A stretch of 64,000 nt of DNA from Betaproteobacteria bacterium. GTDB lineage: Bacteria; Acidobacteriota; Terriglobia; Acidiferrales; UBA7541. The stretch covers positions 1 through 64,000 of the forward strand of contig CAJCHZ010000019.1 in the NCBI GenBank assembly GCA_903970165.1, written 5' to 3'. The notes under the pieces were generated by a model, which worked only from the letters and a program-made list of their open reading frames with translations, did no database searches and was not told the DNA's origin. Positions 1 to 64,000 of this stretch are shown here, in pieces (position 1 is the stretch's first letter; each line of letters begins with the position of its first letter). The translations under genes and the position numbers were made by a program.

Positions 1-236
1 ATCCGGGGTAGCGGAGTGGAACTGCTGTTCCTCCAGTTCTCAGCACGCTCTTTAGCGACGGAACTGCGCCCGAACTCCGCCAGTGTCAGACTACGGTCAC
101 AGGTCCGTCACGCCAATCTTCCAGCGCGCGAGCCGGTAACCAAATTAACTCGCAGCAGCAGAATCACTTAGATCAACGATTTCCCGATCCCACGAATCCC
201 TTGCGCAGTGGCCCGCCGTTTGCTCCATCCATAGGC
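1..236. other. Left-edge noncoding stretch
   Basis: No convincing gene is visible in the first 236 bases. The stretch is presumably the upstream region of the oxidoreductase that follows, or the tail of something cut by the window edge. I see no strong promoter hexamers or tRNA-like structure. Confidence 0.4.
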
Positions 237-1673
237 ATGGCAAATCAGGGTCGCGCTTTGGAAGTCTACGATTTGGTTATCCTCGGCGGGGGTACCGGAT
301 CGACAATTGCCGCATGGACGTTCGCCGGCCAGGGCCAGCGCGTGGCCGTGGTCGAGCGGAAGTATATTGGCGGGTCGTGTCCTAACATTGCGTGCTTGCC
401 CAGCAAAAATATCATTCACAGCGCGAAGGTAGCGTCGTACTTCCGCAGAAGCGAAGAGTTTGGCATCGCGAAAAGAGATTTCACGGTGGACATGGAAGGA
501 GTACGCACCCGCAAACGCAATATGGTTAGGGCCTTAAACGAGGCGTATCTCGATAACTATGAAAAAACGGGAGCGGAACTGATACTCGGTTCTGGACGAT
601 TCATCAGCCCCAAAACCCTGGAGGTTACGTTTGCTGACGGAAGAAATCGGCGCCTTCGCGGGAAGAATGTGATTGTCGGTACTGGCACGCATGCTGCATT
701 GGGAGCGATTCCCGGGCTCGCCGAGGCTCAACCGCTCACACACATCGAGGCACTTGAGCTCGATAAAACCCCAGGACGTGTAATCGTGATCAGCGGTGGC
801 TATATCGGATTGGAATTTTCACAAGCACTGCGCAGGTTGGGAAGCAAAGTGACGATCGTCGCGCGCGATGGACGCTTACTGCCGGGAGAAGACGAAGATA
901 TATCGGAAGCTCTGCGCGACTTATTCCTCGACGAGGGCGTCGACCTGGTAATGAACGCCGAAGTGAAACGGATCTCAGGAAAGTCGGGTGACTCCGTCCG
1001 AGTCCTCCTGGAGAAAAATGGGGGACCTAAAACGCTGGAGGGGACTCATCTGCTTGCTGCCATGGGACGCGTCCCGAACACCGATGGGATCGGGTTGGAG
1101 CTGGCGAGCGTTGAGGTCACCGGAAGTGGATACATAAAAGTGAATGAACGCCTTCAGACGACCGCACCCGGTGTGTGGGCCATTGGCGAGGTAGCCGGGA
1201 GCCCGCAATTTACTCACGTGAGTATCGACGATTTCCGCATCGTGCACGCCAACCTTACCGGGGGCTCGCGAGTGACAACGGGCCGCCAGGTTCCGTTCTG
1301 TCTTTTCACAGACCCGGAATTCGCGCGTGTAGGTCTAAGTGAGAACGAGGCCACGGCGAGAGGCATTGCTTATCGCTTGTTCAAGACTCCAATGGAAGCC
1401 AACCTCCGCGCACGCACACTAACCGAAACTCGTGGTTTTCTCAAAGCCCTGGTGGAAGCCGGCACCGACCGGATCCTGGGCTTCACGGCGTTTGGCGTGG
1501 GAGGCGGAGAGATCATGACTTCCGTGCAGATTGCAATGAACGCGGGGCTGCCGTATACCGCGCTGCGTGATGCAATCCTGACCCATCCAACCTTGGTTGA
1601 GGGGCTTATCCCATTGTTTTCAGCCGTGCCATCGGCGCACGCCGCTGCTGGGGTCGCAAAGGCCTCGGCGTAA
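237..1673 (+). CDS. FAD-dependent pyridine nucleotide-disulfide oxidoreductase (mercuric reductase / lipoamide dehydrogenase-like)
   Basis: A class I flavoprotein disulfide reductase of about 478 residues. The N-terminal dinucleotide fold shows LVILGGGTGS. The redox-active pair lies in GGSCPNIACLPSK, with the CxxxxC spacing of the family. A second NAD(P)H-binding fold shows VIVISGGYIGLEF. The FAD motif VWAIGEVAGSPQFTH is present, and the C-terminal HPTLVEG carries the His-Glu pair of the active site. All catalytic elements are therefore present and the enzyme is probably functional. The exact substrate (dihydrolipoamide, Hg2+ or another disulfide) cannot be decided: there are no merR, merT or E2 genes nearby, and no C-terminal vicinal cysteines typical of MerA are visible. 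I chose ATG 237; an in-frame TTG at 201 is the alternative, and neither has a clear ribosome-binding site. It is separated from the EPS locus by over 300 bases and is probably a separate unit. Confidence 0.85.
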   Translation: MANQGRALEVYDLVILGGGTGSTIAAWTFAGQGQRVAVVERKYIGGSCPNIACLPSKNIIHSAKVASYFRRSEEFGIAKRDFTVDMEGVRTRKRNMVRALNEAYLDNYEKTGAELILGSGRFISPKTLEVTFADGRNRRLRGKNVIVGTGTHAALGAIPGLAEAQPLTHIEALELDKTPGRVIVISGGYIGLEFSQALRRLGSKVTIVARDGRLLPGEDEDISEALRDLFLDEGVDLVMNAEVKRISGKSGDSVRVLLEKNGGPKTLEGTHLLAAMGRVPNTDGIGLELASVEVTGSGYIKVNERLQTTAPGVWAIGEVAGSPQFTHVSIDDFRIVHANLTGGSRVTTGRQVPFCLFTDPEFARVGLSENEATARGIAYRLFKTPMEANLRARTLTETRGFLKALVEAGTDRILGFTAFGVGGGEIMTSVQIAMNAGLPYTALRDAILTHPTLVEGLIPLFSAVPSAHAAAGVAKASA

Positions 1674-1877
1674 GTACGCGTTAGTTATTTTGAAAGATTT
1701 AAAACGAGTTCCAGTACTTCCTGAATCGCGCCACATGCTGGCAGACACCCACCTGTCTTCGAGGAAAGCTCTTTAGATTCAATGGCTAAAGGGCTTCCAA
1801 ATCATAGCCGGTGTGATGAGAAAGACCATTAAAAGGTAACATTCGAAATAGCGATTTTGGAAATGTAAAAAAAGCGT

Positions 1878-1909
1878 TTGACAGCAAGAGCCGAAGCGAC
1901 GAGTATAAG
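1878..1909 (+). promoter_or_regulatory. Candidate promoter of the EPS operon
   Basis: TTGACA at 1878-1883 and TATAAG at 1904-1909 lie in the 320-base gap before the first NusG-like gene. The 20-base spacer is longer than the usual 16-18, so this is only a candidate. The rest of the gap (1674-1991) is AT-richer than its flanks and holds no gene I can support. Confidence 0.3.
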
Positions 1910-1980
1910 CAAGCCGAAATACTAACGTGGCCCCCGTCACTCCCCGCGGTTCCAGGGTCGCTCTACCGTTCTAAGAGGTA

Positions 1981-2000
1981 ATGGCGAAGCCTTGTCCGTG
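1981..2000 (+). promoter_or_regulatory. Conserved pre-start block, copy 1
   Basis: The block ATGGCGAAGCCTTGTCC stands directly before a GTG start codon (1998). The same block, with four transitions, stands directly before the ATG of the second NusG-like gene at 4921. Similarity stops at the start codon on one side and at the ATGG on the other. It may be a translation-initiation or antitermination (ops-like) element. Read from its own ATG it would encode MAKPCP, out of frame with the regulator. Confidence 0.45.
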
Positions 2001-2639
2001 CACTCAACTTTATCAGAGACTCCAACCAATACGCCAAGCGAACTTGGCTCGCAGCGGTGGTTTGCCGCTCACACTCGCTCCTGCCAGGAAAAACGCGTGG
2101 CACAACATCTTTCCGCGCGGGACATAGAGTTCTTTCTGCCCGTTTTTCGCAAAGTGGAGCGCTGGAAGAACGGTTTACGTGTGCCCATCGAAAGGCCGCT
2201 GTTCCCGGGCTATGTCTTTGTGAAGGTACAGCGCAACGAAAGAGTGCGAGTGCTCGAATTGCCTGGTGTGCATTCTATTGTCGGGGCAGGCCGTGAACCA
2301 ACCGCGCTGCCAAGCCAGGAAATTGAAGCTTTGCGCCGGGGAATCCATTCACTCAATGTGGAGCCGCACGCATATCTGAGTGTCGGGGACAGAGCCAAGA
2401 TTCAGAATGGCCCGCTGCAAGGAATGACGGGAATCGTTGTTCGCAAACAAAACGGTTCCCGGCTTGTGCTCAGCCTGGAGCTGATCATGAGAAGTGTGTC
2501 CGTTGAAGTGAATCAAATCGATTTGGAGCCGGTAGCGCCTTCGTCCAATGGTTTGCTTTCCGGGGTAGATGCAACTCAGGGAGGGCCACTGGAAATTCCC
2601 CCAAGCCTCTCCGAAAATTGTTCATGCGAGCCGTTTTGA
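1998..2639 (+). CDS. NusG-like transcription antitermination factor (RfaH/UpxY type), copy 1
   Basis: A specialised NusG paralogue of about 213 residues. The N-terminal NGN domain is recognisable from QRWFAAHTRSCQEKRVAQHL and from RPLFPGYVFVKV. A KOW-type C-terminal domain follows, with YLSVGDRAKIQNGPLQGMTG. Proteins of this family travel with RNA polymerase and suppress premature termination in long polysaccharide operons (RfaH in enterobacteria, UpxY in Bacteroides). Its place as first gene of a 17 kb EPS locus fits that role. I chose GTG 1998 because it aligns with the ATG of the second paralogue at the end of a shared upstream block; TTG 1992 is the alternative. The tail of about 35 residues after the KOW domain is low complexity. 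A second paralogue lies 2.3 kb downstream. Confidence 0.85.
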   Translation: MHSTLSETPTNTPSELGSQRWFAAHTRSCQEKRVAQHLSARDIEFFLPVFRKVERWKNGLRVPIERPLFPGYVFVKVQRNERVRVLELPGVHSIVGAGREPTALPSQEIEALRRGIHSLNVEPHAYLSVGDRAKIQNGPLQGMTGIVVRKQNGSRLVLSLELIMRSVSVEVNQIDLEPVAPSSNGLLSGVDATQGGPLEIPPSLSENCSCEPF

Positions 2640-2670
2640 TGCCCGGGATATTCAAAGTCGGTAAGATGCG

Positions 2671-4062
2671 ATGATCTTGAGTTTCTATAATTTAAGAGAG
2701 CAGCCCTTCGGAGTGACGCCGGATCCGCGGTATTTGTACCTCAGTCCAACTCACCGCGAAGCGCTGGCTTCTGTGCGCTATGGGTTCAACGCGGACCGGG
2801 GATTCACGGCTCTCATTGCGAAACCGGGAATGGGCAAGACGACGTTGTTGTTTGATTTTCTTGGGGGCTTGCAAAGCCATGCGAAGACAGTGTTCCTGTT
2901 TCAATGGCAGTCCTCCCCCCAGGAACTGCTGCGCAATCTGCTGTTTGATCTGGGGATCGAAGATGACGGCAGCGACATGGTGCGCATGCATCGAACGCTC
3001 AACGAATTGCTTCTGAAGGAACATAAAGAGGGAAGGCGTTTGGTGGTTGTAGTGGACGAAGCGCAGAACCTGGACGACTCGGTTTTAGAGATGCTCCGGA
3101 TGCTTTCTAATTTCGAAACGAGCCGGGAAAAACTGATGCACCTGATTCTTGCCGGACAGCCGCAATTGGCTGACAAGCTCGCGAGCCCGAGGCTGACGCA
3201 GCTGCGGCAACGAATTTCGATCTTTGCACGGTTGAAACCCTTGAATCCGGCAGAGATCAAACTCTACATCGATCACAGGCTGAGTGTGGCGGGCTACGAC
3301 CTATCGATGCCGCTCTTTACGGAACGAGCTCAAGCGCTTATTGCAAACGAGACAGCTGGAATTCCGCGGCAGATAAATAATGTGTGTTTCAATGCACTTT
3401 CGCTGGGATGTGCGAACAAACAGAGGACCATCGATGCGGACGTGATCCACGAAGTGCTGGATGACTTGGATTTGGGCCCTGTGTGTTCCGAAGGCGCAAT
3501 GCCGAGCAGGTTGCCGGAGCCTAAGGTTGCAGCAACTAAACTTCTGGCGCCGACACTTCCGGCAGCTGCGCGTGCGATTCGTTCGAGGGTGCCTGTAGAT
3601 CTCTTAAAATGGTCGCTGTGGGCCGCGGTGGCCGTGACCCTGTTGGCGCTGATAACTTGGCCTTTGGCTAGAAAGAATCCGCAAGTGGCAGGCGCTAGCG
3701 CCGTAGTTTCACAACCGCACAATACGGAAACAGCCCCTTCATCGGAGTTCACGCCCACAAAAAGCGAGACAGGCCAGGGAGCTTCCCCGGATGCGGCTAC
3801 CACGCCCCCGATGCCGGAATACAGGATTATTCGCTCGGTTCCCGGGGATACACTCTATGAAATCTGTCTGAAGGAATTTGGTAAGTATGACGCAGGGATT
3901 CTGGCAAAAATGCGTGAAGAGAATCCTTGGTTGACGAATCCTGCTCAAATTCCGTCCGGGAAGGAAATTCGGATTCCAAGCCAGGAAAGCATTACACAAG
4001 CAATCCACGGGAGCGACGATCGAGTTCGTGACGCATATGATGTGGAATCGGAGAAACCATGA
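2671..4062 (+). CDS. ExeA/GspA-like AAA ATPase with membrane anchor and LysM-like tail (EPS-associated)
   Basis: A 463-residue protein. Residues 1-270 form an ExeA-type AAA ATPase: Walker A KPGMGKTT at about 51-58, Walker B VVVVDEAQ at about 125-132, and an arginine-rich sensor region near RLTQLRQRI. A single membrane segment follows at about 312-333. After a Thr/Pro/Ser-rich linker, residues 386-438 resemble a LysM-like module (VPGDTLYEICLKEFG ending NPAQIPSGKEIRIPS). The ATPase side should be cytoplasmic and the LysM-like end periplasmic, where it could touch peptidoglycan. Homologues occur in EPS loci of XrtA-type bacteria, but no exosortase is seen here. The start is ATG 2671. The stop overlaps the next start by ATGA, so the two are translationally coupled. 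The role is probably energising or positioning the export complex, an inference from context. Confidence 0.82.
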   Translation: MILSFYNLREQPFGVTPDPRYLYLSPTHREALASVRYGFNADRGFTALIAKPGMGKTTLLFDFLGGLQSHAKTVFLFQWQSSPQELLRNLLFDLGIEDDGSDMVRMHRTLNELLLKEHKEGRRLVVVVDEAQNLDDSVLEMLRMLSNFETSREKLMHLILAGQPQLADKLASPRLTQLRQRISIFARLKPLNPAEIKLYIDHRLSVAGYDLSMPLFTERAQALIANETAGIPRQINNVCFNALSLGCANKQRTIDADVIHEVLDDLDLGPVCSEGAMPSRLPEPKVAATKLLAPTLPAAARAIRSRVPVDLLKWSLWAAVAVTLLALITWPLARKNPQVAGASAVVSQPHNTETAPSSEFTPTKSETGQGASPDAATTPPMPEYRIIRSVPGDTLYEICLKEFGKYDAGILAKMREENPWLTNPAQIPSGKEIRIPSQESITQAIHGSDDRVRDAYDVESEKP

Positions 4063-4835
4063 GCAAGAACTTTGAGCTATTGCAACAGGCAGGGATAAAT
4101 CTCGATACACCCCCTGTTGTACCGCCGAGGGTTGACTTTCCGCCGTCGGACGCCAAGACGAAGAATGGAAATGGCAACGGTAACGGAGTTCCTGTCCATT
4201 CGAACGACGAGGCCGCTCAAGAAGAGACATTCAAGCTAGTGCAGAACATTTTTCTATTAAGGGGGGACGCATCTCCTCGCATTGTGGTTTTCGCGGGGAT
4301 TGATTCCGGAAACGGATGCAGCGCCATTTGTGCACAGGCTGCAAGCATGCTGGCGAAACAGAAGCTGGGAACCGTGTGCCTGGTTGATGCCAACTTAAGA
4401 ACCCCATCCCTGCCTGAGTACTTTGGTGTCAGCAACCATTTCGGTCTCACCGACTCCTTGTCCAAGCCTGGTGCTATTAGGGAGTTCACGAAAGTAATTG
4501 GTCCCGAGAATTTATCTCTGCTTTCGTGCGGAGGACTGGCGACCGAATCGCTGCGTCTCTTGAATGCAGAGGCAATGAAGACGAGGATCGCAGAACTGCG
4601 AAAAGACTTTGACTATGTGCTCGTCGATGCCCCGCCTTTGAACACGTACGCTGATGGCGTCACGATAGCGCGGCTGGCGGATGGGATCGTCCTCGTTTTG
4701 GAAGCCAATGCCACGCGACGTGAAGCGGCCAGCAAGGTGACGGAGAATTTACGCGCGGCGCAGGTAAAGATTTTGGGTGCCGTGCTTAACAAGCGCACGT
4801 ATCCAATTCCAGAATCTCTGTATCACCGGCTATAG
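4059..4835 (+). CDS. CpsD/BY-kinase-like P-loop protein with altered Walker A
   Basis: A 258-residue protein of the CpsD/CapB/ParA-like fold. Walker A' VCLVDANLRTPS (about 107-118) and Walker B DYVLVDAPP (about 185-193) are typical of bacterial tyrosine autokinases. The Walker A loop, however, reads DSGNGCSA (82-89): the invariant lysine is replaced by Cys87. The C-terminus also lacks a tyrosine cluster, with only Tyr248 and Tyr255 near the end. Family members normally pair with a Wzz-type activator and control chain length by cycling phosphorylation; the Wzz-like partner is encoded at 6405. With this P-loop the protein may bind nucleotide weakly or act as a non-kinase regulator. The first 60 residues are a low-complexity linker rich in Asn and Gly. 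Its start overlaps the ATPase gene by ATGA. Confidence 0.82.
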   Translation: MSKNFELLQQAGINLDTPPVVPPRVDFPPSDAKTKNGNGNGNGVPVHSNDEAAQEETFKLVQNIFLLRGDASPRIVVFAGIDSGNGCSAICAQAASMLAKQKLGTVCLVDANLRTPSLPEYFGVSNHFGLTDSLSKPGAIREFTKVIGPENLSLLSCGGLATESLRLLNAEAMKTRIAELRKDFDYVLVDAPPLNTYADGVTIARLADGIVLVLEANATRREAASKVTENLRAAQVKILGAVLNKRTYPIPESLYHRL

Positions 4836-4903
4836 AGGTAGGGGATAGCAGTCCCGCCTCAGAAGCGGGTTTCCCCAGTACTTTACACCTGTTGTGACTC
4901 AGT

Positions 4904-4923
4904 ATGGCGGAGCCCTGCCCATG
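4904..4923 (+). promoter_or_regulatory. Conserved pre-start block, copy 2
   Basis: ATGGCGGAGCCCTGCCC immediately precedes ATG 4921. It matches the block at 1981-1997 at 13 of 17 positions in ungapped alignment, and all differences are transitions. Here it includes GGAG eight bases before the start, a plausible ribosome-binding site. Confidence 0.45.
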
Positions 4924-5490
4924 GGTAGTCTTCAGAGAATTACAAGCGGATTGCTGCCAGCCCATCCGGAAGTCTCGCTGGACGCGTTGTCGTGGTTCGC
5001 GGTCCGGACACGGCCACGGTTTGAAATGAGGATTAGTATCCAGCTTCAGGAGAAGGGCATCAAGACGTTTTTGCCGCTGCACTCCGCCACGCATCGGTGG
5101 AGCGACCGGCAGCGAATCGTTGAGTTGCCACTCTTTCCAGGCTATGTGTTTGTACAAACCCGCTCCAGTGTGAACTCCCGGATACCGGTGCTAAGGACAA
5201 ATGGAGTGCTCCACTTTGTTGGAGACCGAGGAATCGGTACGCCAATTCCAGATAGCGAGATAGAAGTCTTGCAAGCGGTGCTTGATCTTAAGGTCCCGTT
5301 CGAACCTCATCCCTATCTTGAGATTGGCCAGCGGGTTCGAATTTGCGGTGGGTGCCTCGAAGGCGTCACAGGTACTCTCGCAGCCGTCAACGGAAATCAT
5401 AGCGTCGTCGTTTCCGTGAATCTGATTCAAAGATCTATCGCGATGCGAATCGAGGGATACCAGGTTGAGGCGATAGGAGTAACTGCTTGA
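4921..5490 (+). CDS. NusG-like transcription antitermination factor, copy 2
   Basis: A second NGN-KOW protein, about 189 residues from ATG 4921 (GTG 4894 is an in-frame alternative). The NGN domain is recognised from LSWFAVRTRPRFEMRISIQL and LPLFPGYVFVQTRS. The KOW region shows YLEIGQRVRICGGCLEGVTGTL. It is clearly a paralogue of the protein at 1998, but diverged, with no long nucleotide identity apart from the block before the start codon. It sits between the CpsD-like gene and the Wza/Wzz-like genes, so it may act on the second half of the locus or compete with the first copy. In Bacteroides, multiple UpxY proteins act on their own operons; whether that logic applies here is inference. A strong ribosome-binding site of the next gene follows 10 bases after its stop. 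Confidence 0.83.
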   Translation: MGSLQRITSGLLPAHPEVSLDALSWFAVRTRPRFEMRISIQLQEKGIKTFLPLHSATHRWSDRQRIVELPLFPGYVFVQTRSSVNSRIPVLRTNGVLHFVGDRGIGTPIPDSEIEVLQAVLDLKVPFEPHPYLEIGQRVRICGGCLEGVTGTLAAVNGNHSVVVSVNLIQRSIAMRIEGYQVEAIGVTA

Positions 5491-5512
5491 GGAATACAAA
5501 GGAGGTTGGAAG

Positions 5513-6283
5513 ATGAAGGGATTTGGAGCATTTTCGATACGACTGATGTTTCTCGCACTGAGCATGACGGCTACCGTCATTGGGCAGACGAACCCATCAG
5601 GGTCAAGCCTTGCACCGGAAGCGATACATGTCGCGCAGCAAAGCGATAACGCACCGGCAGACTCAGACCGGCCTAAGCCCCAACAACGGAATCCGCGCTA
5701 TAAGCTTCAGCCAGATGACGGGTTAGTGATCTCATTTCCTTTGTCTCCCGAATTCGACCAACCGTCTCACTGCGTGCAAACGACGAACTGCTCAGTTCAA
5801 GTGCAGCCGGACGGATACATCGACGTGGAAGGGGCGGGGAGCGTATACGTTCAGGGATTGACTGTGCCGGAGGTTGTTGAAGCTCTGAAGAAGGCCTATG
5901 CGGGCGTACTTCATGACCCAATTATCCACGTCGATTTGGTCGAGTTTCAGCGGCCATTCTTCCTCGTCTCTGGCCAGGTTGGTAAGCCCGGGCAGTACGA
6001 CTTGCGCCATGACACCACGGTCTCGGAAGCAATTGCGATTGCAGGCGGATTCGCGCCTACGGCGAAAACGCAAGTTTTTCTCTATCGCCGTGTTTCCGAC
6101 AGTACGGCAGAGGTCAAGGAACTAAAGCTCAAAGATATTCTGCACGGCAAGAATGTCAATGAGGATGTCCACTTGCGGCCCGGCGACATGATTTTTGTCC
6201 CCGAGAAGGCGATAACCAAATTCCGGAAGTATGTTCCGTATAGTGTAGGATTCGGTGCTTACCCGTCGATACCTACTTTGTGA
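5513..6283 (+). CDS. Polysaccharide export protein (Wza-like, Poly_export + SLBB)
   Basis: A 256-residue secreted protein, preceded by AAAGGAGG at good spacing. The signal peptide covers about 1-24 (hydrophobic core LMFLALSMTATVIG, ending at GQ). There is no lipobox, so it is not an obvious lipoprotein like E. coli Wza. The Poly_export domain starts with YKLQPDDGLVISF (about 62-75), contains VQPDGYIDVEGAG, and continues to DPIIHVDLVE. One SLBB domain follows (FLVSGQVGKPGQYDLR, SEAIAIAGGF), ending with HLRPGDMIFVPEK. The protein should form or contribute to the outer-membrane exit channel for the polymer and contact the Wzz-like protein encoded next. It is shorter than E. coli Wza (about 380 residues) and has one clear SLBB domain rather than two. 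Confidence 0.88.
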   Translation: MKGFGAFSIRLMFLALSMTATVIGQTNPSGSSLAPEAIHVAQQSDNAPADSDRPKPQQRNPRYKLQPDDGLVISFPLSPEFDQPSHCVQTTNCSVQVQPDGYIDVEGAGSVYVQGLTVPEVVEALKKAYAGVLHDPIIHVDLVEFQRPFFLVSGQVGKPGQYDLRHDTTVSEAIAIAGGFAPTAKTQVFLYRRVSDSTAEVKELKLKDILHGKNVNEDVHLRPGDMIFVPEKAITKFRKYVPYSVGFGAYPSIPTL

Positions 6284-6404
6284 CTCGAGATCTAGCCAAC
6301 TGGAGTCGCATAAGTCCGATGGCTACACATCAGAGTCGGTGACCAGTTTGAGGAAGATGGATTGAGTTCTCGCAAGGAAAGATAAAACTTTAGAAGGATT
6401 GAAT

Positions 6405-7913
6405 ATGGATTATTCGAAGAAGAAAGCGTCTTTGGAAGATACATTCCCGCAGTTCACTCTTCGGGACATCCTTATGCCGCTGTTCCGTCACCGGCGGCTC
6501 GTGCTGGTTACTTTTTGCGCTGTATTTGTCTGCGCTAGCCTTGTCGCGTGGATATGGGCCGCACAATACTACGTGGCCAAGATGCAGATCGTCGTCGAAC
6601 AAGATCGGTCCGACCCCGCCATTACGACAGCCCAGAGTGCCGCAATGACAAACACGAAATTGCTAACGACCGATCAGATTAGTTCAGAGGTAGCGCTTCT
6701 CCAGGGGCAAGACATGTTTCTCTCCGTGGCCGCAAAGTGCGGTTTGGTGAGCGATGACTGGTCTCCTCTGGACGTTTTCCTGCCATCCGATCCTGCTCGG
6801 CGAAAGGCCGCAAAGCTGGAACTCGCGGCTATTCATTTTGGGAAGAAGTTGAAGGTCGAGGTCAACAAGGATTCAGACGTCATTGATGTCAAGTATGGAA
6901 GGATGGGCGAACCGGAGACGCCGGCCTGCGCTCTTCAAACATTAAGTAAGCTTTATTTGGAAAAGCATCTCCAATTGCGCCGCCCACCCGGTTCAACCGA
7001 TTTTTTCGAACAAGAGACGCAGAAGTATAAAGAAGCACTTGCATCTGCAGAGATGCGTTTGACGGACTTTAGCCGTCAAGCTGGGCTTGCTGCGCCTGAT
7101 GAACTGAGGACAGATCTGTCCCATCAAATAGCCGAGTCCGAGGGTACTGCCCTTCAAGCGAAGGCCGCGATAGTTGCTGATAAGGAACGGATCGTAAACG
7201 TCGAAAAACAATTGCAGCAGACACCCACGAGATCGCTCACCCAGCAATCCTCTCTTTCAGCGAATCTGTTATTGGAACAGCTGGGAAGTGCCCTTCTCGC
7301 CGCCGAGAACAAGCGGACTCAATTGCTGCTGAAATACGAACCAAGCTATCCCCTGGTCCGGGAGATTGACGAGGAAATTGCCCAAACAAAACACGATATC
7401 GCGGAGGCCGAGCAAGCGAAGTATGTCAACGACACGACCGATCGTGATCCCGCTTATGAATTGCTGAGGGAGGATCTTCTTCGAACGCGGGCTGATCTGG
7501 CTACTCAGCAGGCCACAGCCGCTGCTCTCGACAAGGGTATCCGCGACTTGAAAATGCAGATGGTGAGTTTAGATTCGAACGCGGTGGAGCAAGGGGCTCT
7601 ACTTCGCGAAGCAAAAGCAGATGAAGCAAACTATTTACTGTATCTGGGTAAACGCGAGCAACAACGGGCTTCTGACGCCCTGGACCAAAAGAGAATTGCG
7701 GATGTAGCTGTTGCCGTTCCAGCTGCAATTCCGGCGGTCCCCGCACACAGCCCGCTCTTGATTATGTTCCTCGGATTTATTTGCGCAATTTTTATGGCAA
7801 TTGCAGCTGGATTTACTGCAGAGCATCTCGACCCTTCTTTCCGGACGCCAGAGGAAGTCGTAGGAACTCTGCATATTCCTGTGCTTGCCGCGGTATCGAG
7901 GCGCGCCGCCTGA
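6405..7913 (+). CDS. Wzz/PCP-type polysaccharide co-polymerase (chain-length determinant)
   Basis: About 502 residues from ATG 6405, which has AGAAGGA six bases upstream; TTG 6399 is unlikely. The protein has the PCP layout: a cytoplasmic N-terminus, a first membrane segment at about 30-52 (HRRLVLVTFCAVFVCASLVAWIW), a long periplasmic part rich in coiled coil (about 190-420), and a second membrane segment near the C-terminus (LLIMFLGFICAIFMAIAAGF). The short cytoplasmic tail ends TPEEVVGTLHIPVLAAVSRR. No kinase domain is fused, so the CpsD-like protein at 4059 is the likely partner. PCP proteins set polymer length by interacting with Wzy and the Wza channel, both encoded in this locus. A 265-base gap follows, so a new transcription unit may begin at the glycosyltransferase genes. 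Confidence 0.88.
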   Translation: MDYSKKKASLEDTFPQFTLRDILMPLFRHRRLVLVTFCAVFVCASLVAWIWAAQYYVAKMQIVVEQDRSDPAITTAQSAAMTNTKLLTTDQISSEVALLQGQDMFLSVAAKCGLVSDDWSPLDVFLPSDPARRKAAKLELAAIHFGKKLKVEVNKDSDVIDVKYGRMGEPETPACALQTLSKLYLEKHLQLRRPPGSTDFFEQETQKYKEALASAEMRLTDFSRQAGLAAPDELRTDLSHQIAESEGTALQAKAAIVADKERIVNVEKQLQQTPTRSLTQQSSLSANLLLEQLGSALLAAENKRTQLLLKYEPSYPLVREIDEEIAQTKHDIAEAEQAKYVNDTTDRDPAYELLREDLLRTRADLATQQATAAALDKGIRDLKMQMVSLDSNAVEQGALLREAKADEANYLLYLGKREQQRASDALDQKRIADVAVAVPAAIPAVPAHSPLLIMFLGFICAIFMAIAAGFTAEHLDPSFRTPEEVVGTLHIPVLAAVSRRAA

Positions 7914-7979
7914 GCCTATGTTTTTGATGCCGCGAAATGTTCCGTCAAAACCGTAACAAGAAGCGCGGCCTCTACGATG

Positions 7980-8009
7980 AGTGATTGGAGCAGGAGTGAT
8001 TAGAGCAGG
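7980..8009 (+). repeat. 15-bp tandem duplication
   Basis: AGTGATTGGAGCAGG is followed directly by AGTGATTAGAGCAGG (14 of 15 identical) in the 265-base gap between the Wzz-like gene and the sugar-phosphate transferase gene. The rest of that gap shows no clear promoter or terminator. Confidence 0.7.
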
Positions 8010-8178
8010 AATCCGCAACCTCTATCTATTCTGATATCCATTCTGAAAGACTCGGTCCCGGCGATTCGTCTAGCCTTCTCAGTAAGAAACGTAATCAGGA
8101 TCGGCGGATCAATTTGCTCCAACCTTTGCGGTTTGCCGGTCGCTCCATTCAATTACCTGCAGCTTTAGATAAACTCCG

Positions 8179-9618
8179 ATGAATGAAACGAAACGATTGC
8201 TTTGGCTCAATTCGTTGAAAATGTTTGATATAGCATCCTTGATCGTCGCATTTGTTTCCGCAACCATTCTGTCTGCAGTTCGTGCAGGAAACCCGTCGAT
8301 CGTCGAAGTGTTTTCGGTGAAAGTGAGACTCTGGAATTTTGTCATCTTTGTAGCCCTGCTCGCTTTCTGGCACCTTGTGTTCAAAATGTGCGGGTTGTAT
8401 CGCTCCAGGCGCCTTTCGACGACGCAGGTCGAGACCATTGATACGCTGAAAGCAGCCGCGATCGCTACCCTTTCCTTGGTGGTGGCTGCCAGGATTTTGA
8501 ACCTCAGAATGTTCACTCCGACCTTTCTAATTCTGTTCTGGGCGTTCAGTGCGTCAATCCTGGTTATTGGCCGGCTGGTGGGCCGATTTGTTCTTTCGCA
8601 CTTACGGCGGCAGGGCCGCAACCTGCACTTCATCCTGATTCTAGGCACGAATGCGCGGGCCATCGAATTTGCGAGGAAGCTTGAGGCAAGGCCAGAATTG
8701 GGCTATCAGATTGTCGGGTTCGTCGATGATCCATGGGCTGGCACCGACGAGTTTTCCCGCAGCGGTTATCGTCTCTGCTGCGATTTTGAAAATCTACCTC
8801 GTTTCCTCCGAGACAATGTCGTGGATGAAGTGGGCTTCTTCTTGCCTCTGCAGTCTTTTTACGAGTTTACGTCCCGAGTCGCCACGCTTTTTGAGCAACA
8901 TGGCACCATCATGAGATTTGATTCGGACATGTTCAATTTGAAGTCTGCCCGGCCACGTATCGACGTTTTTGATGGAGAAGCCCATATCACTGCTTATTCC
9001 GGAAGGTTCGAGGGCTTGGCTGTTCATGTGAAGCGGCTAATCGATCTGACGGGCTCGTTCGTCCTGCTGACTCTTCTAACCCCGCTATTTCTGCTGGTTG
9101 CCATTCTTATAAAAGCCACCTCTACGGGCCCCCTAATGTTTTCGCAGAAACGAGTTGGGCTCAATAAACGACAATTTGTCATGTACAAATTCCGCACCAT
9201 GGTTTCTGACGCGGAGCAATTACAGAGTAATTTGCTCCATCTGAATGAAATGACCGGGCCCGTCTTCAAGATAAAGAACGATCCCAGGGTGACCAGAGTT
9301 GGCAGATTTTTGAGAAAGACAAGCATCGACGAACTACCGCAACTCTTCAATGTACTAATGGGAGATATGAGCCTGGTGGGACCACGGGCCATGTCTGTAC
9401 GAGACTATCAATTCTTTAGTGAAGATTGGCAGAGGCGCCGGTTTAGCGTCCGTCCCGGAATTACCTGCTTGTGGCAGGTAAACGGCCGAAACTCCATTCC
9501 CTTCGAGCAGTGGATGGAGTTGGATATGCAGTATATCGACGGGTGGTCGCTTTGGCTTGACCTGAAAATATTGGCGCAAACCATACCCGCCGTACTGAAA
9601 GGCTCGGGAGCGGCTTAA
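8179..9618 (+). CDS. Polyprenyl-phosphate sugar-1-phosphate transferase (WbaP/EpsB-like initiating enzyme)
   Basis: A 479-residue membrane protein that starts the repeat unit by moving a sugar 1-phosphate onto undecaprenyl phosphate. The N-terminal third has four or five membrane helices. A Rossmann-like CoA-binding-type domain follows (FILILGTNARAIEFARKLEA, GYQIVGFVDD). After a further membrane hairpin (about 285-310) comes the catalytic bacterial sugar transferase domain, with KFRTMVSDAEQ, DPRVTRVGRFLRKTSIDELP, NVLMGDMSLVGPR and RPGITCLWQVNGRN, ending in a DLKILAQTIPAVL helix. All hallmarks of the family are present, including the Asp-Glu catalytic pair in SIDELPQ. The sugar (often glucose or galactose) cannot be told from sequence. 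It probably heads a second transcription unit carrying transferases, flippase and polymerase. Confidence 0.9.
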   Translation: MNETKRLLWLNSLKMFDIASLIVAFVSATILSAVRAGNPSIVEVFSVKVRLWNFVIFVALLAFWHLVFKMCGLYRSRRLSTTQVETIDTLKAAAIATLSLVVAARILNLRMFTPTFLILFWAFSASILVIGRLVGRFVLSHLRRQGRNLHFILILGTNARAIEFARKLEARPELGYQIVGFVDDPWAGTDEFSRSGYRLCCDFENLPRFLRDNVVDEVGFFLPLQSFYEFTSRVATLFEQHGTIMRFDSDMFNLKSARPRIDVFDGEAHITAYSGRFEGLAVHVKRLIDLTGSFVLLTLLTPLFLLVAILIKATSTGPLMFSQKRVGLNKRQFVMYKFRTMVSDAEQLQSNLLHLNEMTGPVFKIKNDPRVTRVGRFLRKTSIDELPQLFNVLMGDMSLVGPRAMSVRDYQFFSEDWQRRRFSVRPGITCLWQVNGRNSIPFEQWMELDMQYIDGWSLWLDLKILAQTIPAVLKGSGAA

Positions 9619-9703
9619 GTTGTTCCACCAACCATAGCTCGCGTCGACACCTGCTCATGGCAGCGAATTTGACAGCCAATCTGACAAAGCGAGAGCAACC
9701 GAA

Positions 9704-10513
9704 ATGATGGAATCAGGTGTGAAACCAGCGGACATTGGTTCATTATCGCTGCTCGGGTTCAAAGTGAACACTCTGAGCGATCGCGGTGTCGTCGATCTCA
9801 TTCGCGACGCGATTGCCCACCATCATCAATACGTTTTCGGACACCACAATTCGCATAGCCTTTATCTCTCCACTAGAACACCCAAGATGCGAGAGTTTTA
9901 CGCAATTGCGCATTACGTCCTCATTGATGGCATGTCATTAGTTCTGTTAGGACGAATGCTTGGGTTACGACTTAAAAGAGAGCATCGAGCAACATCGTTG
10001 GATTTTATGCCGCTGCTCTTGCCGGAAGCGCTGGAGGGGAACTGGCGAATTTATTACCTCGGCTCTCGTCCGGGAGTGGCTGAAAGAGGAGCGATAAAAC
10101 TCCGCGCACAGTTTCCGGGACTTCAAATTCGCACGCACCATGGATATTTCAATCTTGAAAAATCGAGTGAAGAGAACCGGCAGGTACTCGACGATATCAA
10201 TGCCTACGCGCCCCACATTCTTCTCGTTGGGATGGGAATGCCTCTTCAAGAGAAATGGATTCTCGAGAATCGGGAAGAGCTGGCGGCAAACGTAATAGCT
10301 CCATGCGGAGCTCACATGGATTACGTCGCTGGCGAAATACCTGAAGCACCGCGTTGGCTCGCTACGGTGTATCTTGAATGGCTCTACCGGTTGATTTCAG
10401 AACCTCGGCGTCTTTCGTTCCGCTATCTGATTGAACCCTGGTTCCTGGTCAGACTTATTGTTCGCGACAGGATGGATCAGGGACGGCGAAGACCACTCGA
10501 ACTGGCCGACTAA
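9704..10513 (+). CDS. WecG/TagA/CpsF family glycosyltransferase
   Basis: A 269-residue GT26-type glycosyltransferase. Family features are LLGFKVNTLSDRGVVDLI near the start, VLIDGMSLVLLGRMLG, the RATSLDFMPLLLPEAL region, YLGSRPGVAERGAIKLR, and the strongly conserved ILLVGMGMPLQEKWI followed by PCGAHMDYVAGEIPEAPRW. Members transfer N-acetylmannosaminuronic acid, N-acetylmannosamine or glucose to lipid-linked acceptors. Here it probably adds the second sugar of the EPS repeat unit, but the donor is unknown. The protein is soluble, with a C-terminal amphipathic region that could attach it to the membrane. The start is ATG 9704. Confidence 0.88.
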   Translation: MMESGVKPADIGSLSLLGFKVNTLSDRGVVDLIRDAIAHHHQYVFGHHNSHSLYLSTRTPKMREFYAIAHYVLIDGMSLVLLGRMLGLRLKREHRATSLDFMPLLLPEALEGNWRIYYLGSRPGVAERGAIKLRAQFPGLQIRTHHGYFNLEKSSEENRQVLDDINAYAPHILLVGMGMPLQEKWILENREELAANVIAPCGAHMDYVAGEIPEAPRWLATVYLEWLYRLISEPRRLSFRYLIEPWFLVRLIVRDRMDQGRRRPLELAD

Positions 10514-10568
10514 ATCTTTGCCAAGGGAGGAAGCTAGGCCGGTACGCAATCACAACATTTCACAGAAC

Positions 10569-11876
10569 ATGGTTCCATTTTTCAATCGCATCACTCAGAG
10601 GATTCGGCAGAGCGTCCTTGCCCGCAATTCGGGCTGGATGTTTCTTGGCTTTGGGATGCGCGTGATTGTCCAAGCTTTCTACTTTGTCCTTATCGCTCGT
10701 GTACTTGGGCCCCACGAATACGGAGGGTTCGTTGGCGCGACCTCTCTGATTTCCATTGTCGTTCCCTTTGCGGGATGGGGAGCGAGCAATCTACTGATCA
10801 AAAATGTCTCTCGGGATCTGACAGTATTCCGTGAGTACTGGGGCAACGCGCTATTCATGACCGCGGTGACTGGGCTGTTATTCTTTGTCGTTATCATCTC
10901 GCTGTACCATTTTGTCCTCCCGAGCTCCATTCCCATCGTCCTGGTAATTATGGTTTGCATCGCGGATTTAGGAGCATCCCGGGTCGCGGATATTGCAGCT
11001 CAGAGTTTTATGGCGACCGACCAATTGCGCTATTCGGCAAATCTGGGCTTGCTGCCTTACGTGCTGCGGTTGATCGGCGCGGCGATACTACTTCTCTTCT
11101 GGCATCGCGCTACCGCACTTGCTTGGGGCTGGTTCTATCTGGGAAGCACTCTGATTTCGTGCGTAGTAGCGTTCGTCGTCACAAGCAGCAAACTGGGTTA
11201 TCCGAAGCTTGCGCTATGGCGCATTCGAGGCGAATTCACGGAAGGTTTCTACTTTAGTGCCGGTCTGAGCGCTCAGACAGTTTATAACGACATCGATAAG
11301 ACGATGCTGGTGCGTCTTTCGACTCTGGACGCAGCCGGCATTTATGCCGCCGCGTATCGTTTGATTGACGTGGCATTTACGCCGGTGCGCTCCGTTATGT
11401 ACGCAGCATATGCAAATTTTTTTCGGCACGGGCAGCGCGGTATGGCGGTCAGCTATTCCTACGCGAAGCGCATCTTGCCCAAGATGATGGGCTACGGCGC
11501 TTTGATGTTTCTGCTTTTATTTCTTACTGCCCCCGCCATTCCGCTTTTTCTGGGACCCGACTATGCGCGAACGGTTGAGGCCCTTCGCTGGCTTGCTCTG
11601 CTTCCTCTTTTCAAAGCGATCCATTTTTTCCTGGCTGACTCTCTCACCGGCGCCGGTTACCAGGGTATCCGCACGGCGATACAAATACTCGTCGCTGTCC
11701 TCAACATCGGGCTCAACCTGTGGTTGATACCTTCCTACTCCTGGCGCGGGGCTGCTTGGGCGAGTTTGGCGAGCGATGGAGCCCTTGTAATTGCGATGTA
11801 TGCCATGGTGGCTGTCATTTTGCTTAAAGAATCACGACTGTCCCCAACCTTGGGAGAAGAACGGATCTGTCGATGA
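10569..11876 (+). CDS. Wzx-type lipopolysaccharide/EPS repeat-unit flippase
   Basis: A polytopic membrane protein of about 435 residues and 12-14 predicted helices, of the MOP superfamily (polysaccharide synthase/Wzx). The N-terminus FLGFGMRVIVQAFYFVLIARVLGPHEYGGFVGATSL is typical of Wzx. There are charged residues between helices and a cytoplasmic-looking ...YAKRILPKM... segment. It should flip the undecaprenyl-linked repeat unit to the periplasm for the Wzy-like polymerase encoded next. I chose ATG 10569; the frame stays open upstream to 10431, overlapping the previous gene, and that extension is not Wzx-like. Its stop overlaps the next start by ATGA. Confidence 0.87.
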   Translation: MVPFFNRITQRIRQSVLARNSGWMFLGFGMRVIVQAFYFVLIARVLGPHEYGGFVGATSLISIVVPFAGWGASNLLIKNVSRDLTVFREYWGNALFMTAVTGLLFFVVIISLYHFVLPSSIPIVLVIMVCIADLGASRVADIAAQSFMATDQLRYSANLGLLPYVLRLIGAAILLLFWHRATALAWGWFYLGSTLISCVVAFVVTSSKLGYPKLALWRIRGEFTEGFYFSAGLSAQTVYNDIDKTMLVRLSTLDAAGIYAAAYRLIDVAFTPVRSVMYAAYANFFRHGQRGMAVSYSYAKRILPKMMGYGALMFLLLFLTAPAIPLFLGPDYARTVEALRWLALLPLFKAIHFFLADSLTGAGYQGIRTAIQILVAVLNIGLNLWLIPSYSWRGAAWASLASDGALVIAMYAMVAVILLKESRLSPTLGEERICR

Positions 11877-13198
11877 AGCTTTTCGAAAAGGCCTACTTCA
11901 TTTTTGCTTTGCTGTGGATGGCTCGCGGAATCATTCCGATTGCCACCGGCCAGGGAGATCAACGCCAAGCCATTGAATTTGACGCCCTATCCTTCGCCTT
12001 GCAATTTGTAGTTTTCGCGATCCTGGCGGTTCTTATTTTTTTTCACTGGAACTCCTTCAAGGCTGGCGCTCGGACTTCAACTGCGCTGTTCGTAATTTGC
12101 GGGCTGGCCATTGCCTCGGCGGGTTGGTCTTCCGAGCCGGGATTCGCTTTGCGGCGCGCAATCATTTTGCTGGCGACTACGATGTTGGGAATCTACTTCG
12201 CCTCGCGCTTCGATTGGGACGAGCAAATGAGCCTCTTCGGATGGCTGGCGGTAATCTCGATTGTTGGAAGCTTCTTCATGGCAATCTTTTTACCTGACTA
12301 CGGTATTTCGCACGATGTCCATGCCGGAGATTGGAAGGGGATATTCCCTCACAAGAATGTTTTGGGCCAACAAATGGCGTTTGGAATTCTCGTCCTCGCC
12401 GTAGGCCGGCCGAAACGCCTCCCAAGAGGCATTCTTGCGGTGGCGTTATTCGGCGCAACACTGCTGCTTCTTCTTTCGCGCTCCGCGACTGGCGTTGCGA
12501 TCGTCGTCGTGATGGCATTCATCTACGCCACGTTACACCTGATGCGGCTGAGAAGAGAAAAAACACTTCCGCTCTGGTTGGTTTACTCCCCCCTAATTTT
12601 TCTCGGAGCGCTCGTTGTCGCAATGAATCGCAGCGCCATCCTCGACATTTTGGGTAGAAGCGCGACATTGACAGGACGTACGCAAATTTGGTCAGCGGTC
12701 ACGAGGGCAATAGGGGAGAAGGCCTGGTTCGGATACGGCTATTCCGTTTTCTGGAGCCTGGGGCCTCATGGAGACGCAAGAAATGTTCTTGCGGCAATCC
12801 ATTGGGGTGGTCTCCGGCAAGCTCAGAGCGGGTACCTCGACCTCTGTCTTGACCTTGGATTGATCGGACTAATCGTCTTCATCATCGGATTTTGCATTGC
12901 AATGTGGCGCGGGCTGAAGCTATTTCGGATTGGATCGACTCAAGCCGACAAGTGGCCCATCATTTTCTTGAGCTTCTTTTTGATTTATAACTTAGTTGAA
13001 AGCAGCCTCCTGCAGCTCTATACCTTTCTTTGGGTGCCCTACGTGATGGTTTTTGTTTCATTGAGTCTCGCGCGGGCTGCCGAGCCGCTGAAGTCTGAGT
13101 CCAACGCAGAATCGCTCGTTTCCTTTGATTCCTCCGACCTGAATGAAACGGGCTTTGGCCCAAGCCTTGCCCCGGCATCCGAGTATCAATCTGAATGA
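11873..13198 (+). CDS. Wzy-like O-antigen/EPS polymerase (O-antigen ligase superfamily)
   Basis: A 441-residue inner-membrane protein with about ten to twelve helices and the PF04932-type core. The large loop before the late helices contains GRTQIWSAVTRAIGEKAWFGYGYSVFW, and the following SGYLDLCLDLGLIGLIVFIIG is the usual signature. In this gene order it is the polymerase that joins flipped repeat units, rather than a lipid A ligase, since no lipid A genes are near. The C-terminal 35 residues are a soluble tail. ATGA overlaps join it to the flippase gene on one side and the glycosyltransferase gene on the other. Confidence 0.87.
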   Translation: MKLFEKAYFIFALLWMARGIIPIATGQGDQRQAIEFDALSFALQFVVFAILAVLIFFHWNSFKAGARTSTALFVICGLAIASAGWSSEPGFALRRAIILLATTMLGIYFASRFDWDEQMSLFGWLAVISIVGSFFMAIFLPDYGISHDVHAGDWKGIFPHKNVLGQQMAFGILVLAVGRPKRLPRGILAVALFGATLLLLLSRSATGVAIVVVMAFIYATLHLMRLRREKTLPLWLVYSPLIFLGALVVAMNRSAILDILGRSATLTGRTQIWSAVTRAIGEKAWFGYGYSVFWSLGPHGDARNVLAAIHWGGLRQAQSGYLDLCLDLGLIGLIVFIIGFCIAMWRGLKLFRIGSTQADKWPIIFLSFFLIYNLVESSLLQLYTFLWVPYVMVFVSLSLARAAEPLKSESNAESLVSFDSSDLNETGFGPSLAPASEYQSE

Positions 13199-14331
13199 GA
13201 GTCGTAGCCTATCCAGCGTTTAGCTTACGCGAGCAAAACCCCTACACGCGATTGTTGTATGGGAACATGGACGCCCAAGTGTCCGATTTTTCCTATCGAC
13301 GTTTGCTGACGACTCGTTGCGACATTCTGCATTTTCACTGGCCCGAATGGGAATTAAACGCGTATACGAATGCAATGCAAGCGGCTGCATGGCTTAAGTT
13401 AAAGCTCCTCGCCATGGATTGGCTCCGCGCTCGAGGTGCAAAGGTAGTTTGGACTGCACACAATCTGAGAGCGCATGATGGTCTTCATCCAAGACTTGAG
13501 AATTGGTTTTGGTCCTCATTTATTAAGAGACTCGACGCTTACATCGCTCTAACTGAAAGTGGGCGCTGCGCCGCCCTCCGGAAGTTCCCAAGCCTAAGCC
13601 GCGTTCCGGGCTATGTGATTCCGCATGGACACTACCGCAACGAGTATCCGAATGGTGCCGGCGCTGGCTTGCGAGAGCAGGTCGGCCTTAACCCAAACAC
13701 GAAAATATTATTGTTCTTCGGTCAGATCCGCGAATACAAAAATGTTCTGGCGTTGATTCGTGCCTTTCGCGGCATGGGAGGGGACATCGTTCTATGCATC
13801 GCCGGCCGGCCCAGCTCCGAACGCCTGGCGGCCGAAGTCCGGAGAGAAGCTGCGCCGGACCGGCGCGTTCTGTTATATCTCTATGATGTGCCGAAAGAGC
13901 GCGTGCAGGACTTTTTTCGCGACGCCGACCTGGTTGTGTTGCCGTATCGTGACATTCTCAATTCCGGCACAGCACTTCTTTCTTTGTCGTTCAGCCGCCC
14001 TGTGCTTGTCCCGGATCGCGGAGCCATGGGGGAACTCAGATCGACGGTTGGTCCCGAATGGGTACGGACCTATTCCGGTGAAATCGACGCTTCCGCAATG
14101 GTTGAAGCGTTAGCTTGGTCTTTCAACTCACTGCGCTCGAGCGAGCCTCAGTTGGATGAGCTTGCATGGCCGCAGCTTGCGAAACAAACCCTTAATGCCT
14201 TCGCGGAAATTTGTTCCAAAGATATGCAACGGCATTTACGTACCTCCAATTTCGCAAATGCCAAATTGCCGGATATGAAGTTACCGAATATTAAGAGCAA
14301 CGAAGGCTCTTCCGTTTCTGGTCAGGCTTAA
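13195..14331 (+). CDS. GT-B glycosyltransferase of the EPS locus
   Basis: A 378-residue glycosyltransferase of the GT-B fold, group 1/GT4-like. The N-terminal acceptor half includes CDILHFHWPEWE and KVVWTAHNLRAHDG. The C-terminal donor half includes TKILLFFGQIREYKNVLALIRAF, a typical GT4 Rossmann entry, then VLLYLYDVPKERVQDFFRDADLVVLPYRDILNSGTALL with the family's acid-rich donor-binding stretch. The donor and linkage are unknown; some relatives with the FHWPEW motif are annotated as beta-mannosyltransferases, but I cannot confirm that. The last 50 residues are a low-complexity tail (SNFANAKLPDMKLPNIKS). It starts in the ATGA overlap with the polymerase gene. Confidence 0.82.
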   Translation: MRVVAYPAFSLREQNPYTRLLYGNMDAQVSDFSYRRLLTTRCDILHFHWPEWELNAYTNAMQAAAWLKLKLLAMDWLRARGAKVVWTAHNLRAHDGLHPRLENWFWSSFIKRLDAYIALTESGRCAALRKFPSLSRVPGYVIPHGHYRNEYPNGAGAGLREQVGLNPNTKILLFFGQIREYKNVLALIRAFRGMGGDIVLCIAGRPSSERLAAEVRREAAPDRRVLLYLYDVPKERVQDFFRDADLVVLPYRDILNSGTALLSLSFSRPVLVPDRGAMGELRSTVGPEWVRTYSGEIDASAMVEALAWSFNSLRSSEPQLDELAWPQLAKQTLNAFAEICSKDMQRHLRTSNFANAKLPDMKLPNIKSNEGSSVSGQA

Positions 14332-14365
14332 GATTCCAATCTCCTTAGTATTCAGAGCAGACTGA

Positions 14366-15319
14366 ATGTCAACCCCGTTAGTCTCAGCGGTAATCCCCAC
14401 ACGAAACCGGCCCCCCTTGCTGCTACGCGCCGTACGCAGCGCGCTTGGTCAGACATACGAGAATCTTGAAGTTGTGGTGGTGATTGACGGGCCCGATCCT
14501 GCCACTGAGGCAGCACTGCAAGTCATTTCGGACTCGCGCTTGCGTGTACTTGCCCTGCCCCAGAGCGTGGGAGGATCCGATGCGCGAAATCAAGGAGTTC
14601 AACACGCAAAAGGAGATTGGATTGCGTTCCTTGACGACGATGACGAGTGGCTTCCTTCCAAAATTGAAAAGCAGATGGATGTCGCGCTGCGCTCCAGCTT
14701 TCCTTCGCCAATTGTTGCCTGTTATTTCTTCGCCAGGACACCCGCCTGCGACTATATCTGGCCTCGCAGGACACCTCGGACGGGTGAACCACTCTGCGAA
14801 TACTTGTTTGTTAAGAGCAGCCTGTTCCGTGGAGAAGCTCAACTTCAAACTTCATTGCTCTTTGCCCGGCGCCAGTTATTCCTAGAGGTACCTTTTGCCG
14901 GCGGCTTGCGCAGGCACCAGGACACCGACTGGTACCTTCGAGTTGCTGAAGTAGCCGGTGTGGGCGTTGAGTTTGTTCGCGAACCGCTGGCCGTATGGTA
15001 TTTGGAAGAGAATCGGCCGAAGATCACGGGGCAGTCCGATTGGCGCAATTCATTGGCTTGGCTGCGCAGCCGCCGGAAACTGACCACTCCTCGCGCATAC
15101 ACAGGTTTTATCACGACACAATTGGCTGCGGAGGCTGTTCAGCAGAGCGATTGGCATGCGTTCTTCCCGTTATTGCGCGAAGCTGTTTTTGTTGGTAGCC
15201 CTTACCCGTTTGCAGTGCTGCACTATCTGAGTCTCTGGTTTGTGCCGGTTACGTTCCGTCGCAAACTGCGACAAACGGTTCGATCTGTGGCACAACCTCT
15301 TGTTGACAATGTCGAATAA
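14366..15319 (+). CDS. Family 2 glycosyltransferase (EPS), first of two
   Basis: A 317-residue GT-A enzyme. The donor site is recognisable from VSAVIPTRNRPPLLLRAVRSALGQTYENLEVVVV at the N-terminus and WIAFLDDDDEWLPSKIEKQ at about 87-105, which carries the metal-binding acidic cluster. An acceptor-side motif, RRHQDTDWYLRVA, lies in the second half. It should add one sugar to the lipid-linked repeat unit on the cytoplasmic face. There is no membrane segment. It is followed by a second GT2 gene whose start lies inside its last codons. Confidence 0.88.
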   Translation: MSTPLVSAVIPTRNRPPLLLRAVRSALGQTYENLEVVVVIDGPDPATEAALQVISDSRLRVLALPQSVGGSDARNQGVQHAKGDWIAFLDDDDEWLPSKIEKQMDVALRSSFPSPIVACYFFARTPACDYIWPRRTPRTGEPLCEYLFVKSSLFRGEAQLQTSLLFARRQLFLEVPFAGGLRRHQDTDWYLRVAEVAGVGVEFVREPLAVWYLEENRPKITGQSDWRNSLAWLRSRRKLTTPRAYTGFITTQLAAEAVQQSDWHAFFPLLREAVFVGSPYPFAVLHYLSLWFVPVTFRRKLRQTVRSVAQPLVDNVE

Positions 15320-16382
15320 AGACAAAGCACTTATAACGGTCGGATTGCCCGTTTACAACGCCATGCCGTACTTGCCGGAGGCGATGGATAGCCTTTTAGC
15401 GCAAACATATTCCCAGTTCGAGATTCTTGCGATTGACGACGGCTCGACAGATTCAAGTTTGGAATACTTGCGCTCCATAAGAGACCAGCGATTGCGCGTT
15501 ATTTCTCAAGAGAACCGCGGGCTCACCGCAACCTTGAATCGGATGCTGGCCGAGGTCAATTCGCCCTGGCTCGCGCGGCATGACGCGGATGATGTCGCGT
15601 TTCCAACTCGATTAGCCATCACTGCTCGGCACATGCAAGAACATCCGGATGCAAGCATGTTTTATTCGCTGGCGGAATATCACCCAGCTGGCAGCGTCGG
15701 TAGATTTCGGTCAACTCAGGGCACCCCGGAAGAAATTCGCAAACTCGTTATCGCAGGATATCTGCCGTCTATCTGCCATCCAACGGTGACGCTGAACGTC
15801 GCCAAAGTGGTCAGTGTCGGCGGGTACAGATTCGATCTCCACGTCGAGGACATCGATCTTTGGTGGCGCCTTGCCTTGAAGTATGACCTGCGCTTCATAC
15901 CGGAAGTGCTCGTTGGCTTTCGTCAGAATGCGCAAAGCGTGTCTTCAAAAAATCTCACCGATCAGGCAGTCAGCGCTTTGTACGTACAGTACCTTCTTCT
16001 GTCAGAACTGCGAGGGCTGGTTCCATTGGAAATCGAAGAGATTTGGCCTGTCCTTACGCGAATTCTTGATTCCGGCAAATTGCAGTTCAAAGTACACATG
16101 CGCTCATCCAATATGGCATTGGCGAAAGGCGACAAATCGAGAGCCCTGTATTCTGGAGTGCGGGCCTTTGCCGCTTCCCCATCGGCTTTTTCGCGGCGAC
16201 TACTCGATGAGCTCGGACGACAGCGTATGATATTCGGAGGAGAACCAACGTCTCGGTTCATGAAGCTTGAAAAGGAGCTGTGGCCTGGGCAGCGAGTTGC
16301 CGCTTCAAATGAGCCTCTGTCGCTTAAGGCGGCGTCCATGAAGACAGATCAGGTTACGGCGAGTGTCGGGGAATCTCTATGA
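15309..16382 (+). CDS. Family 2 glycosyltransferase (EPS), second of two
   Basis: About 357 residues from ATG 15309, overlapping the previous gene by 11 bases. The open frame reaches back to 15240, but the GT2 fold begins right after this ATG (ALITVGLPVYNAMPYLPEAMDSLLAQTYSQFEILAIDDGS). The donor-site motif is WLARHDADDVAFPTRL. A later HVEDIDLWWRLALKYD matches the acceptor-site ED motif. The C-terminal 120 residues are helical and family-typical. Sugar specificity is not visible. Its stop overlaps the GH10 start by ATGA, so the glycosidase is translated as part of the EPS operon. Confidence 0.88.
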   Translation: MSNKDKALITVGLPVYNAMPYLPEAMDSLLAQTYSQFEILAIDDGSTDSSLEYLRSIRDQRLRVISQENRGLTATLNRMLAEVNSPWLARHDADDVAFPTRLAITARHMQEHPDASMFYSLAEYHPAGSVGRFRSTQGTPEEIRKLVIAGYLPSICHPTVTLNVAKVVSVGGYRFDLHVEDIDLWWRLALKYDLRFIPEVLVGFRQNAQSVSSKNLTDQAVSALYVQYLLLSELRGLVPLEIEEIWPVLTRILDSGKLQFKVHMRSSNMALAKGDKSRALYSGVRAFAASPSAFSRRLLDELGRQRMIFGGEPTSRFMKLEKELWPGQRVAASNEPLSLKAASMKTDQVTASVGESL

Positions 16383-17503
16383 GCAGAGAGTTTTCCAGGC
16401 GAGCCTTTGTGGCGACGGCGGGGGCTATGGCCGCCGGCTTCCTGGCTAGTTATCCTTTGAACGCTTCAGTGGACACCTATGACCTCGAGATGCCTCCCGA
16501 AAGCAAGTCTTTACGGGACCACGCAACGACAAAGGGACTACTCTACGGGGCGGCCACGCAACGGAGCATCCTTCAAGGCGACCCTGCCTTTGCCGCTGTA
16601 TTCGCGGAGCAGTGTGGACTTCTTGTCCCGGAGAACGAGCTGAAGTGGGACGTCGTTCGCCCCACGCCCGAGACTTACAATTTCGCTCCGGCAGATTGGC
16701 TCTATGCATTCACGCAACAGAACCGGATGAAGTTCCGTGGCCACACCCTTGCCTGGAACAAGAGTCTGCCTTCCTGGTTCGATTCCTATGCAAACTCCGG
16801 GAATGCCCGGCAACTGCTGCTCGGTCATATTGCTACCGTCGTAGGCCGCTATGCCGGAAAGATGCATTCCTGGGATGTGCTGAACGAAGCTATAGAACCT
16901 GGCGATAAGCGTCCGGATGGATTGAGAGACTCTCCGTGGCTTAATCTGCTCGGACCGGAATATATTGACATTGCATTCCACGCGGCCGCCGAGGCTGATC
17001 CACAGGCACTCCTCGTCTGGAACGAAATCCATACCGAGTTCAATTGGGCCAGGGCGAATCGCGAGGCATTTGTCCAAAATCTAAAAACAAGAATCAGTCG
17101 CGGAGTTCCGATCCACGCCGTGGGACTACAGTCGCATCTGTGGGCCAACGTTCCCTCGTACGGTGAAGATTTTATTTCATTTCTAAAGACGCTGACGGAC
17201 ATGGGGTTAAAAATCCTGATCACGGAAATGGATGTTATGGATAGCGAAATCCCGGGTGATGTCCCGGTGCGCGATCAGATTGTCGCAAAAATTTATCATG
17301 ACTACCTCTCCGTGGTGCTGCCCCACAAAAGCGTGGTCGCTGTATTTACGTGGGGCTTGTCTGATCGATTCACATATTTGACAAAATACAAGCCGCGCAA
17401 AGACGGCGGCCCGGTGCGCCCGCTGCCCCTCGACTCGAACTTGAATCCTGTGCCCGCATGGGATTCCATAGCCCGAGCCTTTGACGACGCAGAGCCGCGC
17501 TGA
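16379..17503 (+). CDS. GH10 family glycoside hydrolase (endo-beta-1,4-xylanase-like) inside the EPS operon
   Basis: A 374-residue exported enzyme. Residues 1-30 form a Tat-like signal (SRRAF twin arginine followed by the hydrophobic VATAGAMAAGFLASYPL). The GH10 barrel includes ENELKWDVVRPTPETYNF, GHTLAWNKSLPSWF, SWDVLNEAIEPGD (general acid/base Glu170) and ILITEMDVMD (nucleophile Glu283), so both catalytic residues are present. GH10 enzymes usually cut xylan. Here the gene overlaps a glycosyltransferase start-to-stop and lies between EPS genes, so it more likely trims, edits or releases the EPS, as hydrolases do in cellulose and alginate loci. That function is inferred from position alone. 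Confidence 0.88.
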   Translation: MSREFSRRAFVATAGAMAAGFLASYPLNASVDTYDLEMPPESKSLRDHATTKGLLYGAATQRSILQGDPAFAAVFAEQCGLLVPENELKWDVVRPTPETYNFAPADWLYAFTQQNRMKFRGHTLAWNKSLPSWFDSYANSGNARQLLLGHIATVVGRYAGKMHSWDVLNEAIEPGDKRPDGLRDSPWLNLLGPEYIDIAFHAAAEADPQALLVWNEIHTEFNWARANREAFVQNLKTRISRGVPIHAVGLQSHLWANVPSYGEDFISFLKTLTDMGLKILITEMDVMDSEIPGDVPVRDQIVAKIYHDYLSVVLPHKSVVAVFTWGLSDRFTYLTKYKPRKDGGPVRPLPLDSNLNPVPAWDSIARAFDDAEPR

Positions 17504-17604
17504 CCTTCGACATCGCGGCGACAAGAAGTTGGCAATAGCGACAAGCGGAGAGGCCGGAAGATTGTTCGTCCGGCTGAAATTGGTCTATTCGACTAGTTGG
17601 GAAA

Positions 17605-19404
17605 ATGATTAGAAGCGATCTCATCGTACCCCTCATCAATGTGCTTCTACTCGCGTTGGCCGCATTTATTGTCCTGCTGGCCGCTGAGAGGCGATGGAAG
17701 TTGCTGAGCTCGTTTCGGGCGGAAACCGGACCGCCCTTACACCTTGCTTTAGCCCGCGTCGTGATTATATCTGCCTTGCTGTCTAAAGTTAGTTTGCGGC
17801 AGGAAATACTCTACAGCACACTAGATAAGTCCCTTGTCGTTCCTCCAGTGGGTTGGTCGCACCTTGCCCCGCACATTCCGCGCAACCCTGACCTGGTTAC
17901 GATCCTCTATGGATTGTTTGTTTTCTTTGGTGTTCTGGCAATCGTAGGCCTCTTTGGAAGACTCGCCTGCTTGCTCACCTCTGCGCTCGGCTTTTACCTG
18001 CTGACCCTTCCCCAGCTCTTTGGGAAGATAAATCATGATCACAACCTGATCCTTTTTGGATTCTTGCTTGCCTTATCGTCCTGTTGCGACACGCTCAGTG
18101 TGGACGCGATTCGGGGTGCGATAAAGGCTGGCAGGCGAGGCACGTACACCAGCGCGCCGAAGGACAGCCTTGCTTATGCCGATCCCCTAAAGGCCATGAT
18201 GGTTTTGATGGGATTGATTTACTTCTTTCCGGGAGCCTGGAAGGTAGCGCGCCTCGGATTCGAATGGTTCTCTGTGGATAACATGCGTTGGACGATGGCA
18301 AAGAAACTATTCCAATCGCCTCATGTTACCTTCGTTCAAGAATGGGCTATCCACCACCCTCTCGCGCTTCTGGGAGGCGCGGTCTTCACTCCGCTCTTTG
18401 AGCTCGGTTTTATCTTTGCTATTTTCTCGCGGCGTACACGTGCTTTCGCCGCCGCGTGCGGGTTGATGTTTCACAATGCTATCGGCCTTCTTCTGAATAT
18501 TCCTTTTGTTGGCTTGCAATTATGTTATGTGATTTTTATTGACTGGACGCGTGTACTCGCCTGGATTGCTGCTCAATGGAAGATTGGTCGGATCACCGTT
18601 TTGAGGTTCGGCCAAAGCGAATTGCCAGCGTTGAACATTTTGTCCAAATTTGATTGGCTGGATTTGGTCTCAGTGGAGACGCCTGCCGCCTCATTCGCAA
18701 GTGAGCTGTTGCTTGCACCCGATAGGAACGGATTGACTGTCGTCGATGACTCCGGGATCAACCTGTCCGGATATGAAGCTTGCTTATCAATAATGAAACG
18801 GATTGTTTGCCTTTGGCCGATCTATCCAATCCTTTCGTCAAAGATCTTGCGTAAGATCGGGGCATCCATCTACGAACACTTTCAGCATGCTCGGGAGAAC
18901 CGAAACTTTGATGCGGGAAGAGCGAGTTTGAACTTGCCTTCCGATCCTCGGATCGGAATCCTGTTCAGGATCGTTTCCGGAACTTTTGTACTCGGCATGA
19001 TCCTGGCCGGCTTGACCCACTCGGTGAATGCATGGCCCATAGCTTGTTATCCGACTTTCGATCATCTCGAAAGCAACTTGGTGATTGAACTTTCTGCAAG
19101 AGCCACGGACGATAGCGGGCAGGTCTACGATCAGACCCTCAGCTTCGACCCCAAAATCGAAGCGAATCTATCGCCTGAGCGCTACGATGCCATGTTAGCA
19201 AGCCTGATGAGTCAAGATGTGCCTGATTCCAGGCAAAGAGCCGTCGCCCTGGTAAATATCTGGCGCCAAGCCTACAACTATCCCGAATTCAAGGAAGTCA
19301 CGCTCTATTCGTGTACCTATGCACTTGATGCCGACGGAAAGTTGAGCCGGCTGATTGACAATCGCGAAATCTCGCACCTGGAAAGAAGGGATGGGTTGCA
19401 GTAG
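17605..19404 (+). CDS. HTTM-type membrane protein fused to a DUF393-like domain
   Basis: A 599-residue protein. Residues 1-320 carry about seven to eight membrane helices resembling the HTTM family (horizontally transferred transmembrane domain, related to vitamin K-dependent gamma-carboxylase), for example YFFPGAWKVARLGFEWF and MFHNAIGLLLNIPFVGLQLCYVIFIDW. Residues 330-430 resemble the C-terminal part of DUF393/DCC proteins (LSKFDWLDLVSVE, GINLSGYEACLSIMKRIVCLWPIYPIL, KIGASIYEHFQHARENR). The DxxCxxC thiol motif that gives DCC its name is missing. A further membrane helix near 455-475 leads to a soluble C-terminal domain of about 120 residues that I do not recognise. It follows the GH10 gene by 101 bases and may be the last gene of the EPS unit. 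Function unknown. Confidence 0.68.
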   Translation: MIRSDLIVPLINVLLLALAAFIVLLAAERRWKLLSSFRAETGPPLHLALARVVIISALLSKVSLRQEILYSTLDKSLVVPPVGWSHLAPHIPRNPDLVTILYGLFVFFGVLAIVGLFGRLACLLTSALGFYLLTLPQLFGKINHDHNLILFGFLLALSSCCDTLSVDAIRGAIKAGRRGTYTSAPKDSLAYADPLKAMMVLMGLIYFFPGAWKVARLGFEWFSVDNMRWTMAKKLFQSPHVTFVQEWAIHHPLALLGGAVFTPLFELGFIFAIFSRRTRAFAAACGLMFHNAIGLLLNIPFVGLQLCYVIFIDWTRVLAWIAAQWKIGRITVLRFGQSELPALNILSKFDWLDLVSVETPAASFASELLLAPDRNGLTVVDDSGINLSGYEACLSIMKRIVCLWPIYPILSSKILRKIGASIYEHFQHARENRNFDAGRASLNLPSDPRIGILFRIVSGTFVLGMILAGLTHSVNAWPIACYPTFDHLESNLVIELSARATDDSGQVYDQTLSFDPKIEANLSPERYDAMLASLMSQDVPDSRQRAVALVNIWRQAYNYPEFKEVTLYSCTYALDADGKLSRLIDNREISHLERRDGLQ

Positions 19405-19406
19405 TC

Positions 19407-19471
19407 CGAATATTTCAGGCAATCCTCGATGGTGGAAGGCAAATCCGCTGGGAAATCGAGGAAAATATTCG
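19407..19471 (+). terminator. Large stem-loop just after the EPS locus
   Basis: CGAATATTT (19407-19415) pairs with AAATATTCG (19463-19471), and TCCTCGAT (19423-19430) pairs with ATCGAGGA (19455-19462). This gives 17 perfect pairs interrupted by a 7-base bulge on the left side only, with a 24-base loop. It begins three bases after the HTTM stop codon. No T-tract follows, so it is either a Rho-type/processing end or some other structured element. Confidence 0.5.
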
Positions 19472-19561
19472 CACTGACATCGTCATCTCGTTTCTGAGCC
19501 TGAAGTTGGTTTTGACCCGGCTCATTTCATTTGCACCTTCGAATCCATTAACAGTGCGTTC

Positions 19562-19900
19562 TTATTTGATCTTCTGGTTCCCCGGCAGTCCTTCGTTAAT
19601 GCTCTTTAGCGCCTGAAATCCGTCGCCGACCACTGTCGTTTTAATGTCGCCGCGCGTCACCAGAATGGGTTTCAGCAGAATCACCAGCACATCCGTCTTC
19701 CCATTGTTCACCGTGTGAAATCCCCGCCTGTTCTCTCCTTTCGTCAGCCGCACTGCTTCCTCTGCTGCCGCCACCCCTTGATTGCTGATCGGCTTCCCTA
19801 ACCTCTCATCGCACTGCGTATCTACAGCTTGCGTTGTTCTGACTCCAAGAGAATGAGTTGTCACTCTGGCTCGAAATGGTACGATGGGCGAGATCTCCAT
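19562..19900 (-). other. Unassigned reading frame in a 480-base gap, possible gene remnant
   Basis: The gap between the HTTM gene and the sensor kinase (19405-19883) holds the hairpin above and an open frame of 112 codons on the - strand. Its C-terminal part (GKTDVLVILLKPILVTRGD, then VVGDGFQALKSINEGLPG) reads like a protein end and faintly recalls the last strand of secretin-type proteins. The N-terminal part is unconvincing and overlaps the kinase start. I cannot name it. It may be the eroded 3' end of a lost gene or chance. Confidence 0.15.
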
Positions 19901-22868
19901 GGCTCGGTACGTTTGGTGCTGCGTTTTCTGCTTGCTGGTTGGAGTTCCGTCAGATGCTGTCTCGTTGCGTAGTCTGCCGGACGGCTACACGAGACGTGTG
20001 TGGCAAACCCAGGATGGGCTTCCTGAAAACACCGTCCAAGCCTTTGCTCAAACGCCGGATCATTATCTCTGGATCGGTACGAGCGGTGGACTGGTGCGGT
20101 TTGACGGCGCAAAGTTCGTCAACTTTGATCGCGGCAACACTCCCGAAATTCACGAGAACAGCATCTTCTGCCTGACCGTTTCGCGCGACGGGAGCTTGTG
20201 GGCAGGTACCGACGGTGGCGGACTGCTGCGCTACAAAGATGGCGGATTCCATCTGTACTCCGCGTCAGAAGGACTTTCCAACAGCTTCATTAGAGCCGTC
20301 TTCGAAGATCACGAGGGAAGATTGTGGGCTGGCACCGACGACGGATTGTTCCGGCTCGTGGATGACCGCTTCATCCGCATGGACGCCAACGAAAAATTCC
20401 CAGCATTGGCCGTGCATGCCATTCGTGAGGACCACACCGGGCGATTATGGGTTGGTGGTTCAAGGCTGGTGATGCTCCAGGGCAATGAGAGCAAGGAATT
20501 CCACCTCGAAGGTTATCCGAGCGCCACTCGCGTCAAATCCATTCTCGAAACCTCCGACGGAACGATTTGGGTGGGAACAGTTTCCGGTCTGCAGCGCCCA
20601 AAGGGGTCTTTGGAAAGCGGGCGCTTCGAGAAAATTCCCGAAGTCACCAGCACCGTCCGCGTTCTCCGCCAGGATCGCGAAGGCACTTTATGGATCGGCA
20701 GTATTGGCGGCGGCCTGGTTCGCTACCGGAATGGAAAATTTACGCCTGTTGCGACACGGGAAGATCCGCCAGGCAGCACCGTCCTGGCTTTGTTTGAAGA
20801 CAGCGAACAAAATATCTGGGTAGGGCTGCAGACGGGATTGCTGCGCTTAAGCAGGGCGGCTATGACCACATTCCCCCTGCCCGACGCCCCCAACGCAGAC
20901 TTCGGAACGGTCTACGCCGATCGCGACGGATCGCTTTGGGTGGCGAGCACGCATCTCTACCGAATCAACGCTCGGCGCGACGATTCCGAATTGATCCCCG
21001 CGCCGGAGCCTGGAATCCGCGTGCGCAACGTGCTACGCGATCGTTCCGGCGCTTTGTGGATTGGCACGGACGGCCACGGCGCGTATCGCTCGAAAGGCTC
21101 GGAGAAATCTCATTACACCACGCACAACGGCCTGACGAATGACTTCGTGCGGGCCTTCCTCGAGAGCCGCGATGGAAGCGTCTGGATTGCCACCGATGAA
21201 GGCATCAACCGCTGGCGCGACGGAACTCTAAACAGTTACCGAATGGCCGATGGACTCTGTTATTTCAGCACGCGTGCACTGTTGGAGGACGGCGACGGCG
21301 GCATCTGGATCGGCACGGACCGAGGCGTGAGCCATTGGCAAAACGGAGATTTTGTCCACGATCCAGTGGTCAAGCGCCTCAGCGCGGAAAAGGTCTGGTC
21401 GATTCACGAGGATGCCGATGGCGGCCTGTGGTTTGGAACGCGAGGAGCCGGACTATTTCGCTGGCGAAATGGCGTACTGACCTCCTTTGGAAGCGACCAA
21501 GGGCTCGCAAGCAACAGCATTTATCAAATATTGGAAGATGCGCACGGGATGTTCTGGATGAGCGGTCCGAACGGAATTTCCTCCGTGTCGCGGCGGGACC
21601 TGGACAAGCTGGCCGACCACTCCGACTTTCGCCCCGCGATCACCTTGTATGGCCTTTCCGATGGAGTGGAAGCAACGCAAATGCACGGAGGTACTCAGCC
21701 TGCTGGAACCCTCACAACGAGCGGCGAACTCTGGTTCCCGAGCAATCGCGGGCCTGTGCGCGTTCTTCCAGACCAGACGCGTCCCGGGGATTTGCCACAG
21801 GTGGTGATCGAGCAGGTGCTGGTGGACGGCCGTGAAGAACCTATCTCCAGCCGGTTGCTCGTTCCGCCCGGCGAAGGGAAACTGCAAATTGATTACAGCG
21901 CCATCCGCATGCGCTCCCAGGAACGCATTCGTTTCCGTTACAGGCTCGAAAACTTTGACCGCGATTGGACGGAGCCGCTGAACAGCCGCGTCGCCAACTA
22001 CACGAATCTTGCTCCCGGATTCTACCGCTTCGACGTGCAGGCGTTTGAAATGAACACGCCGGAGAAAGCAACGGACGCCTCCCTGACAATCGAGTGGCGC
22101 CGGCATTTTTATCGCACGCCATGGTTTGTTGCGCTATGTTCGGCGCTCGTCCTCTTCAGCGTTTTTGCGGTCTACCGGCTGCGTCTGCGGCAGGTGCACG
22201 CGCGCTTTGAAGCCGTGCTCGAGGAACGGAATCGCATCGCGCGGGAAATGCATGACACGGTGATCCAGGGATGCGTCAGCGCGTCGGCTTTGCTGGAAGC
22301 TGTCGTGTCGCTCGACCCCAATGGTTCCGGTGCACTCAGAGATTTGATAGATACCGCGAGAAATCAAGTGCGAGCGACCGTGGATGAGGCGCGGCGGGCA
22401 GTCTGGAATCTCCGCCAGAGGGAAGTTGCCTCGCCCAAGATCAACCAGCTGCTGGATCAGATGGCGCAGCAGTTAAGTCATGCCGCGCGCGTCCCGATAG
22501 TGGTCAGAACTTCCGGCAATCTCGTGCAACTGGATCGCTCGGTCGAGTACGTTCTCCTGATGGTGGCTCGCGAGGCGGTTTCCAATGCCGTGCACCACGC
22601 CCAGCCCCGTGAGATCGTGATTGAGATTAAATTCGAGCCAGAAACCGTTACGATGTGGGTGGAAGACGACGGCTCGGGATTCGAGCTGGAAGAAATTCTT
22701 GCCACGCCGGGAGCCCATTTTGGAATCATTGGCATGCGCGAGAGAATCGAACACCTCGGAGGACACTTTCACATGGAGAGTGCTCCAGGCCGAGGCACGC
22801 GGTTGTCGGTGGAAATTCCTATGAACGCGCGAGTCGAGAAAAAAGATGCAGAGGCCTTGAGCGTATGA
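19884..22868 (+). CDS. Sensor histidine kinase with periplasmic two-component-regulator propeller and Y_Y_Y domain
   Basis: A protein of about 994 residues. A short signal anchor (YVWCCVFCLLVGVPSDAVS) is followed by a series of reg_prop repeats with the pattern DGSLWAGTDGGGLLRY, repeated as DRSGALWIGTDGHG, DGGIWIGTDRG and so on (about 40-640), forming two seven-bladed propellers. A Y_Y_Y domain (about 660-735, RIRFRYRLENFDRDWTEP) leads to one membrane helix (about 748-768). The cytoplasmic part is a HisKA_3 dimerisation domain, with the phospho-acceptor His790 in AREMHDTVIQG, then a HATPase_c domain (EAVSNAVHHAQP, VEDDGSGFEL, FGIIGMRERIEHLGG). This is the domain logic of Bacteroidetes hybrid glycan sensors, but without the fused receiver and AraC domains. 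The regulator is the next gene, overlapped by ATGA. It probably senses a glycan fragment and controls the galactan genes downstream. ATG 19899 is an alternative start. Confidence 0.9.
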   Translation: MGEISMARYVWCCVFCLLVGVPSDAVSLRSLPDGYTRRVWQTQDGLPENTVQAFAQTPDHYLWIGTSGGLVRFDGAKFVNFDRGNTPEIHENSIFCLTVSRDGSLWAGTDGGGLLRYKDGGFHLYSASEGLSNSFIRAVFEDHEGRLWAGTDDGLFRLVDDRFIRMDANEKFPALAVHAIREDHTGRLWVGGSRLVMLQGNESKEFHLEGYPSATRVKSILETSDGTIWVGTVSGLQRPKGSLESGRFEKIPEVTSTVRVLRQDREGTLWIGSIGGGLVRYRNGKFTPVATREDPPGSTVLALFEDSEQNIWVGLQTGLLRLSRAAMTTFPLPDAPNADFGTVYADRDGSLWVASTHLYRINARRDDSELIPAPEPGIRVRNVLRDRSGALWIGTDGHGAYRSKGSEKSHYTTHNGLTNDFVRAFLESRDGSVWIATDEGINRWRDGTLNSYRMADGLCYFSTRALLEDGDGGIWIGTDRGVSHWQNGDFVHDPVVKRLSAEKVWSIHEDADGGLWFGTRGAGLFRWRNGVLTSFGSDQGLASNSIYQILEDAHGMFWMSGPNGISSVSRRDLDKLADHSDFRPAITLYGLSDGVEATQMHGGTQPAGTLTTSGELWFPSNRGPVRVLPDQTRPGDLPQVVIEQVLVDGREEPISSRLLVPPGEGKLQIDYSAIRMRSQERIRFRYRLENFDRDWTEPLNSRVANYTNLAPGFYRFDVQAFEMNTPEKATDASLTIEWRRHFYRTPWFVALCSALVLFSVFAVYRLRLRQVHARFEAVLEERNRIAREMHDTVIQGCVSASALLEAVVSLDPNGSGALRDLIDTARNQVRATVDEARRAVWNLRQREVASPKINQLLDQMAQQLSHAARVPIVVRTSGNLVQLDRSVEYVLLMVAREAVSNAVHHAQPREIVIEIKFEPETVTMWVEDDGSGFELEEILATPGAHFGIIGMRERIEHLGGHFHMESAPGRGTRLSVEIPMNARVEKKDAEALSV

Positions 22869-23494
22869 CCGCGGCGCAAAAAATCGGCGTTCTTGTCGTG
22901 GATGATCATCCCATTATGCGGTTGGGTGTGGCTGCGATTATCAATGCGCAATCGGACATGAAGGTTTGCGCTCAGGCAGGCTCCGGCGAAGAGGCTGTTC
23001 GCATCTTCAAGAAGCAACGCCCGGACATCACTCTGATGGACTTGCGGCTTCCGGGAATGAGCGGGTTGGACGCTCTGCGCGCCATTCGCCAGGAAGATCA
23101 TCACGCGAAATGCGTCGTGCTGACGACGTACGAAGGCGATGAGGATATTCACCAGGCGCTCGTGGCTGGTGCGCTTGGCTACATTATCAAAGGAATGTCC
23201 CACGAAACTCTGGTGGATGCCTTGCGGCGGGCGCATGCGGGGACGCGTTGTTTGCCTCCGCCGGTGGCGCGCAGCCTCGCAGATCGCACTCCCAACTCCG
23301 ATCTTAGCCCGCGAGAGCGTGAGGTTCTGTCGCTCATGGTGCAGGGAAAGAGTAACAAAGAGATCGGTTCCATTTTGGGCATCACCGAGGCGACCGTAAA
23401 ATGCCATGTTAGCGTGATTTTAATGCGCCTCGAAGCGAATGACCGCACCCAGGCGGTCATTGCCGCGCTGCAACGCGGATTGGAACACCTCTAG
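22865..23494 (+). CDS. NarL/FixJ-type response regulator
   Basis: 209 residues from ATG 22865, which overlaps the kinase stop (ATGA). The frame is open further upstream, but the receiver domain begins at this start. The receiver contains VLVVDDHPIMR, phospho-acceptor Asp59 in TLMDLRLPG, and the conserved Thr/Lys side (VVLTTYEGDEDI, GYIIKGM). A LuxR-type helix-turn-helix follows (LSPREREVLSLMVQGKSNKEIGSILGITEATVKCHVSVIL). It is the cognate partner of the HisKA_3 kinase upstream, a standard pairing for this kinase class. An 18-base repeat 27 bases after its stop, shared with a second site before a GH53 gene, is a possible target. Confidence 0.93.
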   Translation: MTAAQKIGVLVVDDHPIMRLGVAAIINAQSDMKVCAQAGSGEEAVRIFKKQRPDITLMDLRLPGMSGLDALRAIRQEDHHAKCVVLTTYEGDEDIHQALVAGALGYIIKGMSHETLVDALRRAHAGTRCLPPPVARSLADRTPNSDLSPREREVLSLMVQGKSNKEIGSILGITEATVKCHVSVILMRLEANDRTQAVIAALQRGLEHL

Positions 23495-23520
23495 CGTCCG
23501 AGTCGTTTTTTCCTCACGAA

Positions 23521-23538
23521 TCCAACCTTAGTCGGATT
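23521..23538 (+). repeat. 18-nt repeat, copy A (before GH35)
   Basis: TCCAACCTTAGTCGGATT occurs here, 62 bases before the GH35 start, and identically at 31589-31606 before the GH53 gene. A 15/18 match lies at 26194-26211 before the TonB-dependent receptor. It could be an operator for the galactan genes or a fragment of an interspersed repeat. Confidence 0.55.
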
Positions 23539-23599
23539 TGCAACTATGCATAGTGGCATACAGTCGCCCGGGAATTGCGTTCTCTCGGCGCCTTACACT

Positions 23600-26080
23600 A
23601 TGTCCATCCGAACATTTGCGTTGTGCGGAGTTGCTTGCCTTCTGGTTGGCGGCCTGATTCTATCCGTCAGCGCCGCCGCGCGGAATGACGGCGACCCCAA
23701 AATGTTTATTGACGCGAGCAAACCGGCAGGCGCGCCTGAGCCGCTCTCGTTCTCCATTGGAGGGCAATCGCCGGGTGGGCACATCCTGTCTGCCAACACG
23801 CGCTACTTAACGCTCGATGGAAAGCCGTGGTTTCCGGTAATGGGAGAATTCCATTATTCCCGCTATCCCGCCGAGTATTGGGAAGAAGAAATCCTCAAGA
23901 TGAAAGCAGGCGGAGTCCAAATCGTTTCGACCTACGTTTTCTGGATTCATCACGAAGAAATTGAAGGCGAGTTCGATTGGTCGGGCCAGCGCGATTTGCG
24001 CCGTTTCGTGGAACTCTGCGCCAAACATGGCATGTACGCCTGGATCCGCATTGGCCCGTGGGACCACGGAGAAGTGCGTAATGGCGGGCTCCCCGACTGG
24101 CTCGTCGAACACTATCCCATCCGTCAAAGCGATCCCCAGTATCTTCACTACGTACAGCGATTGGATGAAGAGATCGGCCAGCAGCTGAAAGGCCTGTACT
24201 GGCAGGATGGCGGCCCGATTGTGGGTATTCAAATTGAAAACGAGTACAAAGAGCGGGGGCCAGGCAAGGGCAGCGAGCACATGCTCACGCTGCTCGAACT
24301 CGCGCACCGCGCGGGGATAAATGCGCCTTTTGTTACTGCGACCGCGTGGGACGACGCCACCGTTCCCACTACCGGCTATCTGCCTGTATTTGGCGGCTAC
24401 GCCGAGCAATTCTGGAATCGCAAAACTACGGAGCTTCCTCCCAATCCGAATTATTTTTTCACGGCGATTCGATGCGATGAAAATGTCGGCGAGGATTTGC
24501 ACTCGAAACGTCCTGACATTGACGCGCGTTATATTTCACTTCCATTCCTGACCGCGGAAATGGGTGGAGGCATGGAACATTCTTATCATCGGCGGCCATT
24601 GATGAGCGGAGACGATACTGCGGCCATGGCCGTCGTAAAACTTGGTTCCGGCGTGACGATGTATGGCTACTACATGTTTCATGGCGGAACGAACCCGGAA
24701 GGGAAAAAGACCACCTTGCAGGAATCGCAAGCCACCGGATATCCGAATGATCTGCCCGTGAAGTCCTACGATTTTCAGGCACCACTCGGCGAATTCGGCC
24801 AGATGAATGAAACCTTCCGTGACGTAAAAACACTTCACCTCTTTCTCCATGATTTCGGCTCGAGCCTCGCCCTCATGAATCCGTATTTCCCAGACCGCAC
24901 TCCGGAGAACAAGCTGGACACCAAAACCCCTCGCTTAGCGGCACGCTTCGCCGACGATCGTGGCTTCCTTTTTATAAACAATTACCAGCGGTTGCACCCG
25001 CTGCCGGAGCGCAAAGATCTTCAGGCTCATCTGAAACTGGCTTCAGGTAATACCATCGATATTCCCAGCCGGCCGATCGATATTCCGTCCGGCGCCTACA
25101 TGATCTGGCCGGTAAACCTGAGCATGAATGGAGTGACGCTGCGCTACGCAACGGCCCAGCTTCTCTGCAAACTCGATGACCCGGGCATATACGTGTTTTT
25201 CGCGTCGCCTGGTGTCGCTCCACAATTCGTGTTTGACTCCGCGGATGGCGAGTCCATGGAAGCCCCGGGTGCGCGCCTGAAAAAGGAACGAGGGTTGGTT
25301 TACGTGGACAAAATCGAACCGGGCCCGAAATCGGCAATCCGCGTCCGCGCCCGCGACGGCAAGCAAACGCAAATCATCGTTCTCTCCCGGGAAGCCGCAA
25401 GAAACATCTGGAAAACGCGGATTGCCGGACGCGACCATTTGGTATTTACGCAAGCCGATGTGTTTTTCGATGAGAACCGTGTGCACCTGCGATCCAGCGA
25501 TGCGTCGCGAATCGCGTTTGGAGTTTTCCCGAAACTGAATCAGCCGCCCCCCGGCTTCACACCAAAAGGAAGTGACGGCATCTTTGAAATGTATGCAAAG
25601 CACATCGAGCCGGCGAAAATCACCGCAAAAATTGAGCAACTCAAGGAAGCCGATATGCAGCCTCCAGTCACTATGGGCAAGGAAGTGGCGGAAGCGCCAC
25701 CCGAAGCGGCCTTTGCGGGAGCTGGTCGGTGGTCGGTACGCGTTCCCGCTGTCGAATCGGATGCCATCGCCGATGTGCTCCTCAAGATCGACTACGAAGG
25801 AGACATCGCAAGAGTCTATGAAGACGGCAAATTCGTAACGGATGACTTTTTCGACGGCGCGCCCTGGGAAGTGGGTTTGCGGCGGCCCCCAGCGCATGGT
25901 TCAGACCCGGAGCTGGAGTTGAGAATTTTGCCCCTCCGCAAGGATGCTCCCATCTATCTACCTCCCGGGACACATCCCGAGTTTCGCAAAGGCGACGAGG
26001 TCGCCCGAATCAAGGGAATTCAGGTCATCCCGGAATACGAAGGAATAGCCGATTTGAGCCCGGCTACCCGTCCTCAGTAA
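23600..26080 (+). CDS. GH35 beta-galactosidase, exported
   Basis: About 826 residues from ATG 23600, which places a normal signal peptide at the N-terminus (ALCGVACLLVGGLILSVSAAA). ATG 23546 would put 18 extra residues before it. The GH35 barrel is clear: FPVMGEFHYSRYP near the start, then GGPIVGIQIENEY with the acid/base Glu215, and FLTAEMGGGMEHSY with the nucleophile Glu320. YGYYMFHGGTNPEGK is also family-typical. The C-terminal 400 residues are beta-sandwich domains. The enzyme removes terminal beta-galactose from oligosaccharides, matching the GH53 endo-galactanases 5-9 kb downstream. It is encoded right after the sensor/regulator pair, probably in the same regulon. Confidence 0.9.
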   Translation: MSIRTFALCGVACLLVGGLILSVSAAARNDGDPKMFIDASKPAGAPEPLSFSIGGQSPGGHILSANTRYLTLDGKPWFPVMGEFHYSRYPAEYWEEEILKMKAGGVQIVSTYVFWIHHEEIEGEFDWSGQRDLRRFVELCAKHGMYAWIRIGPWDHGEVRNGGLPDWLVEHYPIRQSDPQYLHYVQRLDEEIGQQLKGLYWQDGGPIVGIQIENEYKERGPGKGSEHMLTLLELAHRAGINAPFVTATAWDDATVPTTGYLPVFGGYAEQFWNRKTTELPPNPNYFFTAIRCDENVGEDLHSKRPDIDARYISLPFLTAEMGGGMEHSYHRRPLMSGDDTAAMAVVKLGSGVTMYGYYMFHGGTNPEGKKTTLQESQATGYPNDLPVKSYDFQAPLGEFGQMNETFRDVKTLHLFLHDFGSSLALMNPYFPDRTPENKLDTKTPRLAARFADDRGFLFINNYQRLHPLPERKDLQAHLKLASGNTIDIPSRPIDIPSGAYMIWPVNLSMNGVTLRYATAQLLCKLDDPGIYVFFASPGVAPQFVFDSADGESMEAPGARLKKERGLVYVDKIEPGPKSAIRVRARDGKQTQIIVLSREAARNIWKTRIAGRDHLVFTQADVFFDENRVHLRSSDASRIAFGVFPKLNQPPPGFTPKGSDGIFEMYAKHIEPAKITAKIEQLKEADMQPPVTMGKEVAEAPPEAAFAGAGRWSVRVPAVESDAIADVLLKIDYEGDIARVYEDGKFVTDDFFDGAPWEVGLRRPPAHGSDPELELRILPLRKDAPIYLPPGTHPEFRKGDEVARIKGIQVIPEYEGIADLSPATRPQ

Positions 26081-26532
26081 TAGTCCTCAGCAATAAGAGT
26101 AACGAGCTCTCCCCCTCGGGCAATGCGCGTCTTAGAGCCGTTTAAACACGAGGATTTGCCCCCATTCAAAAAATAGATGCGAATCATCGGCAATCCTACT
26201 TTAGGCGGATTCCTTACTTATTTACAGGCCATAGAATCCCGGCAACATTCGGAAACTCGGTTCGGAGCTGACGAAGGCAAGGCTTCGGCCCGGCGGTGCG
26301 TGCCGGGCAATTCAAGATTATCGTCGAGGATGTTGTTTGCGTGCGCGTTTGCGTGCGTTGTTGAGTAAGGCGCCAGCGAAGTTTGCCCGGATTTCGAGCC
26401 CCGGGAGCGTGAACTTCGCCGCGCTGGCATGGGAGGGTGCAACTGCCTTGCCGCTGATGGCGCCTTGGGAACCCTACGTTTTAAGAGTAGCTCGGCTTTG
26501 GGGTGAGATCGGACTCTTAGGAGGCTCAAGAG
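26081..26532 (+). other. Long leader before the TonB-dependent receptor
   Basis: The 450 bases between the GH35 stop and the receptor start hold no gene I can support. Visible structure: the 15/18 match to the galactan repeat (26194-26211), a hairpin with GCCCGGC (26288-26294) paired to GCCGGGC (26302-26308), a 12-base tandem repeat GTTTGCGTGCG(C/T) at 26335-26358, and AGGAGG at 26519-26524 as the ribosome-binding site. The region may be a long regulated 5' UTR. Confidence 0.4.
26194..26211 (+). repeat. 18-nt repeat, diverged copy B (before TonB-dependent receptor)
   Basis: TCCTACTTTAGGCGGATT matches the repeats at 23521 and 31589 at 15 of 18 positions. It lies 322 bases before the receptor start. 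Confidence 0.3.
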
Positions 26533-29500
26533 ATGAAAGTGGAAGCGTTTCGCAAAATTGGGTGCCTTTTCGTGCTGCTGGCAGTTGCTGTGCTGGCTCC
26601 TCTAGCGAGCGGGCAGAACTCGAACACCGGTGAACTCAAAGGCTCCGTATTGGATCCCTCAGGAGCCCTTGTGCCAGGTGTCGTCGTCGCGATCAAGAAT
26701 GTGGACACCGGCGTCGTGACGACGACCACAACCAACCAAGCGGGCTTGTACGACGTCCCATTTTTGACGCCCGGCAAGTACACGGTCAAATTCTTGAAAC
26801 AAGGTTTTAAGGATTTTACCCGCGAAGGCATCATACTTCAGATAGAGACTCAGCAAGTTGACGCTACACTGCAGATTGGCGCGGCCACCGAAGAAGTCAT
26901 AGTGAATTCGGCCGGGCCGTTAGTCGAAACAGAAACCACCTCGCAGCACCTGGATTTAAATACCCAGGCGGTGGCAACCGCGCCCATCGTTGGCACGGAT
27001 TGGCGAGCCGATTTGACGCAGCTGATTCCCGGAGTGAACGCCGGCGGAGGAGCCGGCGAAGCGGACGGCCAGTCGATTGGGGTAAACGGCACGCAGTCTT
27101 ACAACGTCATATTCCTTACAGACGGATCGTCGGCGACGGCTCCAAGAGATTTTAATAGCAGCAACTTCTACCCTCCGATCGATTCTATTTCCGAGGTCAG
27201 CATCAACTCGGGAAATGCTCCCGCGGAATACGGCAATGGCCTCACGTCCATCAACTTGATCACCAAATCCGGAACGAACCAGTGGCACGGCAGCGCCTAT
27301 GAGTTTGTGCAGAACACTGCGTTCAACGCGCGCGGCTTCTACAACCACACGGGCACAAAGGCCGTGGAACACTGGAACAACTATGGCGGCAGTGTGGGCG
27401 GGCCAATTCTGAAGAACAAGCTGTTCTTCTTCTTCAACTACCAGCGGAATCCTTCGTCGGCACCGACCGGAGGAAACTACTCGTACCCAACGGCCGCGAT
27501 GCAAGCTGGAGATTTCTACGGGATTACCGGCTCGACGGGCGCTGCGTTTAACGCCGCTGGCGTTCTTCAAGCTACCTACGATCCTGTGGCGTTAAAGCTG
27601 CAGAGTTATTTTCCAGCGGCGACCGCGCCGGGATGGGTTGCCGGTTGCCCGGGCCCGGCCAATGTGGGGCCGGGCGTCGCGCAAACTTGCCCGACCACCA
27701 ACAACTACGTGTTCAGCGGTTCAAGTCCGAATCTTTCCACCTGGTACACGGGCAGGGCGGACTACAACATTAACGACAAGCAAAAGCTATCGTTCACCTT
27801 TAACTATTATCCGAACACGGTCTCGTATGTACCGGCGGATCCCCTCTTTCCCAACGACGCGACGTCCTACTCGCAGGGCAACAACTACAATCTGACCGGA
27901 CAACTGACGCATGTCTGGACGATCTCGAACAATTTGCTGAACGAGTTTCGCGTCGGCGCAAGCCGCGAGCTGGACAAGTATGTCCCACCCTCACTGGGCA
28001 AGAACGACCCAACGACAATTGGCCTTGAGCCGACTTACGGGACCAATGCTCCGGACAACGTATTTCCGAAGATCTCCATTGACGCCGGAGCGGGCGTCGG
28101 GTGCATCGCTCTGGGAGCCGGCTGCGGCGAGAATGGGAACATTGATGCCGTGCTCGGCGAAGGCGTTTACAACGTTTCCGACGTGCTGACGTTGATTCAC
28201 GGACGGCATACGATCAAGGTCGGCGGCGAATACGACCGGATCTACCAGAACTATACGAACTGGGGCGACATCAGCTCCGGCAATTTCGAATTCAACGGCA
28301 GCGTTACGGGCATTCCGTATGCGGACTTTCTGGCCGGCGATGTTTACGGCTGGTATGTGTACAACTCCGACCCGACCAGCGCGCACACTTTTCAGACCGC
28401 ATTGTTTGCCAGCGACGATCTGAAGCTAACCCGAAAACTGACGCTGAACTTTGGTTTGCGCTGGCAAGTGCAGGGCGGCTGGGGCGTGAACCACAACCTG
28501 TTTGGCAACTATGATCCGAATCTGCCCAACACGGCGGATGGCGGAGCATTCAAAGGCGCCATCCTCTTCGGTGGCCAGAGCGACACCGCCTTTGGGGGAA
28601 CCATCGGCAATCTCAACAATATCGAGAACACGAGATACAAGGAGTTCGGGCCGCGCGTCGGAGTAGCGTGGGCGCCGCGAGATAAATGGTCCGTGCGAGC
28701 AAGTTGGGGTGTCTTCGATGCGCCACGCGATGCGGAAAATTTTACGGACGGAGCGCTAGGCCTGGGCTTCAATCCGCATGGCAGCCTGGGCTATACCAAC
28801 GGAGTGGCCGCATTCCAATTGGCCTCGGGACCTCCGGCTGGCTCCGTGGTGTTCCCGACGCTGGCAACGCTTTCACCCGAGATACAGAACTTCAACTCGG
28901 CGGAGTATTACCCGCGAACCATCCCCATCACTTACGTGCAGCAGTTCCTGTTCAGCGTGCAGCATGAACTTCCGGCGGGCGTTTTGGTGGACACCAGCTA
29001 TGTCTACACCCGAGGGACGAACCTGAATTTTGCCACGGACATCAACCAGGCGCTGCCGGGCTCGTTTAGTTGCACGACTTACAATTGCGGAAATCCCAAT
29101 CCGGTGTTCAACGCGATCACGGCGCAAATCTATGACGGCTGGTCGAACTACAACGCTTTCCAGCTGCGCCTGCAAAAACGGGCGTCTTACGGCCTCACCT
29201 TCCTCTTTAACTATGCGCTGTCGAAGTCGCTCGATACCGGAACAGGTAATGGACATGGATCGGGCATAGACGCCTATCAGGATGCCTATCACCCGATAGC
29301 GAACTACGGTTTGTCGGACTTCAACTCGACGAATACGCTGGTCGGGCAAGTGCTCTACGAACTTCCGTTCGGAGCGGGCAAGCAATTTGCCTTACACGGC
29401 GTTGCTGACGAAATTGCCGGCGGCTGGCGCCTCTCCTCGCTGTTCCAATGGCATTCGGGCGTCCCGTTCACGCCGGTGGTTGAGAGTTCCATTGCGGACG

Positions 29501-29898
29501 GCGTCGACCCGGGCCTGACGCCCTCCTTCAACGCGGGGTCGCTGTTGTATCCGAACCTCGTTGGCAATCCTCACGTGTCGAATCCTTCTGTCAACGAGTG
29601 GTTCAACACGGCGGCTTTCGCGGCTCCCACGTCCGGGACATTTGGCAACCTCGGACGTAACACATTATATGGACCGGGCTTCTCCAACGTGAACTTAAGC
29701 ATTGCGAAAAACTTCCGTCTGCCAAGGGAAGGTATGAGCCTCGAGTTCCGGGCGGATGCCTATGATCTCTTTAACCACACCAACTACCACAATCCAAACG
29801 CGGCTCTTGGCGCCTCTGACTTTGGAGAGATTACTGACTCCGCGGGCTATGTGGCGACGCTGCGCGTGCTTCAGTTGGGCTTGCACTTCCGGTTCTGA
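26533..29898 (+). CDS. TonB-dependent receptor with N-terminal carboxypeptidase-regulatory-like domain (Oar-like), galactan locus
   Basis: A 1121-residue outer-membrane receptor with AGGAGG eight bases upstream. The signal peptide covers about 1-25 (IGCLFVLLAVAVLAPLASGQ). Residues 33-110 are a carboxypeptidase-regulatory-like beta-sandwich (GELKGSVLDPSGALVPGVVVAIKN...NQAGLYDVPFLTPGKYTV). A plug domain follows (GVNGTQSYNVIFLTDGSS, IDSISEVSINSGNAPAEYGNG), then a large 22-strand barrel. The chain ends LRVLQLGLHFRF, with the terminal Phe favoured by the BAM machinery. It is expected to import oligosaccharides using ExbBD-TonB, and no SusD-like lipoprotein gene is adjacent. Between a GH35 and two GH53 genes, galacto-oligosaccharides are the likely cargo, but that is inference. 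Confidence 0.9.
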   Translation: MKVEAFRKIGCLFVLLAVAVLAPLASGQNSNTGELKGSVLDPSGALVPGVVVAIKNVDTGVVTTTTTNQAGLYDVPFLTPGKYTVKFLKQGFKDFTREGIILQIETQQVDATLQIGAATEEVIVNSAGPLVETETTSQHLDLNTQAVATAPIVGTDWRADLTQLIPGVNAGGGAGEADGQSIGVNGTQSYNVIFLTDGSSATAPRDFNSSNFYPPIDSISEVSINSGNAPAEYGNGLTSINLITKSGTNQWHGSAYEFVQNTAFNARGFYNHTGTKAVEHWNNYGGSVGGPILKNKLFFFFNYQRNPSSAPTGGNYSYPTAAMQAGDFYGITGSTGAAFNAAGVLQATYDPVALKLQSYFPAATAPGWVAGCPGPANVGPGVAQTCPTTNNYVFSGSSPNLSTWYTGRADYNINDKQKLSFTFNYYPNTVSYVPADPLFPNDATSYSQGNNYNLTGQLTHVWTISNNLLNEFRVGASRELDKYVPPSLGKNDPTTIGLEPTYGTNAPDNVFPKISIDAGAGVGCIALGAGCGENGNIDAVLGEGVYNVSDVLTLIHGRHTIKVGGEYDRIYQNYTNWGDISSGNFEFNGSVTGIPYADFLAGDVYGWYVYNSDPTSAHTFQTALFASDDLKLTRKLTLNFGLRWQVQGGWGVNHNLFGNYDPNLPNTADGGAFKGAILFGGQSDTAFGGTIGNLNNIENTRYKEFGPRVGVAWAPRDKWSVRASWGVFDAPRDAENFTDGALGLGFNPHGSLGYTNGVAAFQLASGPPAGSVVFPTLATLSPEIQNFNSAEYYPRTIPITYVQQFLFSVQHELPAGVLVDTSYVYTRGTNLNFATDINQALPGSFSCTTYNCGNPNPVFNAITAQIYDGWSNYNAFQLRLQKRASYGLTFLFNYALSKSLDTGTGNGHGSGIDAYQDAYHPIANYGLSDFNSTNTLVGQVLYELPFGAGKQFALHGVADEIAGGWRLSSLFQWHSGVPFTPVVESSIADGVDPGLTPSFNAGSLLYPNLVGNPHVSNPSVNEWFNTAAFAAPTSGTFGNLGRNTLYGPGFSNVNLSIAKNFRLPREGMSLEFRADAYDLFNHTNYHNPNAALGASDFGEITDSAGYVATLRVLQLGLHFRF

Positions 29899-29920
29899 CG
29901 ATTGCGGTTGCCCATGCCGT

Positions 29921-29957
29921 GGCGTGCGGAAGGCCTTTGTTGGTTTCTCCGCACGCC
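29921..29957 (+). terminator. Stem-loop after the TonB-dependent receptor gene
   Basis: GGCGTGCGGA (29921-29930) pairs perfectly with TCCGCACGCC (29948-29957) around a 17-base loop, 23 bases after the stop codon. The bases that follow are C-rich rather than a T-tract, so termination is likely but not of the canonical intrinsic kind. Confidence 0.55.
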
Positions 29958-30029
29958 GCACCCCCTTGCCTTTGACTCTGTCGCCCACTCGTTTTTCTGA
30001 GGGTTGATTTTAAATGGTTTAGAGTCAGT

Positions 30030-30094
30030 GTAAGTTGATTAGAATCAGCACTTACACCATGGCTTATCGGTGTTGATTCTAAATCGTTTATGCG
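30030..30094 (+). repeat. 65-nt hairpin repeat, copy 1
   Basis: This 65-base element aligns without gaps to 41409-41473, with 48 of 65 identical and nearly all differences in the central loop. Its arms can pair (ATTAGAATCAGCA at 30038-30050 with TGTTGATTCTAAA at 30071-30083). A half copy of the right arm, GTTGATTTTAAATGGTTTA, lies just upstream at 30003-30021. It stands 116 bases before the TPR gene. Confidence 0.65.
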
Positions 30095-30209
30095 TACGGC
30101 CTCGAACTGCCCGGTGAGGTTCCTTGCAGTTCCCACCGCCGCGATGCGCATGTTTTATGATGGCGGAGAGCTATCATTAATAACGAGACGGTGAGAAGCT
30201 TCTTACGAC

Positions 30210-31532
30210 TTGCCGTGGATTTCTAGCGCTAAGCTTGCTTCGCAAAGGATTGATCCTCAAATTACTGCCCTGCTCAAACCCGCGAACCCCTCTGTTCAGA
30301 GACGAATCCTGTTACTGAATTGTAGAGGGCCTTTCTGCGTTGGCCTTTTTATTTTGGTTTGGCTGGTTTTTGCGAGTGCGTTTGCCGCTTTCGCGGCGCA
30401 GAACGCCTCCCCCGGTTCTGCCGAGGTTCGCGAACACCTGCGAAAGGCGTTTGAATTTCTCAAGGCCAACGATGCGAATTCCGCGGTGAAAGAGTTCGAT
30501 GCGGTGCTGGCACTCGATCCCAAGAACTCCGAGGCGTACGCAAATCTGGGGGTGATCGCCTTTGTCCAGCGGGATTACCCGAACGCTGCCCAATACCTGC
30601 GCAAGGCCCTGGCGATTGATCCCTCCTTGGTGAAGACGGAAGCTCTTTTGGGGATTTGTGAACGAAGGATGGGACAGGCTTCCGGGCAGGCGCTCCTCGA
30701 GAAAACGTTTCCTAAACTGAAAGACAAGAAGCTGCAAATCCAGGTGGGTATGGAACTGGCTGGAATCTATTACCAGCAGGGCAATCTCGACCGCGCCTCT
30801 TCCGTGATGCGCGAGCTGGTGGAGATCGATCCTGACAACGTCGAGATTTTGTACCTGGCACAGCAGATTTATTCCGATCTGGCCGACGACACATTGAACA
30901 AACTGGCGATCCTTGCGCCAGGTTCGGCACGCATGCAACAGGTGATTGCGGAGCGGCTCATCAACGCCGGCGATTTGAAGGGCGCCATCGAACACTACAG
31001 GAAGGCGCTCGAAATCGATCCGCGTCTGCCGGGGATTCGCTACGAATTGGGCGAGGCGATTCTGGAATCCGCGCAAACCGATCCCGCGGCGCAAGCAGAT
31101 GCCCAGAAAGAGTTTGAAGAGGCCATAAAAAGGGAGGGAGACAGCGCAAGAATAGAATGCCAGCTCGCAAAAATTGCGTTTCTTCATTCGGATATGGAGC
31201 AAGCGCTGGCTCACTACAATCGCGCCTATGCCTTAAACCCCGGGGAAGTCGAAGCGCAAATGGGCTTGGCAAAACTCCTCACGATGGCAAACAAGTCGGA
31301 AGAGGCATTAAAATACCTGCACATGGCTGTGCAATCCGATCCGCTGAACTCCGAAGCACATTACCGGCTTGCCGGTCTTTGCAGAAAGCTTGGGCTGACG
31401 GATGAGGCGGAAAAGGAACTGCGGCTTTTCCAGGAAATCAAGCAGACCAAGGATCGCGTGAAAGAGCTATACCGGCAGATGAACAAGACAACGAAGGATC
31501 AGGACGACCAATTATCCGATGCCAAGCCATAG
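30210..31532 (+). CDS. TPR-repeat protein, exported or membrane-anchored
   Basis: About 440 residues. A hydrophobic segment near residues 45-65 (FCVGLFILVWLVFASAFAAFAAQ) looks like a signal peptide with an over-long N-terminus, so the true start may lie downstream of TTG 30210; no good ATG is available before the segment. The rest is about eight to ten TPR repeats (for example EHLRKAFEFLKANDANSAVKEFDAVLALDPKNSEAYANLG, and AIEHYRKALEIDPRLPGIRYELGEAIL), ending in a charged coiled tail. TPR proteins are scaffolds; this one is probably periplasmic. It lies between the TonB-dependent receptor and the GH53 genes and may belong to the galactan locus, but no partner is visible. A 65-base hairpin repeat precedes it. 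Confidence 0.8.
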   Translation: MPWISSAKLASQRIDPQITALLKPANPSVQRRILLLNCRGPFCVGLFILVWLVFASAFAAFAAQNASPGSAEVREHLRKAFEFLKANDANSAVKEFDAVLALDPKNSEAYANLGVIAFVQRDYPNAAQYLRKALAIDPSLVKTEALLGICERRMGQASGQALLEKTFPKLKDKKLQIQVGMELAGIYYQQGNLDRASSVMRELVEIDPDNVEILYLAQQIYSDLADDTLNKLAILAPGSARMQQVIAERLINAGDLKGAIEHYRKALEIDPRLPGIRYELGEAILESAQTDPAAQADAQKEFEEAIKREGDSARIECQLAKIAFLHSDMEQALAHYNRAYALNPGEVEAQMGLAKLLTMANKSEEALKYLHMAVQSDPLNSEAHYRLAGLCRKLGLTDEAEKELRLFQEIKQTKDRVKELYRQMNKTTKDQDDQLSDAKP

Positions 31533-31588
31533 AGCTTTCCCGACCTGCCGGTTGTTCCGCTTCTGCTTCTTAGCCGTGCCCCGCCCAC

Positions 31589-31606
31589 TCCAACCTTAGT
31601 CGGATT
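31589..31606 (+). repeat. 18-nt repeat, copy C (before GH53)
   Basis: An exact second copy of TCCAACCTTAGTCGGATT, 113 bases before the GH53 lipoprotein start. See 23521-23538. Confidence 0.55.
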
Positions 31607-31718
31607 GCCTTCGTTCATCAGGCAGATAGATTCGTTCCATCCATTTCGTTGAGGATGTGAGAAGAACCAGATCGAGGTCGACCTCCCGCTGGCCCGCTCT
31701 CGAGGAGCAAGGAGAAAA

Positions 31719-34283
31719 GTGCCTGCGAAACTGCGCGCTGTTTCTTGTTGGATTCTCACGGCTCTCGGCGTGTGGTGTGTCTGCGGTTGCGGTGGCGGCT
31801 CCTCAACGATCACGCCCCCACCTCCGAACATTGCTCCCCCTACGATTTCCAAAGCATTCGGTGCCGTCAGCGTGGCCCTGAACGCAGCGACCACGCTGAC
31901 CTTCACCCTTTCCAACCCCAACGCCAGCAGCTCACTGAGCGGAGTGGGCTTCCGTGATGCGCTGCCAGCGGGCCTCGTTATTTCTACGCCAAATGGGGTT
32001 ACCGGCAGTTGCGGAGGCGGAACGATTACTGCGACGGCCGGCTCGACCAGCGTTGCGTTTTCGGGAGCAACGCTTGCCGCCAATGCTTCCTGCAACTTCG
32101 CGGTCAATGTGACGGGGACGAGCGCAGGCCTGCAAAACAACGTCACGGGCGCGGTGACTTCGACGGAGGGAGGAAACGGAAAAACGGCCACCGCCAGTAT
32201 CACGGTGGTCGAACCTAGCCAGCAGCCGGCGGAACCCACGGACATCACGCCGATCAACGGCGAGGTCTACTACGTTTTGAATCAGCTCAGCGGTTTGCAG
32301 GCCGACCTCAACAATAATTCGACCACCGTCGGCGACCATATCCTCGAGAACCAGCGCATCTTCACGGACCTTAGCCAAAGATGGGCGTTCACGAGCTTGG
32401 CGGGAGGGGTTTGGAAAATCAGCAATCTCGCGAATCAGTTTTGTCTCGATTCGGCCAGCAGCGGCGGCGTAACCTACGTTGTGCAGAACGCCTGCGCGAC
32501 CATCGCGACGCAGCAGTGGATTTTGTCTTCTACCGGCGACGGCTACTACGCGATCTCGAACAAAAGTACGGGTCTGCTAATCGATCTCTACCAGGGCGCG
32601 CTGGCCGCAGGCACCGTTCTGGACCAGACCGCGCTCGCGGGCAGCGCCACACAGAGCCAGCAATGGTTGCTGCGCCCCGCGTTTTTCCGTGGGATTGACA
32701 ATGCGCTATTGGAAAAGCAGGAGGCGGCCCGTGCTGCGGCGGGCTTGTCCTGGTGGAACGATGCGGGCCAGCCACTGGATGTGCTGGCCATTCTGAAAAA
32801 CCACGGCGTTAACATGGTGCGCCTGAGGCCGACCTCCGTGCCGCCTTACGCCAACGCATCGCAATCGGGTTGCGCGGGCAACGCTTGCTACGCGGAAACG
32901 GAAGCGCAGGATCTGGACCTTGCAAAGCGCGCCAAGAATCTTGGCATGAGCGTCGAACTTACCTTGCTCTTCGATGGCGGCAGCTCTACCAGTGTTCCAG
33001 CGGCGTGGGCCAGCGACACTCTCGCGCAACTGGAGACGGACGTCTACAACTACGTCAAAGCCGAGTTAGAGACATACCGAAAGGCTGGAACGATGCCCGA
33101 CCTGGTTTCGATTGGCAACGAGGTGGATACCGGATTTCTCGGATCCATCGGAAGCCCGACGGGCGCGGATTTCAGCGGTTTTGCCGGGATACAGATACAA
33201 GCCATGCAGGCTGTGAAAGATGCGGCCGCTGACACGACGATTGGCGCCGCGATTCCGCCGCCGCTGACCTGCATTCACATCACTCCGGCATGGGACATCA
33301 GTCAATTCTTCGCGCTCGTGAATCAGAACAACATTCCCTATGATGCGATTTGCCACAGCTACTACCCGATTTTTCACGGACCCTTGACGGATGCGCAGGC
33401 CGCGGCGACCAACCCAGGCGACAAGCCCGTGGAGCAGAACGTGCTCGTGGCGGCCGCCAATAACCTCGGCAAACCTATCTTTATCGTCGAAGCCGGCGAA
33501 CATTACGAAAATGGCTTCGATGCAAACGATCCCTGGTATGCTCCGCCGAGTGTCACGTTACAGCGCCAATTCCTGATTGATCTGCAAGACGTGCAAAAAG
33601 GCTTGCCGAATAATCTCGGTATGGGTGTCGAATACTGGAATCCCGCCGGCGTGAACATTCCGAAGTTGAGCGGCGGCTTCATCAACGGCGATAATTCGCA
33701 GGATGCCATCTTCACGTGGAACGGTCTGACGCTATTCGACAATGCGGACACTTCGGGAATCACCAACGTGCAAGCCGCAAATTATTCCACTACGCTTGCC
33801 GGGCTTGACGCGCTGGGCGGCAAACTCGACCCGACATTGAGCTACAAGTTTGTCAACCGCAGCAGCGGAATGATTTTGTCGGTGTTTCAAGGCTCGACCG
33901 CCGCTGGGGCCATGCTGGATGCGGAGGCCAGCACCGGAAATCCTACACTGAGCCAGCAGTGGAGCATTACCGGCAACAATGACGGCTATTTTCAAATCGC
34001 GAGCCTTAATCCGGGAGCCGGAAACACAATCAATGTGCTGGACGACTCGGGCGGTTCGCTAATGAACGGAAACTTTATTATTCAATCGTCCGCCGGCAGC
34101 GCGCAGGAACTGGAATGGAACGTTGTGTCCATCGGGGGCGGCTATTTCAGCTTTGTGAATCGCGCCAGTGGTCTGGTGCTGGACATGCATGGCGGCGTTG
34201 GTGCGCAAGCCGGGTTTGCAGTACAAGAGCCGCAAAGCAGCAGCACGTTGACTCAACAATGGCAAATCGTTCCGGTTCACTAA
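31719..34283 (+). CDS. GH53 arabinogalactan endo-beta-1,4-galactanase with ricin-type domains, predicted lipoprotein
   Basis: 854 residues from GTG 31719, with AAGGAGA upstream. The signal ends in a lipobox, VCGC (Cys24), so it is probably an outer-membrane lipoprotein. Domains in order: a beta-sandwich resembling the DUF11/DUF7933 repeat (about 40-165), a ricin B-type lectin domain (about 180-325, with QRWAFT, QQWILSS and QQWLLRP ends), a GH53 barrel (about 330-690) and a second ricin-type domain (about 705-854, QQWSITGN, QQWQIVPV). The barrel starts GIDNALLEKQEAA, has the acid/base Glu468 in SIGNEVDTG and the nucleophile Glu591 in FIVEAGEHY. It cuts the beta-1,4-galactan of pectin side chains or type I arabinogalactan, with the ricin-type domains likely binding galactose-containing glycans. 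A second, single-domain GH53 gene follows by 29 bases. Confidence 0.9.
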   Translation: MPAKLRAVSCWILTALGVWCVCGCGGGSSTITPPPPNIAPPTISKAFGAVSVALNAATTLTFTLSNPNASSSLSGVGFRDALPAGLVISTPNGVTGSCGGGTITATAGSTSVAFSGATLAANASCNFAVNVTGTSAGLQNNVTGAVTSTEGGNGKTATASITVVEPSQQPAEPTDITPINGEVYYVLNQLSGLQADLNNNSTTVGDHILENQRIFTDLSQRWAFTSLAGGVWKISNLANQFCLDSASSGGVTYVVQNACATIATQQWILSSTGDGYYAISNKSTGLLIDLYQGALAAGTVLDQTALAGSATQSQQWLLRPAFFRGIDNALLEKQEAARAAAGLSWWNDAGQPLDVLAILKNHGVNMVRLRPTSVPPYANASQSGCAGNACYAETEAQDLDLAKRAKNLGMSVELTLLFDGGSSTSVPAAWASDTLAQLETDVYNYVKAELETYRKAGTMPDLVSIGNEVDTGFLGSIGSPTGADFSGFAGIQIQAMQAVKDAAADTTIGAAIPPPLTCIHITPAWDISQFFALVNQNNIPYDAICHSYYPIFHGPLTDAQAAATNPGDKPVEQNVLVAAANNLGKPIFIVEAGEHYENGFDANDPWYAPPSVTLQRQFLIDLQDVQKGLPNNLGMGVEYWNPAGVNIPKLSGGFINGDNSQDAIFTWNGLTLFDNADTSGITNVQAANYSTTLAGLDALGGKLDPTLSYKFVNRSSGMILSVFQGSTAAGAMLDAEASTGNPTLSQQWSITGNNDGYFQIASLNPGAGNTINVLDDSGGSLMNGNFIIQSSAGSAQELEWNVVSIGGGYFSFVNRASGLVLDMHGGVGAQAGFAVQEPQSSSTLTQQWQIVPVH

Positions 34284-34312
34284 CGCGATATGCAAGACGA
34301 GGTGCGACGCCA

Positions 34313-35365
34313 ATGAAAAACATGCAAAGCGCGGTTCTCCTTCTTCCGCTCTTTCTGCTGCTTTTTCTTTCCCAATCTGAACCTCTGCGCGCACAGGAAT
34401 ACGCCGTGGGCGCCGATCTCTCCTTTCTCAAACAAGCCGAAGACGGCGGAAAAGTTTTCAAGGACAACGGAGAAGCCAAACCGGGGCTTGTCATCTTCAA
34501 AGACCATGGTTACAACTGGATCCGGCTGAGGCTTTTCCATACTCCGACGGAGCTTCCGAACAATCTGGAATACACGATTGCCCTTGCGAAAGCGGCAAAG
34601 AAGCTTGGATTTCACCTCCTCCTGGATTACCACTATTCGGACACTTGGGCTGATCCCGGCAAGCAATTTACTCCCAAAGCTTGGGAAGGGATGTCGCACG
34701 CTCAGCTGGTCAAAGCCGTTTTCGAATACACGAAGCAGACCATTGCGGCTTTCCGCGAAGCCGACGTCCTGCCGGACATGGTGCAGGTCGGAAACGAAGT
34801 GATTAACGGAATGATTTGGCCGGACGGCAAACTGCCCGGCAATTGGGATCATTTTGCCGATCTCGTAAAGGCAGGCATCGCCGGAGTCGAAGCTGGAAAA
34901 GGAGAAGATTCGCGCCCGCGCATTATGATTCACATTGACCGGGGAGCCGACAAAGTCCGCACCAAGGAATTCTTTGACAGGCTCAATACCTATCACGTGA
35001 ATTACGACTTGATCGGCCAGTCCTATTACCCGTGGTGGCACGGCAGCTTGAACGATCTACGCGAGAACATGCTCTTCATGGCTACCGAATACAAGAAGGA
35101 CATCATCGTCGTGGAAGCCGCCTATAACTGGATGCCCACCGAGTATACGAAACGTCCGCCACCGTTCCCCGAAACTCCCGAAGGACAGAAGCAATTCCTG
35201 GAAGAGGTAAATCGAATCGTGCAGGAGACGCCAAACGGCCTGGGTAAGGGAGTCTTCTGGTGGGAGCCTGCGGTGACCGGCACGCTTGGTTCTCGTGGTT
35301 TTTTTGATGACCACGGCAGCGCTCTCCCCGTGATCACCGTATTCGACAAGTTCACGCGCCACTGA
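34313..35365 (+). CDS. GH53 arabinogalactan endo-beta-1,4-galactanase, single domain
   Basis: 350 residues from ATG 34313; the frame is open upstream inside the previous gene, but the signal peptide begins here (SAVLLLPLFLLLFLSQSEPLRAQ). One GH53 barrel follows: YAVGADLSFLKQAEDGG, HLLLDYHYSDTWADPGKQ, MVQVGNEVINGMIWPDG with the acid/base Glu162, and DIIVVEAAYNW with the nucleophile Glu268. The predicted soluble periplasmic location complements the surface lipoprotein encoded just upstream: a surface enzyme cuts polymer, this one shortens imported fragments, and the GH35 enzyme releases galactose. That division of labour is inference. It is 29 bases from the previous stop, so co-transcription is likely. 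Confidence 0.92.
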   Translation: MKNMQSAVLLLPLFLLLFLSQSEPLRAQEYAVGADLSFLKQAEDGGKVFKDNGEAKPGLVIFKDHGYNWIRLRLFHTPTELPNNLEYTIALAKAAKKLGFHLLLDYHYSDTWADPGKQFTPKAWEGMSHAQLVKAVFEYTKQTIAAFREADVLPDMVQVGNEVINGMIWPDGKLPGNWDHFADLVKAGIAGVEAGKGEDSRPRIMIHIDRGADKVRTKEFFDRLNTYHVNYDLIGQSYYPWWHGSLNDLRENMLFMATEYKKDIIVVEAAYNWMPTEYTKRPPPFPETPEGQKQFLEEVNRIVQETPNGLGKGVFWWEPAVTGTLGSRGFFDDHGSALPVITVFDKFTRH

Positions 35366-35525
35366 AGCAGCTTTCAGGACTCCAAAAACCGCGCCGCTCG
35401 AATCCAAAAATTTCTTTTGCCGTTTCAGAAAGCGCTTGTGTAAGGTGAATGCAACCTTTACCTTAGCCGCTCCGTTCTTGCCCCTTGGTCTTCAGCACGA
35501 GCAGGGAACAAGCCGGCTCCGTAAA

Positions 35526-36908
35526 ATGTCGCAAACACCTTCCCCAGCAAAAAACTATGGCCTTCGGCGCGAGATCCTGTCGCCGATGGAAACCCTCGCG
35601 CAATCCGTTTCCACCATTGCTCCCACCACAACCCCGGTTGCCACCATCCCGCTGGTCTGCGCCCTCGCCGGCAACGGCACCTGGCTCGCCTACGTTCTCG
35701 CGACCGCCGCCATTCTTCTGGTAGCCCTCTGCATCAGCAAATTCGCGCGTTACTCCTCCTCTCCTGGTTCCCTCTACACCTACGCTTCCATGATTCTTCC
35801 GCCCTCTCTTGGCGCTACGGCCGCATGGAGCCTTCTACTCGCCTACATCGCCACGGGCTCAAGCGTGATCGGAGGCTTCTACCACTTTGCAAACCTACTG
35901 CTTCGCGATGCCACCGGCCACGGCACTTCTGCCGCATTCCTCGCGATTCTCGTGACGGCTATCTCCATTTGGATCGCCTGGCGCGACGTGCAAGTCTCCG
36001 CACGCCTCATGCTTTGGATCGAAGCTGTCTCCGTCTCTTTCATCCTGATTGTCATCGCCCTTGTCCTTCTTCGCCACGGCAGGCATGCGGACTGGCCACA
36101 ATTCCATTTACAAGGCATGAGCGGCAGCGGCCTGCGTTTGGGCCTCGTGCTGGCGCTCTTCAGCTTTGTCGGATTCGAGAGCGCCACCACACTGGGCTCA
36201 GAAGCCCGCAACCCTCTCAGAACTATCCCTCGCGCCGTCATTCAAAGCGCCCTTCTTTCCGGAGCGATGTTCATCACCTGCGCGTACACGGAAGTCTTCG
36301 GACTTCGCCTCGCTGGCCAGGATCTGGGCACAAGCCTGGCCCCTATGCGCGTCCTGGCGCAAATCGGCGGCCTTCCCCTCCTTGGTCTGCTGATTGATAT
36401 CGGCGCACTCATCAGCATGTTTGCCGCAACTCTCGGCTGCATCACCGCCGCAGCCCGCGTCCTCCTTCTCATGTCCCACGGCGGCCTGGCACACGCTTCG
36501 CTGCGCAAAACGCATGACCGAAATGAAACGCCTGGCCTTGCTATCGTCGTGACGGGAACCGCCGCTGTGCTTCCTGTCGCGATTCTGGCAGCCCGCGGCG
36601 CCAGCGGGCTCGATGTGTTCGGCTGGCTGGGCTCGCTCGCCACGTACGGCTTTATCGTCACCTACGCCCTCGTGAGTATCGCTCTCCCAAGATATCTCCG
36701 CGCCCACAACGCCTATCGTCCCGGCGCGCAAATCATTCCTTGGCTGGCAGGCTGCGCCATGCTCCTGGCTCTCGCTGGAAATCTCTACCCAGTTCCGGAA
36801 GGCCCCTACGGAAAGCTTCCGTTTATCTACCTTGCTTATCTTGCCGCTGGCCTCCTCTGGTTCTTTTTCCGTGTTCGCAATCGCAAACCAGCGCTGGCCG
36901 ATAGCTGA
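35526..36908 (+). CDS. APC-superfamily amino acid/amine permease
   Basis: About 460 residues from ATG 35526, a better start than the TTG at 35436 because the APC fold begins with LRREILSPMETLAQSVSTIAPTTTP. Twelve or more membrane helices follow. The helix-breaking SFVGFESATTLGSEARNPLRTIPRAVIQ segment is the consensus amphipathic region of APC transporters. The substrate cannot be told: amino acids, polyamines or GABA are all possible. It lies alone between the GH53 genes and the second TonB-dependent receptor, all on one strand. From this gene on, the coding strand is visibly richer in C at third positions than in the EPS locus. Confidence 0.85.
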   Translation: MSQTPSPAKNYGLRREILSPMETLAQSVSTIAPTTTPVATIPLVCALAGNGTWLAYVLATAAILLVALCISKFARYSSSPGSLYTYASMILPPSLGATAAWSLLLAYIATGSSVIGGFYHFANLLLRDATGHGTSAAFLAILVTAISIWIAWRDVQVSARLMLWIEAVSVSFILIVIALVLLRHGRHADWPQFHLQGMSGSGLRLGLVLALFSFVGFESATTLGSEARNPLRTIPRAVIQSALLSGAMFITCAYTEVFGLRLAGQDLGTSLAPMRVLAQIGGLPLLGLLIDIGALISMFAATLGCITAAARVLLLMSHGGLAHASLRKTHDRNETPGLAIVVTGTAAVLPVAILAARGASGLDVFGWLGSLATYGFIVTYALVSIALPRYLRAHNAYRPGAQIIPWLAGCAMLLALAGNLYPVPEGPYGKLPFIYLAYLAAGLLWFFFRVRNRKPALADS

Positions 36909-37142
36909 CTCGCTCCGCTCGGTCCGTTTTCCACAGCCCTCTCGAAATTTAAAAAATCAATTCAGGCCAATCGAAAATTGCGTTTCGATTCTGCGCCCAA
37001 TTGAAATAGTTTCCTCAAAATCTATTACTGCACGGGGTATGGCCAGGCGCTGAGGAACGAAACCTATTCGCAAATCCTGCTTGGTCTGCCTTCATCGGAC
37101 TGCACCTCTGGGGTGTTCACGGAAAGTGGGAGGCGTTACGGG

Positions 37143-40100
37143 ATGACTAAGACATCTGCCAGATTTTCTTTTTTTGTTGTCGTTTTTTGTTGTTGTGCGG
37201 CTCTCTTTTTTCCGCTGAGTGCGTTTCCTCAGCAAACTCTCGGCGGCATCACCGGCGTCGTAACCGATGCCTCCGGCGGCGCCATCGCCGACACCGAAGT
37301 CACTGTCGTCTCGGAAGCAACGACGCTCACCCGTACGCAAAAAACCAGTAGCACCGGCAGCTACGATTTCGTGAATCTTCCCATCGGTCCCTACACGCTC
37401 ACCTTCTCGCATAACGGTTTTGAAACGCAGAAAGTCCCGAGCATCGTCGTGCAGGCCGATCGCACCGCCACCGTCAACACCGTTCTAAAGGTCGGCCAGG
37501 TCGGCACTACGGTCACGGTCGAAGCCAGCCCGCTGATGAACGCCGTTGACACCACCAACGGATACATCCTCGAAAAAAATCAAATCGAAAGCATACCTCT
37601 ACCGACCGGCAGCTTTACCGGCCTCGCCATTCTTTCTCCCGGCGTCAACGCGGAACTCTCCGGCGGCACCGGCGTCAATCAAGGCCTCGGCAATCAGCCC
37701 ATCTGGGCCAACGGCCAGCGCGACACCAGCAACACCTTTCTCCTGAACGGCGTTGACGCCAGCAATCTTTTCAACGGGAAAAGCACCAGCTCGGTCGCCT
37801 CCGCACGCGTCGTCAATAACACCGGTATCGGCGGCGCCGCCAGCATTTCCAGCACCACCGCCGAACCCATTCAAAGCACCGCTTCACCCTACCTCGCCAT
37901 TGGCCAGGCGCTTCCCACTCCCGCGCCGGAAACGATTGAAGAGTTTCGCGTCAACACCTCGATGTACGACGCGCAGCAAGGCTCAACCAGTGGCGCGCAC
38001 ATTGATATGAGCACCGCATCGGGTACCAACAATCTCCACGGCTCCGCTTACCTTCATCGCGGCACGAACGACCTGAACGCCGCTCCTTTCTTCTACAATG
38101 AAGACCCCAACATTCCCGCCAGCGACAAAGTCCCAGGTCTCCACCGTTACACCGCAGGCGCGACGGTCGGCGGTCCCATCCTCAAAAACAAGCTTTTCGG
38201 TTTCATCTCCTACCAGCACATCGAAGATTCCGACGCCGAGATCGGCAGTTCTCGCGTGTCCGTTCCCCCGGGCCTCACCAACGACCGCAGTGCCGCCGCC
38301 CTGGCCGCGCTCGTGAACGGCACTACCTCCGCGGACTGCCCGGCGCTTCCTTGCAACTTTCCTGATTCCGCGCCAATCAATGCGGTTGTCGGCACGGCCA
38401 CCGGAGACATCAGCCCCATTGCCTACGGCTTGCTGAACTACAAGCTACCCAACGGCCAGTATCTGATTCCGTCGGCCAACAGCTTCGTTCCCACCATCAC
38501 TTTCCCGGAAAACACGTTCACCACAGGCACCGCCTACTTCCTCTCCCATCAAGCGGTCGCTAATCTCGACTGGATCGCCACCTCCAAAGACACCGTGGCC
38601 CTCAAGTATTACTATCAGCACGATCCCAGCATCGCGCCCTACGCCTATTCCGGTTCACCCGGTTTCAGCCAGCATCTCGACGCCGGCAGCCAGGTCGCGA
38701 GCATCACCAACACCCAATCCATCAAGCCCAATCTCAGCATTGTCGAAACCTTCGGCTTCATTCGCGAGAAGGTCTACAGCACCATGTCGCAGCCCTTTAC
38801 TCCACAGGCTTTCGGCGCCTATGTCCAGCAGCTCACCGGCGCGTCCCTGTCGGACTCTACCATCAACACTTTTGGCTCAAATTACTTCCCCGGCATCTCC
38901 ATCGTCGACGACTATGGCAACGACGCTCCTTACAACCAGAATTTCGTCTTCAACGCCGCCACCAATATCGGCAGCGGCGCCGCTTCCCAAGGCGCATTCA
39001 CTGGCGTATTCCAAAACCGCTTCATGCCCTCCGCCAATGCCATCTGGACTCTGGGCAAGCACACCATCACCTTCGGCGGCACCTACGCTTACACCCAGCT
39101 CAACGCCCGTGACGAACGCACCGACAAGGGCACCATCGGTTTCGACGATTTCTCCCAGTTTCTCCAGGGCTTGGTCACTTCCTACACTCCCAACGGCTTC
39201 ATCACTACCGCTTTCCTCCAGGGCGATGCCAACCGCTATTACCGCTCCAACGACACCGGCCTCTACCTTCAGGACAAGTATCAGATCTGGTCCAACCTTA
39301 GCCTCACTGCCGGCCTTCGCTTCGATGATCACGGTGGTCTGACCGAAAAAAATGGCCGCCTCTATAATTTTGACCCCTCGCTCTACGATTACAACGAGGC
39401 CACCGACACCATCGTCAACTCCGGCTTTCTCATCGCCGGCAACAACAAGGACTTTCCGAGCAAGGGCGTTAGCGATTCGACGCTCACGGGCAGGCAGTGG
39501 GGCTTGGCTCCGCGTCTCGGCGTCGCCTGGAGTCCCAAGAAGTTCAACAACAAGATTGTCGTCCGCGCCGGTTGGGGCATGTACTACGATCGCGGCGAAC
39601 TCTTCACCTACCTCTCACCAGGCTTTGCCGCGGGCGTGATCGCGGGCGGACCCTTCGGTGTCAACCAGGCTCCCCCGTTCGTCAATTCCCAGGTTTGCAG
39701 CTCCCTCGGCACTCCTTATATGGGCTTCATCCCGACCTGCGATCAGACCCAAGTGGGTCCTGGCACCAGCGGAACCGGCGGCTCGTTTTCGAATCCCTGG
39801 GGTAATACGCTGCAACCTCCGCCCACCGGCAATCCCGCCACTATCGTCCTTCCCAACGCCGCGGCCATTGAAAACGGTGCGCAGCTTTTCTCTTTCGCCG
39901 ATTACAACCGCGCCAACAAACTTCCTTATTCTCTTAACCAGACCCTCGATATCCAATGGCAGCCGCGAAAAGACCTGGCCATCACCATCGGCTATGTCGG
40001 CAATCTCGGCCGCCATGAGGTTATTCCCGTGCCCTTCAATCAAGCCGGCATCGCTACGCCCAGTCATCCCATTCACGGGCAGAGCTACAGCTACGGCTAC

Positions 40101-41174
40101 ACCGTTCTTGGTCCGGCGGGATGCGATCCGGGCATGTCCGCGATGAGCTGCGCGTACAACTCAACGTGTAATCCCAACGCGAACCCGGCCGCGACCACAG
40201 GCTGCCAGCCAATCGTGCTTCCGGACGGCACGACCATGATGTCCAACTACGAAGGAGGCAACATCGACCTTCGCGTACCCTATATCGGTTACTCGTCCGA
40301 ATCAGAGTCGTATACTGCCGCGGGCATCTCCGCTTATAACGCCCTGCAAGCACACGTGGAAAAGCGCCTGAGCCACGGCCTCCAGGTCGGCTTTTCCTAC
40401 ACCTTCTCTCATGCCACCGACGAACAGAGCGGCTTGGGCCTCTTCTACAACGGCAACAATGCCACCAACCTCCGCAGCGGTTACGGCTTGTCGGACTTCG
40501 ATCGCAAGCACGTTATTAACTTCACGTATCTCTATGAGTTGCCGAAATTCTACGAGCTTACCTCGTGGCGCGGCCGCTTCGCCGATGGCTGGGCCGTTTC
40601 CGGCCTGGCCATCATCCAGAGTGGCCAACCCTACAGCGTCATTGACTACTCTGGCGCCGTCGGCAGTCTCTTCTATGGCACCAGCGACGGCATAACCAAT
40701 CCTATCGTCCCGCTGGCACCCGGCTGCACGCCTTCCAGCGCCCTTACCGGTGCTAGCGGCACCAATCCCGGGCAGCCCGCCCTTAATCCCAATTGCTTTA
40801 CTTTGCCGCTTCTAGCCCCCGGCGATCTGAATGGCGCCATCCCTCCCGGCGACACATACGAAACGAATTACACCACCGGCCAGCGCAACATCTTCCGACA
40901 GCCCTGGCAGCGTCGCACCGATCTCTCCGCCATCAAGCTCACTCAGTTGACCGAGCGCGTTAGCGCCAGGTTCTCGTTCGATGTCTTCAACCTCTTCAAC
41001 ACGCCAAGCTTCGACATCCCCATAGACAACGTAGACCAAAACCTGAATTTCAACGATTTCCCAGTCTACGGCACAACCCTATATTCCTCCCCCTCGCTAA
41101 GCGGCCTCGGCATAGTCAACAAAACCATAGGCAGCCCGAGGCAAATCCAAATGTCCCTGAAAATCATCTTCTAG
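37143..41174 (+). CDS. TonB-dependent receptor with N-terminal carboxypeptidase-regulatory-like domain, second copy
   Basis: About 1343 residues from ATG 37143 (GGGAGG nine bases upstream; GTG 37113 is an alternative). The signal peptide contains FSFFVVVFCCCAALFFPLSAFPQ. A carboxypeptidase-regulatory-like domain follows (LGGITGVVTDASGGAIADTEVTV...SYDFVNLPIGPYTL), then a plug (IPLPTGSFTGLAILSPGVN, NTFLLNGVDASNLFNG, ETIEEFRVNTSMYDAQQG) and a long barrel ending GSPRQIQMSLKIIF. It is longer than the galactan-locus receptor and strongly C-biased in third positions. No glycosidase is adjacent; the next gene is adenosine deaminase, so a nucleoside or nucleotide-related cargo is conceivable, but nothing in the sequence proves it. 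Confidence 0.9.
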   Translation: MTKTSARFSFFVVVFCCCAALFFPLSAFPQQTLGGITGVVTDASGGAIADTEVTVVSEATTLTRTQKTSSTGSYDFVNLPIGPYTLTFSHNGFETQKVPSIVVQADRTATVNTVLKVGQVGTTVTVEASPLMNAVDTTNGYILEKNQIESIPLPTGSFTGLAILSPGVNAELSGGTGVNQGLGNQPIWANGQRDTSNTFLLNGVDASNLFNGKSTSSVASARVVNNTGIGGAASISSTTAEPIQSTASPYLAIGQALPTPAPETIEEFRVNTSMYDAQQGSTSGAHIDMSTASGTNNLHGSAYLHRGTNDLNAAPFFYNEDPNIPASDKVPGLHRYTAGATVGGPILKNKLFGFISYQHIEDSDAEIGSSRVSVPPGLTNDRSAAALAALVNGTTSADCPALPCNFPDSAPINAVVGTATGDISPIAYGLLNYKLPNGQYLIPSANSFVPTITFPENTFTTGTAYFLSHQAVANLDWIATSKDTVALKYYYQHDPSIAPYAYSGSPGFSQHLDAGSQVASITNTQSIKPNLSIVETFGFIREKVYSTMSQPFTPQAFGAYVQQLTGASLSDSTINTFGSNYFPGISIVDDYGNDAPYNQNFVFNAATNIGSGAASQGAFTGVFQNRFMPSANAIWTLGKHTITFGGTYAYTQLNARDERTDKGTIGFDDFSQFLQGLVTSYTPNGFITTAFLQGDANRYYRSNDTGLYLQDKYQIWSNLSLTAGLRFDDHGGLTEKNGRLYNFDPSLYDYNEATDTIVNSGFLIAGNNKDFPSKGVSDSTLTGRQWGLAPRLGVAWSPKKFNNKIVVRAGWGMYYDRGELFTYLSPGFAAGVIAGGPFGVNQAPPFVNSQVCSSLGTPYMGFIPTCDQTQVGPGTSGTGGSFSNPWGNTLQPPPTGNPATIVLPNAAAIENGAQLFSFADYNRANKLPYSLNQTLDIQWQPRKDLAITIGYVGNLGRHEVIPVPFNQAGIATPSHPIHGQSYSYGYTVLGPAGCDPGMSAMSCAYNSTCNPNANPAATTGCQPIVLPDGTTMMSNYEGGNIDLRVPYIGYSSESESYTAAGISAYNALQAHVEKRLSHGLQVGFSYTFSHATDEQSGLGLFYNGNNATNLRSGYGLSDFDRKHVINFTYLYELPKFYELTSWRGRFADGWAVSGLAIIQSGQPYSVIDYSGAVGSLFYGTSDGITNPIVPLAPGCTPSSALTGASGTNPGQPALNPNCFTLPLLAPGDLNGAIPPGDTYETNYTTGQRNIFRQPWQRRTDLSAIKLTQLTERVSARFSFDVFNLFNTPSFDIPIDNVDQNLNFNDFPVYGTTLYSSPSLSGLGIVNKTIGSPRQIQMSLKIIF

Positions 41175-41180
41175 GTAGTG

Positions 41181-41198
41181 GCCAACCTTTAGGTCGGC
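41181..41198 (+). terminator. Short stem-loop after the second TonB-dependent receptor gene
   Basis: GCCAACCT (41181-41188) can pair with AGGTCGGC (41191-41198) with one A-C mismatch, seven bases after the stop. There is no immediate T-tract. It is a weak terminator or a relic of an interspersed palindrome. Confidence 0.3.
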
Positions 41199-41290
41199 GT
41201 CAGATGTCTTTTTGCGTCTTTGCGTGTTTCAGGCAGCTTTTCCCATAAACCTCGTCCTAACCCACTGAACCATAACAACTTACATATATA

Positions 41291-41319
41291 TTGACATATT
41301 TACTCTTTTGTGCTATAAG
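41291..41319 (+). promoter_or_regulatory. add: Strong sigma-70-type promoter upstream of add
   Basis: TTGACA (41291-41296) and TATAAG (41314-41319) are separated by exactly 17 bases in an AT-rich stretch. This is the best promoter match in the window. Transcription should start near 41325-41327, giving a leader of about 200 bases before the adenosine deaminase start that contains the 65-base hairpin repeat. An ATG sits at 41325, at the predicted transcription start. Confidence 0.75.
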
Positions 41320-41408
41320 TCTCCATGAAGTCTATCAGCAATCGCCAACGTCTTGCCTCCGGCTTCGGACCCGTCGCGCTCCTTTCTTTAAACTACGTTG
41401 TAAGTGAC

Positions 41409-41473
41409 GTAAGTTATTTAGAATCAACACTTCCAAGTCACCTCGTAAGTGTTGATGCTAAAGCGTTTAGGCG
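41409..41473 (+). repeat. 65-nt hairpin repeat, copy 2
   Basis: Arms TTTAGAATCAACACTT (41417-41432) and AAGTGTTGATGCTAAA (41447-41462) pair at 15 of 16 positions around a 14-base loop. The whole element aligns without gaps to 30030-30094 (48/65). It lies in the leader of the adenosine deaminase gene, 54 bases before its start. Confidence 0.7.
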
Positions 41474-41527
41474 AAACCTAACTCCTTTAGATACAATATT
41501 TACGAAAAACCGGGGGAAGGGGTACCC

Positions 41528-42604
41528 GTGCCTCTAGACCGCGCCACTCTGGTCGCTCTCCCCAAAGTGCTACTGCACGAGCACCTCGACGGCGTCCTTC
41601 GCCCATCCACGGTCATCGATCTTGCCAGGAGTGAACGATATTTTCAGCTTCCCACGGAGGATCCGGCCGATCTCGCGCGCTGGTTCCACCAGGGCGCAAA
41701 CCAGGGCAGCCTTCTCAAGTATCTCGAGGGCTTCGCCCACACGATCGCCGTCTTGCAGACCGAAGAAGCCCTCGAACGAGTAACCTATGAGCAAGCCCAG
41801 GATCTTGCGGGTGACGGGGTCGTCTATTTTGAAACTCGCTTCGCCCCCGTCTTTCACATACAAAAAGGTTTAACCCATCAGCAGGTGGTCTCCGCGGTCC
41901 TGAAAGGCCTCGAGCGCGGCCGAAAAGACTTTGGCATCACTTCGGGCCTGATCATCTGCGCCATGCGTAACATGGACGTCTCTCTCGAAATGGCCGAGCT
42001 CGCCGTCGATTTTCGCGAGCGGGGCGTTGTAGGATTCGATCTAGCCGGCGAAGAGGGTGGCTACCCTCCCAAAAAACACGTCGACGCCTTCCATTACATC
42101 CAGCGCCAGAATTTCAACATTACCATTCATGCCGGCGAGGGTTTTGGCAAAGAATCGATCTGGCAGGCCATCCAATATTGTGGCGCGCATCGCATCGGCC
42201 ATGGCACACGCCTGATTGACGACATCGCTGTTGCGGAAGACGGCAAAGTGGTGAAATTGGGCGACCTGGCCCAATACGTTCTCGACAAGAGAATCCCGCT
42301 CGAAATCTGCCTTCTTAGCAACGTGCAAACCGGCGCCGCAAAGAGCCTCGCCGAGCATCCCTTCAAAGTTTTCTTTCAAGAGAAGTTCCGCGTCACGCTC
42401 AACACCGACAACCGCCTCATGAGCGACACGTCCATGACCAAAGAATTCGAGGCCGCCCGCGACACCTTCCACCTGAACCTCGACGACTTCGAGAAGATCA
42501 CCATCAACTCCATGAAAAGCGCCTTTCTTCCCTACGACAAGCGCATTGCTTTCATCTACAAAGTCATCAAGCCGGGCTACGCAAAGATTCGCGCCAGGTT
42601 GTAG
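41528..42604 (+). CDS. add: Adenosine deaminase
   Basis: A 358-residue zinc enzyme that deaminates adenosine or deoxyadenosine to inosine or deoxyinosine. The zinc site is visible: HEHLDG (His17, His19), ITIHAGEGFG with the catalytic Glu, HRIGHGTRL, and LNTDNRLMS with the metal-binding Asp. KVLLHEHLDGVLRPSTVIDL is diagnostic for the family. The start is GTG 41528 with GGGGGAAGGGG upstream. The strong promoter at 41291 should drive it. It feeds the purine breakdown pathway encoded convergently on the other strand; the two gene ends are only 48 bases apart. Confidence 0.93.
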   Translation: MPLDRATLVALPKVLLHEHLDGVLRPSTVIDLARSERYFQLPTEDPADLARWFHQGANQGSLLKYLEGFAHTIAVLQTEEALERVTYEQAQDLAGDGVVYFETRFAPVFHIQKGLTHQQVVSAVLKGLERGRKDFGITSGLIICAMRNMDVSLEMAELAVDFRERGVVGFDLAGEEGGYPPKKHVDAFHYIQRQNFNITIHAGEGFGKESIWQAIQYCGAHRIGHGTRLIDDIAVAEDGKVVKLGDLAQYVLDKRIPLEICLLSNVQTGAAKSLAEHPFKVFFQEKFRVTLNTDNRLMSDTSMTKEFEAARDTFHLNLDDFEKITINSMKSAFLPYDKRIAFIYKVIKPGYAKIRARL

Positions 42605-42652
42605 GCCAAAGGACAGACTCATCAGGGGTGAGCAACTGCACAATCTCTGGCG

Positions 42653-43891
42653 TCAGGAAGCAAGCGCGGCGAGCGTTTCCGCAAGGACCAGAACTCCGCG
42701 CTCAATATCTTCCGGCGAAGAATATTCATCAGGCCTGTGGCTGTATCCATGGCGGCAGGGAATAAACAGCATTCCCGCCGGAACGATGCGAGACATAAAA
42801 AGTGAATCGTGATACGCGCGGCTCACCATTGGAATCGAAGCAAGCTGGTGTTTCGTGCAAGCCCGTGAAAGTGCCTCGGTAATCTCGGTAGCACACTGTG
42901 CCGGCGCGTCCGCGTTCACAAGCTCCTCCTGGATCACGACTTGCCGCTTCGCTGAAATATCCTCCCGCGCCGCTTGGATCACGCGCAACACCGCATCCCG
43001 CCGCTCCAAACTCGTATCCCGCAAATCCAAAGTAAAGCGAACGCGGCTCGGAATGCTGTTCACCGCGCCCGGAAAAACATCGCAAATCCCCACCGTTGCC
43101 ACAGTATCAACAGCGCCGCTAGCCTTGGCAGCAGTCTCGATTGCGAGAATCAACTCTGACGCAGCGCACAGCGCATCACGTCTTTCCGGCATGAGCATCG
43201 CGCCGGCGTGCCCGCCAGCGCCTTCCACCGCGAAACGAAAACTTGCCGGAGCGGCAATGCTAGTGACAATGCCGATAGGAACTCTGTGGCGTTCGAGCAG
43301 GGGACCTTGCTCGATATGCAATTCCACGAACGCTTTCAAGTAGCCGTGGCTAAGTTTCACTTCTTCGAGCGCACCTGCGAAACCCGCGTTGCGGCGCACT
43401 TCTTCGAGCGAAGCGCCTTCCTTGTCCACGAGTTTCCGTGCTGCGTCCGCCGGCATCGAGCCCGAAAGCAGCCGGCTGCCGAGACATCCAATTCCAAAAC
43501 GCGTCGGCTCTTCCGAAGTGAAGAGCAGCAGTTCAAGCGAATGTTTCGGGCGAAATCCGCTGCGTTGCAGCGCGCGAATCGCTTCCAGCCCTCCCAGCAC
43601 GCCCACGACTCCATCGTATTTCCCGGCGTTGGGTATCGCATCGATGTGCGAGCCAGTGCCGACCGCTGGAACGTCAGGCTCCGTCCCGCTCCATCGAGCA
43701 AAGGTATTTCCCACAGGATCGTGGCGCACTGCCAGTCCGGCTTGCTCACAGAGGCCGATAAACCATACGCGAGCTTTCCCATCGGTCGGAGAAAAAACAA
43801 CGCGAGTCACCGCAGGCGGCTCGGCGTCGGAGATCAAAGCAAGTTTTTCGATTTCGTTGAATAGCCGCCCTCGATCTACTTCAAGATTCAT
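42653..43891 (-). CDS. M20-family Zn-dependent amidohydrolase, probable ureidoglycolate amidohydrolase
   Basis: A 412-residue member of the M20 allantoate/ureidoglycolate/carbamoyl-amino-acid hydrolase group. Metal-site motifs are VGTGSHIDAIPNAGKYDGVVGV, FTSEEPTRFGIGCLGSRLL and ELHIEQGPLLE, and the dimerisation-domain motif AGGHAGAMLMPERRDAL is present. It is the last gene of the purine-catabolic operon and overlaps the ureidoglycine aminohydrolase gene by ATGA. Because a separate allantoate amidohydrolase is present (44695), this paralogue most likely performs the next hydrolytic step, ureidoglycolate to glyoxylate, CO2 and ammonia, as in plants. N-carbamoyl-amino-acid hydrolase is the main alternative. 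The metal ligands are intact. Confidence 0.82.
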   Translation of the reverse strand: MNLEVDRGRLFNEIEKLALISDAEPPAVTRVVFSPTDGKARVWFIGLCEQAGLAVRHDPVGNTFARWSGTEPDVPAVGTGSHIDAIPNAGKYDGVVGVLGGLEAIRALQRSGFRPKHSLELLLFTSEEPTRFGIGCLGSRLLSGSMPADAARKLVDKEGASLEEVRRNAGFAGALEEVKLSHGYLKAFVELHIEQGPLLERHRVPIGIVTSIAAPASFRFAVEGAGGHAGAMLMPERRDALCAASELILAIETAAKASGAVDTVATVGICDVFPGAVNSIPSRVRFTLDLRDTSLERRDAVLRVIQAAREDISAKRQVVIQEELVNADAPAQCATEITEALSRACTKHQLASIPMVSRAYHDSLFMSRIVPAGMLFIPCRHGYSHRPDEYSSPEDIERGVLVLAETLAALAS

Positions 43892-44649
43892 CGCGAAGAA
43901 TCCGTACCCGGCGTGGCTGAAAGCGGATAACGGTTCGCGTCCTTATATATGAGGTATTTCGCGGGGACTTTGCCAATGGCGCCAAACCATTGTGGGCACC
44001 ACGGCGCCATCCAGATGAAGTCGCCGGCCGTGACGGGATACCACGAATCGCCGAGGCGATATATTCCCCCGCCTTCGAGCATGAGCAAACCGTGCTCCAT
44101 GATGTGCATTTCAACCTGGCTAAGCGAGGCGCCTGGCTGGTACACCATGGAATTGACCGCGAAATCGAACTGCATCAAATCGGGAAGGAGAAGTTTTACA
44201 CGCAGACTCGAATCGTCGCCGAGAGCTTGTGAGGACACCGCGTCTTCGCTCGAAACAATGGCGCTCGGAGGCTCGATGGAAGGGAGCGGCTGGTACGTTT
44301 TTTCGATAACAGTAGCAAGGCTTACGCGCGTTGCGGTGACGCGGTGAGGCAGGCCCTGCGGCAAATACGCGTAGCCGCGATCGTTCAGATCCGCTTCGCT
44401 GCCATCGGCTTCCAGCTTGAGCTCGCCGTTCAGCACGTAAATAAAGCGCTGCGCCGAAGTTTGGCCAAGTTCGCCGCCGTCTTCGAAAGCAGCGGTGTAC
44501 TCCGTGAATTTCGCTCCCATCGCCGGGCCCGTATGAACGACCGCAGTGCATCCGTTCATGCCGGGCAGAACGGTGCGGACGAAAGTGTCCGGCGTCAGAA
44601 GTACGTGATTGTCTTTTTGCGCGCTGCGCGTTTGACCAAGATTATGCAC
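43888..44649 (-). CDS. allE: (S)-ureidoglycine aminohydrolase (bicupin)
   Basis: A 253-residue bicupin. The N-terminal cupin includes DTFVRTVLPGMNGCTAVVHTGPAMGAKFTEYTA. The C-terminal cupin carries the metal site in SQVEMHIMEHGLLMLEGGGIY and FIWMAPWCPQWFGA, the ligand pattern of UGlyAH. The enzyme releases ammonia from (S)-ureidoglycine, giving (S)-ureidoglycolate, between the two M20 enzymes of this operon. The start is GTG 44649, with GGAGAAGG seven bases upstream. Its stop overlaps the start of the following M20 gene by ATGA, which supports the assignment of that neighbour as ureidoglycolate amidohydrolase. Confidence 0.88.
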   Translation of the reverse strand: MHNLGQTRSAQKDNHVLLTPDTFVRTVLPGMNGCTAVVHTGPAMGAKFTEYTAAFEDGGELGQTSAQRFIYVLNGELKLEADGSEADLNDRGYAYLPQGLPHRVTATRVSLATVIEKTYQPLPSIEPPSAIVSSEDAVSSQALGDDSSLRVKLLLPDLMQFDFAVNSMVYQPGASLSQVEMHIMEHGLLMLEGGGIYRLGDSWYPVTAGDFIWMAPWCPQWFGAIGKVPAKYLIYKDANRYPLSATPGTDSSR

Positions 44650-44694
44650 GGCTCATCCTTCTCCGAGAATGTTTATACACGAGGCATCCTTTCT

Positions 44695-45969
44695 TCACGC
44701 GTTCTTACGAGCTTCGCGTCCCATTAGAAATTCACGAGAAGCCGCAAGCTGATCGAGCAGATGCAGCCCGCATTGGAGCGCTTTCGCAACGTCGTCCAAC
44801 TCGACGGATTCTGCCGGATCGTGGCTGATCCCCCCGGGAGACCGCAGAAAAATCATCGCGACGGGAATTTTTTCGGCAAGGGTCATGGCATCGTGTCCGG
44901 CACCGCTGACGATGCGATGCGGCTTGCAATCACTATTGCGGATGGCTTCTTCGATCTGAGCAGCAAGAAAGGGATCCATCGCGACTGCATTTTGGTTGAG
45001 CAGGACGCAGTGTTGCAGCGACAGTCCACGTGCGGCGGCAATGTCCCCGGCAAGGCGAGCCAGTCCGGCGGCGCTTTCTTTGCGAATGGTGTCGGAGGCG
45101 TGACGAAGATCGAGACTTAAACGCGCTTCCGCCGCGATGACATTCACTGCGCCGGGTTTTGCTTCGATCTGGCCCACCGTTGCCACGAGGCCGGGCAAGT
45201 TCCGGGCTGTGCGTTCGACGGCGACAATCCACTCTGCCGCGGCAGCGATGGCGTCATGGCGAAGATGCATGGGTGTGGTGCCAGCGTGGTTGGCGCGTCC
45301 AGCAAACACAAACTCCATGCGGGTCTGTCCCACGATGGCTTCGACGACTCCGAGCGGCAGCCCAAGCGACTCGAGGACTGGTCCTTGCTCAATGTGAAAT
45401 TCGAGATAGGCGAGCGTATCGTCGCCGAGCACCGCACGCGGAATCTCGGAGGGATTGAGCCCAAAGTTTTCGATGGCGGCGCGAACCGAAATGCCGTTCG
45501 CATCGCGGCTATCGAGCAGGGATTCATCCAGTTTGCCGACGAGCGCGCGGCTACCAAGGAAAGGTTTGCCGAAGCGGACACCTTCTTCTTCGGAGAAGGC
45601 GACGACTTCGATAGCGAACGGAAGGCGACGAGTTTCGAGGGCTTCGAGCAGCGCGACCGCAATGAGGACGCCGAGAACGCCATCGTAGGCTCCGGCGTTT
45701 GGAACCGTGTCAATGTGAGAGCCAAGCAGTAGGCGTGGCGCGGCGGATTGCGATGCGGCATAAAACGCGCGCAGATTTCCAGCCGCATCGACGGTCAGTT
45801 CAGCGCCGGCGGCTTTCAGCCATTTGGCGATCTCGCGGTGGCAGTCGCGCATCGGAGGTGAAAGAAATGTCCGGCGCGTGCCGCATGCGTCTTCCGAATA
45901 GGCGGCCAGCTTCCTGCATCGGGCAAGAATTTCCTGGGCGCGAATCTGTGGGTTGCTCAGCGTATGCAC
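44695..45969 (-). CDS. allC: Allantoate amidohydrolase (M20 family)
   Basis: A 424-residue M20 zinc/manganese hydrolase. Motifs: LLLGSHIDTVPNAGAYDGVLGV, AFSEEEGVRFGKPFLGSRALVG, EFHIEQGPVLESLG, AGRANHAGTTPMHLRHDAI and GAGHDAMTLAEKIPVAMIFLRSPGGISHDPAE. The last segment, with the SHxPxE motif, is typical of allantoate amidohydrolases. It converts allantoate to ureidoglycine, ammonia and CO2. It begins at GTG 45969, only six bases after the urate oxidase stop, so it is in the same transcript. It is paralogous to the gene at 42653, and the two occupy different steps of the pathway. Confidence 0.87.
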   Translation of the reverse strand: MHTLSNPQIRAQEILARCRKLAAYSEDACGTRRTFLSPPMRDCHREIAKWLKAAGAELTVDAAGNLRAFYAASQSAAPRLLLGSHIDTVPNAGAYDGVLGVLIAVALLEALETRRLPFAIEVVAFSEEEGVRFGKPFLGSRALVGKLDESLLDSRDANGISVRAAIENFGLNPSEIPRAVLGDDTLAYLEFHIEQGPVLESLGLPLGVVEAIVGQTRMEFVFAGRANHAGTTPMHLRHDAIAAAAEWIVAVERTARNLPGLVATVGQIEAKPGAVNVIAAEARLSLDLRHASDTIRKESAAGLARLAGDIAAARGLSLQHCVLLNQNAVAMDPFLAAQIEEAIRNSDCKPHRIVSGAGHDAMTLAEKIPVAMIFLRSPGGISHDPAESVELDDVAKALQCGLHLLDQLAASREFLMGREARKNA

Positions 45970-45975
45970 GTCGTT

Positions 45976-46824
45976 TCAACCTTGGCGGCAAAGGCGTGCT
46001 TCTATGGTGCCGTGGGGCTCGTCGATTGGAACAAAAATCTCGTTGGGGTTGTCCTGGCCAAAACGAGAGAGGTCGGCGAGCAGATAATGCTTGTTTGGCA
46101 TGATTAATTCGATGTCGTCGATTTCCGGAACTTGAGCGAGGGCGCTTTCTCCCATGGCATAAAGAGTGTGCTGGACAGATTTGCTGGCGTGCTCGGCGAA
46201 TGCGCTCAGCAAAAGTTGGCGAATCCTTGAACGCAACGCAGGAAAAGGCAAGTGCGGCGAGGAATAGTTCCAACGCGCGCGGACGGAGGTGGCGAACAGA
46301 CGGTCGTTGGCTTCGGGAAGAGTTGTCAGGGAATCTCGAAGGAAGCCCGCGAAGGCAGAGTTGGCAGTTTTCATGATGACGAGATTTTCGAGGCCGGAGC
46401 AGACGGACGGCTGGGCGTTTCGCTTTGCGGCGACTTCCGTAGTTTGCTGTTCGCCGGAAGGTTGCACGAAGGTTGTGGGATGCCGTTTTCCGTCGGTGTG
46501 GAGATGATCCCAGAATTTTTCGGCGAGCGTGATTCGTGTGGCGGAGACTTGCGGGTTGCGATCAAGAAAGAAAGCCGCCAGCTCTTTGCCAAACTCTTCC
46601 ATGGAACCGGCGGAAGAAGCGCGCGCCAGCGAGTAGACGGTGTTCTTCATTGTGTCGGTCGGAAGGATTTTGCTGTTGTCGCCGGCGACGAAGCAGGAGT
46701 CAAAATCACCCTGAAGCGAAATCTCAATGGTCCACTCGTGAAAATCGTTGTGGTCCGCGTAGCGCTTCAGTTTGGCGAGGCGGACTCGCGATTTGCCATA
46801 CGAATTTTCGGCCAGCTTGGTCAT
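45976..46824 (-). CDS. uox: Urate oxidase (factor-independent urate hydroxylase)
   Basis: 282 residues, the usual length of bacterial uricase. It begins ENSYGKSRVRLAKLKRYADHND, where the Lys-Thr/Arg active-site region of the family lies, then SLQGDFDSCFVAGDNSKILPTDTMKNTVYSLA with the conserved Thr of the catalytic triad, LVIMKTANSAFAGF and a late MPNKHYLLADLSRFGQDNPNEIFVP. It oxidises urate to 5-hydroxyisourate with O2 and no cofactor. The next two activities of the pathway (HIU hydrolase and OHCU decarboxylase) are encoded immediately upstream in the same operon. The C-terminus is cytosolic, without a peroxisome-like tail. Confidence 0.93.
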   Translation of the reverse strand: MTKLAENSYGKSRVRLAKLKRYADHNDFHEWTIEISLQGDFDSCFVAGDNSKILPTDTMKNTVYSLARASSAGSMEEFGKELAAFFLDRNPQVSATRITLAEKFWDHLHTDGKRHPTTFVQPSGEQQTTEVAAKRNAQPSVCSGLENLVIMKTANSAFAGFLRDSLTTLPEANDRLFATSVRARWNYSSPHLPFPALRSRIRQLLLSAFAEHASKSVQHTLYAMGESALAQVPEIDDIELIMPNKHYLLADLSRFGQDNPNEIFVPIDEPHGTIEARLCRQG

Positions 46825-46825
46825 C

Positions 46826-46851
46826 GCTCAGCTTCCCGGCTCAGCTTCCCC
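46826..46851 (-). repeat. 13-bp tandem duplication between uraH and uox
   Basis: On the + strand GCTCAGCTTCCCG is followed by GCTCAGCTTCCCC (12 of 13 identical). On the coding strand each copy reads GGGAAGCTGAGC, so one copy holds the stop codon of the HIU hydrolase and the other provides GGAAG just before the urate oxidase ATG. Confidence 0.7.
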
Positions 46852-47197
46852 GGTACGTCGTGTAACCGTGTGGACTCAGCAGCAACGGAATGTGAAAGTG
46901 CGATTCGCCGTCGCGCACCTGGAATATTATTTCGACGACAGGATACAGTCCTTCCATTTTTTGTGCGTGCAGATAGCTCGCCGTGTCGAATGCCAGACGA
47001 TAGGTTCCCGCGCGCAATGTTTGGTCCGCTGGAAGCAGTTGAGCGCAGCGGCCGTCTGCATCTGTCTGCGAAGCGGCGAGCAAGCGCCATTCTCCCGCAG
47101 ACTCCTGCATTTCGAGACGCACCGGAACATGCTTCGCGGGCTTGCCCTGCGCAGTATCGAGAACGTGTGTAGAGATGCGGCTCACGAGGAAAGCCAT
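46841..47197 (-). CDS. uraH: 5-hydroxyisourate hydrolase (transthyretin-like)
   Basis: 118 residues from ATG 47197; the frame is open further upstream, but that part overlaps the previous gene and is not HIUase-like. N-terminal signature RISTHVLDTAQGKPA with the catalytic His, a central Arg in VPVRLEM, and the diagnostic C-terminal tetrapeptide YRGS preceded by HIPLLLSPHGYTT. It hydrolyses 5-hydroxyisourate to OHCU. Its first 16 bases overlap the end of the fused FAD-subunit/OHCU-decarboxylase gene, and its stop lies 17 bases before the urate oxidase start. The physical order OHCU decarboxylase, HIU hydrolase, urate oxidase places the three consecutive activities side by side. Confidence 0.93.
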   Translation of the reverse strand: MAFLVSRISTHVLDTAQGKPAKHVPVRLEMQESAGEWRLLAASQTDADGRCAQLLPADQTLRAGTYRLAFDTASYLHAQKMEGLYPVVEIIFQVRDGESHFHIPLLLSPHGYTTYRGS

Positions 47198-48576
47198 TTC
47201 TTGAGCCGCAAATGCGCGATCTGGCGCTGCTGCTCGGCTGCTTCGAGAAGTTCGGTGGCGTCGTCGTTCAGCAAACGACGGCGAAGGATTTCGAGGATTT
47301 CGTGAGCGGATTTGCCGGTGGCGCAAACGATGAAGATACGGTGGAAGCGCTGTTCGTAGGCGCGGTTGGCTTCCGCAAGAGCAAGTTTTATATCTTCGTG
47401 CGCGGCACCGACTTTTTGCTGTTCCTGTCCGGACCACGCCGCTGATTTTGCGGGTGCGGAAGCGGGAGCACGCGATTCGCCAATGCGAGGATGACTGCGG
47501 AAGGCCTCGAGCCAATCGGATTCGGGCAGCTTGGTCCAGACTTGATCGCATGCGGCCAGGAGCGACGCTTCGTCCTGTATCGGACGATGATTTGCCATTC
47601 CGCTGGCCCATGATTTGGAACCGCAGCAGGGAAGAACTTCTTCGGCCGCTTCGCCTGCCGGTAGCGCGTTCCATCGCGCGAGCATCGCGGCGATTTTCTG
47701 TGCGCGTTCGTGATTGGCGGCCAAATGCTCTAGGAATTCGGCGACTAGATTGCCAGCAACGGCCTGGCGATAGCTCTGAGTCGAACGAATATCGTCAATC
47801 GGACGAATTTCGCCGGCCGCAGTTGTTCTAGCCAGAGTGATGATTTGGGAATCGATGTGTTTGCCTTCCACGATTCGTTCGGTTTCGCTCAATCGCAAAG
47901 GAACCGGTGCGACGCTTCCCATCGCGAGGCGAACGTCGTCCACTACGCCACCCGCGATGTGCCCCAACGCGGCGAGGCATACCTTCGAGATGGCCTGTGC
48001 GTTGCGAGCGCCTACTTTGCGCGCATGCGCATAGTAACCCGAAAACCGCCTCTTCAGGCAGATGGCTCGAATCAGTTCATCCGGCGCGAGCTGCGTTTTG
48101 CGGTAGCCAGTATGAAAGCCGGCGTAAGGCACGAGGCGCTCGCTTCGAGCGGAAACGAGAAGGAGTTCGGCTTCGTAGACGAGAAGCGCGGGAGGAGAAT
48201 CGGCGGCGGGCGAAGCGTTCACGATATTTCCGCCGAGCGTGCCGCGATTCTGGTTGGCGACGCCGCCGGTCCAGCCGGCAGCAAGGGACAGCAGCGGAAA
48301 TTCGCGGTTCACGATTTTGTGTTCGCGCAAATCGCTGTAGGTACAGGCGGCGCCGATTTGAATTTCATCGGCGGAGATTTCGATACGGCGCAGTTCGGGA
48401 AGATTCCAGATGCTGACGAGATGCCGCGCGGAAAGTTTTCCAGCCGAATATTGGACCATTACGTCGGTGCCGCCAGCGATGGGTTGCCAGCCACCGGGTT
48501 TTTGCGCGAGGAGGGACAACACCGCGGGCAAACTGCCAGGAGCGACGAGCTCGAATTCGGCGGGATTGGCTCTCAT
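47182..48576 (-). CDS. Fusion of xanthine dehydrogenase FAD subunit and OHCU decarboxylase
   Basis: 464 residues in one uninterrupted frame. Residues 1-285 are a complete CoxM/XdhB-type FAD-binding subunit: QPIAGGTDVMVQYSAGKL, LGGNIVNASPAADSPPALL, RKVGARNAQAISKVCLAALG, then the CO_deh_flav_C part ending SYRQAVAGNLVAEFLEHL. Residues 300-464 are an OHCU decarboxylase (UraD): ARWNALPAGEAAEEVLPCCGSKSWA, EAFRSHPRIGES with the catalytic His362, WSGQEQQKVGA with Glu385 in the conserved EQ position, and FIVCATGKSAHEIL. UraD normally is a separate protein of about 165 residues; here the same polypeptide serves xanthine oxidation and, three steps later, decarboxylation of OHCU to (S)-allantoin. It overlaps the iron-sulfur subunit by ATGA and the HIU hydrolase by 16 bases, so no separate start for UraD is needed. 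Confidence 0.88.
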   Translation of the reverse strand: MRANPAEFELVAPGSLPAVLSLLAQKPGGWQPIAGGTDVMVQYSAGKLSARHLVSIWNLPELRRIEISADEIQIGAACTYSDLREHKIVNREFPLLSLAAGWTGGVANQNRGTLGGNIVNASPAADSPPALLVYEAELLLVSARSERLVPYAGFHTGYRKTQLAPDELIRAICLKRRFSGYYAHARKVGARNAQAISKVCLAALGHIAGGVVDDVRLAMGSVAPVPLRLSETERIVEGKHIDSQIITLARTTAAGEIRPIDDIRSTQSYRQAVAGNLVAEFLEHLAANHERAQKIAAMLARWNALPAGEAAEEVLPCCGSKSWASGMANHRPIQDEASLLAACDQVWTKLPESDWLEAFRSHPRIGESRAPASAPAKSAAWSGQEQQKVGAAHEDIKLALAEANRAYEQRFHRIFIVCATGKSAHEILEILRRRLLNDDATELLEAAEQQRQIAHLRLKKWLSS

Positions 48577-49100
48577 GTCGCCGCTTCCTGCTTTACAGAC
48601 CCCTGTCTTACTGCCCCTTGCTTCGCCGCTTCCGTCACGGCTTCGAAGATTTGCATGTAGCCCGTGCAGCGGCAGAGATTGCCGCTGAGCCCTTCACGGA
48701 TTTCATCGAGTGTGGGCTGCGATTTTTTGCTGAGCAGGTGATGGGCGGCGAGGATCATTCCGGGAGTGCAGATGCCGCACTGCGCGCCGCCGCAATCGAG
48801 GAAAGCCTGCTGCAGTATTTGCGCGCGCGGTGCGCGTGCGAGACCTTCGATGGTGATGATGTCCGCTCCATGGGCTTGCAGCGCGGGAATCAGGCAGCTG
48901 TTTACGAGTGCGCCGTCGAGCAGTACGGAGCAGGAGCCGCACTCGCCTTCGCCGCAACCTTCTTTTGTGCCGGTCAGCGCGAGATCAAAGCGCAGGACGT
49001 CGAGAAGACGAGCCATCGGGTGAACGTGAACAGTTTGCGGCCTTCCGTTGACCGTGAAAGAGATTTCGCAAAGCTTGCCCGCGGTCGATTCTTGACTCAT
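48573..49100 (-). CDS. Xanthine dehydrogenase iron-sulfur subunit ([2Fe-2S], CoxS type)
   Basis: 175 residues with two [2Fe-2S] clusters. The plant-ferredoxin-like cluster is in GTKEGCGEGECGSCSVLLDG, and the four-helix domain cluster is in DCGGAQCGICTPGM and GNLCRCTGYMQI. All eight cluster cysteines are visible. It carries electrons from the molybdenum site to FAD. The tail (VRQGSVKQEAAT) is a short extension. It overlaps the molybdenum subunit on one side and the FAD/UraD fusion on the other by ATGA, forming a three-subunit xanthine dehydrogenase. Confidence 0.93.
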   Translation of the reverse strand: MSQESTAGKLCEISFTVNGRPQTVHVHPMARLLDVLRFDLALTGTKEGCGEGECGSCSVLLDGALVNSCLIPALQAHGADIITIEGLARAPRAQILQQAFLDCGGAQCGICTPGMILAAHHLLSKKSQPTLDEIREGLSGNLCRCTGYMQIFEAVTEAAKQGAVRQGSVKQEAAT

Positions 49101-51397
49101 TCGCGGCCTCGGGCAGAGGGTACCAAGGTTTTGGGAGTCTCGTGTTCGCCGAGAGCGGCGAAAATATCTTCGGGGAGCAATGGCACGGAATTGAATGGAA
49201 CGTGGATCGCGTCTTCGATCGCGTTGATGATCGCGGGCGCCGGGCCGTCCATCGGGAGCTCGCCGATTCCTTTGGCACCGTAAGCGCCGTGAACGTTGCC
49301 CAGTTCTTCAAAATACGCGCGAATGAAAGGCAGATCGGCTGAGGTAGGCATGATGTAGTTCGTCATTTGACCGTTCTGCATGCGGCCCTGATCCCAGATG
49401 ACCTTTTCATAGAGTGCGAAGCCGATGCCTTGCGCGACGCCGCCGATGATTTGTCCTTTTGCAAGAACCGGATGGAGCACTTTGCCGACTTCCTGAAGGG
49501 CGACGAAGTCGTCCACCGTTACGCTGTACGTGGTGAGGTCGACGGTGACCTCCGCAATATAAACGGCCCAAGCAAAAGCGGCGTAAGCTGAGCCGCGATA
49601 TTTTTCGTCGTCCCAGACAATTTCGCCGGGCTGTTCGTACTGCGCGGTGGCGAGGAATTTGCCGCGTTTTGCGATGTAGGACCGGCAGGCGGCGCGAAAT
49701 TCTTCCGGCGAATAGGAATCGGCGAGTAGGCCGCTGGAGGTCAGCGTTTTTCTTATGCCGATGGCCGCGGATTGAACGAGTTTGCCGACTACCATGACCG
49801 TGCGCGACGCGACGGTTGGCCCGCTGTTCGGAACCTCTCGCGTATCGGGCTGCGCGATGGCGACGTCTTCGTAGCGGAGGCCAAGCGCTTCCGCTGCGAT
49901 CTGGCACAGGACCGTGTTGGTGCCCTGGCCGAACTCGGTGCTGGAAACAAGAATGCGCACGGTTCCGTCGGCGCACGCTTCGACACCGACAACGGAGCCC
50001 AGGAAACGCTCACCGGAACCGGTGAAACCAGCGCCGTGCAGGAAGGCGGCAATGCCGATGCCTTTTTTGCGATTGGCGAGCTGATTTTCTTTCGCGAATT
50101 GCTCTTTTTGGGGGTGGTAGGTGGAAAGTTCGAGCGCGTGATCGAGAAGTTTGCCGAGATCAATGTCTTCGCGGACGATTTGTCCTGTGGTCGTGGTCTG
50201 GCCCGGCTGGAGGAAATTGCGCTTGCGGATTTCGATTGGCGAAAGCCCCACGATTTGCGCGATGCGTTCGATGTGGCGTTCGAGCGCGAACAGAGATTGT
50301 GGCGCGCCGAAACCGCGGAAGGCACCGTGCGGTGGAGCGTTGGTAGCTACTGCTTTCGCGCGAATGCGGACGCTGGGCCAGTAGTATGCGCCCCCAGCAT
50401 GAAGCGCGCCGCGCGAAAGAACGACGGGGGACAATGTTTTGTAGGCGCCGCCGTCGATGGTGAAATCAATTTCTCCGCCGAGGATTTTGCCTTCTTTGGA
50501 GACGGCCGTACGCAGGCGAGTGCGCGAAGGATGGCGCTTCGTGGTGGCGGCCATATCCTCCATGCGGTCGTAGATAATTTTTACGGGTTTGCCGGATTTG
50601 CGAGCCAGGAGTGCGGCGTGGGCGGCGATCATCGAGGGATATTCTTCCTTGCCGCCGAATGCGCCGCCGGTTTCCATTTGCACGATGCGGACTTGATCGG
50701 CGGGAAGCGCAAAGAGTTTCATCAGCGCCTTGTGGACGTAGTAAGGACATTGGAGCGAGCCCCAGACGGTGACGCCGTCTTGCGGATCGAAGGCGGCAAT
50801 CATTCCGTTATTTTCGATGTAAAGCTGCTCTTGCGCGCCGGTAGCGTATTCGCCTTCGACGACATGCGCGGCGTTTTGCCAGATGGCGTCGACATCGCCT
50901 TTCTCGATCAGTATTTCCTTGAAGATGTTGTTGCTGCCCCAGATGAGTTGCGTCGGGGATTCGCTTTCTTCGATGGTGAAGATGGCTGGTAGCGGCTCGT
51001 ATTTGACGGAAATGGATTCGACGGCTTTCGGAAGAATGTGGCGATCAGGATGCGCCAAGAGCAGAAGAGGCTCTTCGGGATGATTGACGGTGGTGTCGGC
51101 GAGTGCGGGCTGATCATCTTCGATCAGAGTAATGCAGTTTTTTCCGGGAATGTCAGCTGGAGTGACAATAACGAATTCGTTCCAGTTGATTCCTGCGCCG
51201 AAATGGATTTGTTTGATCTTTCCGCGCGGAATTCGGCTGCGCACCGTGGCGCCATAGAGCATGCCGGGCAAAGTCATGTCGTCGACATAGCGGGCCTGGC
51301 CGGTGACCTTGGCGCGCCCCTCCATGCGGGGGACCGAAGCGCCGACGATGGCAGCGTTTTTTGTGCCGTTGTTCATGCGAGTCGCGAAATCATCCAA
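49097..51397 (-). CDS. Xanthine dehydrogenase molybdopterin-binding subunit (CoxL/XdhA type)
   Basis: 766 residues. Start is TTG 51397 or ATG 51376 (no clear ribosome-binding site for either). Motifs of the family in order: PRMEGRAKVTGQARYVDDMTLPGML, QMETGGAFGGKEEYPSMIAAHAALL, PHGAFRGFGAPQSLFALERH, STEFGQGTNTVLCQIAAEALG, and near the end YGAKGIGELPMDGPAPAIINAI with the catalytic Glu that activates the Mo-bound water. The GGAFGGKEE loop and the absence of the CoxL VAYRCSFR loop favour a hydroxylase of purines or related heterocycles over CO dehydrogenase. The operon context (urate oxidase and following steps) makes xanthine/hypoxanthine the likely substrate. Maturation and molybdopterin genes are not in the window. 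Confidence 0.9.
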   Translation of the reverse strand: MDDFATRMNNGTKNAAIVGASVPRMEGRAKVTGQARYVDDMTLPGMLYGATVRSRIPRGKIKQIHFGAGINWNEFVIVTPADIPGKNCITLIEDDQPALADTTVNHPEEPLLLLAHPDRHILPKAVESISVKYEPLPAIFTIEESESPTQLIWGSNNIFKEILIEKGDVDAIWQNAAHVVEGEYATGAQEQLYIENNGMIAAFDPQDGVTVWGSLQCPYYVHKALMKLFALPADQVRIVQMETGGAFGGKEEYPSMIAAHAALLARKSGKPVKIIYDRMEDMAATTKRHPSRTRLRTAVSKEGKILGGEIDFTIDGGAYKTLSPVVLSRGALHAGGAYYWPSVRIRAKAVATNAPPHGAFRGFGAPQSLFALERHIERIAQIVGLSPIEIRKRNFLQPGQTTTTGQIVREDIDLGKLLDHALELSTYHPQKEQFAKENQLANRKKGIGIAAFLHGAGFTGSGERFLGSVVGVEACADGTVRILVSSTEFGQGTNTVLCQIAAEALGLRYEDVAIAQPDTREVPNSGPTVASRTVMVVGKLVQSAAIGIRKTLTSSGLLADSYSPEEFRAACRSYIAKRGKFLATAQYEQPGEIVWDDEKYRGSAYAAFAWAVYIAEVTVDLTTYSVTVDDFVALQEVGKVLHPVLAKGQIIGGVAQGIGFALYEKVIWDQGRMQNGQMTNYIMPTSADLPFIRAYFEELGNVHGAYGAKGIGELPMDGPAPAIINAIEDAIHVPFNSVPLLPEDIFAALGEHETPKTLVPSARGRE

Positions 51398-51422
51398 GCT
51401 GGCGCACAGGCGTGGCCGCAGA

Positions 51423-52814
51423 TCATAGTTTATGAAACTCTTGACCCATCGGCACGCCTGGAAACTCGCCGTTGAAGACCAGTGTTCCGCGAAGATAGGT
51501 GGCTTTTACAAGGCCACGTAGCTTTTCTCCGAGATAAGGCGAAACCGGGTGACGGTAGAAGAGGCGGTCTGTGCTCACCACGAATTCGGCCACGGGATCG
51601 AAGACGACGAAATCGGCATCGTAACCCGCAGCGAGTTGGCCTTTTCGTTCTTGGCAACCGGCTAGCGTTGCTGGACCTTCGGCCATCCAGCGCGCGATGT
51701 CCGTCAAAGTAAAGCCACGCTTACTGGCTTCGGCGTGCATCAGCGGAAGCGCTAAGGAGAGGCTGGCGATGCCTCCCCAGGCAGTTTGGAAATTTCCTTC
51801 GGCGAGGCGCTTCATTTCCGGCGGGCAGGGAGAATGATCGGTGGCTACGAGGTCGACCGTGCGATCGCGGAGGGCTTGCCAGAGTAGGTCACAGTTTGTG
51901 CGGCTGCGGATTGGCGGTGCGCACTTGAAGAGCGTTGCTCCATCGGAAATTGTTTCGGCGTCGAGGTGCAGATAGTGAGGGCAAGTTTCGACGGTGATTG
52001 GAAGACCTTCAGCACGCGCGGCGCGCAGCTCGGGAAGGGCGCTGGCGGCGGAGAGGTGCACGATGTGGAGGCGGAATTTGTATTCGCGGCAGAGAGAGAG
52101 GAGCAGGTGGATCGCGGAGAGTTCGGCTTCTTCCGGGCGCGACTGGAGATAAGTGTTGTAAAGCGTCCAGTCCGCGCCGGCAAGATTTTTTGTGGCTGCT
52201 TCGATTGGGCCGGGAAGTTCGGAGTGAACCAGCAAGGGCAAACCGGTCCGCGCGACGTGGGGCAGAGCTGCTCGCAACTGCGGTTCGGTGACCATCGTGA
52301 AACCGTCGATGCCGGGGTGAACAAGGAAACATTTGAAGCCAGGGACGCCTGCTTTGGCGAGCGGCTCGATGTCGGTCGGGTTGTCGGCAACAACTCCGCC
52401 CCAGGCCATCCAGTCCACATGGCATTGGCCGCGGGCGGCGTAGCGTTTGGCCTCAAGCGCGGCGACGTTGGTGGTGGGCGGGAGGCAGTTCAGCGGCATG
52501 TCAACGAGGAGCGTGTAGCCTCCGGCGGCTGCGGCGCGCGTGGCGGTTGCAAAGCCTTCCCAATCGGTGCGGCCGGGCTCGTTGATGTGCGCGTGGGAAT
52601 CGATGAGGCCGGGGAGCATGGCGAGTTCGCCGAAATCCTGGACTTCGGCGCGAGTTGGAATTTTATCTGGCGCGACGACTTCCTGGATTTGTTGGCTTTC
52701 CACCAGCAGGGCCGCTGGGCGCACGCCTTGCGGCGTCACAACTTGTTGGGAGACGAAAGCGCGCAAACTCATAGTGAAAGACAGGTCCTTGCGAGTCTCT
52801 TGAGATTGAGGCAT
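51423..52814 (-). CDS. allB: Allantoinase
   Basis: 463 residues, a cyclic amidohydrolase. Metal site: GLIDSHAHINEPGRTDWEGF (typical of allantoinase), the carboxylated-lysine region GFKCFLVHPG, LLVHSEL, FRLHIVHLSAASAL and VDLVATDHSPCPPEMK. The enzyme opens (S)-allantoin to allantoate. It is the promoter-proximal gene of the purine operon and is separated from the molybdenum subunit by 25 bases. ATG 52814 and ATG 52772 (MSLRAF) are both possible starts; the second better fits the family N-terminus. The promoter should lie in the 190-base divergent gap shared with guaD. Confidence 0.9.
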   Translation of the reverse strand: MPQSQETRKDLSFTMSLRAFVSQQVVTPQGVRPAALLVESQQIQEVVAPDKIPTRAEVQDFGELAMLPGLIDSHAHINEPGRTDWEGFATATRAAAAGGYTLLVDMPLNCLPPTTNVAALEAKRYAARGQCHVDWMAWGGVVADNPTDIEPLAKAGVPGFKCFLVHPGIDGFTMVTEPQLRAALPHVARTGLPLLVHSELPGPIEAATKNLAGADWTLYNTYLQSRPEEAELSAIHLLLSLCREYKFRLHIVHLSAASALPELRAARAEGLPITVETCPHYLHLDAETISDGATLFKCAPPIRSRTNCDLLWQALRDRTVDLVATDHSPCPPEMKRLAEGNFQTAWGGIASLSLALPLMHAEASKRGFTLTDIARWMAEGPATLAGCQERKGQLAAGYDADFVVFDPVAEFVVSTDRLFYRHPVSPYLGEKLRGLVKATYLRGTLVFNGEFPGVPMGQEFHKL

Positions 52815-53006
52815 GAGGCTGGCCTCGCGTCAATCGTTTTTCGATTCGGCAAAATCTATAATTCAACTTGAAAAAAGTGCGAATTGCCGATTTTCTGGAC
52901 ATATACTTGCTGCCCGAAGTAGCTGTTTACGGTTATTTCGTTGCGACGTGAAGGGCGCGCGAAGTAACAGGGCAGGTAGTTTACGACAGATCGATTTTCC
53001 GAATAC
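52815..53006. promoter_or_regulatory. Divergent regulatory gap between the purine operon and guaD
   Basis: The 192 bases separate the allantoinase start (-) from the guanine deaminase start (+). The middle is AT-rich (TCTATAATTCAACTTGAAAA, then ACATATACTTGC), likely holding both promoters. TATACT near 52902 could serve guaD, but no good -35 stands 17 bases before it. Related TCGGCAA and TTGCCGA segments occur in inverted orientation in this gap and might bind a regulator; no regulator gene is nearby. Confidence 0.4.
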
Positions 53007-53474
<468 letters not shown>

Positions 53475-53481
53475 GATTGTT

Positions 53482-53522
53482 ACGGACAGATTCGCGGCTC
53501 CGGAGTCCGTCTATTTTTTTTT
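53482..53522 (+). terminator. Intrinsic terminator-like element after guaD
   Basis: ACGGAC (53482-53487) pairs with GTCCGT (53505-53510) and is followed by CTA and nine T residues (53514-53522). The stem is only six pairs around a 17-base loop that can fold further (GGCTCCGGAGTC). It would separate guaD from the permease in part. Confidence 0.55.
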
Positions 53523-53531
53523 GCGAGATCA

Positions 53532-53549
53532 GCGGACCTAAAGGTCCGC
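53532..53549 (+). repeat. Perfect 18-base palindrome
   Basis: GCGGACCT-AA-AGGTCCGC lies between guaD and the permease gene, 36 bases before the permease start. It can form an 8-bp hairpin in RNA. A related GGTCCGC element occurs in the stem-loop at 61755, and a similar imperfect one at 41181. Confidence 0.6.
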
Positions 53550-53584
53550 CACTACATGGGGATGGCTCCAATCGGAGAACACGA

Positions 53585-54880
53585 TTGATCGCTCGCTATT
53601 TTAAATTTGCCGATAATCAGACTTCCGTGAGGCAAGAGTTGCTGGGCGGGCTGACGACGTTTGTCACCATGGCGTACATCGTGGTGGTTAATCCGCAGAT
53701 TCTCTCGCAAGCCGGGATGCCAGCAGACGGCGTCGTGTTTGCGACTTGCCTTTCGGCGGCTGTGGCGACGCTGGTGATGGGGTTGTATGCGAACTATCCC
53801 ATCGCGCTGGCGCCGGGAATGTCGCTGAACGCGTACTTCACCTACTCGGTTTGTCTTTCGATGCACGTGCCGTGGCGAAGCGCGCTAGCGGTGGTGTTTT
53901 TTTCCGGCGTTCTGTTTCTGGTGCTTACGGTTACCCGAGTGCGCGAACAGATTGTCAACGGTATCCCCGATTGCCTGAAGCATTCCACAGCGGCGGGAAT
54001 CGGCATGTTCATTGCATTTGTGGGATTACGCAACGCGAAGCTGGTGGTGGCCAACTCGGCGACGTTTGTCGGGCTGGGCAGCTTCGCCGACAAAGAAGTG
54101 CAGACGGCGTGCTTTGGGCTGGCGCTGACTCTGGTTCTCATGGCGCGGCGGGTTCATGGCGCTATCCTGATTGGGATTCTCGGCACCACCATCGTTGGAA
54201 TGCTTCGCGGCATTTCGAGCTGGCCTACGGCGTTTTTTTCCATGCCGCACCCTTCCAGTACTTTTCTTCAGCTCGATTTTCGAGGAGCACTGCACCTCGG
54301 CTTTCTGGAGATTCTTTTCGCGTTTTTGTTCGTCGACCTGTTTGACAATGTGGGCACGCTGGTCGGGGTGTGCGAGCAGGGAGGCTTTATTAAGGATGGC
54401 AAAATTCCGCGCGTTGGGCGCGTGCTGATGGCCGATTCCGTCGGCACGATTTTCGGCGCCTTGACGGGAACTTCCACGGTCACAAGCTACATTGAAAGCG
54501 CGGCGGGGGTTGCGGCCGGGGCGCGCACCGGCTTCAGCAACATTGCCGTTGCCGGGCTCTTCGTTCTGGCCATGTTTTGCGCACCGCTGGCGACTGCTAT
54601 TCCCGGCTTCGCGACCGCTCCCGCGCTCATCCTGGTGGGCGTGCTGATGTCTCAATCCCTGGCGCAGGTGAAGTGGCTCGACTTCAGCGAAGCCCTACCT
54701 GCGTTTATCACCATGCTGGCCACGCCGCTGACGTTCAGCATCGCGACAGGGATGAGCCTCGGGCTCATTTCTTATACGGTCGTGAAAGTGGCGTCGGGAA
54801 AAATCGCGGAAGTGAACGCACTGATCTGGATTCTTACGGCGCTCTTTATCCTGCGCTATATCTATCTCGCCGCCGCTTAA
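53585..54880 (+). CDS. NCS2-family purine permease (AzgA/PbuG-like)
   Basis: 431 residues from TTG 53585, with GGAG eight bases upstream; the frame is open back into guaD, but the AzgA-type N-terminus ARYFKFADNQTSVRQELLGGLTTFVTMAYIVVVNPQIL begins here. Fourteen helices of the NCS2 fold follow. Signature segments are GLYANYPIALAPGMSLNAYF, LFVDLFDNVGTLVGVCEQGGF and GALTGTSTVTSYIESAAGVAAGARTG. Members of this branch import hypoxanthine, guanine or adenine by proton symport. With guanine deaminase upstream and the purine operon opposite, it supplies that pathway. Confidence 0.92.
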   Translation: MIARYFKFADNQTSVRQELLGGLTTFVTMAYIVVVNPQILSQAGMPADGVVFATCLSAAVATLVMGLYANYPIALAPGMSLNAYFTYSVCLSMHVPWRSALAVVFFSGVLFLVLTVTRVREQIVNGIPDCLKHSTAAGIGMFIAFVGLRNAKLVVANSATFVGLGSFADKEVQTACFGLALTLVLMARRVHGAILIGILGTTIVGMLRGISSWPTAFFSMPHPSSTFLQLDFRGALHLGFLEILFAFLFVDLFDNVGTLVGVCEQGGFIKDGKIPRVGRVLMADSVGTIFGALTGTSTVTSYIESAAGVAAGARTGFSNIAVAGLFVLAMFCAPLATAIPGFATAPALILVGVLMSQSLAQVKWLDFSEALPAFITMLATPLTFSIATGMSLGLISYTVVKVASGKIAEVNALIWILTALFILRYIYLAAA

Positions 54881-54959
54881 GGCGTTGCATCCGTTTCCAA
54901 GTTCACCAAAATTCCGGGCTGGCAGCCGAACGCAAAAACTAGTAGCTTCCTTCCACACT

Positions 54960-56309
54960 ATGGATGCAGCGCGACCAACCCCCGCATCTGGCATTTTGAA
55001 GTCACCGGCTGAAAACCCGGCGGCCAGCCCTTCGCCGCCTCAAGGAGTTTCGGTCAGCGGCTACTTCCGCTGGGCCATTTGCGCGCTCCTTCTCTTCGGA
55101 ACCACTAAGAATTACATGGACCGGCAGGTTTTGGGCGTTTTGAAAACAACTCTACAGCACGATTTTGGCTGGGATGAGATCGACTACGGAAAACTGGTCC
55201 AGGCTTTCCAGATCGCATACGCATTCGGGATGGTGCTGGCTGGCCGGCTGATCGACCGGCTCGGCACGCGCCTTGGTTATGCGCTCGCAATGATTTTCTG
55301 GAGCCTTGCCTCGATGGGAACCGCTCTGGCAAATTCCCTGAGCAGCTTCGCGATTTCTCGATATGCATTGGGATTTGGAGAGTCCGCCATTTTTCCGGCG
55401 AGCATTAAGGCGGTAGCGGAATGGTTCCCCAGGAAAGAACGCGCCTTGGCGACCGGCATTTTCAATGCGGGAACCAGTATTGGAGCCATCATAACGCCTC
55501 TGGTCGTTCCCGGGATTGTGGCGCACTGGGGCTGGCGCGGGGCGTTCGTGGGAATTGGAGCGCTCGGATTTGTCTGGCTGGCGTTTTGGCTGATGATTTA
55601 CCGCAAGCCGGGAGAGCACTCGCGAGTTTCCAGCGCAGAGCTGGAATACATTCGCAGCGATCCCGCAGAGCCCACCGGAAAAATAGCGTGGGCCAGGCTT
55701 CTAACGCTGCGCCAAACCTGGGCGTTCCTTATGGGAAAATTTCTGACTGACCCGGTCTGGTGGTTTTATCTTTTTTGGGTGCCGGGGTTCCTGCAAAGCA
55801 AGCACGGGCTGGACCTTTCGGGAGTCCGATTTCCGATTGTCGCGATCTATTTGATTTCCGATGTCGGCAGCGTGGCGGGAGGATGGATTTCCTCTTCGCT
55901 GATTCAGCGCGGGCGCAGCGTCAATGCCGCCCGCAAGACTGCCTTGCTTATCTGCGCTGTTGGCGTTGTGCCAGTGGTTTTCGCGTATCGGGTGGAGAGC
56001 ACGCGGTCCGCGGTTTTGCTGATCGGGCTTGCGGCGGCTTGCCATCAGGGATTTTCCGCCAATCTCTACACGCTGACCTCCGACATGTTTCCCGTGCGAG
56101 CCGTGGGATCCGTTATGGGGATCGGTGGCATGGCGGGCGCGATTGCCGGGGTTTTCAACGCGGGCGTCGTGAGTCACCTGCTGCAGTGGACTGGGAGCTA
56201 CCGGGTGCCTTTTGTGATGGCGGGCGGCGCGTATTTGGTGGCTGTTGCGGTTATCCATATTTTGGCTCCGAAGCTGGAACCCGCCCGGCTCAAGCCAGAA
56301 ACGCAATGA
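54960..56309 (+). CDS. MFS transporter of the hexuronate/ACS family (ExuT-like)
   Basis: About 449 residues from ATG 54960 (the frame is open to 54885). Twelve membrane helices with the ACS-family features NYMDRQVLGVLKTTLQHDFGW, AYAFGMVLAGRLIDRLGTRLGY (the conserved loop 2-3), RYALGFGESAIFPASIKAVAEWFPRKERALATGIFNAGTSIGA, and HWGWRGAFVGIGALG. ExuT-type carriers take up galacturonate or glucuronate with protons. The neighbouring KDG kinase and KDPG aldolase genes fit hexuronate use. Isomerase, reductase and dehydratase steps are not in the window. Confidence 0.87.
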   Translation: MDAARPTPASGILKSPAENPAASPSPPQGVSVSGYFRWAICALLLFGTTKNYMDRQVLGVLKTTLQHDFGWDEIDYGKLVQAFQIAYAFGMVLAGRLIDRLGTRLGYALAMIFWSLASMGTALANSLSSFAISRYALGFGESAIFPASIKAVAEWFPRKERALATGIFNAGTSIGAIITPLVVPGIVAHWGWRGAFVGIGALGFVWLAFWLMIYRKPGEHSRVSSAELEYIRSDPAEPTGKIAWARLLTLRQTWAFLMGKFLTDPVWWFYLFWVPGFLQSKHGLDLSGVRFPIVAIYLISDVGSVAGGWISSSLIQRGRSVNAARKTALLICAVGVVPVVFAYRVESTRSAVLLIGLAAACHQGFSANLYTLTSDMFPVRAVGSVMGIGGMAGAIAGVFNAGVVSHLLQWTGSYRVPFVMAGGAYLVAVAVIHILAPKLEPARLKPETQ

Positions 56310-56382
56310 AACGTTTGAACCAATTCCGGAAGAAAAGAGAATGCGCAGTTGGCAAAGAAGAACGCGGGGTTGAGGTGAATTC

Positions 56383-57477
56383 ATGTGGTTGACGATCAAG
56401 ACGAGAGAAGAGTGCCGCTGGGATTTGGTCAGCTTGGGTGAGGTAATGGTGCGGTTCGATCCCGGCGACCGGCGCATCGCCACGGCACGTTCCTTCGAGG
56501 TGTGCGAGGGGGGTGGAGAGTACAACGTTGCGCGCGGATTGAAGCGCTGCTTCGGTTTGGAAGCTGCGATCGTTACGGCGTTTGTGGATGATCCGGTAGG
56601 CCGGCTGCTTCAGGATTTGATTTATCAGGGAGGCGTGGATCAGTCGCTGGTGCGCTGGGTTGAGCACGATGGCGTGGGCCGCGCCGCACGCAACGGACTG
56701 AATTTTACGGAGCGCGGATTTGGCGTGCGCGCAGCGCTGGGAAGCTACGATCGCGGGCACACCGCGGCGTCGCAATTGAAGCCGGGTGAAATCGATTGGA
56801 ATGAGGTTTTTGGGAAGAAGGGCGCACGCTGGTTTCACACCGGCGGTATTTTCTGCGCGCTGTCCGCGACGGCTCCGGAAGTTGCGCTGGAAGCGATGCA
56901 GGCTGCGAAGCGTCACGGGACGGTCGTTTCCTATGATCTTAACTACCGGGCTTCGCTTTGGAAGTCTCATGGCGGAAAACAGAAAGCACAGGAAGTGAAC
57001 CGCCGCATTGCTCCCTACGTGGACGTAATGATTGGAAATGAAGAAGATTTCTCGGCGGCGCTGGGATACGAAGTTCCGGGCATGGACGAACATCTTTCGA
57101 CGTTCGAGGCGGAAAGTTTCAAGCAGATGATCGCAAAAGTGGTGAAGGACTATTCGTTTAAAGTCGTGGCCACGACTCTGCGGAAAGCAAAGACCGCGAC
57201 AGTGAACGATTGGGGCGCGATCTGTTATAGCGACGGGGACTTCTTCCACGCGAGAAATCGGGAGAACATTGAGATTTTCGATCGCGTTGGGGGCGGCGAT
57301 TCATTTGCCTCAGGCTTCATTTACGGACTCCTCGCAGGGAAGGGCCCGCAGTGGGCAGTGGACTGCGGGGCGGCGCACGGCGCTCTTGCCATGACCACGC
57401 CGGGAGATACTTCCATGGCCACGATACAGGATGTACTGCAGGTCATGAAGGGAGTCGGAGCGCGCATCGCGCGTTGA
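56383..57477 (+). CDS. kdgK: PfkB-family sugar kinase, probable 2-keto-3-deoxygluconate kinase
   Basis: 364 residues with GAGG before ATG 56383. Ribokinase-fold features: LVSLGEVMVRFDPGDRRI, EGGGEYNVARGLKRCFGLEAAIVTAF near the sugar site, VSYDLNYRASLW, and the catalytic/anion-hole motif FDRVGGGDSFASGF. It phosphorylates 2-keto-3-deoxygluconate to KDPG, and the KDPG aldolase gene follows 38 bases downstream. The N-terminal ten residues before the kinase fold are extra, so the true start could be slightly later. A different PfkB substrate is possible, but the neighbour strongly supports KDG. Confidence 0.88.
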   Translation: MWLTIKTREECRWDLVSLGEVMVRFDPGDRRIATARSFEVCEGGGEYNVARGLKRCFGLEAAIVTAFVDDPVGRLLQDLIYQGGVDQSLVRWVEHDGVGRAARNGLNFTERGFGVRAALGSYDRGHTAASQLKPGEIDWNEVFGKKGARWFHTGGIFCALSATAPEVALEAMQAAKRHGTVVSYDLNYRASLWKSHGGKQKAQEVNRRIAPYVDVMIGNEEDFSAALGYEVPGMDEHLSTFEAESFKQMIAKVVKDYSFKVVATTLRKAKTATVNDWGAICYSDGDFFHARNRENIEIFDRVGGGDSFASGFIYGLLAGKGPQWAVDCGAAHGALAMTTPGDTSMATIQDVLQVMKGVGARIAR

Positions 57478-57515
57478 ACAGCAAATTTCGGATTTCGGGA
57501 GAAGGTGAACACCTA

Positions 57516-58202
57516 ATGCACAAGCAAAAAGTTCGCGAGCGAATCCTAGAGATCGGAATTGTGCCGGTGGTCCGCGCGTCGTCGCCGGCTGAAGCATGCC
57601 TTGCCGCGGAAGCTGTTTGTGCGGGAGGCATCCCCATTGTTGAAATTACGATGACGGTTCCCGGCGCCATCGAAGTGATCCGCCAACTTGCCTTGCAATG
57701 TGGTTCCGATGTTCTTATTGGAGCTGGCACGGTTCTTAACGCCGAGGCCGCCAGAAAATGCCTCGATGCTGGGGCGCAGTTCCTTGTCAGCCCTGGACTG
57801 CATCTGCAGACGGTTGAATTTGCGGCGAAGGAAGGGAAGTTGATGCTCGCCGGAGCATTGACACCGACGGAAATTATGGCGGCGTCGGAGGCTGGGGCAG
57901 ACTTCATAAAAATATTCCCTTGCGGCCAGGTTGGCGGAGCGAAATACATCAAGGCGCTAAGGGGGCCGTTTCCTCAAATTGCGTTTGTACCGACCGGCGG
58001 AGTGAATCTGCACACTGCCGCGGAATTCCTAGAAGCGGGTGCGGTGGCGCTGGGAATCGGCGGGGAATTGGTGCAGGCAGAAGCGCTCAAAGCCAACAAG
58101 CCCGAGATTATTGTTGAAAATGCGAAGAAGTTTGTCGAGATCGTGAAGCACACGCGGGTCCGGCTGGCTGCGCCGAGCTCTACAGCCAAAAACGGCCACT
58201 AA
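57516..58202 (+). CDS. eda: 2-dehydro-3-deoxyphosphogluconate aldolase
   Basis: 228 residues from ATG 57516; the open frame extends upstream into kdgK, but that part is unrelated. Class I aldolase of the KDPG/KHG family: IVPVVRASSPAEACLAAEAV, GGIPIVEITMTVPGAIEVI with the catalytic Glu, LIGAGTVLNAEAARKCLDAGAQFLVSPG, DFIKIFPCGQVGGAKYIKALRGPFP with the Schiff-base Lys, and PTGGVNLHTAAEFLEAGAVALGIGG. It splits KDPG to pyruvate and glyceraldehyde-3-phosphate. The last 20 residues are a short charged tail. Its stop and that of the convergent TPR gene are only ten bases apart. Confidence 0.93.
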   Translation: MHKQKVRERILEIGIVPVVRASSPAEACLAAEAVCAGGIPIVEITMTVPGAIEVIRQLALQCGSDVLIGAGTVLNAEAARKCLDAGAQFLVSPGLHLQTVEFAAKEGKLMLAGALTPTEIMAASEAGADFIKIFPCGQVGGAKYIKALRGPFPQIAFVPTGGVNLHTAAEFLEAGAVALGIGGELVQAEALKANKPEIIVENAKKFVEIVKHTRVRLAAPSSTAKNGH

Positions 58203-58211
58203 GTCCCTCGC

Positions 58212-60452
58212 CTATTTCTTCGCAGGTTTCGAGGAAATGCGGACAGTCAATGATTCGGCGATGACTTCATCGAGTTGCTTGCGGACATTCATGGCTTCGC
58301 GCCCCAAACGCTTCTCGCTGTCTTCGCGTGCCTGCTTTATGGTGGCAAGTTCCTCGCCGGGAGATTTCTCCAACAAATCCTCCGCGTGAAGAAAACTCGC
58401 CAACGCGTAACGCTCTGGTTGGTATTGTTTTCGCAGGAATTGACCGTAGTTGAACCAGTCCGAAGCCGCGGCCACTGGATCAGAAAGCTCCGCATCCAGA
58501 CGCAAAGCTCTTTGATAAGACCGCACGGCGCCGCTGACGTCGCCCTGCTTCTCCTCGAAATCGGCAAGGTGAATGAGCGCCAAGCTTTCAAGAGGTTTTT
58601 CGCCGGCCTTCTCAGCAAAAGCGGCGGCGGCTGTAAAACCTTTGAGCGCATCGCTCGTGTGGTTCACCGCAGCATCGGCGTCGGCAACTTTTATGAGCGC
58701 GGCGAGCAAGGGAGCCTTGGCAAGATTGTTTTCGTGGCGCGCGCTGACGAGTTCGATGTAGGTCCGATAGTGGCGCGCCGCCGCTTGCAGTTGGCCCTGC
58801 TGATCGAGAGCCTGCGCGACGTAGAGCTGCGCGTTCGATTGTGCCGGATCAGCATCAATGGCGCGCTGCCAGCTGTCGAGGGCTTCTTCGTCATGGCCAA
58901 GGCGATGAGCGAGGAGTCCATAGTTGATGAGGGCGTCGGCGTTCCGCGGCCAGCGCGCTATCATTTTCTGGAACTGCGCATACGCGTCTGCGTCGCGACC
59001 CTCTTCTATCAAGCTGCGCCCGTAGGATTCCTGGATCGAAAGACTTGCAGGATTGAGCGAAGCGGCGCGCTGTATTGCGGCGAGCGCGGCCTCGCGCTGA
59101 CCGGCGGCCTGCTCAGCATTAGCGAGACGCGCCTGGATGGAACTATCGTCGGGATTCAGCTTCGCCGCCCGCTGAAGCGCACGAAGACTGTTCGCTTCGC
59201 TGGACCACCAGAAGTGCAATTGATCCACAGCAGCCCAGGCGAAGAGAACTGCGACGGCAGCAATGCGCACCGCGCGAGCGGCCGGAGTAGCTCCTCTCAA
59301 CCAGTGAGCCGCGGCCGTAAATCCGCTTCGCTTGACGGTGCCCTCCGGCTGCGATTTTTGCTTCGCATCGAGCAACAAAGACGCAATCCGCGAATCGCGC
59401 AATTTCCAGATAGCGCCGTCGAGAATAAAATGATGAATATTCACGAGAGCGGTAAATGTTAGAAAGCTGGCCGCGAAGTCGTTATGAAAAACGCGGCTAA
59501 CGATCCACGGTCCCGGAATGAAAAGCGCGATGCCACCCGCGATCAGCGTCACGAGGTATCGCCAGAACGACCAATTGGAATCGCCTCCGGCGACGGCCTC
59601 TTTTTTCTGGTAATAGCTCGTGATCCACAAATATTGCGTGGAATGCAACACCGCGAGGATGCCGCTGCTGTACCGCGTCTGGGGAATTCCCCGGCCGCTG
59701 ATAAGCTCGATCGCCGCCGGCAGCAGGAACCAGAGAAACTGCGTGACCGTCAGCGTGACCACCGGAAGAATCGCGCGAAGGCTACTTCTGCGCGCCAGCG
59801 AAACTAGCGCCCATCCGCCGCATCCGACGAAAAACAGCGCAAGGCAAGCTCGCGCGGGCAAAGTGAGCTTCGCAGCTAGCCCCAGGGAAAGAATCAGCGC
59901 ATCCCCGGACGGCCCGGTATTAAAACTCAGCATCAGCAAAATGTAGGATGCGATAAAGGAGAGCCGGAGCGCATGGCGTTCCGTTTCCGTCGGCAAAACG
60001 CCGGCGCGCCGAGCGAACATCATCATCAATCCAAAATTTTGCCCGGTGTAGTGCCATGGGCTCCAGCAGATGTACAGCGTGAAGATCCACGGAAGCAACG
60101 CGGACCACATGTGCGTGACAATGCCGGCCAGCGCGAGCAGGAGCGCCACATGCACCGTGTAAATGCGGTATTTCTGGAACTCGTCGCGCGTGTGGTACGC
60201 GCGATAAACCGTGGCCATGAAGTGCGGGTAGTTGGAGAGCAGCGCGAGAAAATAAAATGCCACGGTCCAGCCGCGGTTGTACGAATTGGAAAAATAAAAC
60301 CCCGCGAGCAGCAATGGCGCGGACCATGCGCCACAGCCGACGATCAGGTCAATCGACGGACGATAGATCCAAGGGCTCCGCGCCGCCTCGGTTTGCGCGG
60401 GCGCAGGAGAGGAGGTTGCTGGCTCTGGAGGAGCTAAAGTTAATGATCCCAT
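58212..60452 (-). CDS. Polytopic membrane protein with C-terminal TPR repeats, histidine-rich membrane domain
   Basis: 746 residues from ATG 60452; the frame is open to 60698, but the extra 82 residues look non-coding. Residues 27-420 hold about nine to ten membrane helices, with histidines at or near helix ends: YPHFMATVYRAYH (His77, His87), SPWHYTGQNFG (His134), AVLHSTQYLWI (His270) and NIHHFILDGAIWKLRD (His340, His341). After a tenth hydrophobic segment (about 405-420), residues 440-680 carry TPR repeats, and the tail is charged coil. I do not recognise the family with certainty. The spaced histidines recall membrane metal enzymes (desaturase, Brp/Blh or heme-binding folds), but this is only resemblance. 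It is convergent with eda. Confidence 0.72.
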   Translation of the reverse strand: MGSLTLAPPEPATSSPAPAQTEAARSPWIYRPSIDLIVGCGAWSAPLLLAGFYFSNSYNRGWTVAFYFLALLSNYPHFMATVYRAYHTRDEFQKYRIYTVHVALLLALAGIVTHMWSALLPWIFTLYICWSPWHYTGQNFGLMMMFARRAGVLPTETERHALRLSFIASYILLMLSFNTGPSGDALILSLGLAAKLTLPARACLALFFVGCGGWALVSLARRSSLRAILPVVTLTVTQFLWFLLPAAIELISGRGIPQTRYSSGILAVLHSTQYLWITSYYQKKEAVAGGDSNWSFWRYLVTLIAGGIALFIPGPWIVSRVFHNDFAASFLTFTALVNIHHFILDGAIWKLRDSRIASLLLDAKQKSQPEGTVKRSGFTAAAHWLRGATPAARAVRIAAVAVLFAWAAVDQLHFWWSSEANSLRALQRAAKLNPDDSSIQARLANAEQAAGQREAALAAIQRAASLNPASLSIQESYGRSLIEEGRDADAYAQFQKMIARWPRNADALINYGLLAHRLGHDEEALDSWQRAIDADPAQSNAQLYVAQALDQQGQLQAAARHYRTYIELVSARHENNLAKAPLLAALIKVADADAAVNHTSDALKGFTAAAAFAEKAGEKPLESLALIHLADFEEKQGDVSGAVRSYQRALRLDAELSDPVAAASDWFNYGQFLRKQYQPERYALASFLHAEDLLEKSPGEELATIKQAREDSEKRLGREAMNVRKQLDEVIAESLTVRISSKPAKK

Positions 60453-60783
60453 TCTCTTGCAGAGTAGCGCAGCCGGGTCACCCGCATGCACGCAAGGCGC
60501 GTGTCTCATGCGGAATCGGTTACTTGTACCTCGGGCCGGGAATTTCAGGCCCCAACAGCAACTTTTCATCCCCATCCTGTGTTTAAGAGAGGGCAGTAGT
60601 GTCCGGCTCGCGTCGGTTACATCGGTGAAGTGAGTGAAGTGAACTCCGCTTTTGGCCCGCCGGTTAAGTTCCAGACGAGAAAGCCAGGGCATCCCCAAGA
60701 GCAGTTTCCCCTTGGGAAGACGTACACCCTTTCAAATTTGCGCGCATCTAATTTCACGTAATAGAGAAGAAGGAGTTACCAGC
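60453..60783. other. Divergent gap between the membrane-TPR gene and the VWFA-related gene
   Basis: About 330 bases that should carry both promoters. I see no gene in it and no strong hexamer pair. AGGAG at about 60769 is the ribosome-binding site of the VWFA-related gene, and a short direct repeat GTGAAGTGAGTGAAGTGA lies near 60625. Confidence 0.35.
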
Positions 60784-61719
60784 ATGAAAATGAACACACG
60801 ATCGAAAGGGGCTCTGTTGTTGGCTGCCATTGCTCTGACGATGGCCGCTGAGGTTTCTTTCGCGCCAAATGCGGCGGCGGCGGATAGCAGCTCGGTCACC
60901 ACGACGGTCACCGCAGTAGGCAAGAAAGACACGCAGCCCGCACCGCTTACGCAGAACGACGTCCAGCTCTATCAGGGAAAGGAAAAAGTTCAGGTCGCGG
61001 ATTGGAAGCGCGGCGATACGCTTTTCCTCGCGATACTGATTGACGATTCACTGGAGAGCGTTGTTGCGAATCAGTGGGGCGATTTGAAAGCCTTTATGAT
61101 GGCGCAACCCGAGAACACTTATATCGCCGTGGCTTATGCGCGAAACGGCGCGGCGATGGTCGCGCAGGACTTCACCAAGGACCACGCTCTCGCCGCGAAG
61201 GCGCTGCGAATTCCTCTTGGAAACGCAGGCGCTTTCACAAGCCCGTATCTCGCCGTTCAGGATTGGGAAAAACGCTGGCCAGATTCCGGCGAGAGGAAAT
61301 CCTTGATTTTGCTCTCCTCAGGCGTTGATTATTTTCGCGGCAGTTTTGATCCCGTCGATCCAGACCTCGATACGACCATTGCTCACGCCCAGAAACAGAA
61401 CATCAATATCTGGACGATCTACGTTCCGGATGCCGGGCATGTAGGGCGCCGGTCGTTCCGCGTGTTCAACGCGCAGTCCAACCTGAGCCGCCTTTCCGAA
61501 GAAACGGGCGCCGAATCGTATTATCTCGGTTTCGGTTCCCCCGTCACGTTGAAGCCTTACTTCGACGAAATCCTGATGCACCTCAACAACCAATACTTGC
61601 TTACCTTCGTCGGTAACGGCGGCAAAAAGGGAAAATTCGAGCGAGTGCGGGTGACCACGGAAGTTCCGAATGTGGAGTTTTTGACTCCGTCGGAAGTTTT
61701 TCTGCCCGCCGTGCAGTAA
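60784..61719 (+). CDS. Secreted VWFA-related protein (acidobacterial type)
   Basis: 311 residues from ATG 60784, with AAGGAG upstream; the longer frame to 60652 lacks a signal. The signal peptide is KGALLLAAIALTMAAEVSFA. The protein resembles the VWFA-related acidobacterial domain family: a strand-rich N-terminal part (SSVTTTVTAVGKKDTQPAPLTQNDVQLYQGKEKVQVADW), then a von Willebrand A fold (TLFLAILIDDSLESVV, YIAVAYARNGAAMVAQDF, KSLILLSSGVDYFRG, INIWTIYVPDAG). The metal-site motif reads DDSLE where DxSxS is canonical, so metal binding may be altered. The C-terminal part (YLLTFVGNGGKKGKFERVRVTTEVPNVEFLTPSEVFLP) is the usual end. Function is unknown; secretion is predicted. Confidence 0.8.
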   Translation: MKMNTRSKGALLLAAIALTMAAEVSFAPNAAAADSSSVTTTVTAVGKKDTQPAPLTQNDVQLYQGKEKVQVADWKRGDTLFLAILIDDSLESVVANQWGDLKAFMMAQPENTYIAVAYARNGAAMVAQDFTKDHALAAKALRIPLGNAGAFTSPYLAVQDWEKRWPDSGERKSLILLSSGVDYFRGSFDPVDPDLDTTIAHAQKQNINIWTIYVPDAGHVGRRSFRVFNAQSNLSRLSEETGAESYYLGFGSPVTLKPYFDEILMHLNNQYLLTFVGNGGKKGKFERVRVTTEVPNVEFLTPSEVFLPAVQ

Positions 61720-61754
61720 TCCGTTTCCGGATCGCTACAGAAGCTCAGAGATAA

Positions 61755-61786
61755 GACAGGCGCGGGCCGTAAGGTCCGCGCCTGTC
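61755..61786 (+). terminator. Strong stem-loop after the VWFA-related gene
   Basis: GACAGGCGCGG (61755-61765) pairs perfectly with CCGCGCCTGTC (61776-61786) around a 10-base loop; GCTTTCTCG follows. It is an 11-bp GC-rich stem 36 bases after the stop, a probable terminator despite a short T-run. Confidence 0.7.
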
Positions 61787-61930
61787 GCTTTCTCGATACC
61801 CCTTGTCTCATTTCTGGCCCTCGGGCTAAACTACGGCCCGTTCACAAGACTGCGGACGCACGCTCGCAATTCGGCTATTGAAACGGTTTAAATGCTGCGA
61901 TTTGCCGGAACACGTGAAGAGGGGTGCGAG

Positions 61931-64000
61931 ATGATTGTCGGGTATGGCAGGGAGCGGTTTGGTTTGGGGTGCACCGCTGCAAGTTTGCGCGCGTACAGAA
62001 GCTTTGCGGTACCGTTTACGTTGCTCGCTGCGCTGCTCGCATCGGCGGCGATAACCGCGCCCGCTTCATTTGCTGACGGCGACATTACTTTGAGCGAGGG
62101 ATGGATGGTGCAGTCCTCCGCAAAAGTAAATGGCGGAGGTGAGACCGTCTCCGCCGCCGGGTTCGACGCCTCCAGTTGGTACAAAACTTCCGCACCGAAG
62201 ACCGTGTTCGCCGTGCTCGTCGAAAACGGCGTCTACAAAGACCCGTACTTCGGCATGAACCTGCGCACTTTTCCCGGCGTCTCTTACGCGATCGGTTCCG
62301 AGTTTGCCAATCAGGAGATGCCGGCGGATAGTCCTTACGCTGTCCCCTGGTGGTATCGCGAAGAATTCGATGTCCCCGCACAATTCAATGGCAAGACGGT
62401 GTGGCTCGCGTTTCGAGGAATCAATTACCGCGCCGAAATCTGGATCAACGGTAAGAGACTGGCGGGTTCGGATCAGGTGGTCGGCGCATTTCGCCGCTAC
62501 GAATTCGACGTCACGTCCTTCGTCAAAACGGGTGCAAAAAATGTTGTCGCCGTGGAAGTTTCCTCCCCGCACGCCAACGAATTGGGAATCACATGGGTGG
62601 ATTGGAATCCCACGCCACCTGACAAGGATATGGGCCTGTGGCAAGAAGTTGTTCTTTCCGCAAGTGGGCCAGTATCCGTGCGGCATCCAGCCGTCGAAAC
62701 AAAGCTGGATCTCCCTGCGACCGACAAAGCTCACCTCACCGTTCGCGCTGAACTTCAGAACGCATCGGATACGACCGTAAGAGGAGTCGTGCGCGGTAGA
62801 ATTTTCGGTGTGAAGAACAACGGCATGGGCCTCAGCCCGAACGAATTCTCTCTAAATGTTGAACTAAAGGGAGGCGAGCGCCGGTCCGTCGCGGTCACTC
62901 CAGACCAAGCCTCGTCTCTGAACGTACAGAATCCCCGCCTCTGGTGGCCCTACCAGATGGGCGAGCCCTATTTGTACACGCTGGAACTCGAATTTGTTCC
63001 CGAAAACCGCGGAGCCTCGGACAAACAAACCATCCAATTCGGCATCGTGCAAACCGATTCCGAGCTGACGCCCGAAGGCTACCGCCTATTCAAGGTGAAT
63101 GGCAAACCCGTTCTCGTTCGCGGCGGCGGTTGGGCTCCCGACATGATGCTCCGCGTAAATCAATCGCGCCGCGAAGCCGAATTCCGCTACGTCAAAGAAA
63201 TGGGCCTCAACACCATCCGGCTCGAAGGCAAGCTCGAAGACGAATCTTTTCTGGAGCGCGCCGACCGCGAGGGCATTCTCATCATGGCCGGCTGGTGCTG
63301 CTGCGACGCCTGGGAAAAATGGGGCAAGTGGGGAGACGAGAACCGCCGCGTCTCCGTGGACTCGCTCCGCGATCAGATTCTGCGCCTCCGCAAACATCCG
63401 AGCCTGCTGGTCTGGCTGAACGGAAGCGACAATCCACCTCCGCCCGACCGTGAGCGCGCCTACCTCGATGCAGAAAAAGAAGCAAACTGGGCCAAACCAG
63501 TCATCTCGTCCGCCACAGCGAAAAAAACCGAGCCGACCGGCGACAGTGGTGTCAAAATGTCCGGCCCCTACGAATACGTCTCCTCGAACTACTGGCTGCT
63601 CGACACAAAAGCCGGCGGCGCCTACGGTTTCAACACGGAAACTAGCCCGGGCCCCGCCGTTCCCCCGCTCGAAGAACTGAAATCCATGTTCCCGCCGGAC
63701 AAGCTTTGGCCCATCAACGAATTCTGGGATTTCCACGCCGGCGGAGGCAGATTCAAGAACATAAAGGTCTTCACAAACGCGCTGGAAAAGCGCTACGGCG
63801 CCGCGAAAGATGTCGCCGACCTCGCATGGAAGTCGCAAGCCATGACTTACGAGGGCCAGCGCGCCATGTTCGAAGCCTATGGCCGCAACAAGTACAAATC
63901 CACCGGCATCATTCAGTGGATGCTGAACAACGCCTGGAATGGTCTCATCTGGCATCTCTACGATTACGATTTACGTCCCGCCGGCGGCTATTTCGGCTCA
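61931..64000 (+). CDS. GH2 family glycoside hydrolase, exo-beta-glucosaminidase/endo-mannosidase-like (3' end beyond window)
   Basis: An open frame of 690 codons from ATG 61931 runs without a stop to the right edge, so the gene is cut. A hydrophobic export signal lies at about 27-47 (FAVPFTLLAALLASAAITAPASFA). The N-terminal sugar-binding domain is GH2-like (AVPWWYREEFDVPAQFNGKTVWLAF, RGINYRAEIWINGKRLAGSDQ, DMGLWQEVVLSASGPV). An immunoglobulin-like domain and the barrel follow: VLVRGGGWAPDMMLRVNQSR, EMGLNTIRLEGKLEDESF, then LVWLNGSDNPPP, where Asp500 stands at the acid/base position as in exo-beta-D-glucosaminidases, and FNTETSPGPAVPPLEELKSM with the nucleophile Glu570. This NGSD subtype favours exo-beta-D-glucosaminidase or endo-beta-mannosidase over beta-galactosidase. 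The exact substrate is uncertain. Confidence 0.87.
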   Translation, partial: MIVGYGRERFGLGCTAASLRAYRSFAVPFTLLAALLASAAITAPASFADGDITLSEGWMVQSSAKVNGGGETVSAAGFDASSWYKTSAPKTVFAVLVENGVYKDPYFGMNLRTFPGVSYAIGSEFANQEMPADSPYAVPWWYREEFDVPAQFNGKTVWLAFRGINYRAEIWINGKRLAGSDQVVGAFRRYEFDVTSFVKTGAKNVVAVEVSSPHANELGITWVDWNPTPPDKDMGLWQEVVLSASGPVSVRHPAVETKLDLPATDKAHLTVRAELQNASDTTVRGVVRGRIFGVKNNGMGLSPNEFSLNVELKGGERRSVAVTPDQASSLNVQNPRLWWPYQMGEPYLYTLELEFVPENRGASDKQTIQFGIVQTDSELTPEGYRLFKVNGKPVLVRGGGWAPDMMLRVNQSRREAEFRYVKEMGLNTIRLEGKLEDESFLERADREGILIMAGWCCCDAWEKWGKWGDENRRVSVDSLRDQILRLRKHPSLLVWLNGSDNPPPPDRERAYLDAEKEANWAKPVISSATAKKTEPTGDSGVKMSGPYEYVSSNYWLLDTKAGGAYGFNTETSPGPAVPPLEELKSMFPPDKLWPINEFWDFHAGGGRFKNIKVFTNALEKRYGAAKDVADLAWKSQAMTYEGQRAMFEAYGRNKYKSTGIIQWMLNNAWNGLIWHLYDYDLRPAGGYFGS

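Follow-up and report, generated by a model that had tools for sequence, protein, structure and literature searches.

In the JUMPStart element, a 39-bp leader element before polysaccharide genes, ops is contained within a longer conserved stretch, and UpxY of Bacteroides reportedly recognises the paused RNA polymerase through the non-template DNA together with the upstream duplex. The ops hairpin of E. coli contains the pairs C3:G8 and G4:A7 and is recognised by RfaH (PMC5995543, PMC6391919). The UpxY gene of Bacteroides heads its own polysaccharide operon and its product acts in the 5' leader (PMC7819879), contacting the upstream DNA duplex according to one passage of PMC12691694, while LoaP reads a UNCG RNA hairpin, dfn (PMC12691694). 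In a 2019 review, the recruitment of specialised NusG proteins was described as known for RfaH alone (PMC6391919), and in 2020 the recruitment of operon-encoded NusG paralogues was called unknown (PMC7593976); LoaP and Bacteroides UpxY have been studied since these statements.

Among the known systems, UpxY of Bacteroides (Chatzidaki-Livanis 2009; Saba et al. 2024, Nat Commun 15:10862) is, by description, the nearest relative. With the locus analysed here it shares the NCBIfam subfamily NF033644 and a gene heading its own polysaccharide operon; the phyla differ. The window is the whole analysed stretch of 64,000 nucleotides from contig CAJCHZ010000019.1 (assembly GCA_903970165.1), and its relevant genes are the following.

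1998..2639, + strand: upxY1, UpxY-family NusG paralogue (NF033644, 110.4 bits against a cut-off of 100)
2671..4062, + strand: XrtA/PEP-CTERM-type ATPase of an exopolysaccharide operon (TIGR03015, 5e-68, under its cut-off; AAA_22)
4059..4835, + strand: tyrosine-kinase-like (CpsD/Wzc C-domain) P-loop ATPase (TIGR01007, 2.5e-27, under its cut-off)
4921..5490, + strand: upxY2, UpxY-family NusG paralogue (NF033644, 115.9 bits against a cut-off of 100)
5513-6283, + strand: Wza-like export gene, the first gene 3' of upxY2
6399-7913, + strand: Wzz-like chain length gene
8179-9618, + strand: sugar transferase gene

From the gene order between 1998 and 9618, both upxY genes head polysaccharide genes in an exopolysaccharide cluster, and the genes at 5513..9618 are presumed to be the target operon of the signal described below. 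The start codon of upxY1 is uncertain (TTG 1992 or GTG 1998). The two window proteins stay below the cut-off of RfaH (TIGR01955; 73.8 and 75 bits against 144.5) and far below that of LoaP (NF033641; 60.5 and 49.3 bits against 125). In the AF2 model of the upxY2 product the NGN domain is confident, and the C-domain, alpha-helical and autoinhibitory in RfaH, is of the beta type with low confidence (pLDDT 50-59). A promoter and terminator scan of the window gave nothing above shuffled sequences, promoter scans being weak in this phylum.

Directly before the start codons of the two NusG paralogues, the initial annotation had pointed to a conserved 17-nt block, and it is indeed present: ATGGCGAAGCCTTGTCC occupies 1981-1997 and abuts GTG 1998 (site 1), and ATGGCGGAGCCCTGCCC occupies 4904-4920 and abuts ATG 4921 (site 2). 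The blocks agree at 14 of 17 positions. Every difference is a transition, as had been said, but there are three of them within the block rather than four, the fourth belonging to the start codon, at its first base. The abrupt end of similarity on both sides was likewise borne out, the flanks being unrelated (identity 13/40, 7/18 and 12/45). Allowing up to two mismatches, the 17-mer is approached at 27 places in its own 5.6-Mb draft genome, the two sites included; those inspected (L003, L004 and L006) were rejected as further sites, being located within genes or resembling chance matches.

The DNA upstream of upxY genes was then compared among relatives, in 41 genomes at first and later in 95 genomes of the order. 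Motif discovery by expectation-maximisation from random seeds, performed on the first 65 leaders, returned the core GGCGGTAGCT with a log-likelihood ratio of 190, compared with 44-53 in shuffles, and alignment of the leaders then revealed two loop forms of this core. It was found before 149 of 175 upxY genes, while dinucleotide shuffles gave a mean of 8.9 and a maximum of 15; the antisense strand carried it at 1/175 and coding stretches of equal size at 3/175. Outside the discovery set it was recovered in 95 of 110 loci, and it is missing from 26 of the 175. The core is accompanied by a box on its upstream side, so that the whole element reads TGKRASTC-(4-5 nt)-GGC-loop-GCY-(N)-T; core and box occur together at 136 loci, against 0.7 in the control. 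In both loop forms the box spans -12 to -5 and is strongly conserved, with little conservation farther upstream. Its sequence varies by UpxY subclade, being for example CTGTAAGTCACAG with QHE proteins and CTGTAAGTGACGG with NHEK proteins. In leaders of the NHEK subclade (such as L305, L311 and L326) we also observed GGGTTAGGTCAC...GTGAC just 5' of the core, which is a possible alternative hairpin.

This comparison identifies the block as the core of a bipartite, ops-like element that Terriglobia (Acidobacteriota) and Nitrospirota carry in their upxY leaders; it is real and, as had been proposed from the two window sites, very probably functional. With two sites only, in one genome, and 3-4 differences in 17-18 nt, the likeness could have been due to chance or to a recent duplication of an upxY leader. 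However, the two proteins share 35% identity and the flanks are unrelated, and since the core recurs in the relatives and in the hold-out loci this doubt is removed; we give such an origin practically no weight. The features of the two window sites are listed below.

1970..1982, + strand: upstream box of site 1, TCTAAGAGGTAAT, a divergent TGKRASTC (box score 5/8), core-aligned with the relatives
1983..1994, + strand: core of site 1, GGC-GAA-GCC-T-TG, with a predicted GNA-triloop DNA mini-hairpin at 1983-1991
4893..4905, + strand: upstream box of site 2, TGTGACTCAGTAT, a full TGKRASTC match (box score 8/8)
4906..4917, + strand: core of site 2, GGC-GGA-GCC-C-TG, with a predicted GNA triloop

For the box of site 1, the closest relative, G241:C303, has TCTAAGAGGCGAA. 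The predicted pause T11 falls at 1993 with the +1 G at 1994 for site 1, and at 4916 with the +1 G at 4917 for site 2. Both sites agree with the pause consensus G-11 G-10 ... T-1 G+1 at a spacing of 12 nt.

The two loop forms differ by one nucleotide in loop length. The window sites, which read GGCGAAGCCTTG and GGCGGAGCCCTG, both belong to the triloop form GGC-GRA-GCY-N-T, and the sister form is the tetraloop GGC-GGTA-GC-Y-T, whose first nine letters, GGCGGTAGC, are the E. coli ops core. Its GNNA loop is mostly GGTA, with GATA, GTTA and GTAA being rarer. The first 8 nt of ops, GGCGGTAG, are present in 45 of 55 tetraloop elements (45/146 of all elements), and the full ops consensus GGCGGTAGNNTG in 19 of the 55; two elements are identical to GGCGGTAGCGTG. 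The window sites are without this canonical core GGCGGTAG and its T6 in a 4-nt loop. One form has T at position 11, the pause position of ops, in 86% of cases and the other in 92%, and the distance from T11 to G1 is equal in both despite the difference in loop length; the search pattern stopped at position 9 or 10, so T11 lay outside it. Both forms are carried by 23 of 79 genomes.

DNA mini-hairpins of the types d(GC-GNA-GC) and d(GC-GNNA-GC) have an unusual stability, and by this triloop and tetraloop both suit one small hairpin. In a nearest-neighbour DNA fold site 1 gives a 3-bp triloop hairpin of -1.5 kcal/mol, and the free 17-mer of site 2 gives a different, competing hairpin; the DNA hairpins have small predicted energies, indistinguishable from those of shuffles. 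The outer stem pair was considered for covariation (G-C, G-T, A-T) and dropped, T being common at the last position anyway.

The reading we favour, with a probability of roughly 0.84, is that the two blocks are cores of ops-type signals within leaders assumed to be transcribed. RNA polymerase would pause when the 3' end of the RNA is at T11, and the exposed non-template strand would fold into a mini-hairpin of 2-3 bp, GGC-GRA-GCY in the window and GGC-GGTA-GC in the tetraloop form. This hairpin, and probably the upstream box TGKRASTC too, would be read by the cognate UpxY, which would bind the polymerase and stay on it through the long exopolysaccharide operon, acting by antitermination. Recognition through non-template DNA and upstream duplex, as is said of Bacteroides UpxY, fits the bipartite element. 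Because each site precedes a UpxY gene, positive autoregulation is likely, in which the first UpxY made would boost transcription of its own operon. The products of upxY1 and upxY2 belong to different subclades, and each gene has its own triloop site, the two genes lying 2.9 kb apart. For such a pair in one cluster a relay at the second site is conceivable, as are separate transcripts.

When compared with ops/RfaH (Zuber et al. 2018, PMC5995543), the element has the same GGCG-loop-AGC core in polysaccharide operon leaders and the same G1G2...T11 pause register, the closing pairs G4:A and C3:G are possible, the tetraloop form has the identical GGCGGTAGC, and targets include operons without a regulator gene. 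It differs in that the window form has a 3-nt loop without the T6 that RfaH flips out, that a conserved upstream box is present and that the regulator gene lies directly downstream. The regulator is UpxY instead of RfaH, and the loop-reading residues of RfaH are not conserved. With JUMPStart the likeness is that of a leader element before polysaccharide genes. The initial annotation had also named an ops-like pause or recruitment site as a possible function, and the comparison supports it strongly, through the upxY leaders, the literal ops core in part of the elements, the T at position 11 and the sites before polysaccharide genes other than upxY. The test that this annotation had set, whether the block is missing before orthologous genes of related species, turned out favourably for it. 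The element offers a specific, predicted place for UpxY to board the polymerase, in two phyla whose members are mostly uncultured bacteria of soil and water, and a literal ops core exists outside Proteobacteria beside a different NusG subfamily. It would be less new if Saba et al. 2024 already give the same core for Bacteroides; within our limited literature collection nothing was found on ops or UpxY in Acidobacteria.

An overlapping leader peptide (MAKPCP.../MAEPCP...) had been suggested as well, since the blocks begin with ATG and three of the four differences are synonymous in that frame. The +1 frames were both found open, for 48 codons at site 1 and 41 at site 2. Among the relatives, however, only 29 of 146 elements have ATG where the block begins and the loop forms differ by 1 nt in length, so that a conserved peptide fails. 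A shared translation-initiation element fails too, because only 5 of 146 elements are followed immediately by a start codon, the adjacency noted originally being peculiar to these genes rather than a trait of the element, and because the distance from element to protein core ranges over 37-203 nt in all three frames. The element also precedes unrelated genes, and we regard either translational role as very improbable.

The signal might instead act in the nascent leader RNA, as a hairpin bound by UpxY in the manner of LoaP with dfn, the DNA then being conserved only by way of the RNA. LoaP is a precedent (PMC12691694) and is similar in being a NusG paralogue that works by way of a leader element close to the operon it targets, but it differs from the present case in reading an RNA hairpin and in the low scores of the window proteins against its model. 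In some leaders a stem can form right next to the core, such as CCUGU-aaguc-ACAGG or GAGUCAC...GUGACUC, and the pair -15:-2 exchanges C-G for T-A. No one stem is kept family-wide, however, the upstream stems conflict with one another, and invariance is confined to the short GGCG-loop-AGC core. Most tetraloops read GGTA rather than the RNA-stable GNRA, and the fixed spacing between G1 and T11 suits a pause register. We consider recognition at the RNA level unlikely, though it is the alternative we would take most seriously.

It may also be asked whether a transcription factor binds the element as duplex DNA, or whether the element is a promoter part of the polysaccharide operons. The strongly conserved box TGKRASTC could bind a protein, and some of its forms are palindromic (TGTGACTCACA). 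Against this stand the strict orientation of the element, with the single antisense occurrence among 175 loci, the literal ops core in tetraloop members and the agreement of loop length with the UpxY clade; in addition, no sigma-70-like promoter overlaps the element in the window, such scans being weak in this phylum. A duplex site is accordingly a poor candidate in our estimate, clearly behind the RNA hairpin.

We then consider the ops-type signal in relation to its presumed reader. Mapped onto a tree of 142 UpxY proteins, loop form shows exactly one change (SH-aLRT 98%), whereas shuffled labels require 43.4 changes on average, and a FastTree tree gives the same single change. That loop form tracks the UpxY clade fits cognate recognition, but the protein-DNA match rests on one event, because the form changed only once, and is no proof of it. 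For the same reason of a single tree event, protein columns separating the loop classes (such as RfaH position 57, C/S against V/L/A/I/F) were rejected as candidate contacts. RfaH reads ops with K10, H20, R23, Q24 and R73; of these, H20, R23 and R73 are not conserved in either UpxY clade, and at position 10 most UpxY proteins have a basic residue. We tentatively suggest, at somewhat less than even odds, that loop length (GNA triloop or GNNA tetraloop) would be a specificity code separating two UpxY clades in one cell, with the upstream box as a second layer and with the element governing a small regulon in trans besides the operon of its regulator. The natural pairs of loop form and protein offer a way to test how a NusG paralogue picks its operon.

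As for taxonomic range, the Terriglobia include the scaffold-level genome Acidobacteriaceae KBS 89, with the element at 2/2 upxY genes. In Nitrospirota it stands at 3/3 upxY genes of Nitrospira RBC069 and at 11 of 30 sampled loci; the recurrence of the triloop there (L367, L369, L370 and L373-L401) suggests either transfer between phyla or an old origin. The upxY leaders of other acidobacterial classes (L337-L365) contain no ops-like core and no convincing shared substitute motif, and the UpxY proteins of these classes may use another signal.

Across the whole of the 95 genomes, TGKGACTNNNNNGGCGNTAGCY matches 35 times and its reversed control once; for TGTRASTNNNNNRGCGRAGCY the counts are 42 and 3. 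The majority are upxY leaders, with L298 and L119 at degraded or gapped upxY genes, and L309 was rejected as chance. The matches away from upxY precede genes for a Wzm-type ABC2_membrane protein, an Asn_synthase, Bac_transf proteins (2) and epimerases of the CapD or Polysacc_synt_2 type (2), the Pfam assignment covering 5 of these 6 genes. Since the element here precedes polysaccharide genes without an adjacent upxY, an RfaH-like recruitment or pause site is favoured. Several of these matches lie right behind a tyrosine-kinase gene, like site 2 of the window. At L322 and L323 (G274:C18, G275:C72) the block is flanked by the kinase gene and a CapD-type gene, at a place matching that of site 2 and upxY2 in the window, and no upxY follows; these cases are the strongest argument against a role linked to the start codon and for an RfaH-like operon signal. 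At L320 (G271:C65:1022-1940) the element and upxY are separated by an ORF encoding a putative secreted protein, the element being upstream of both genes.
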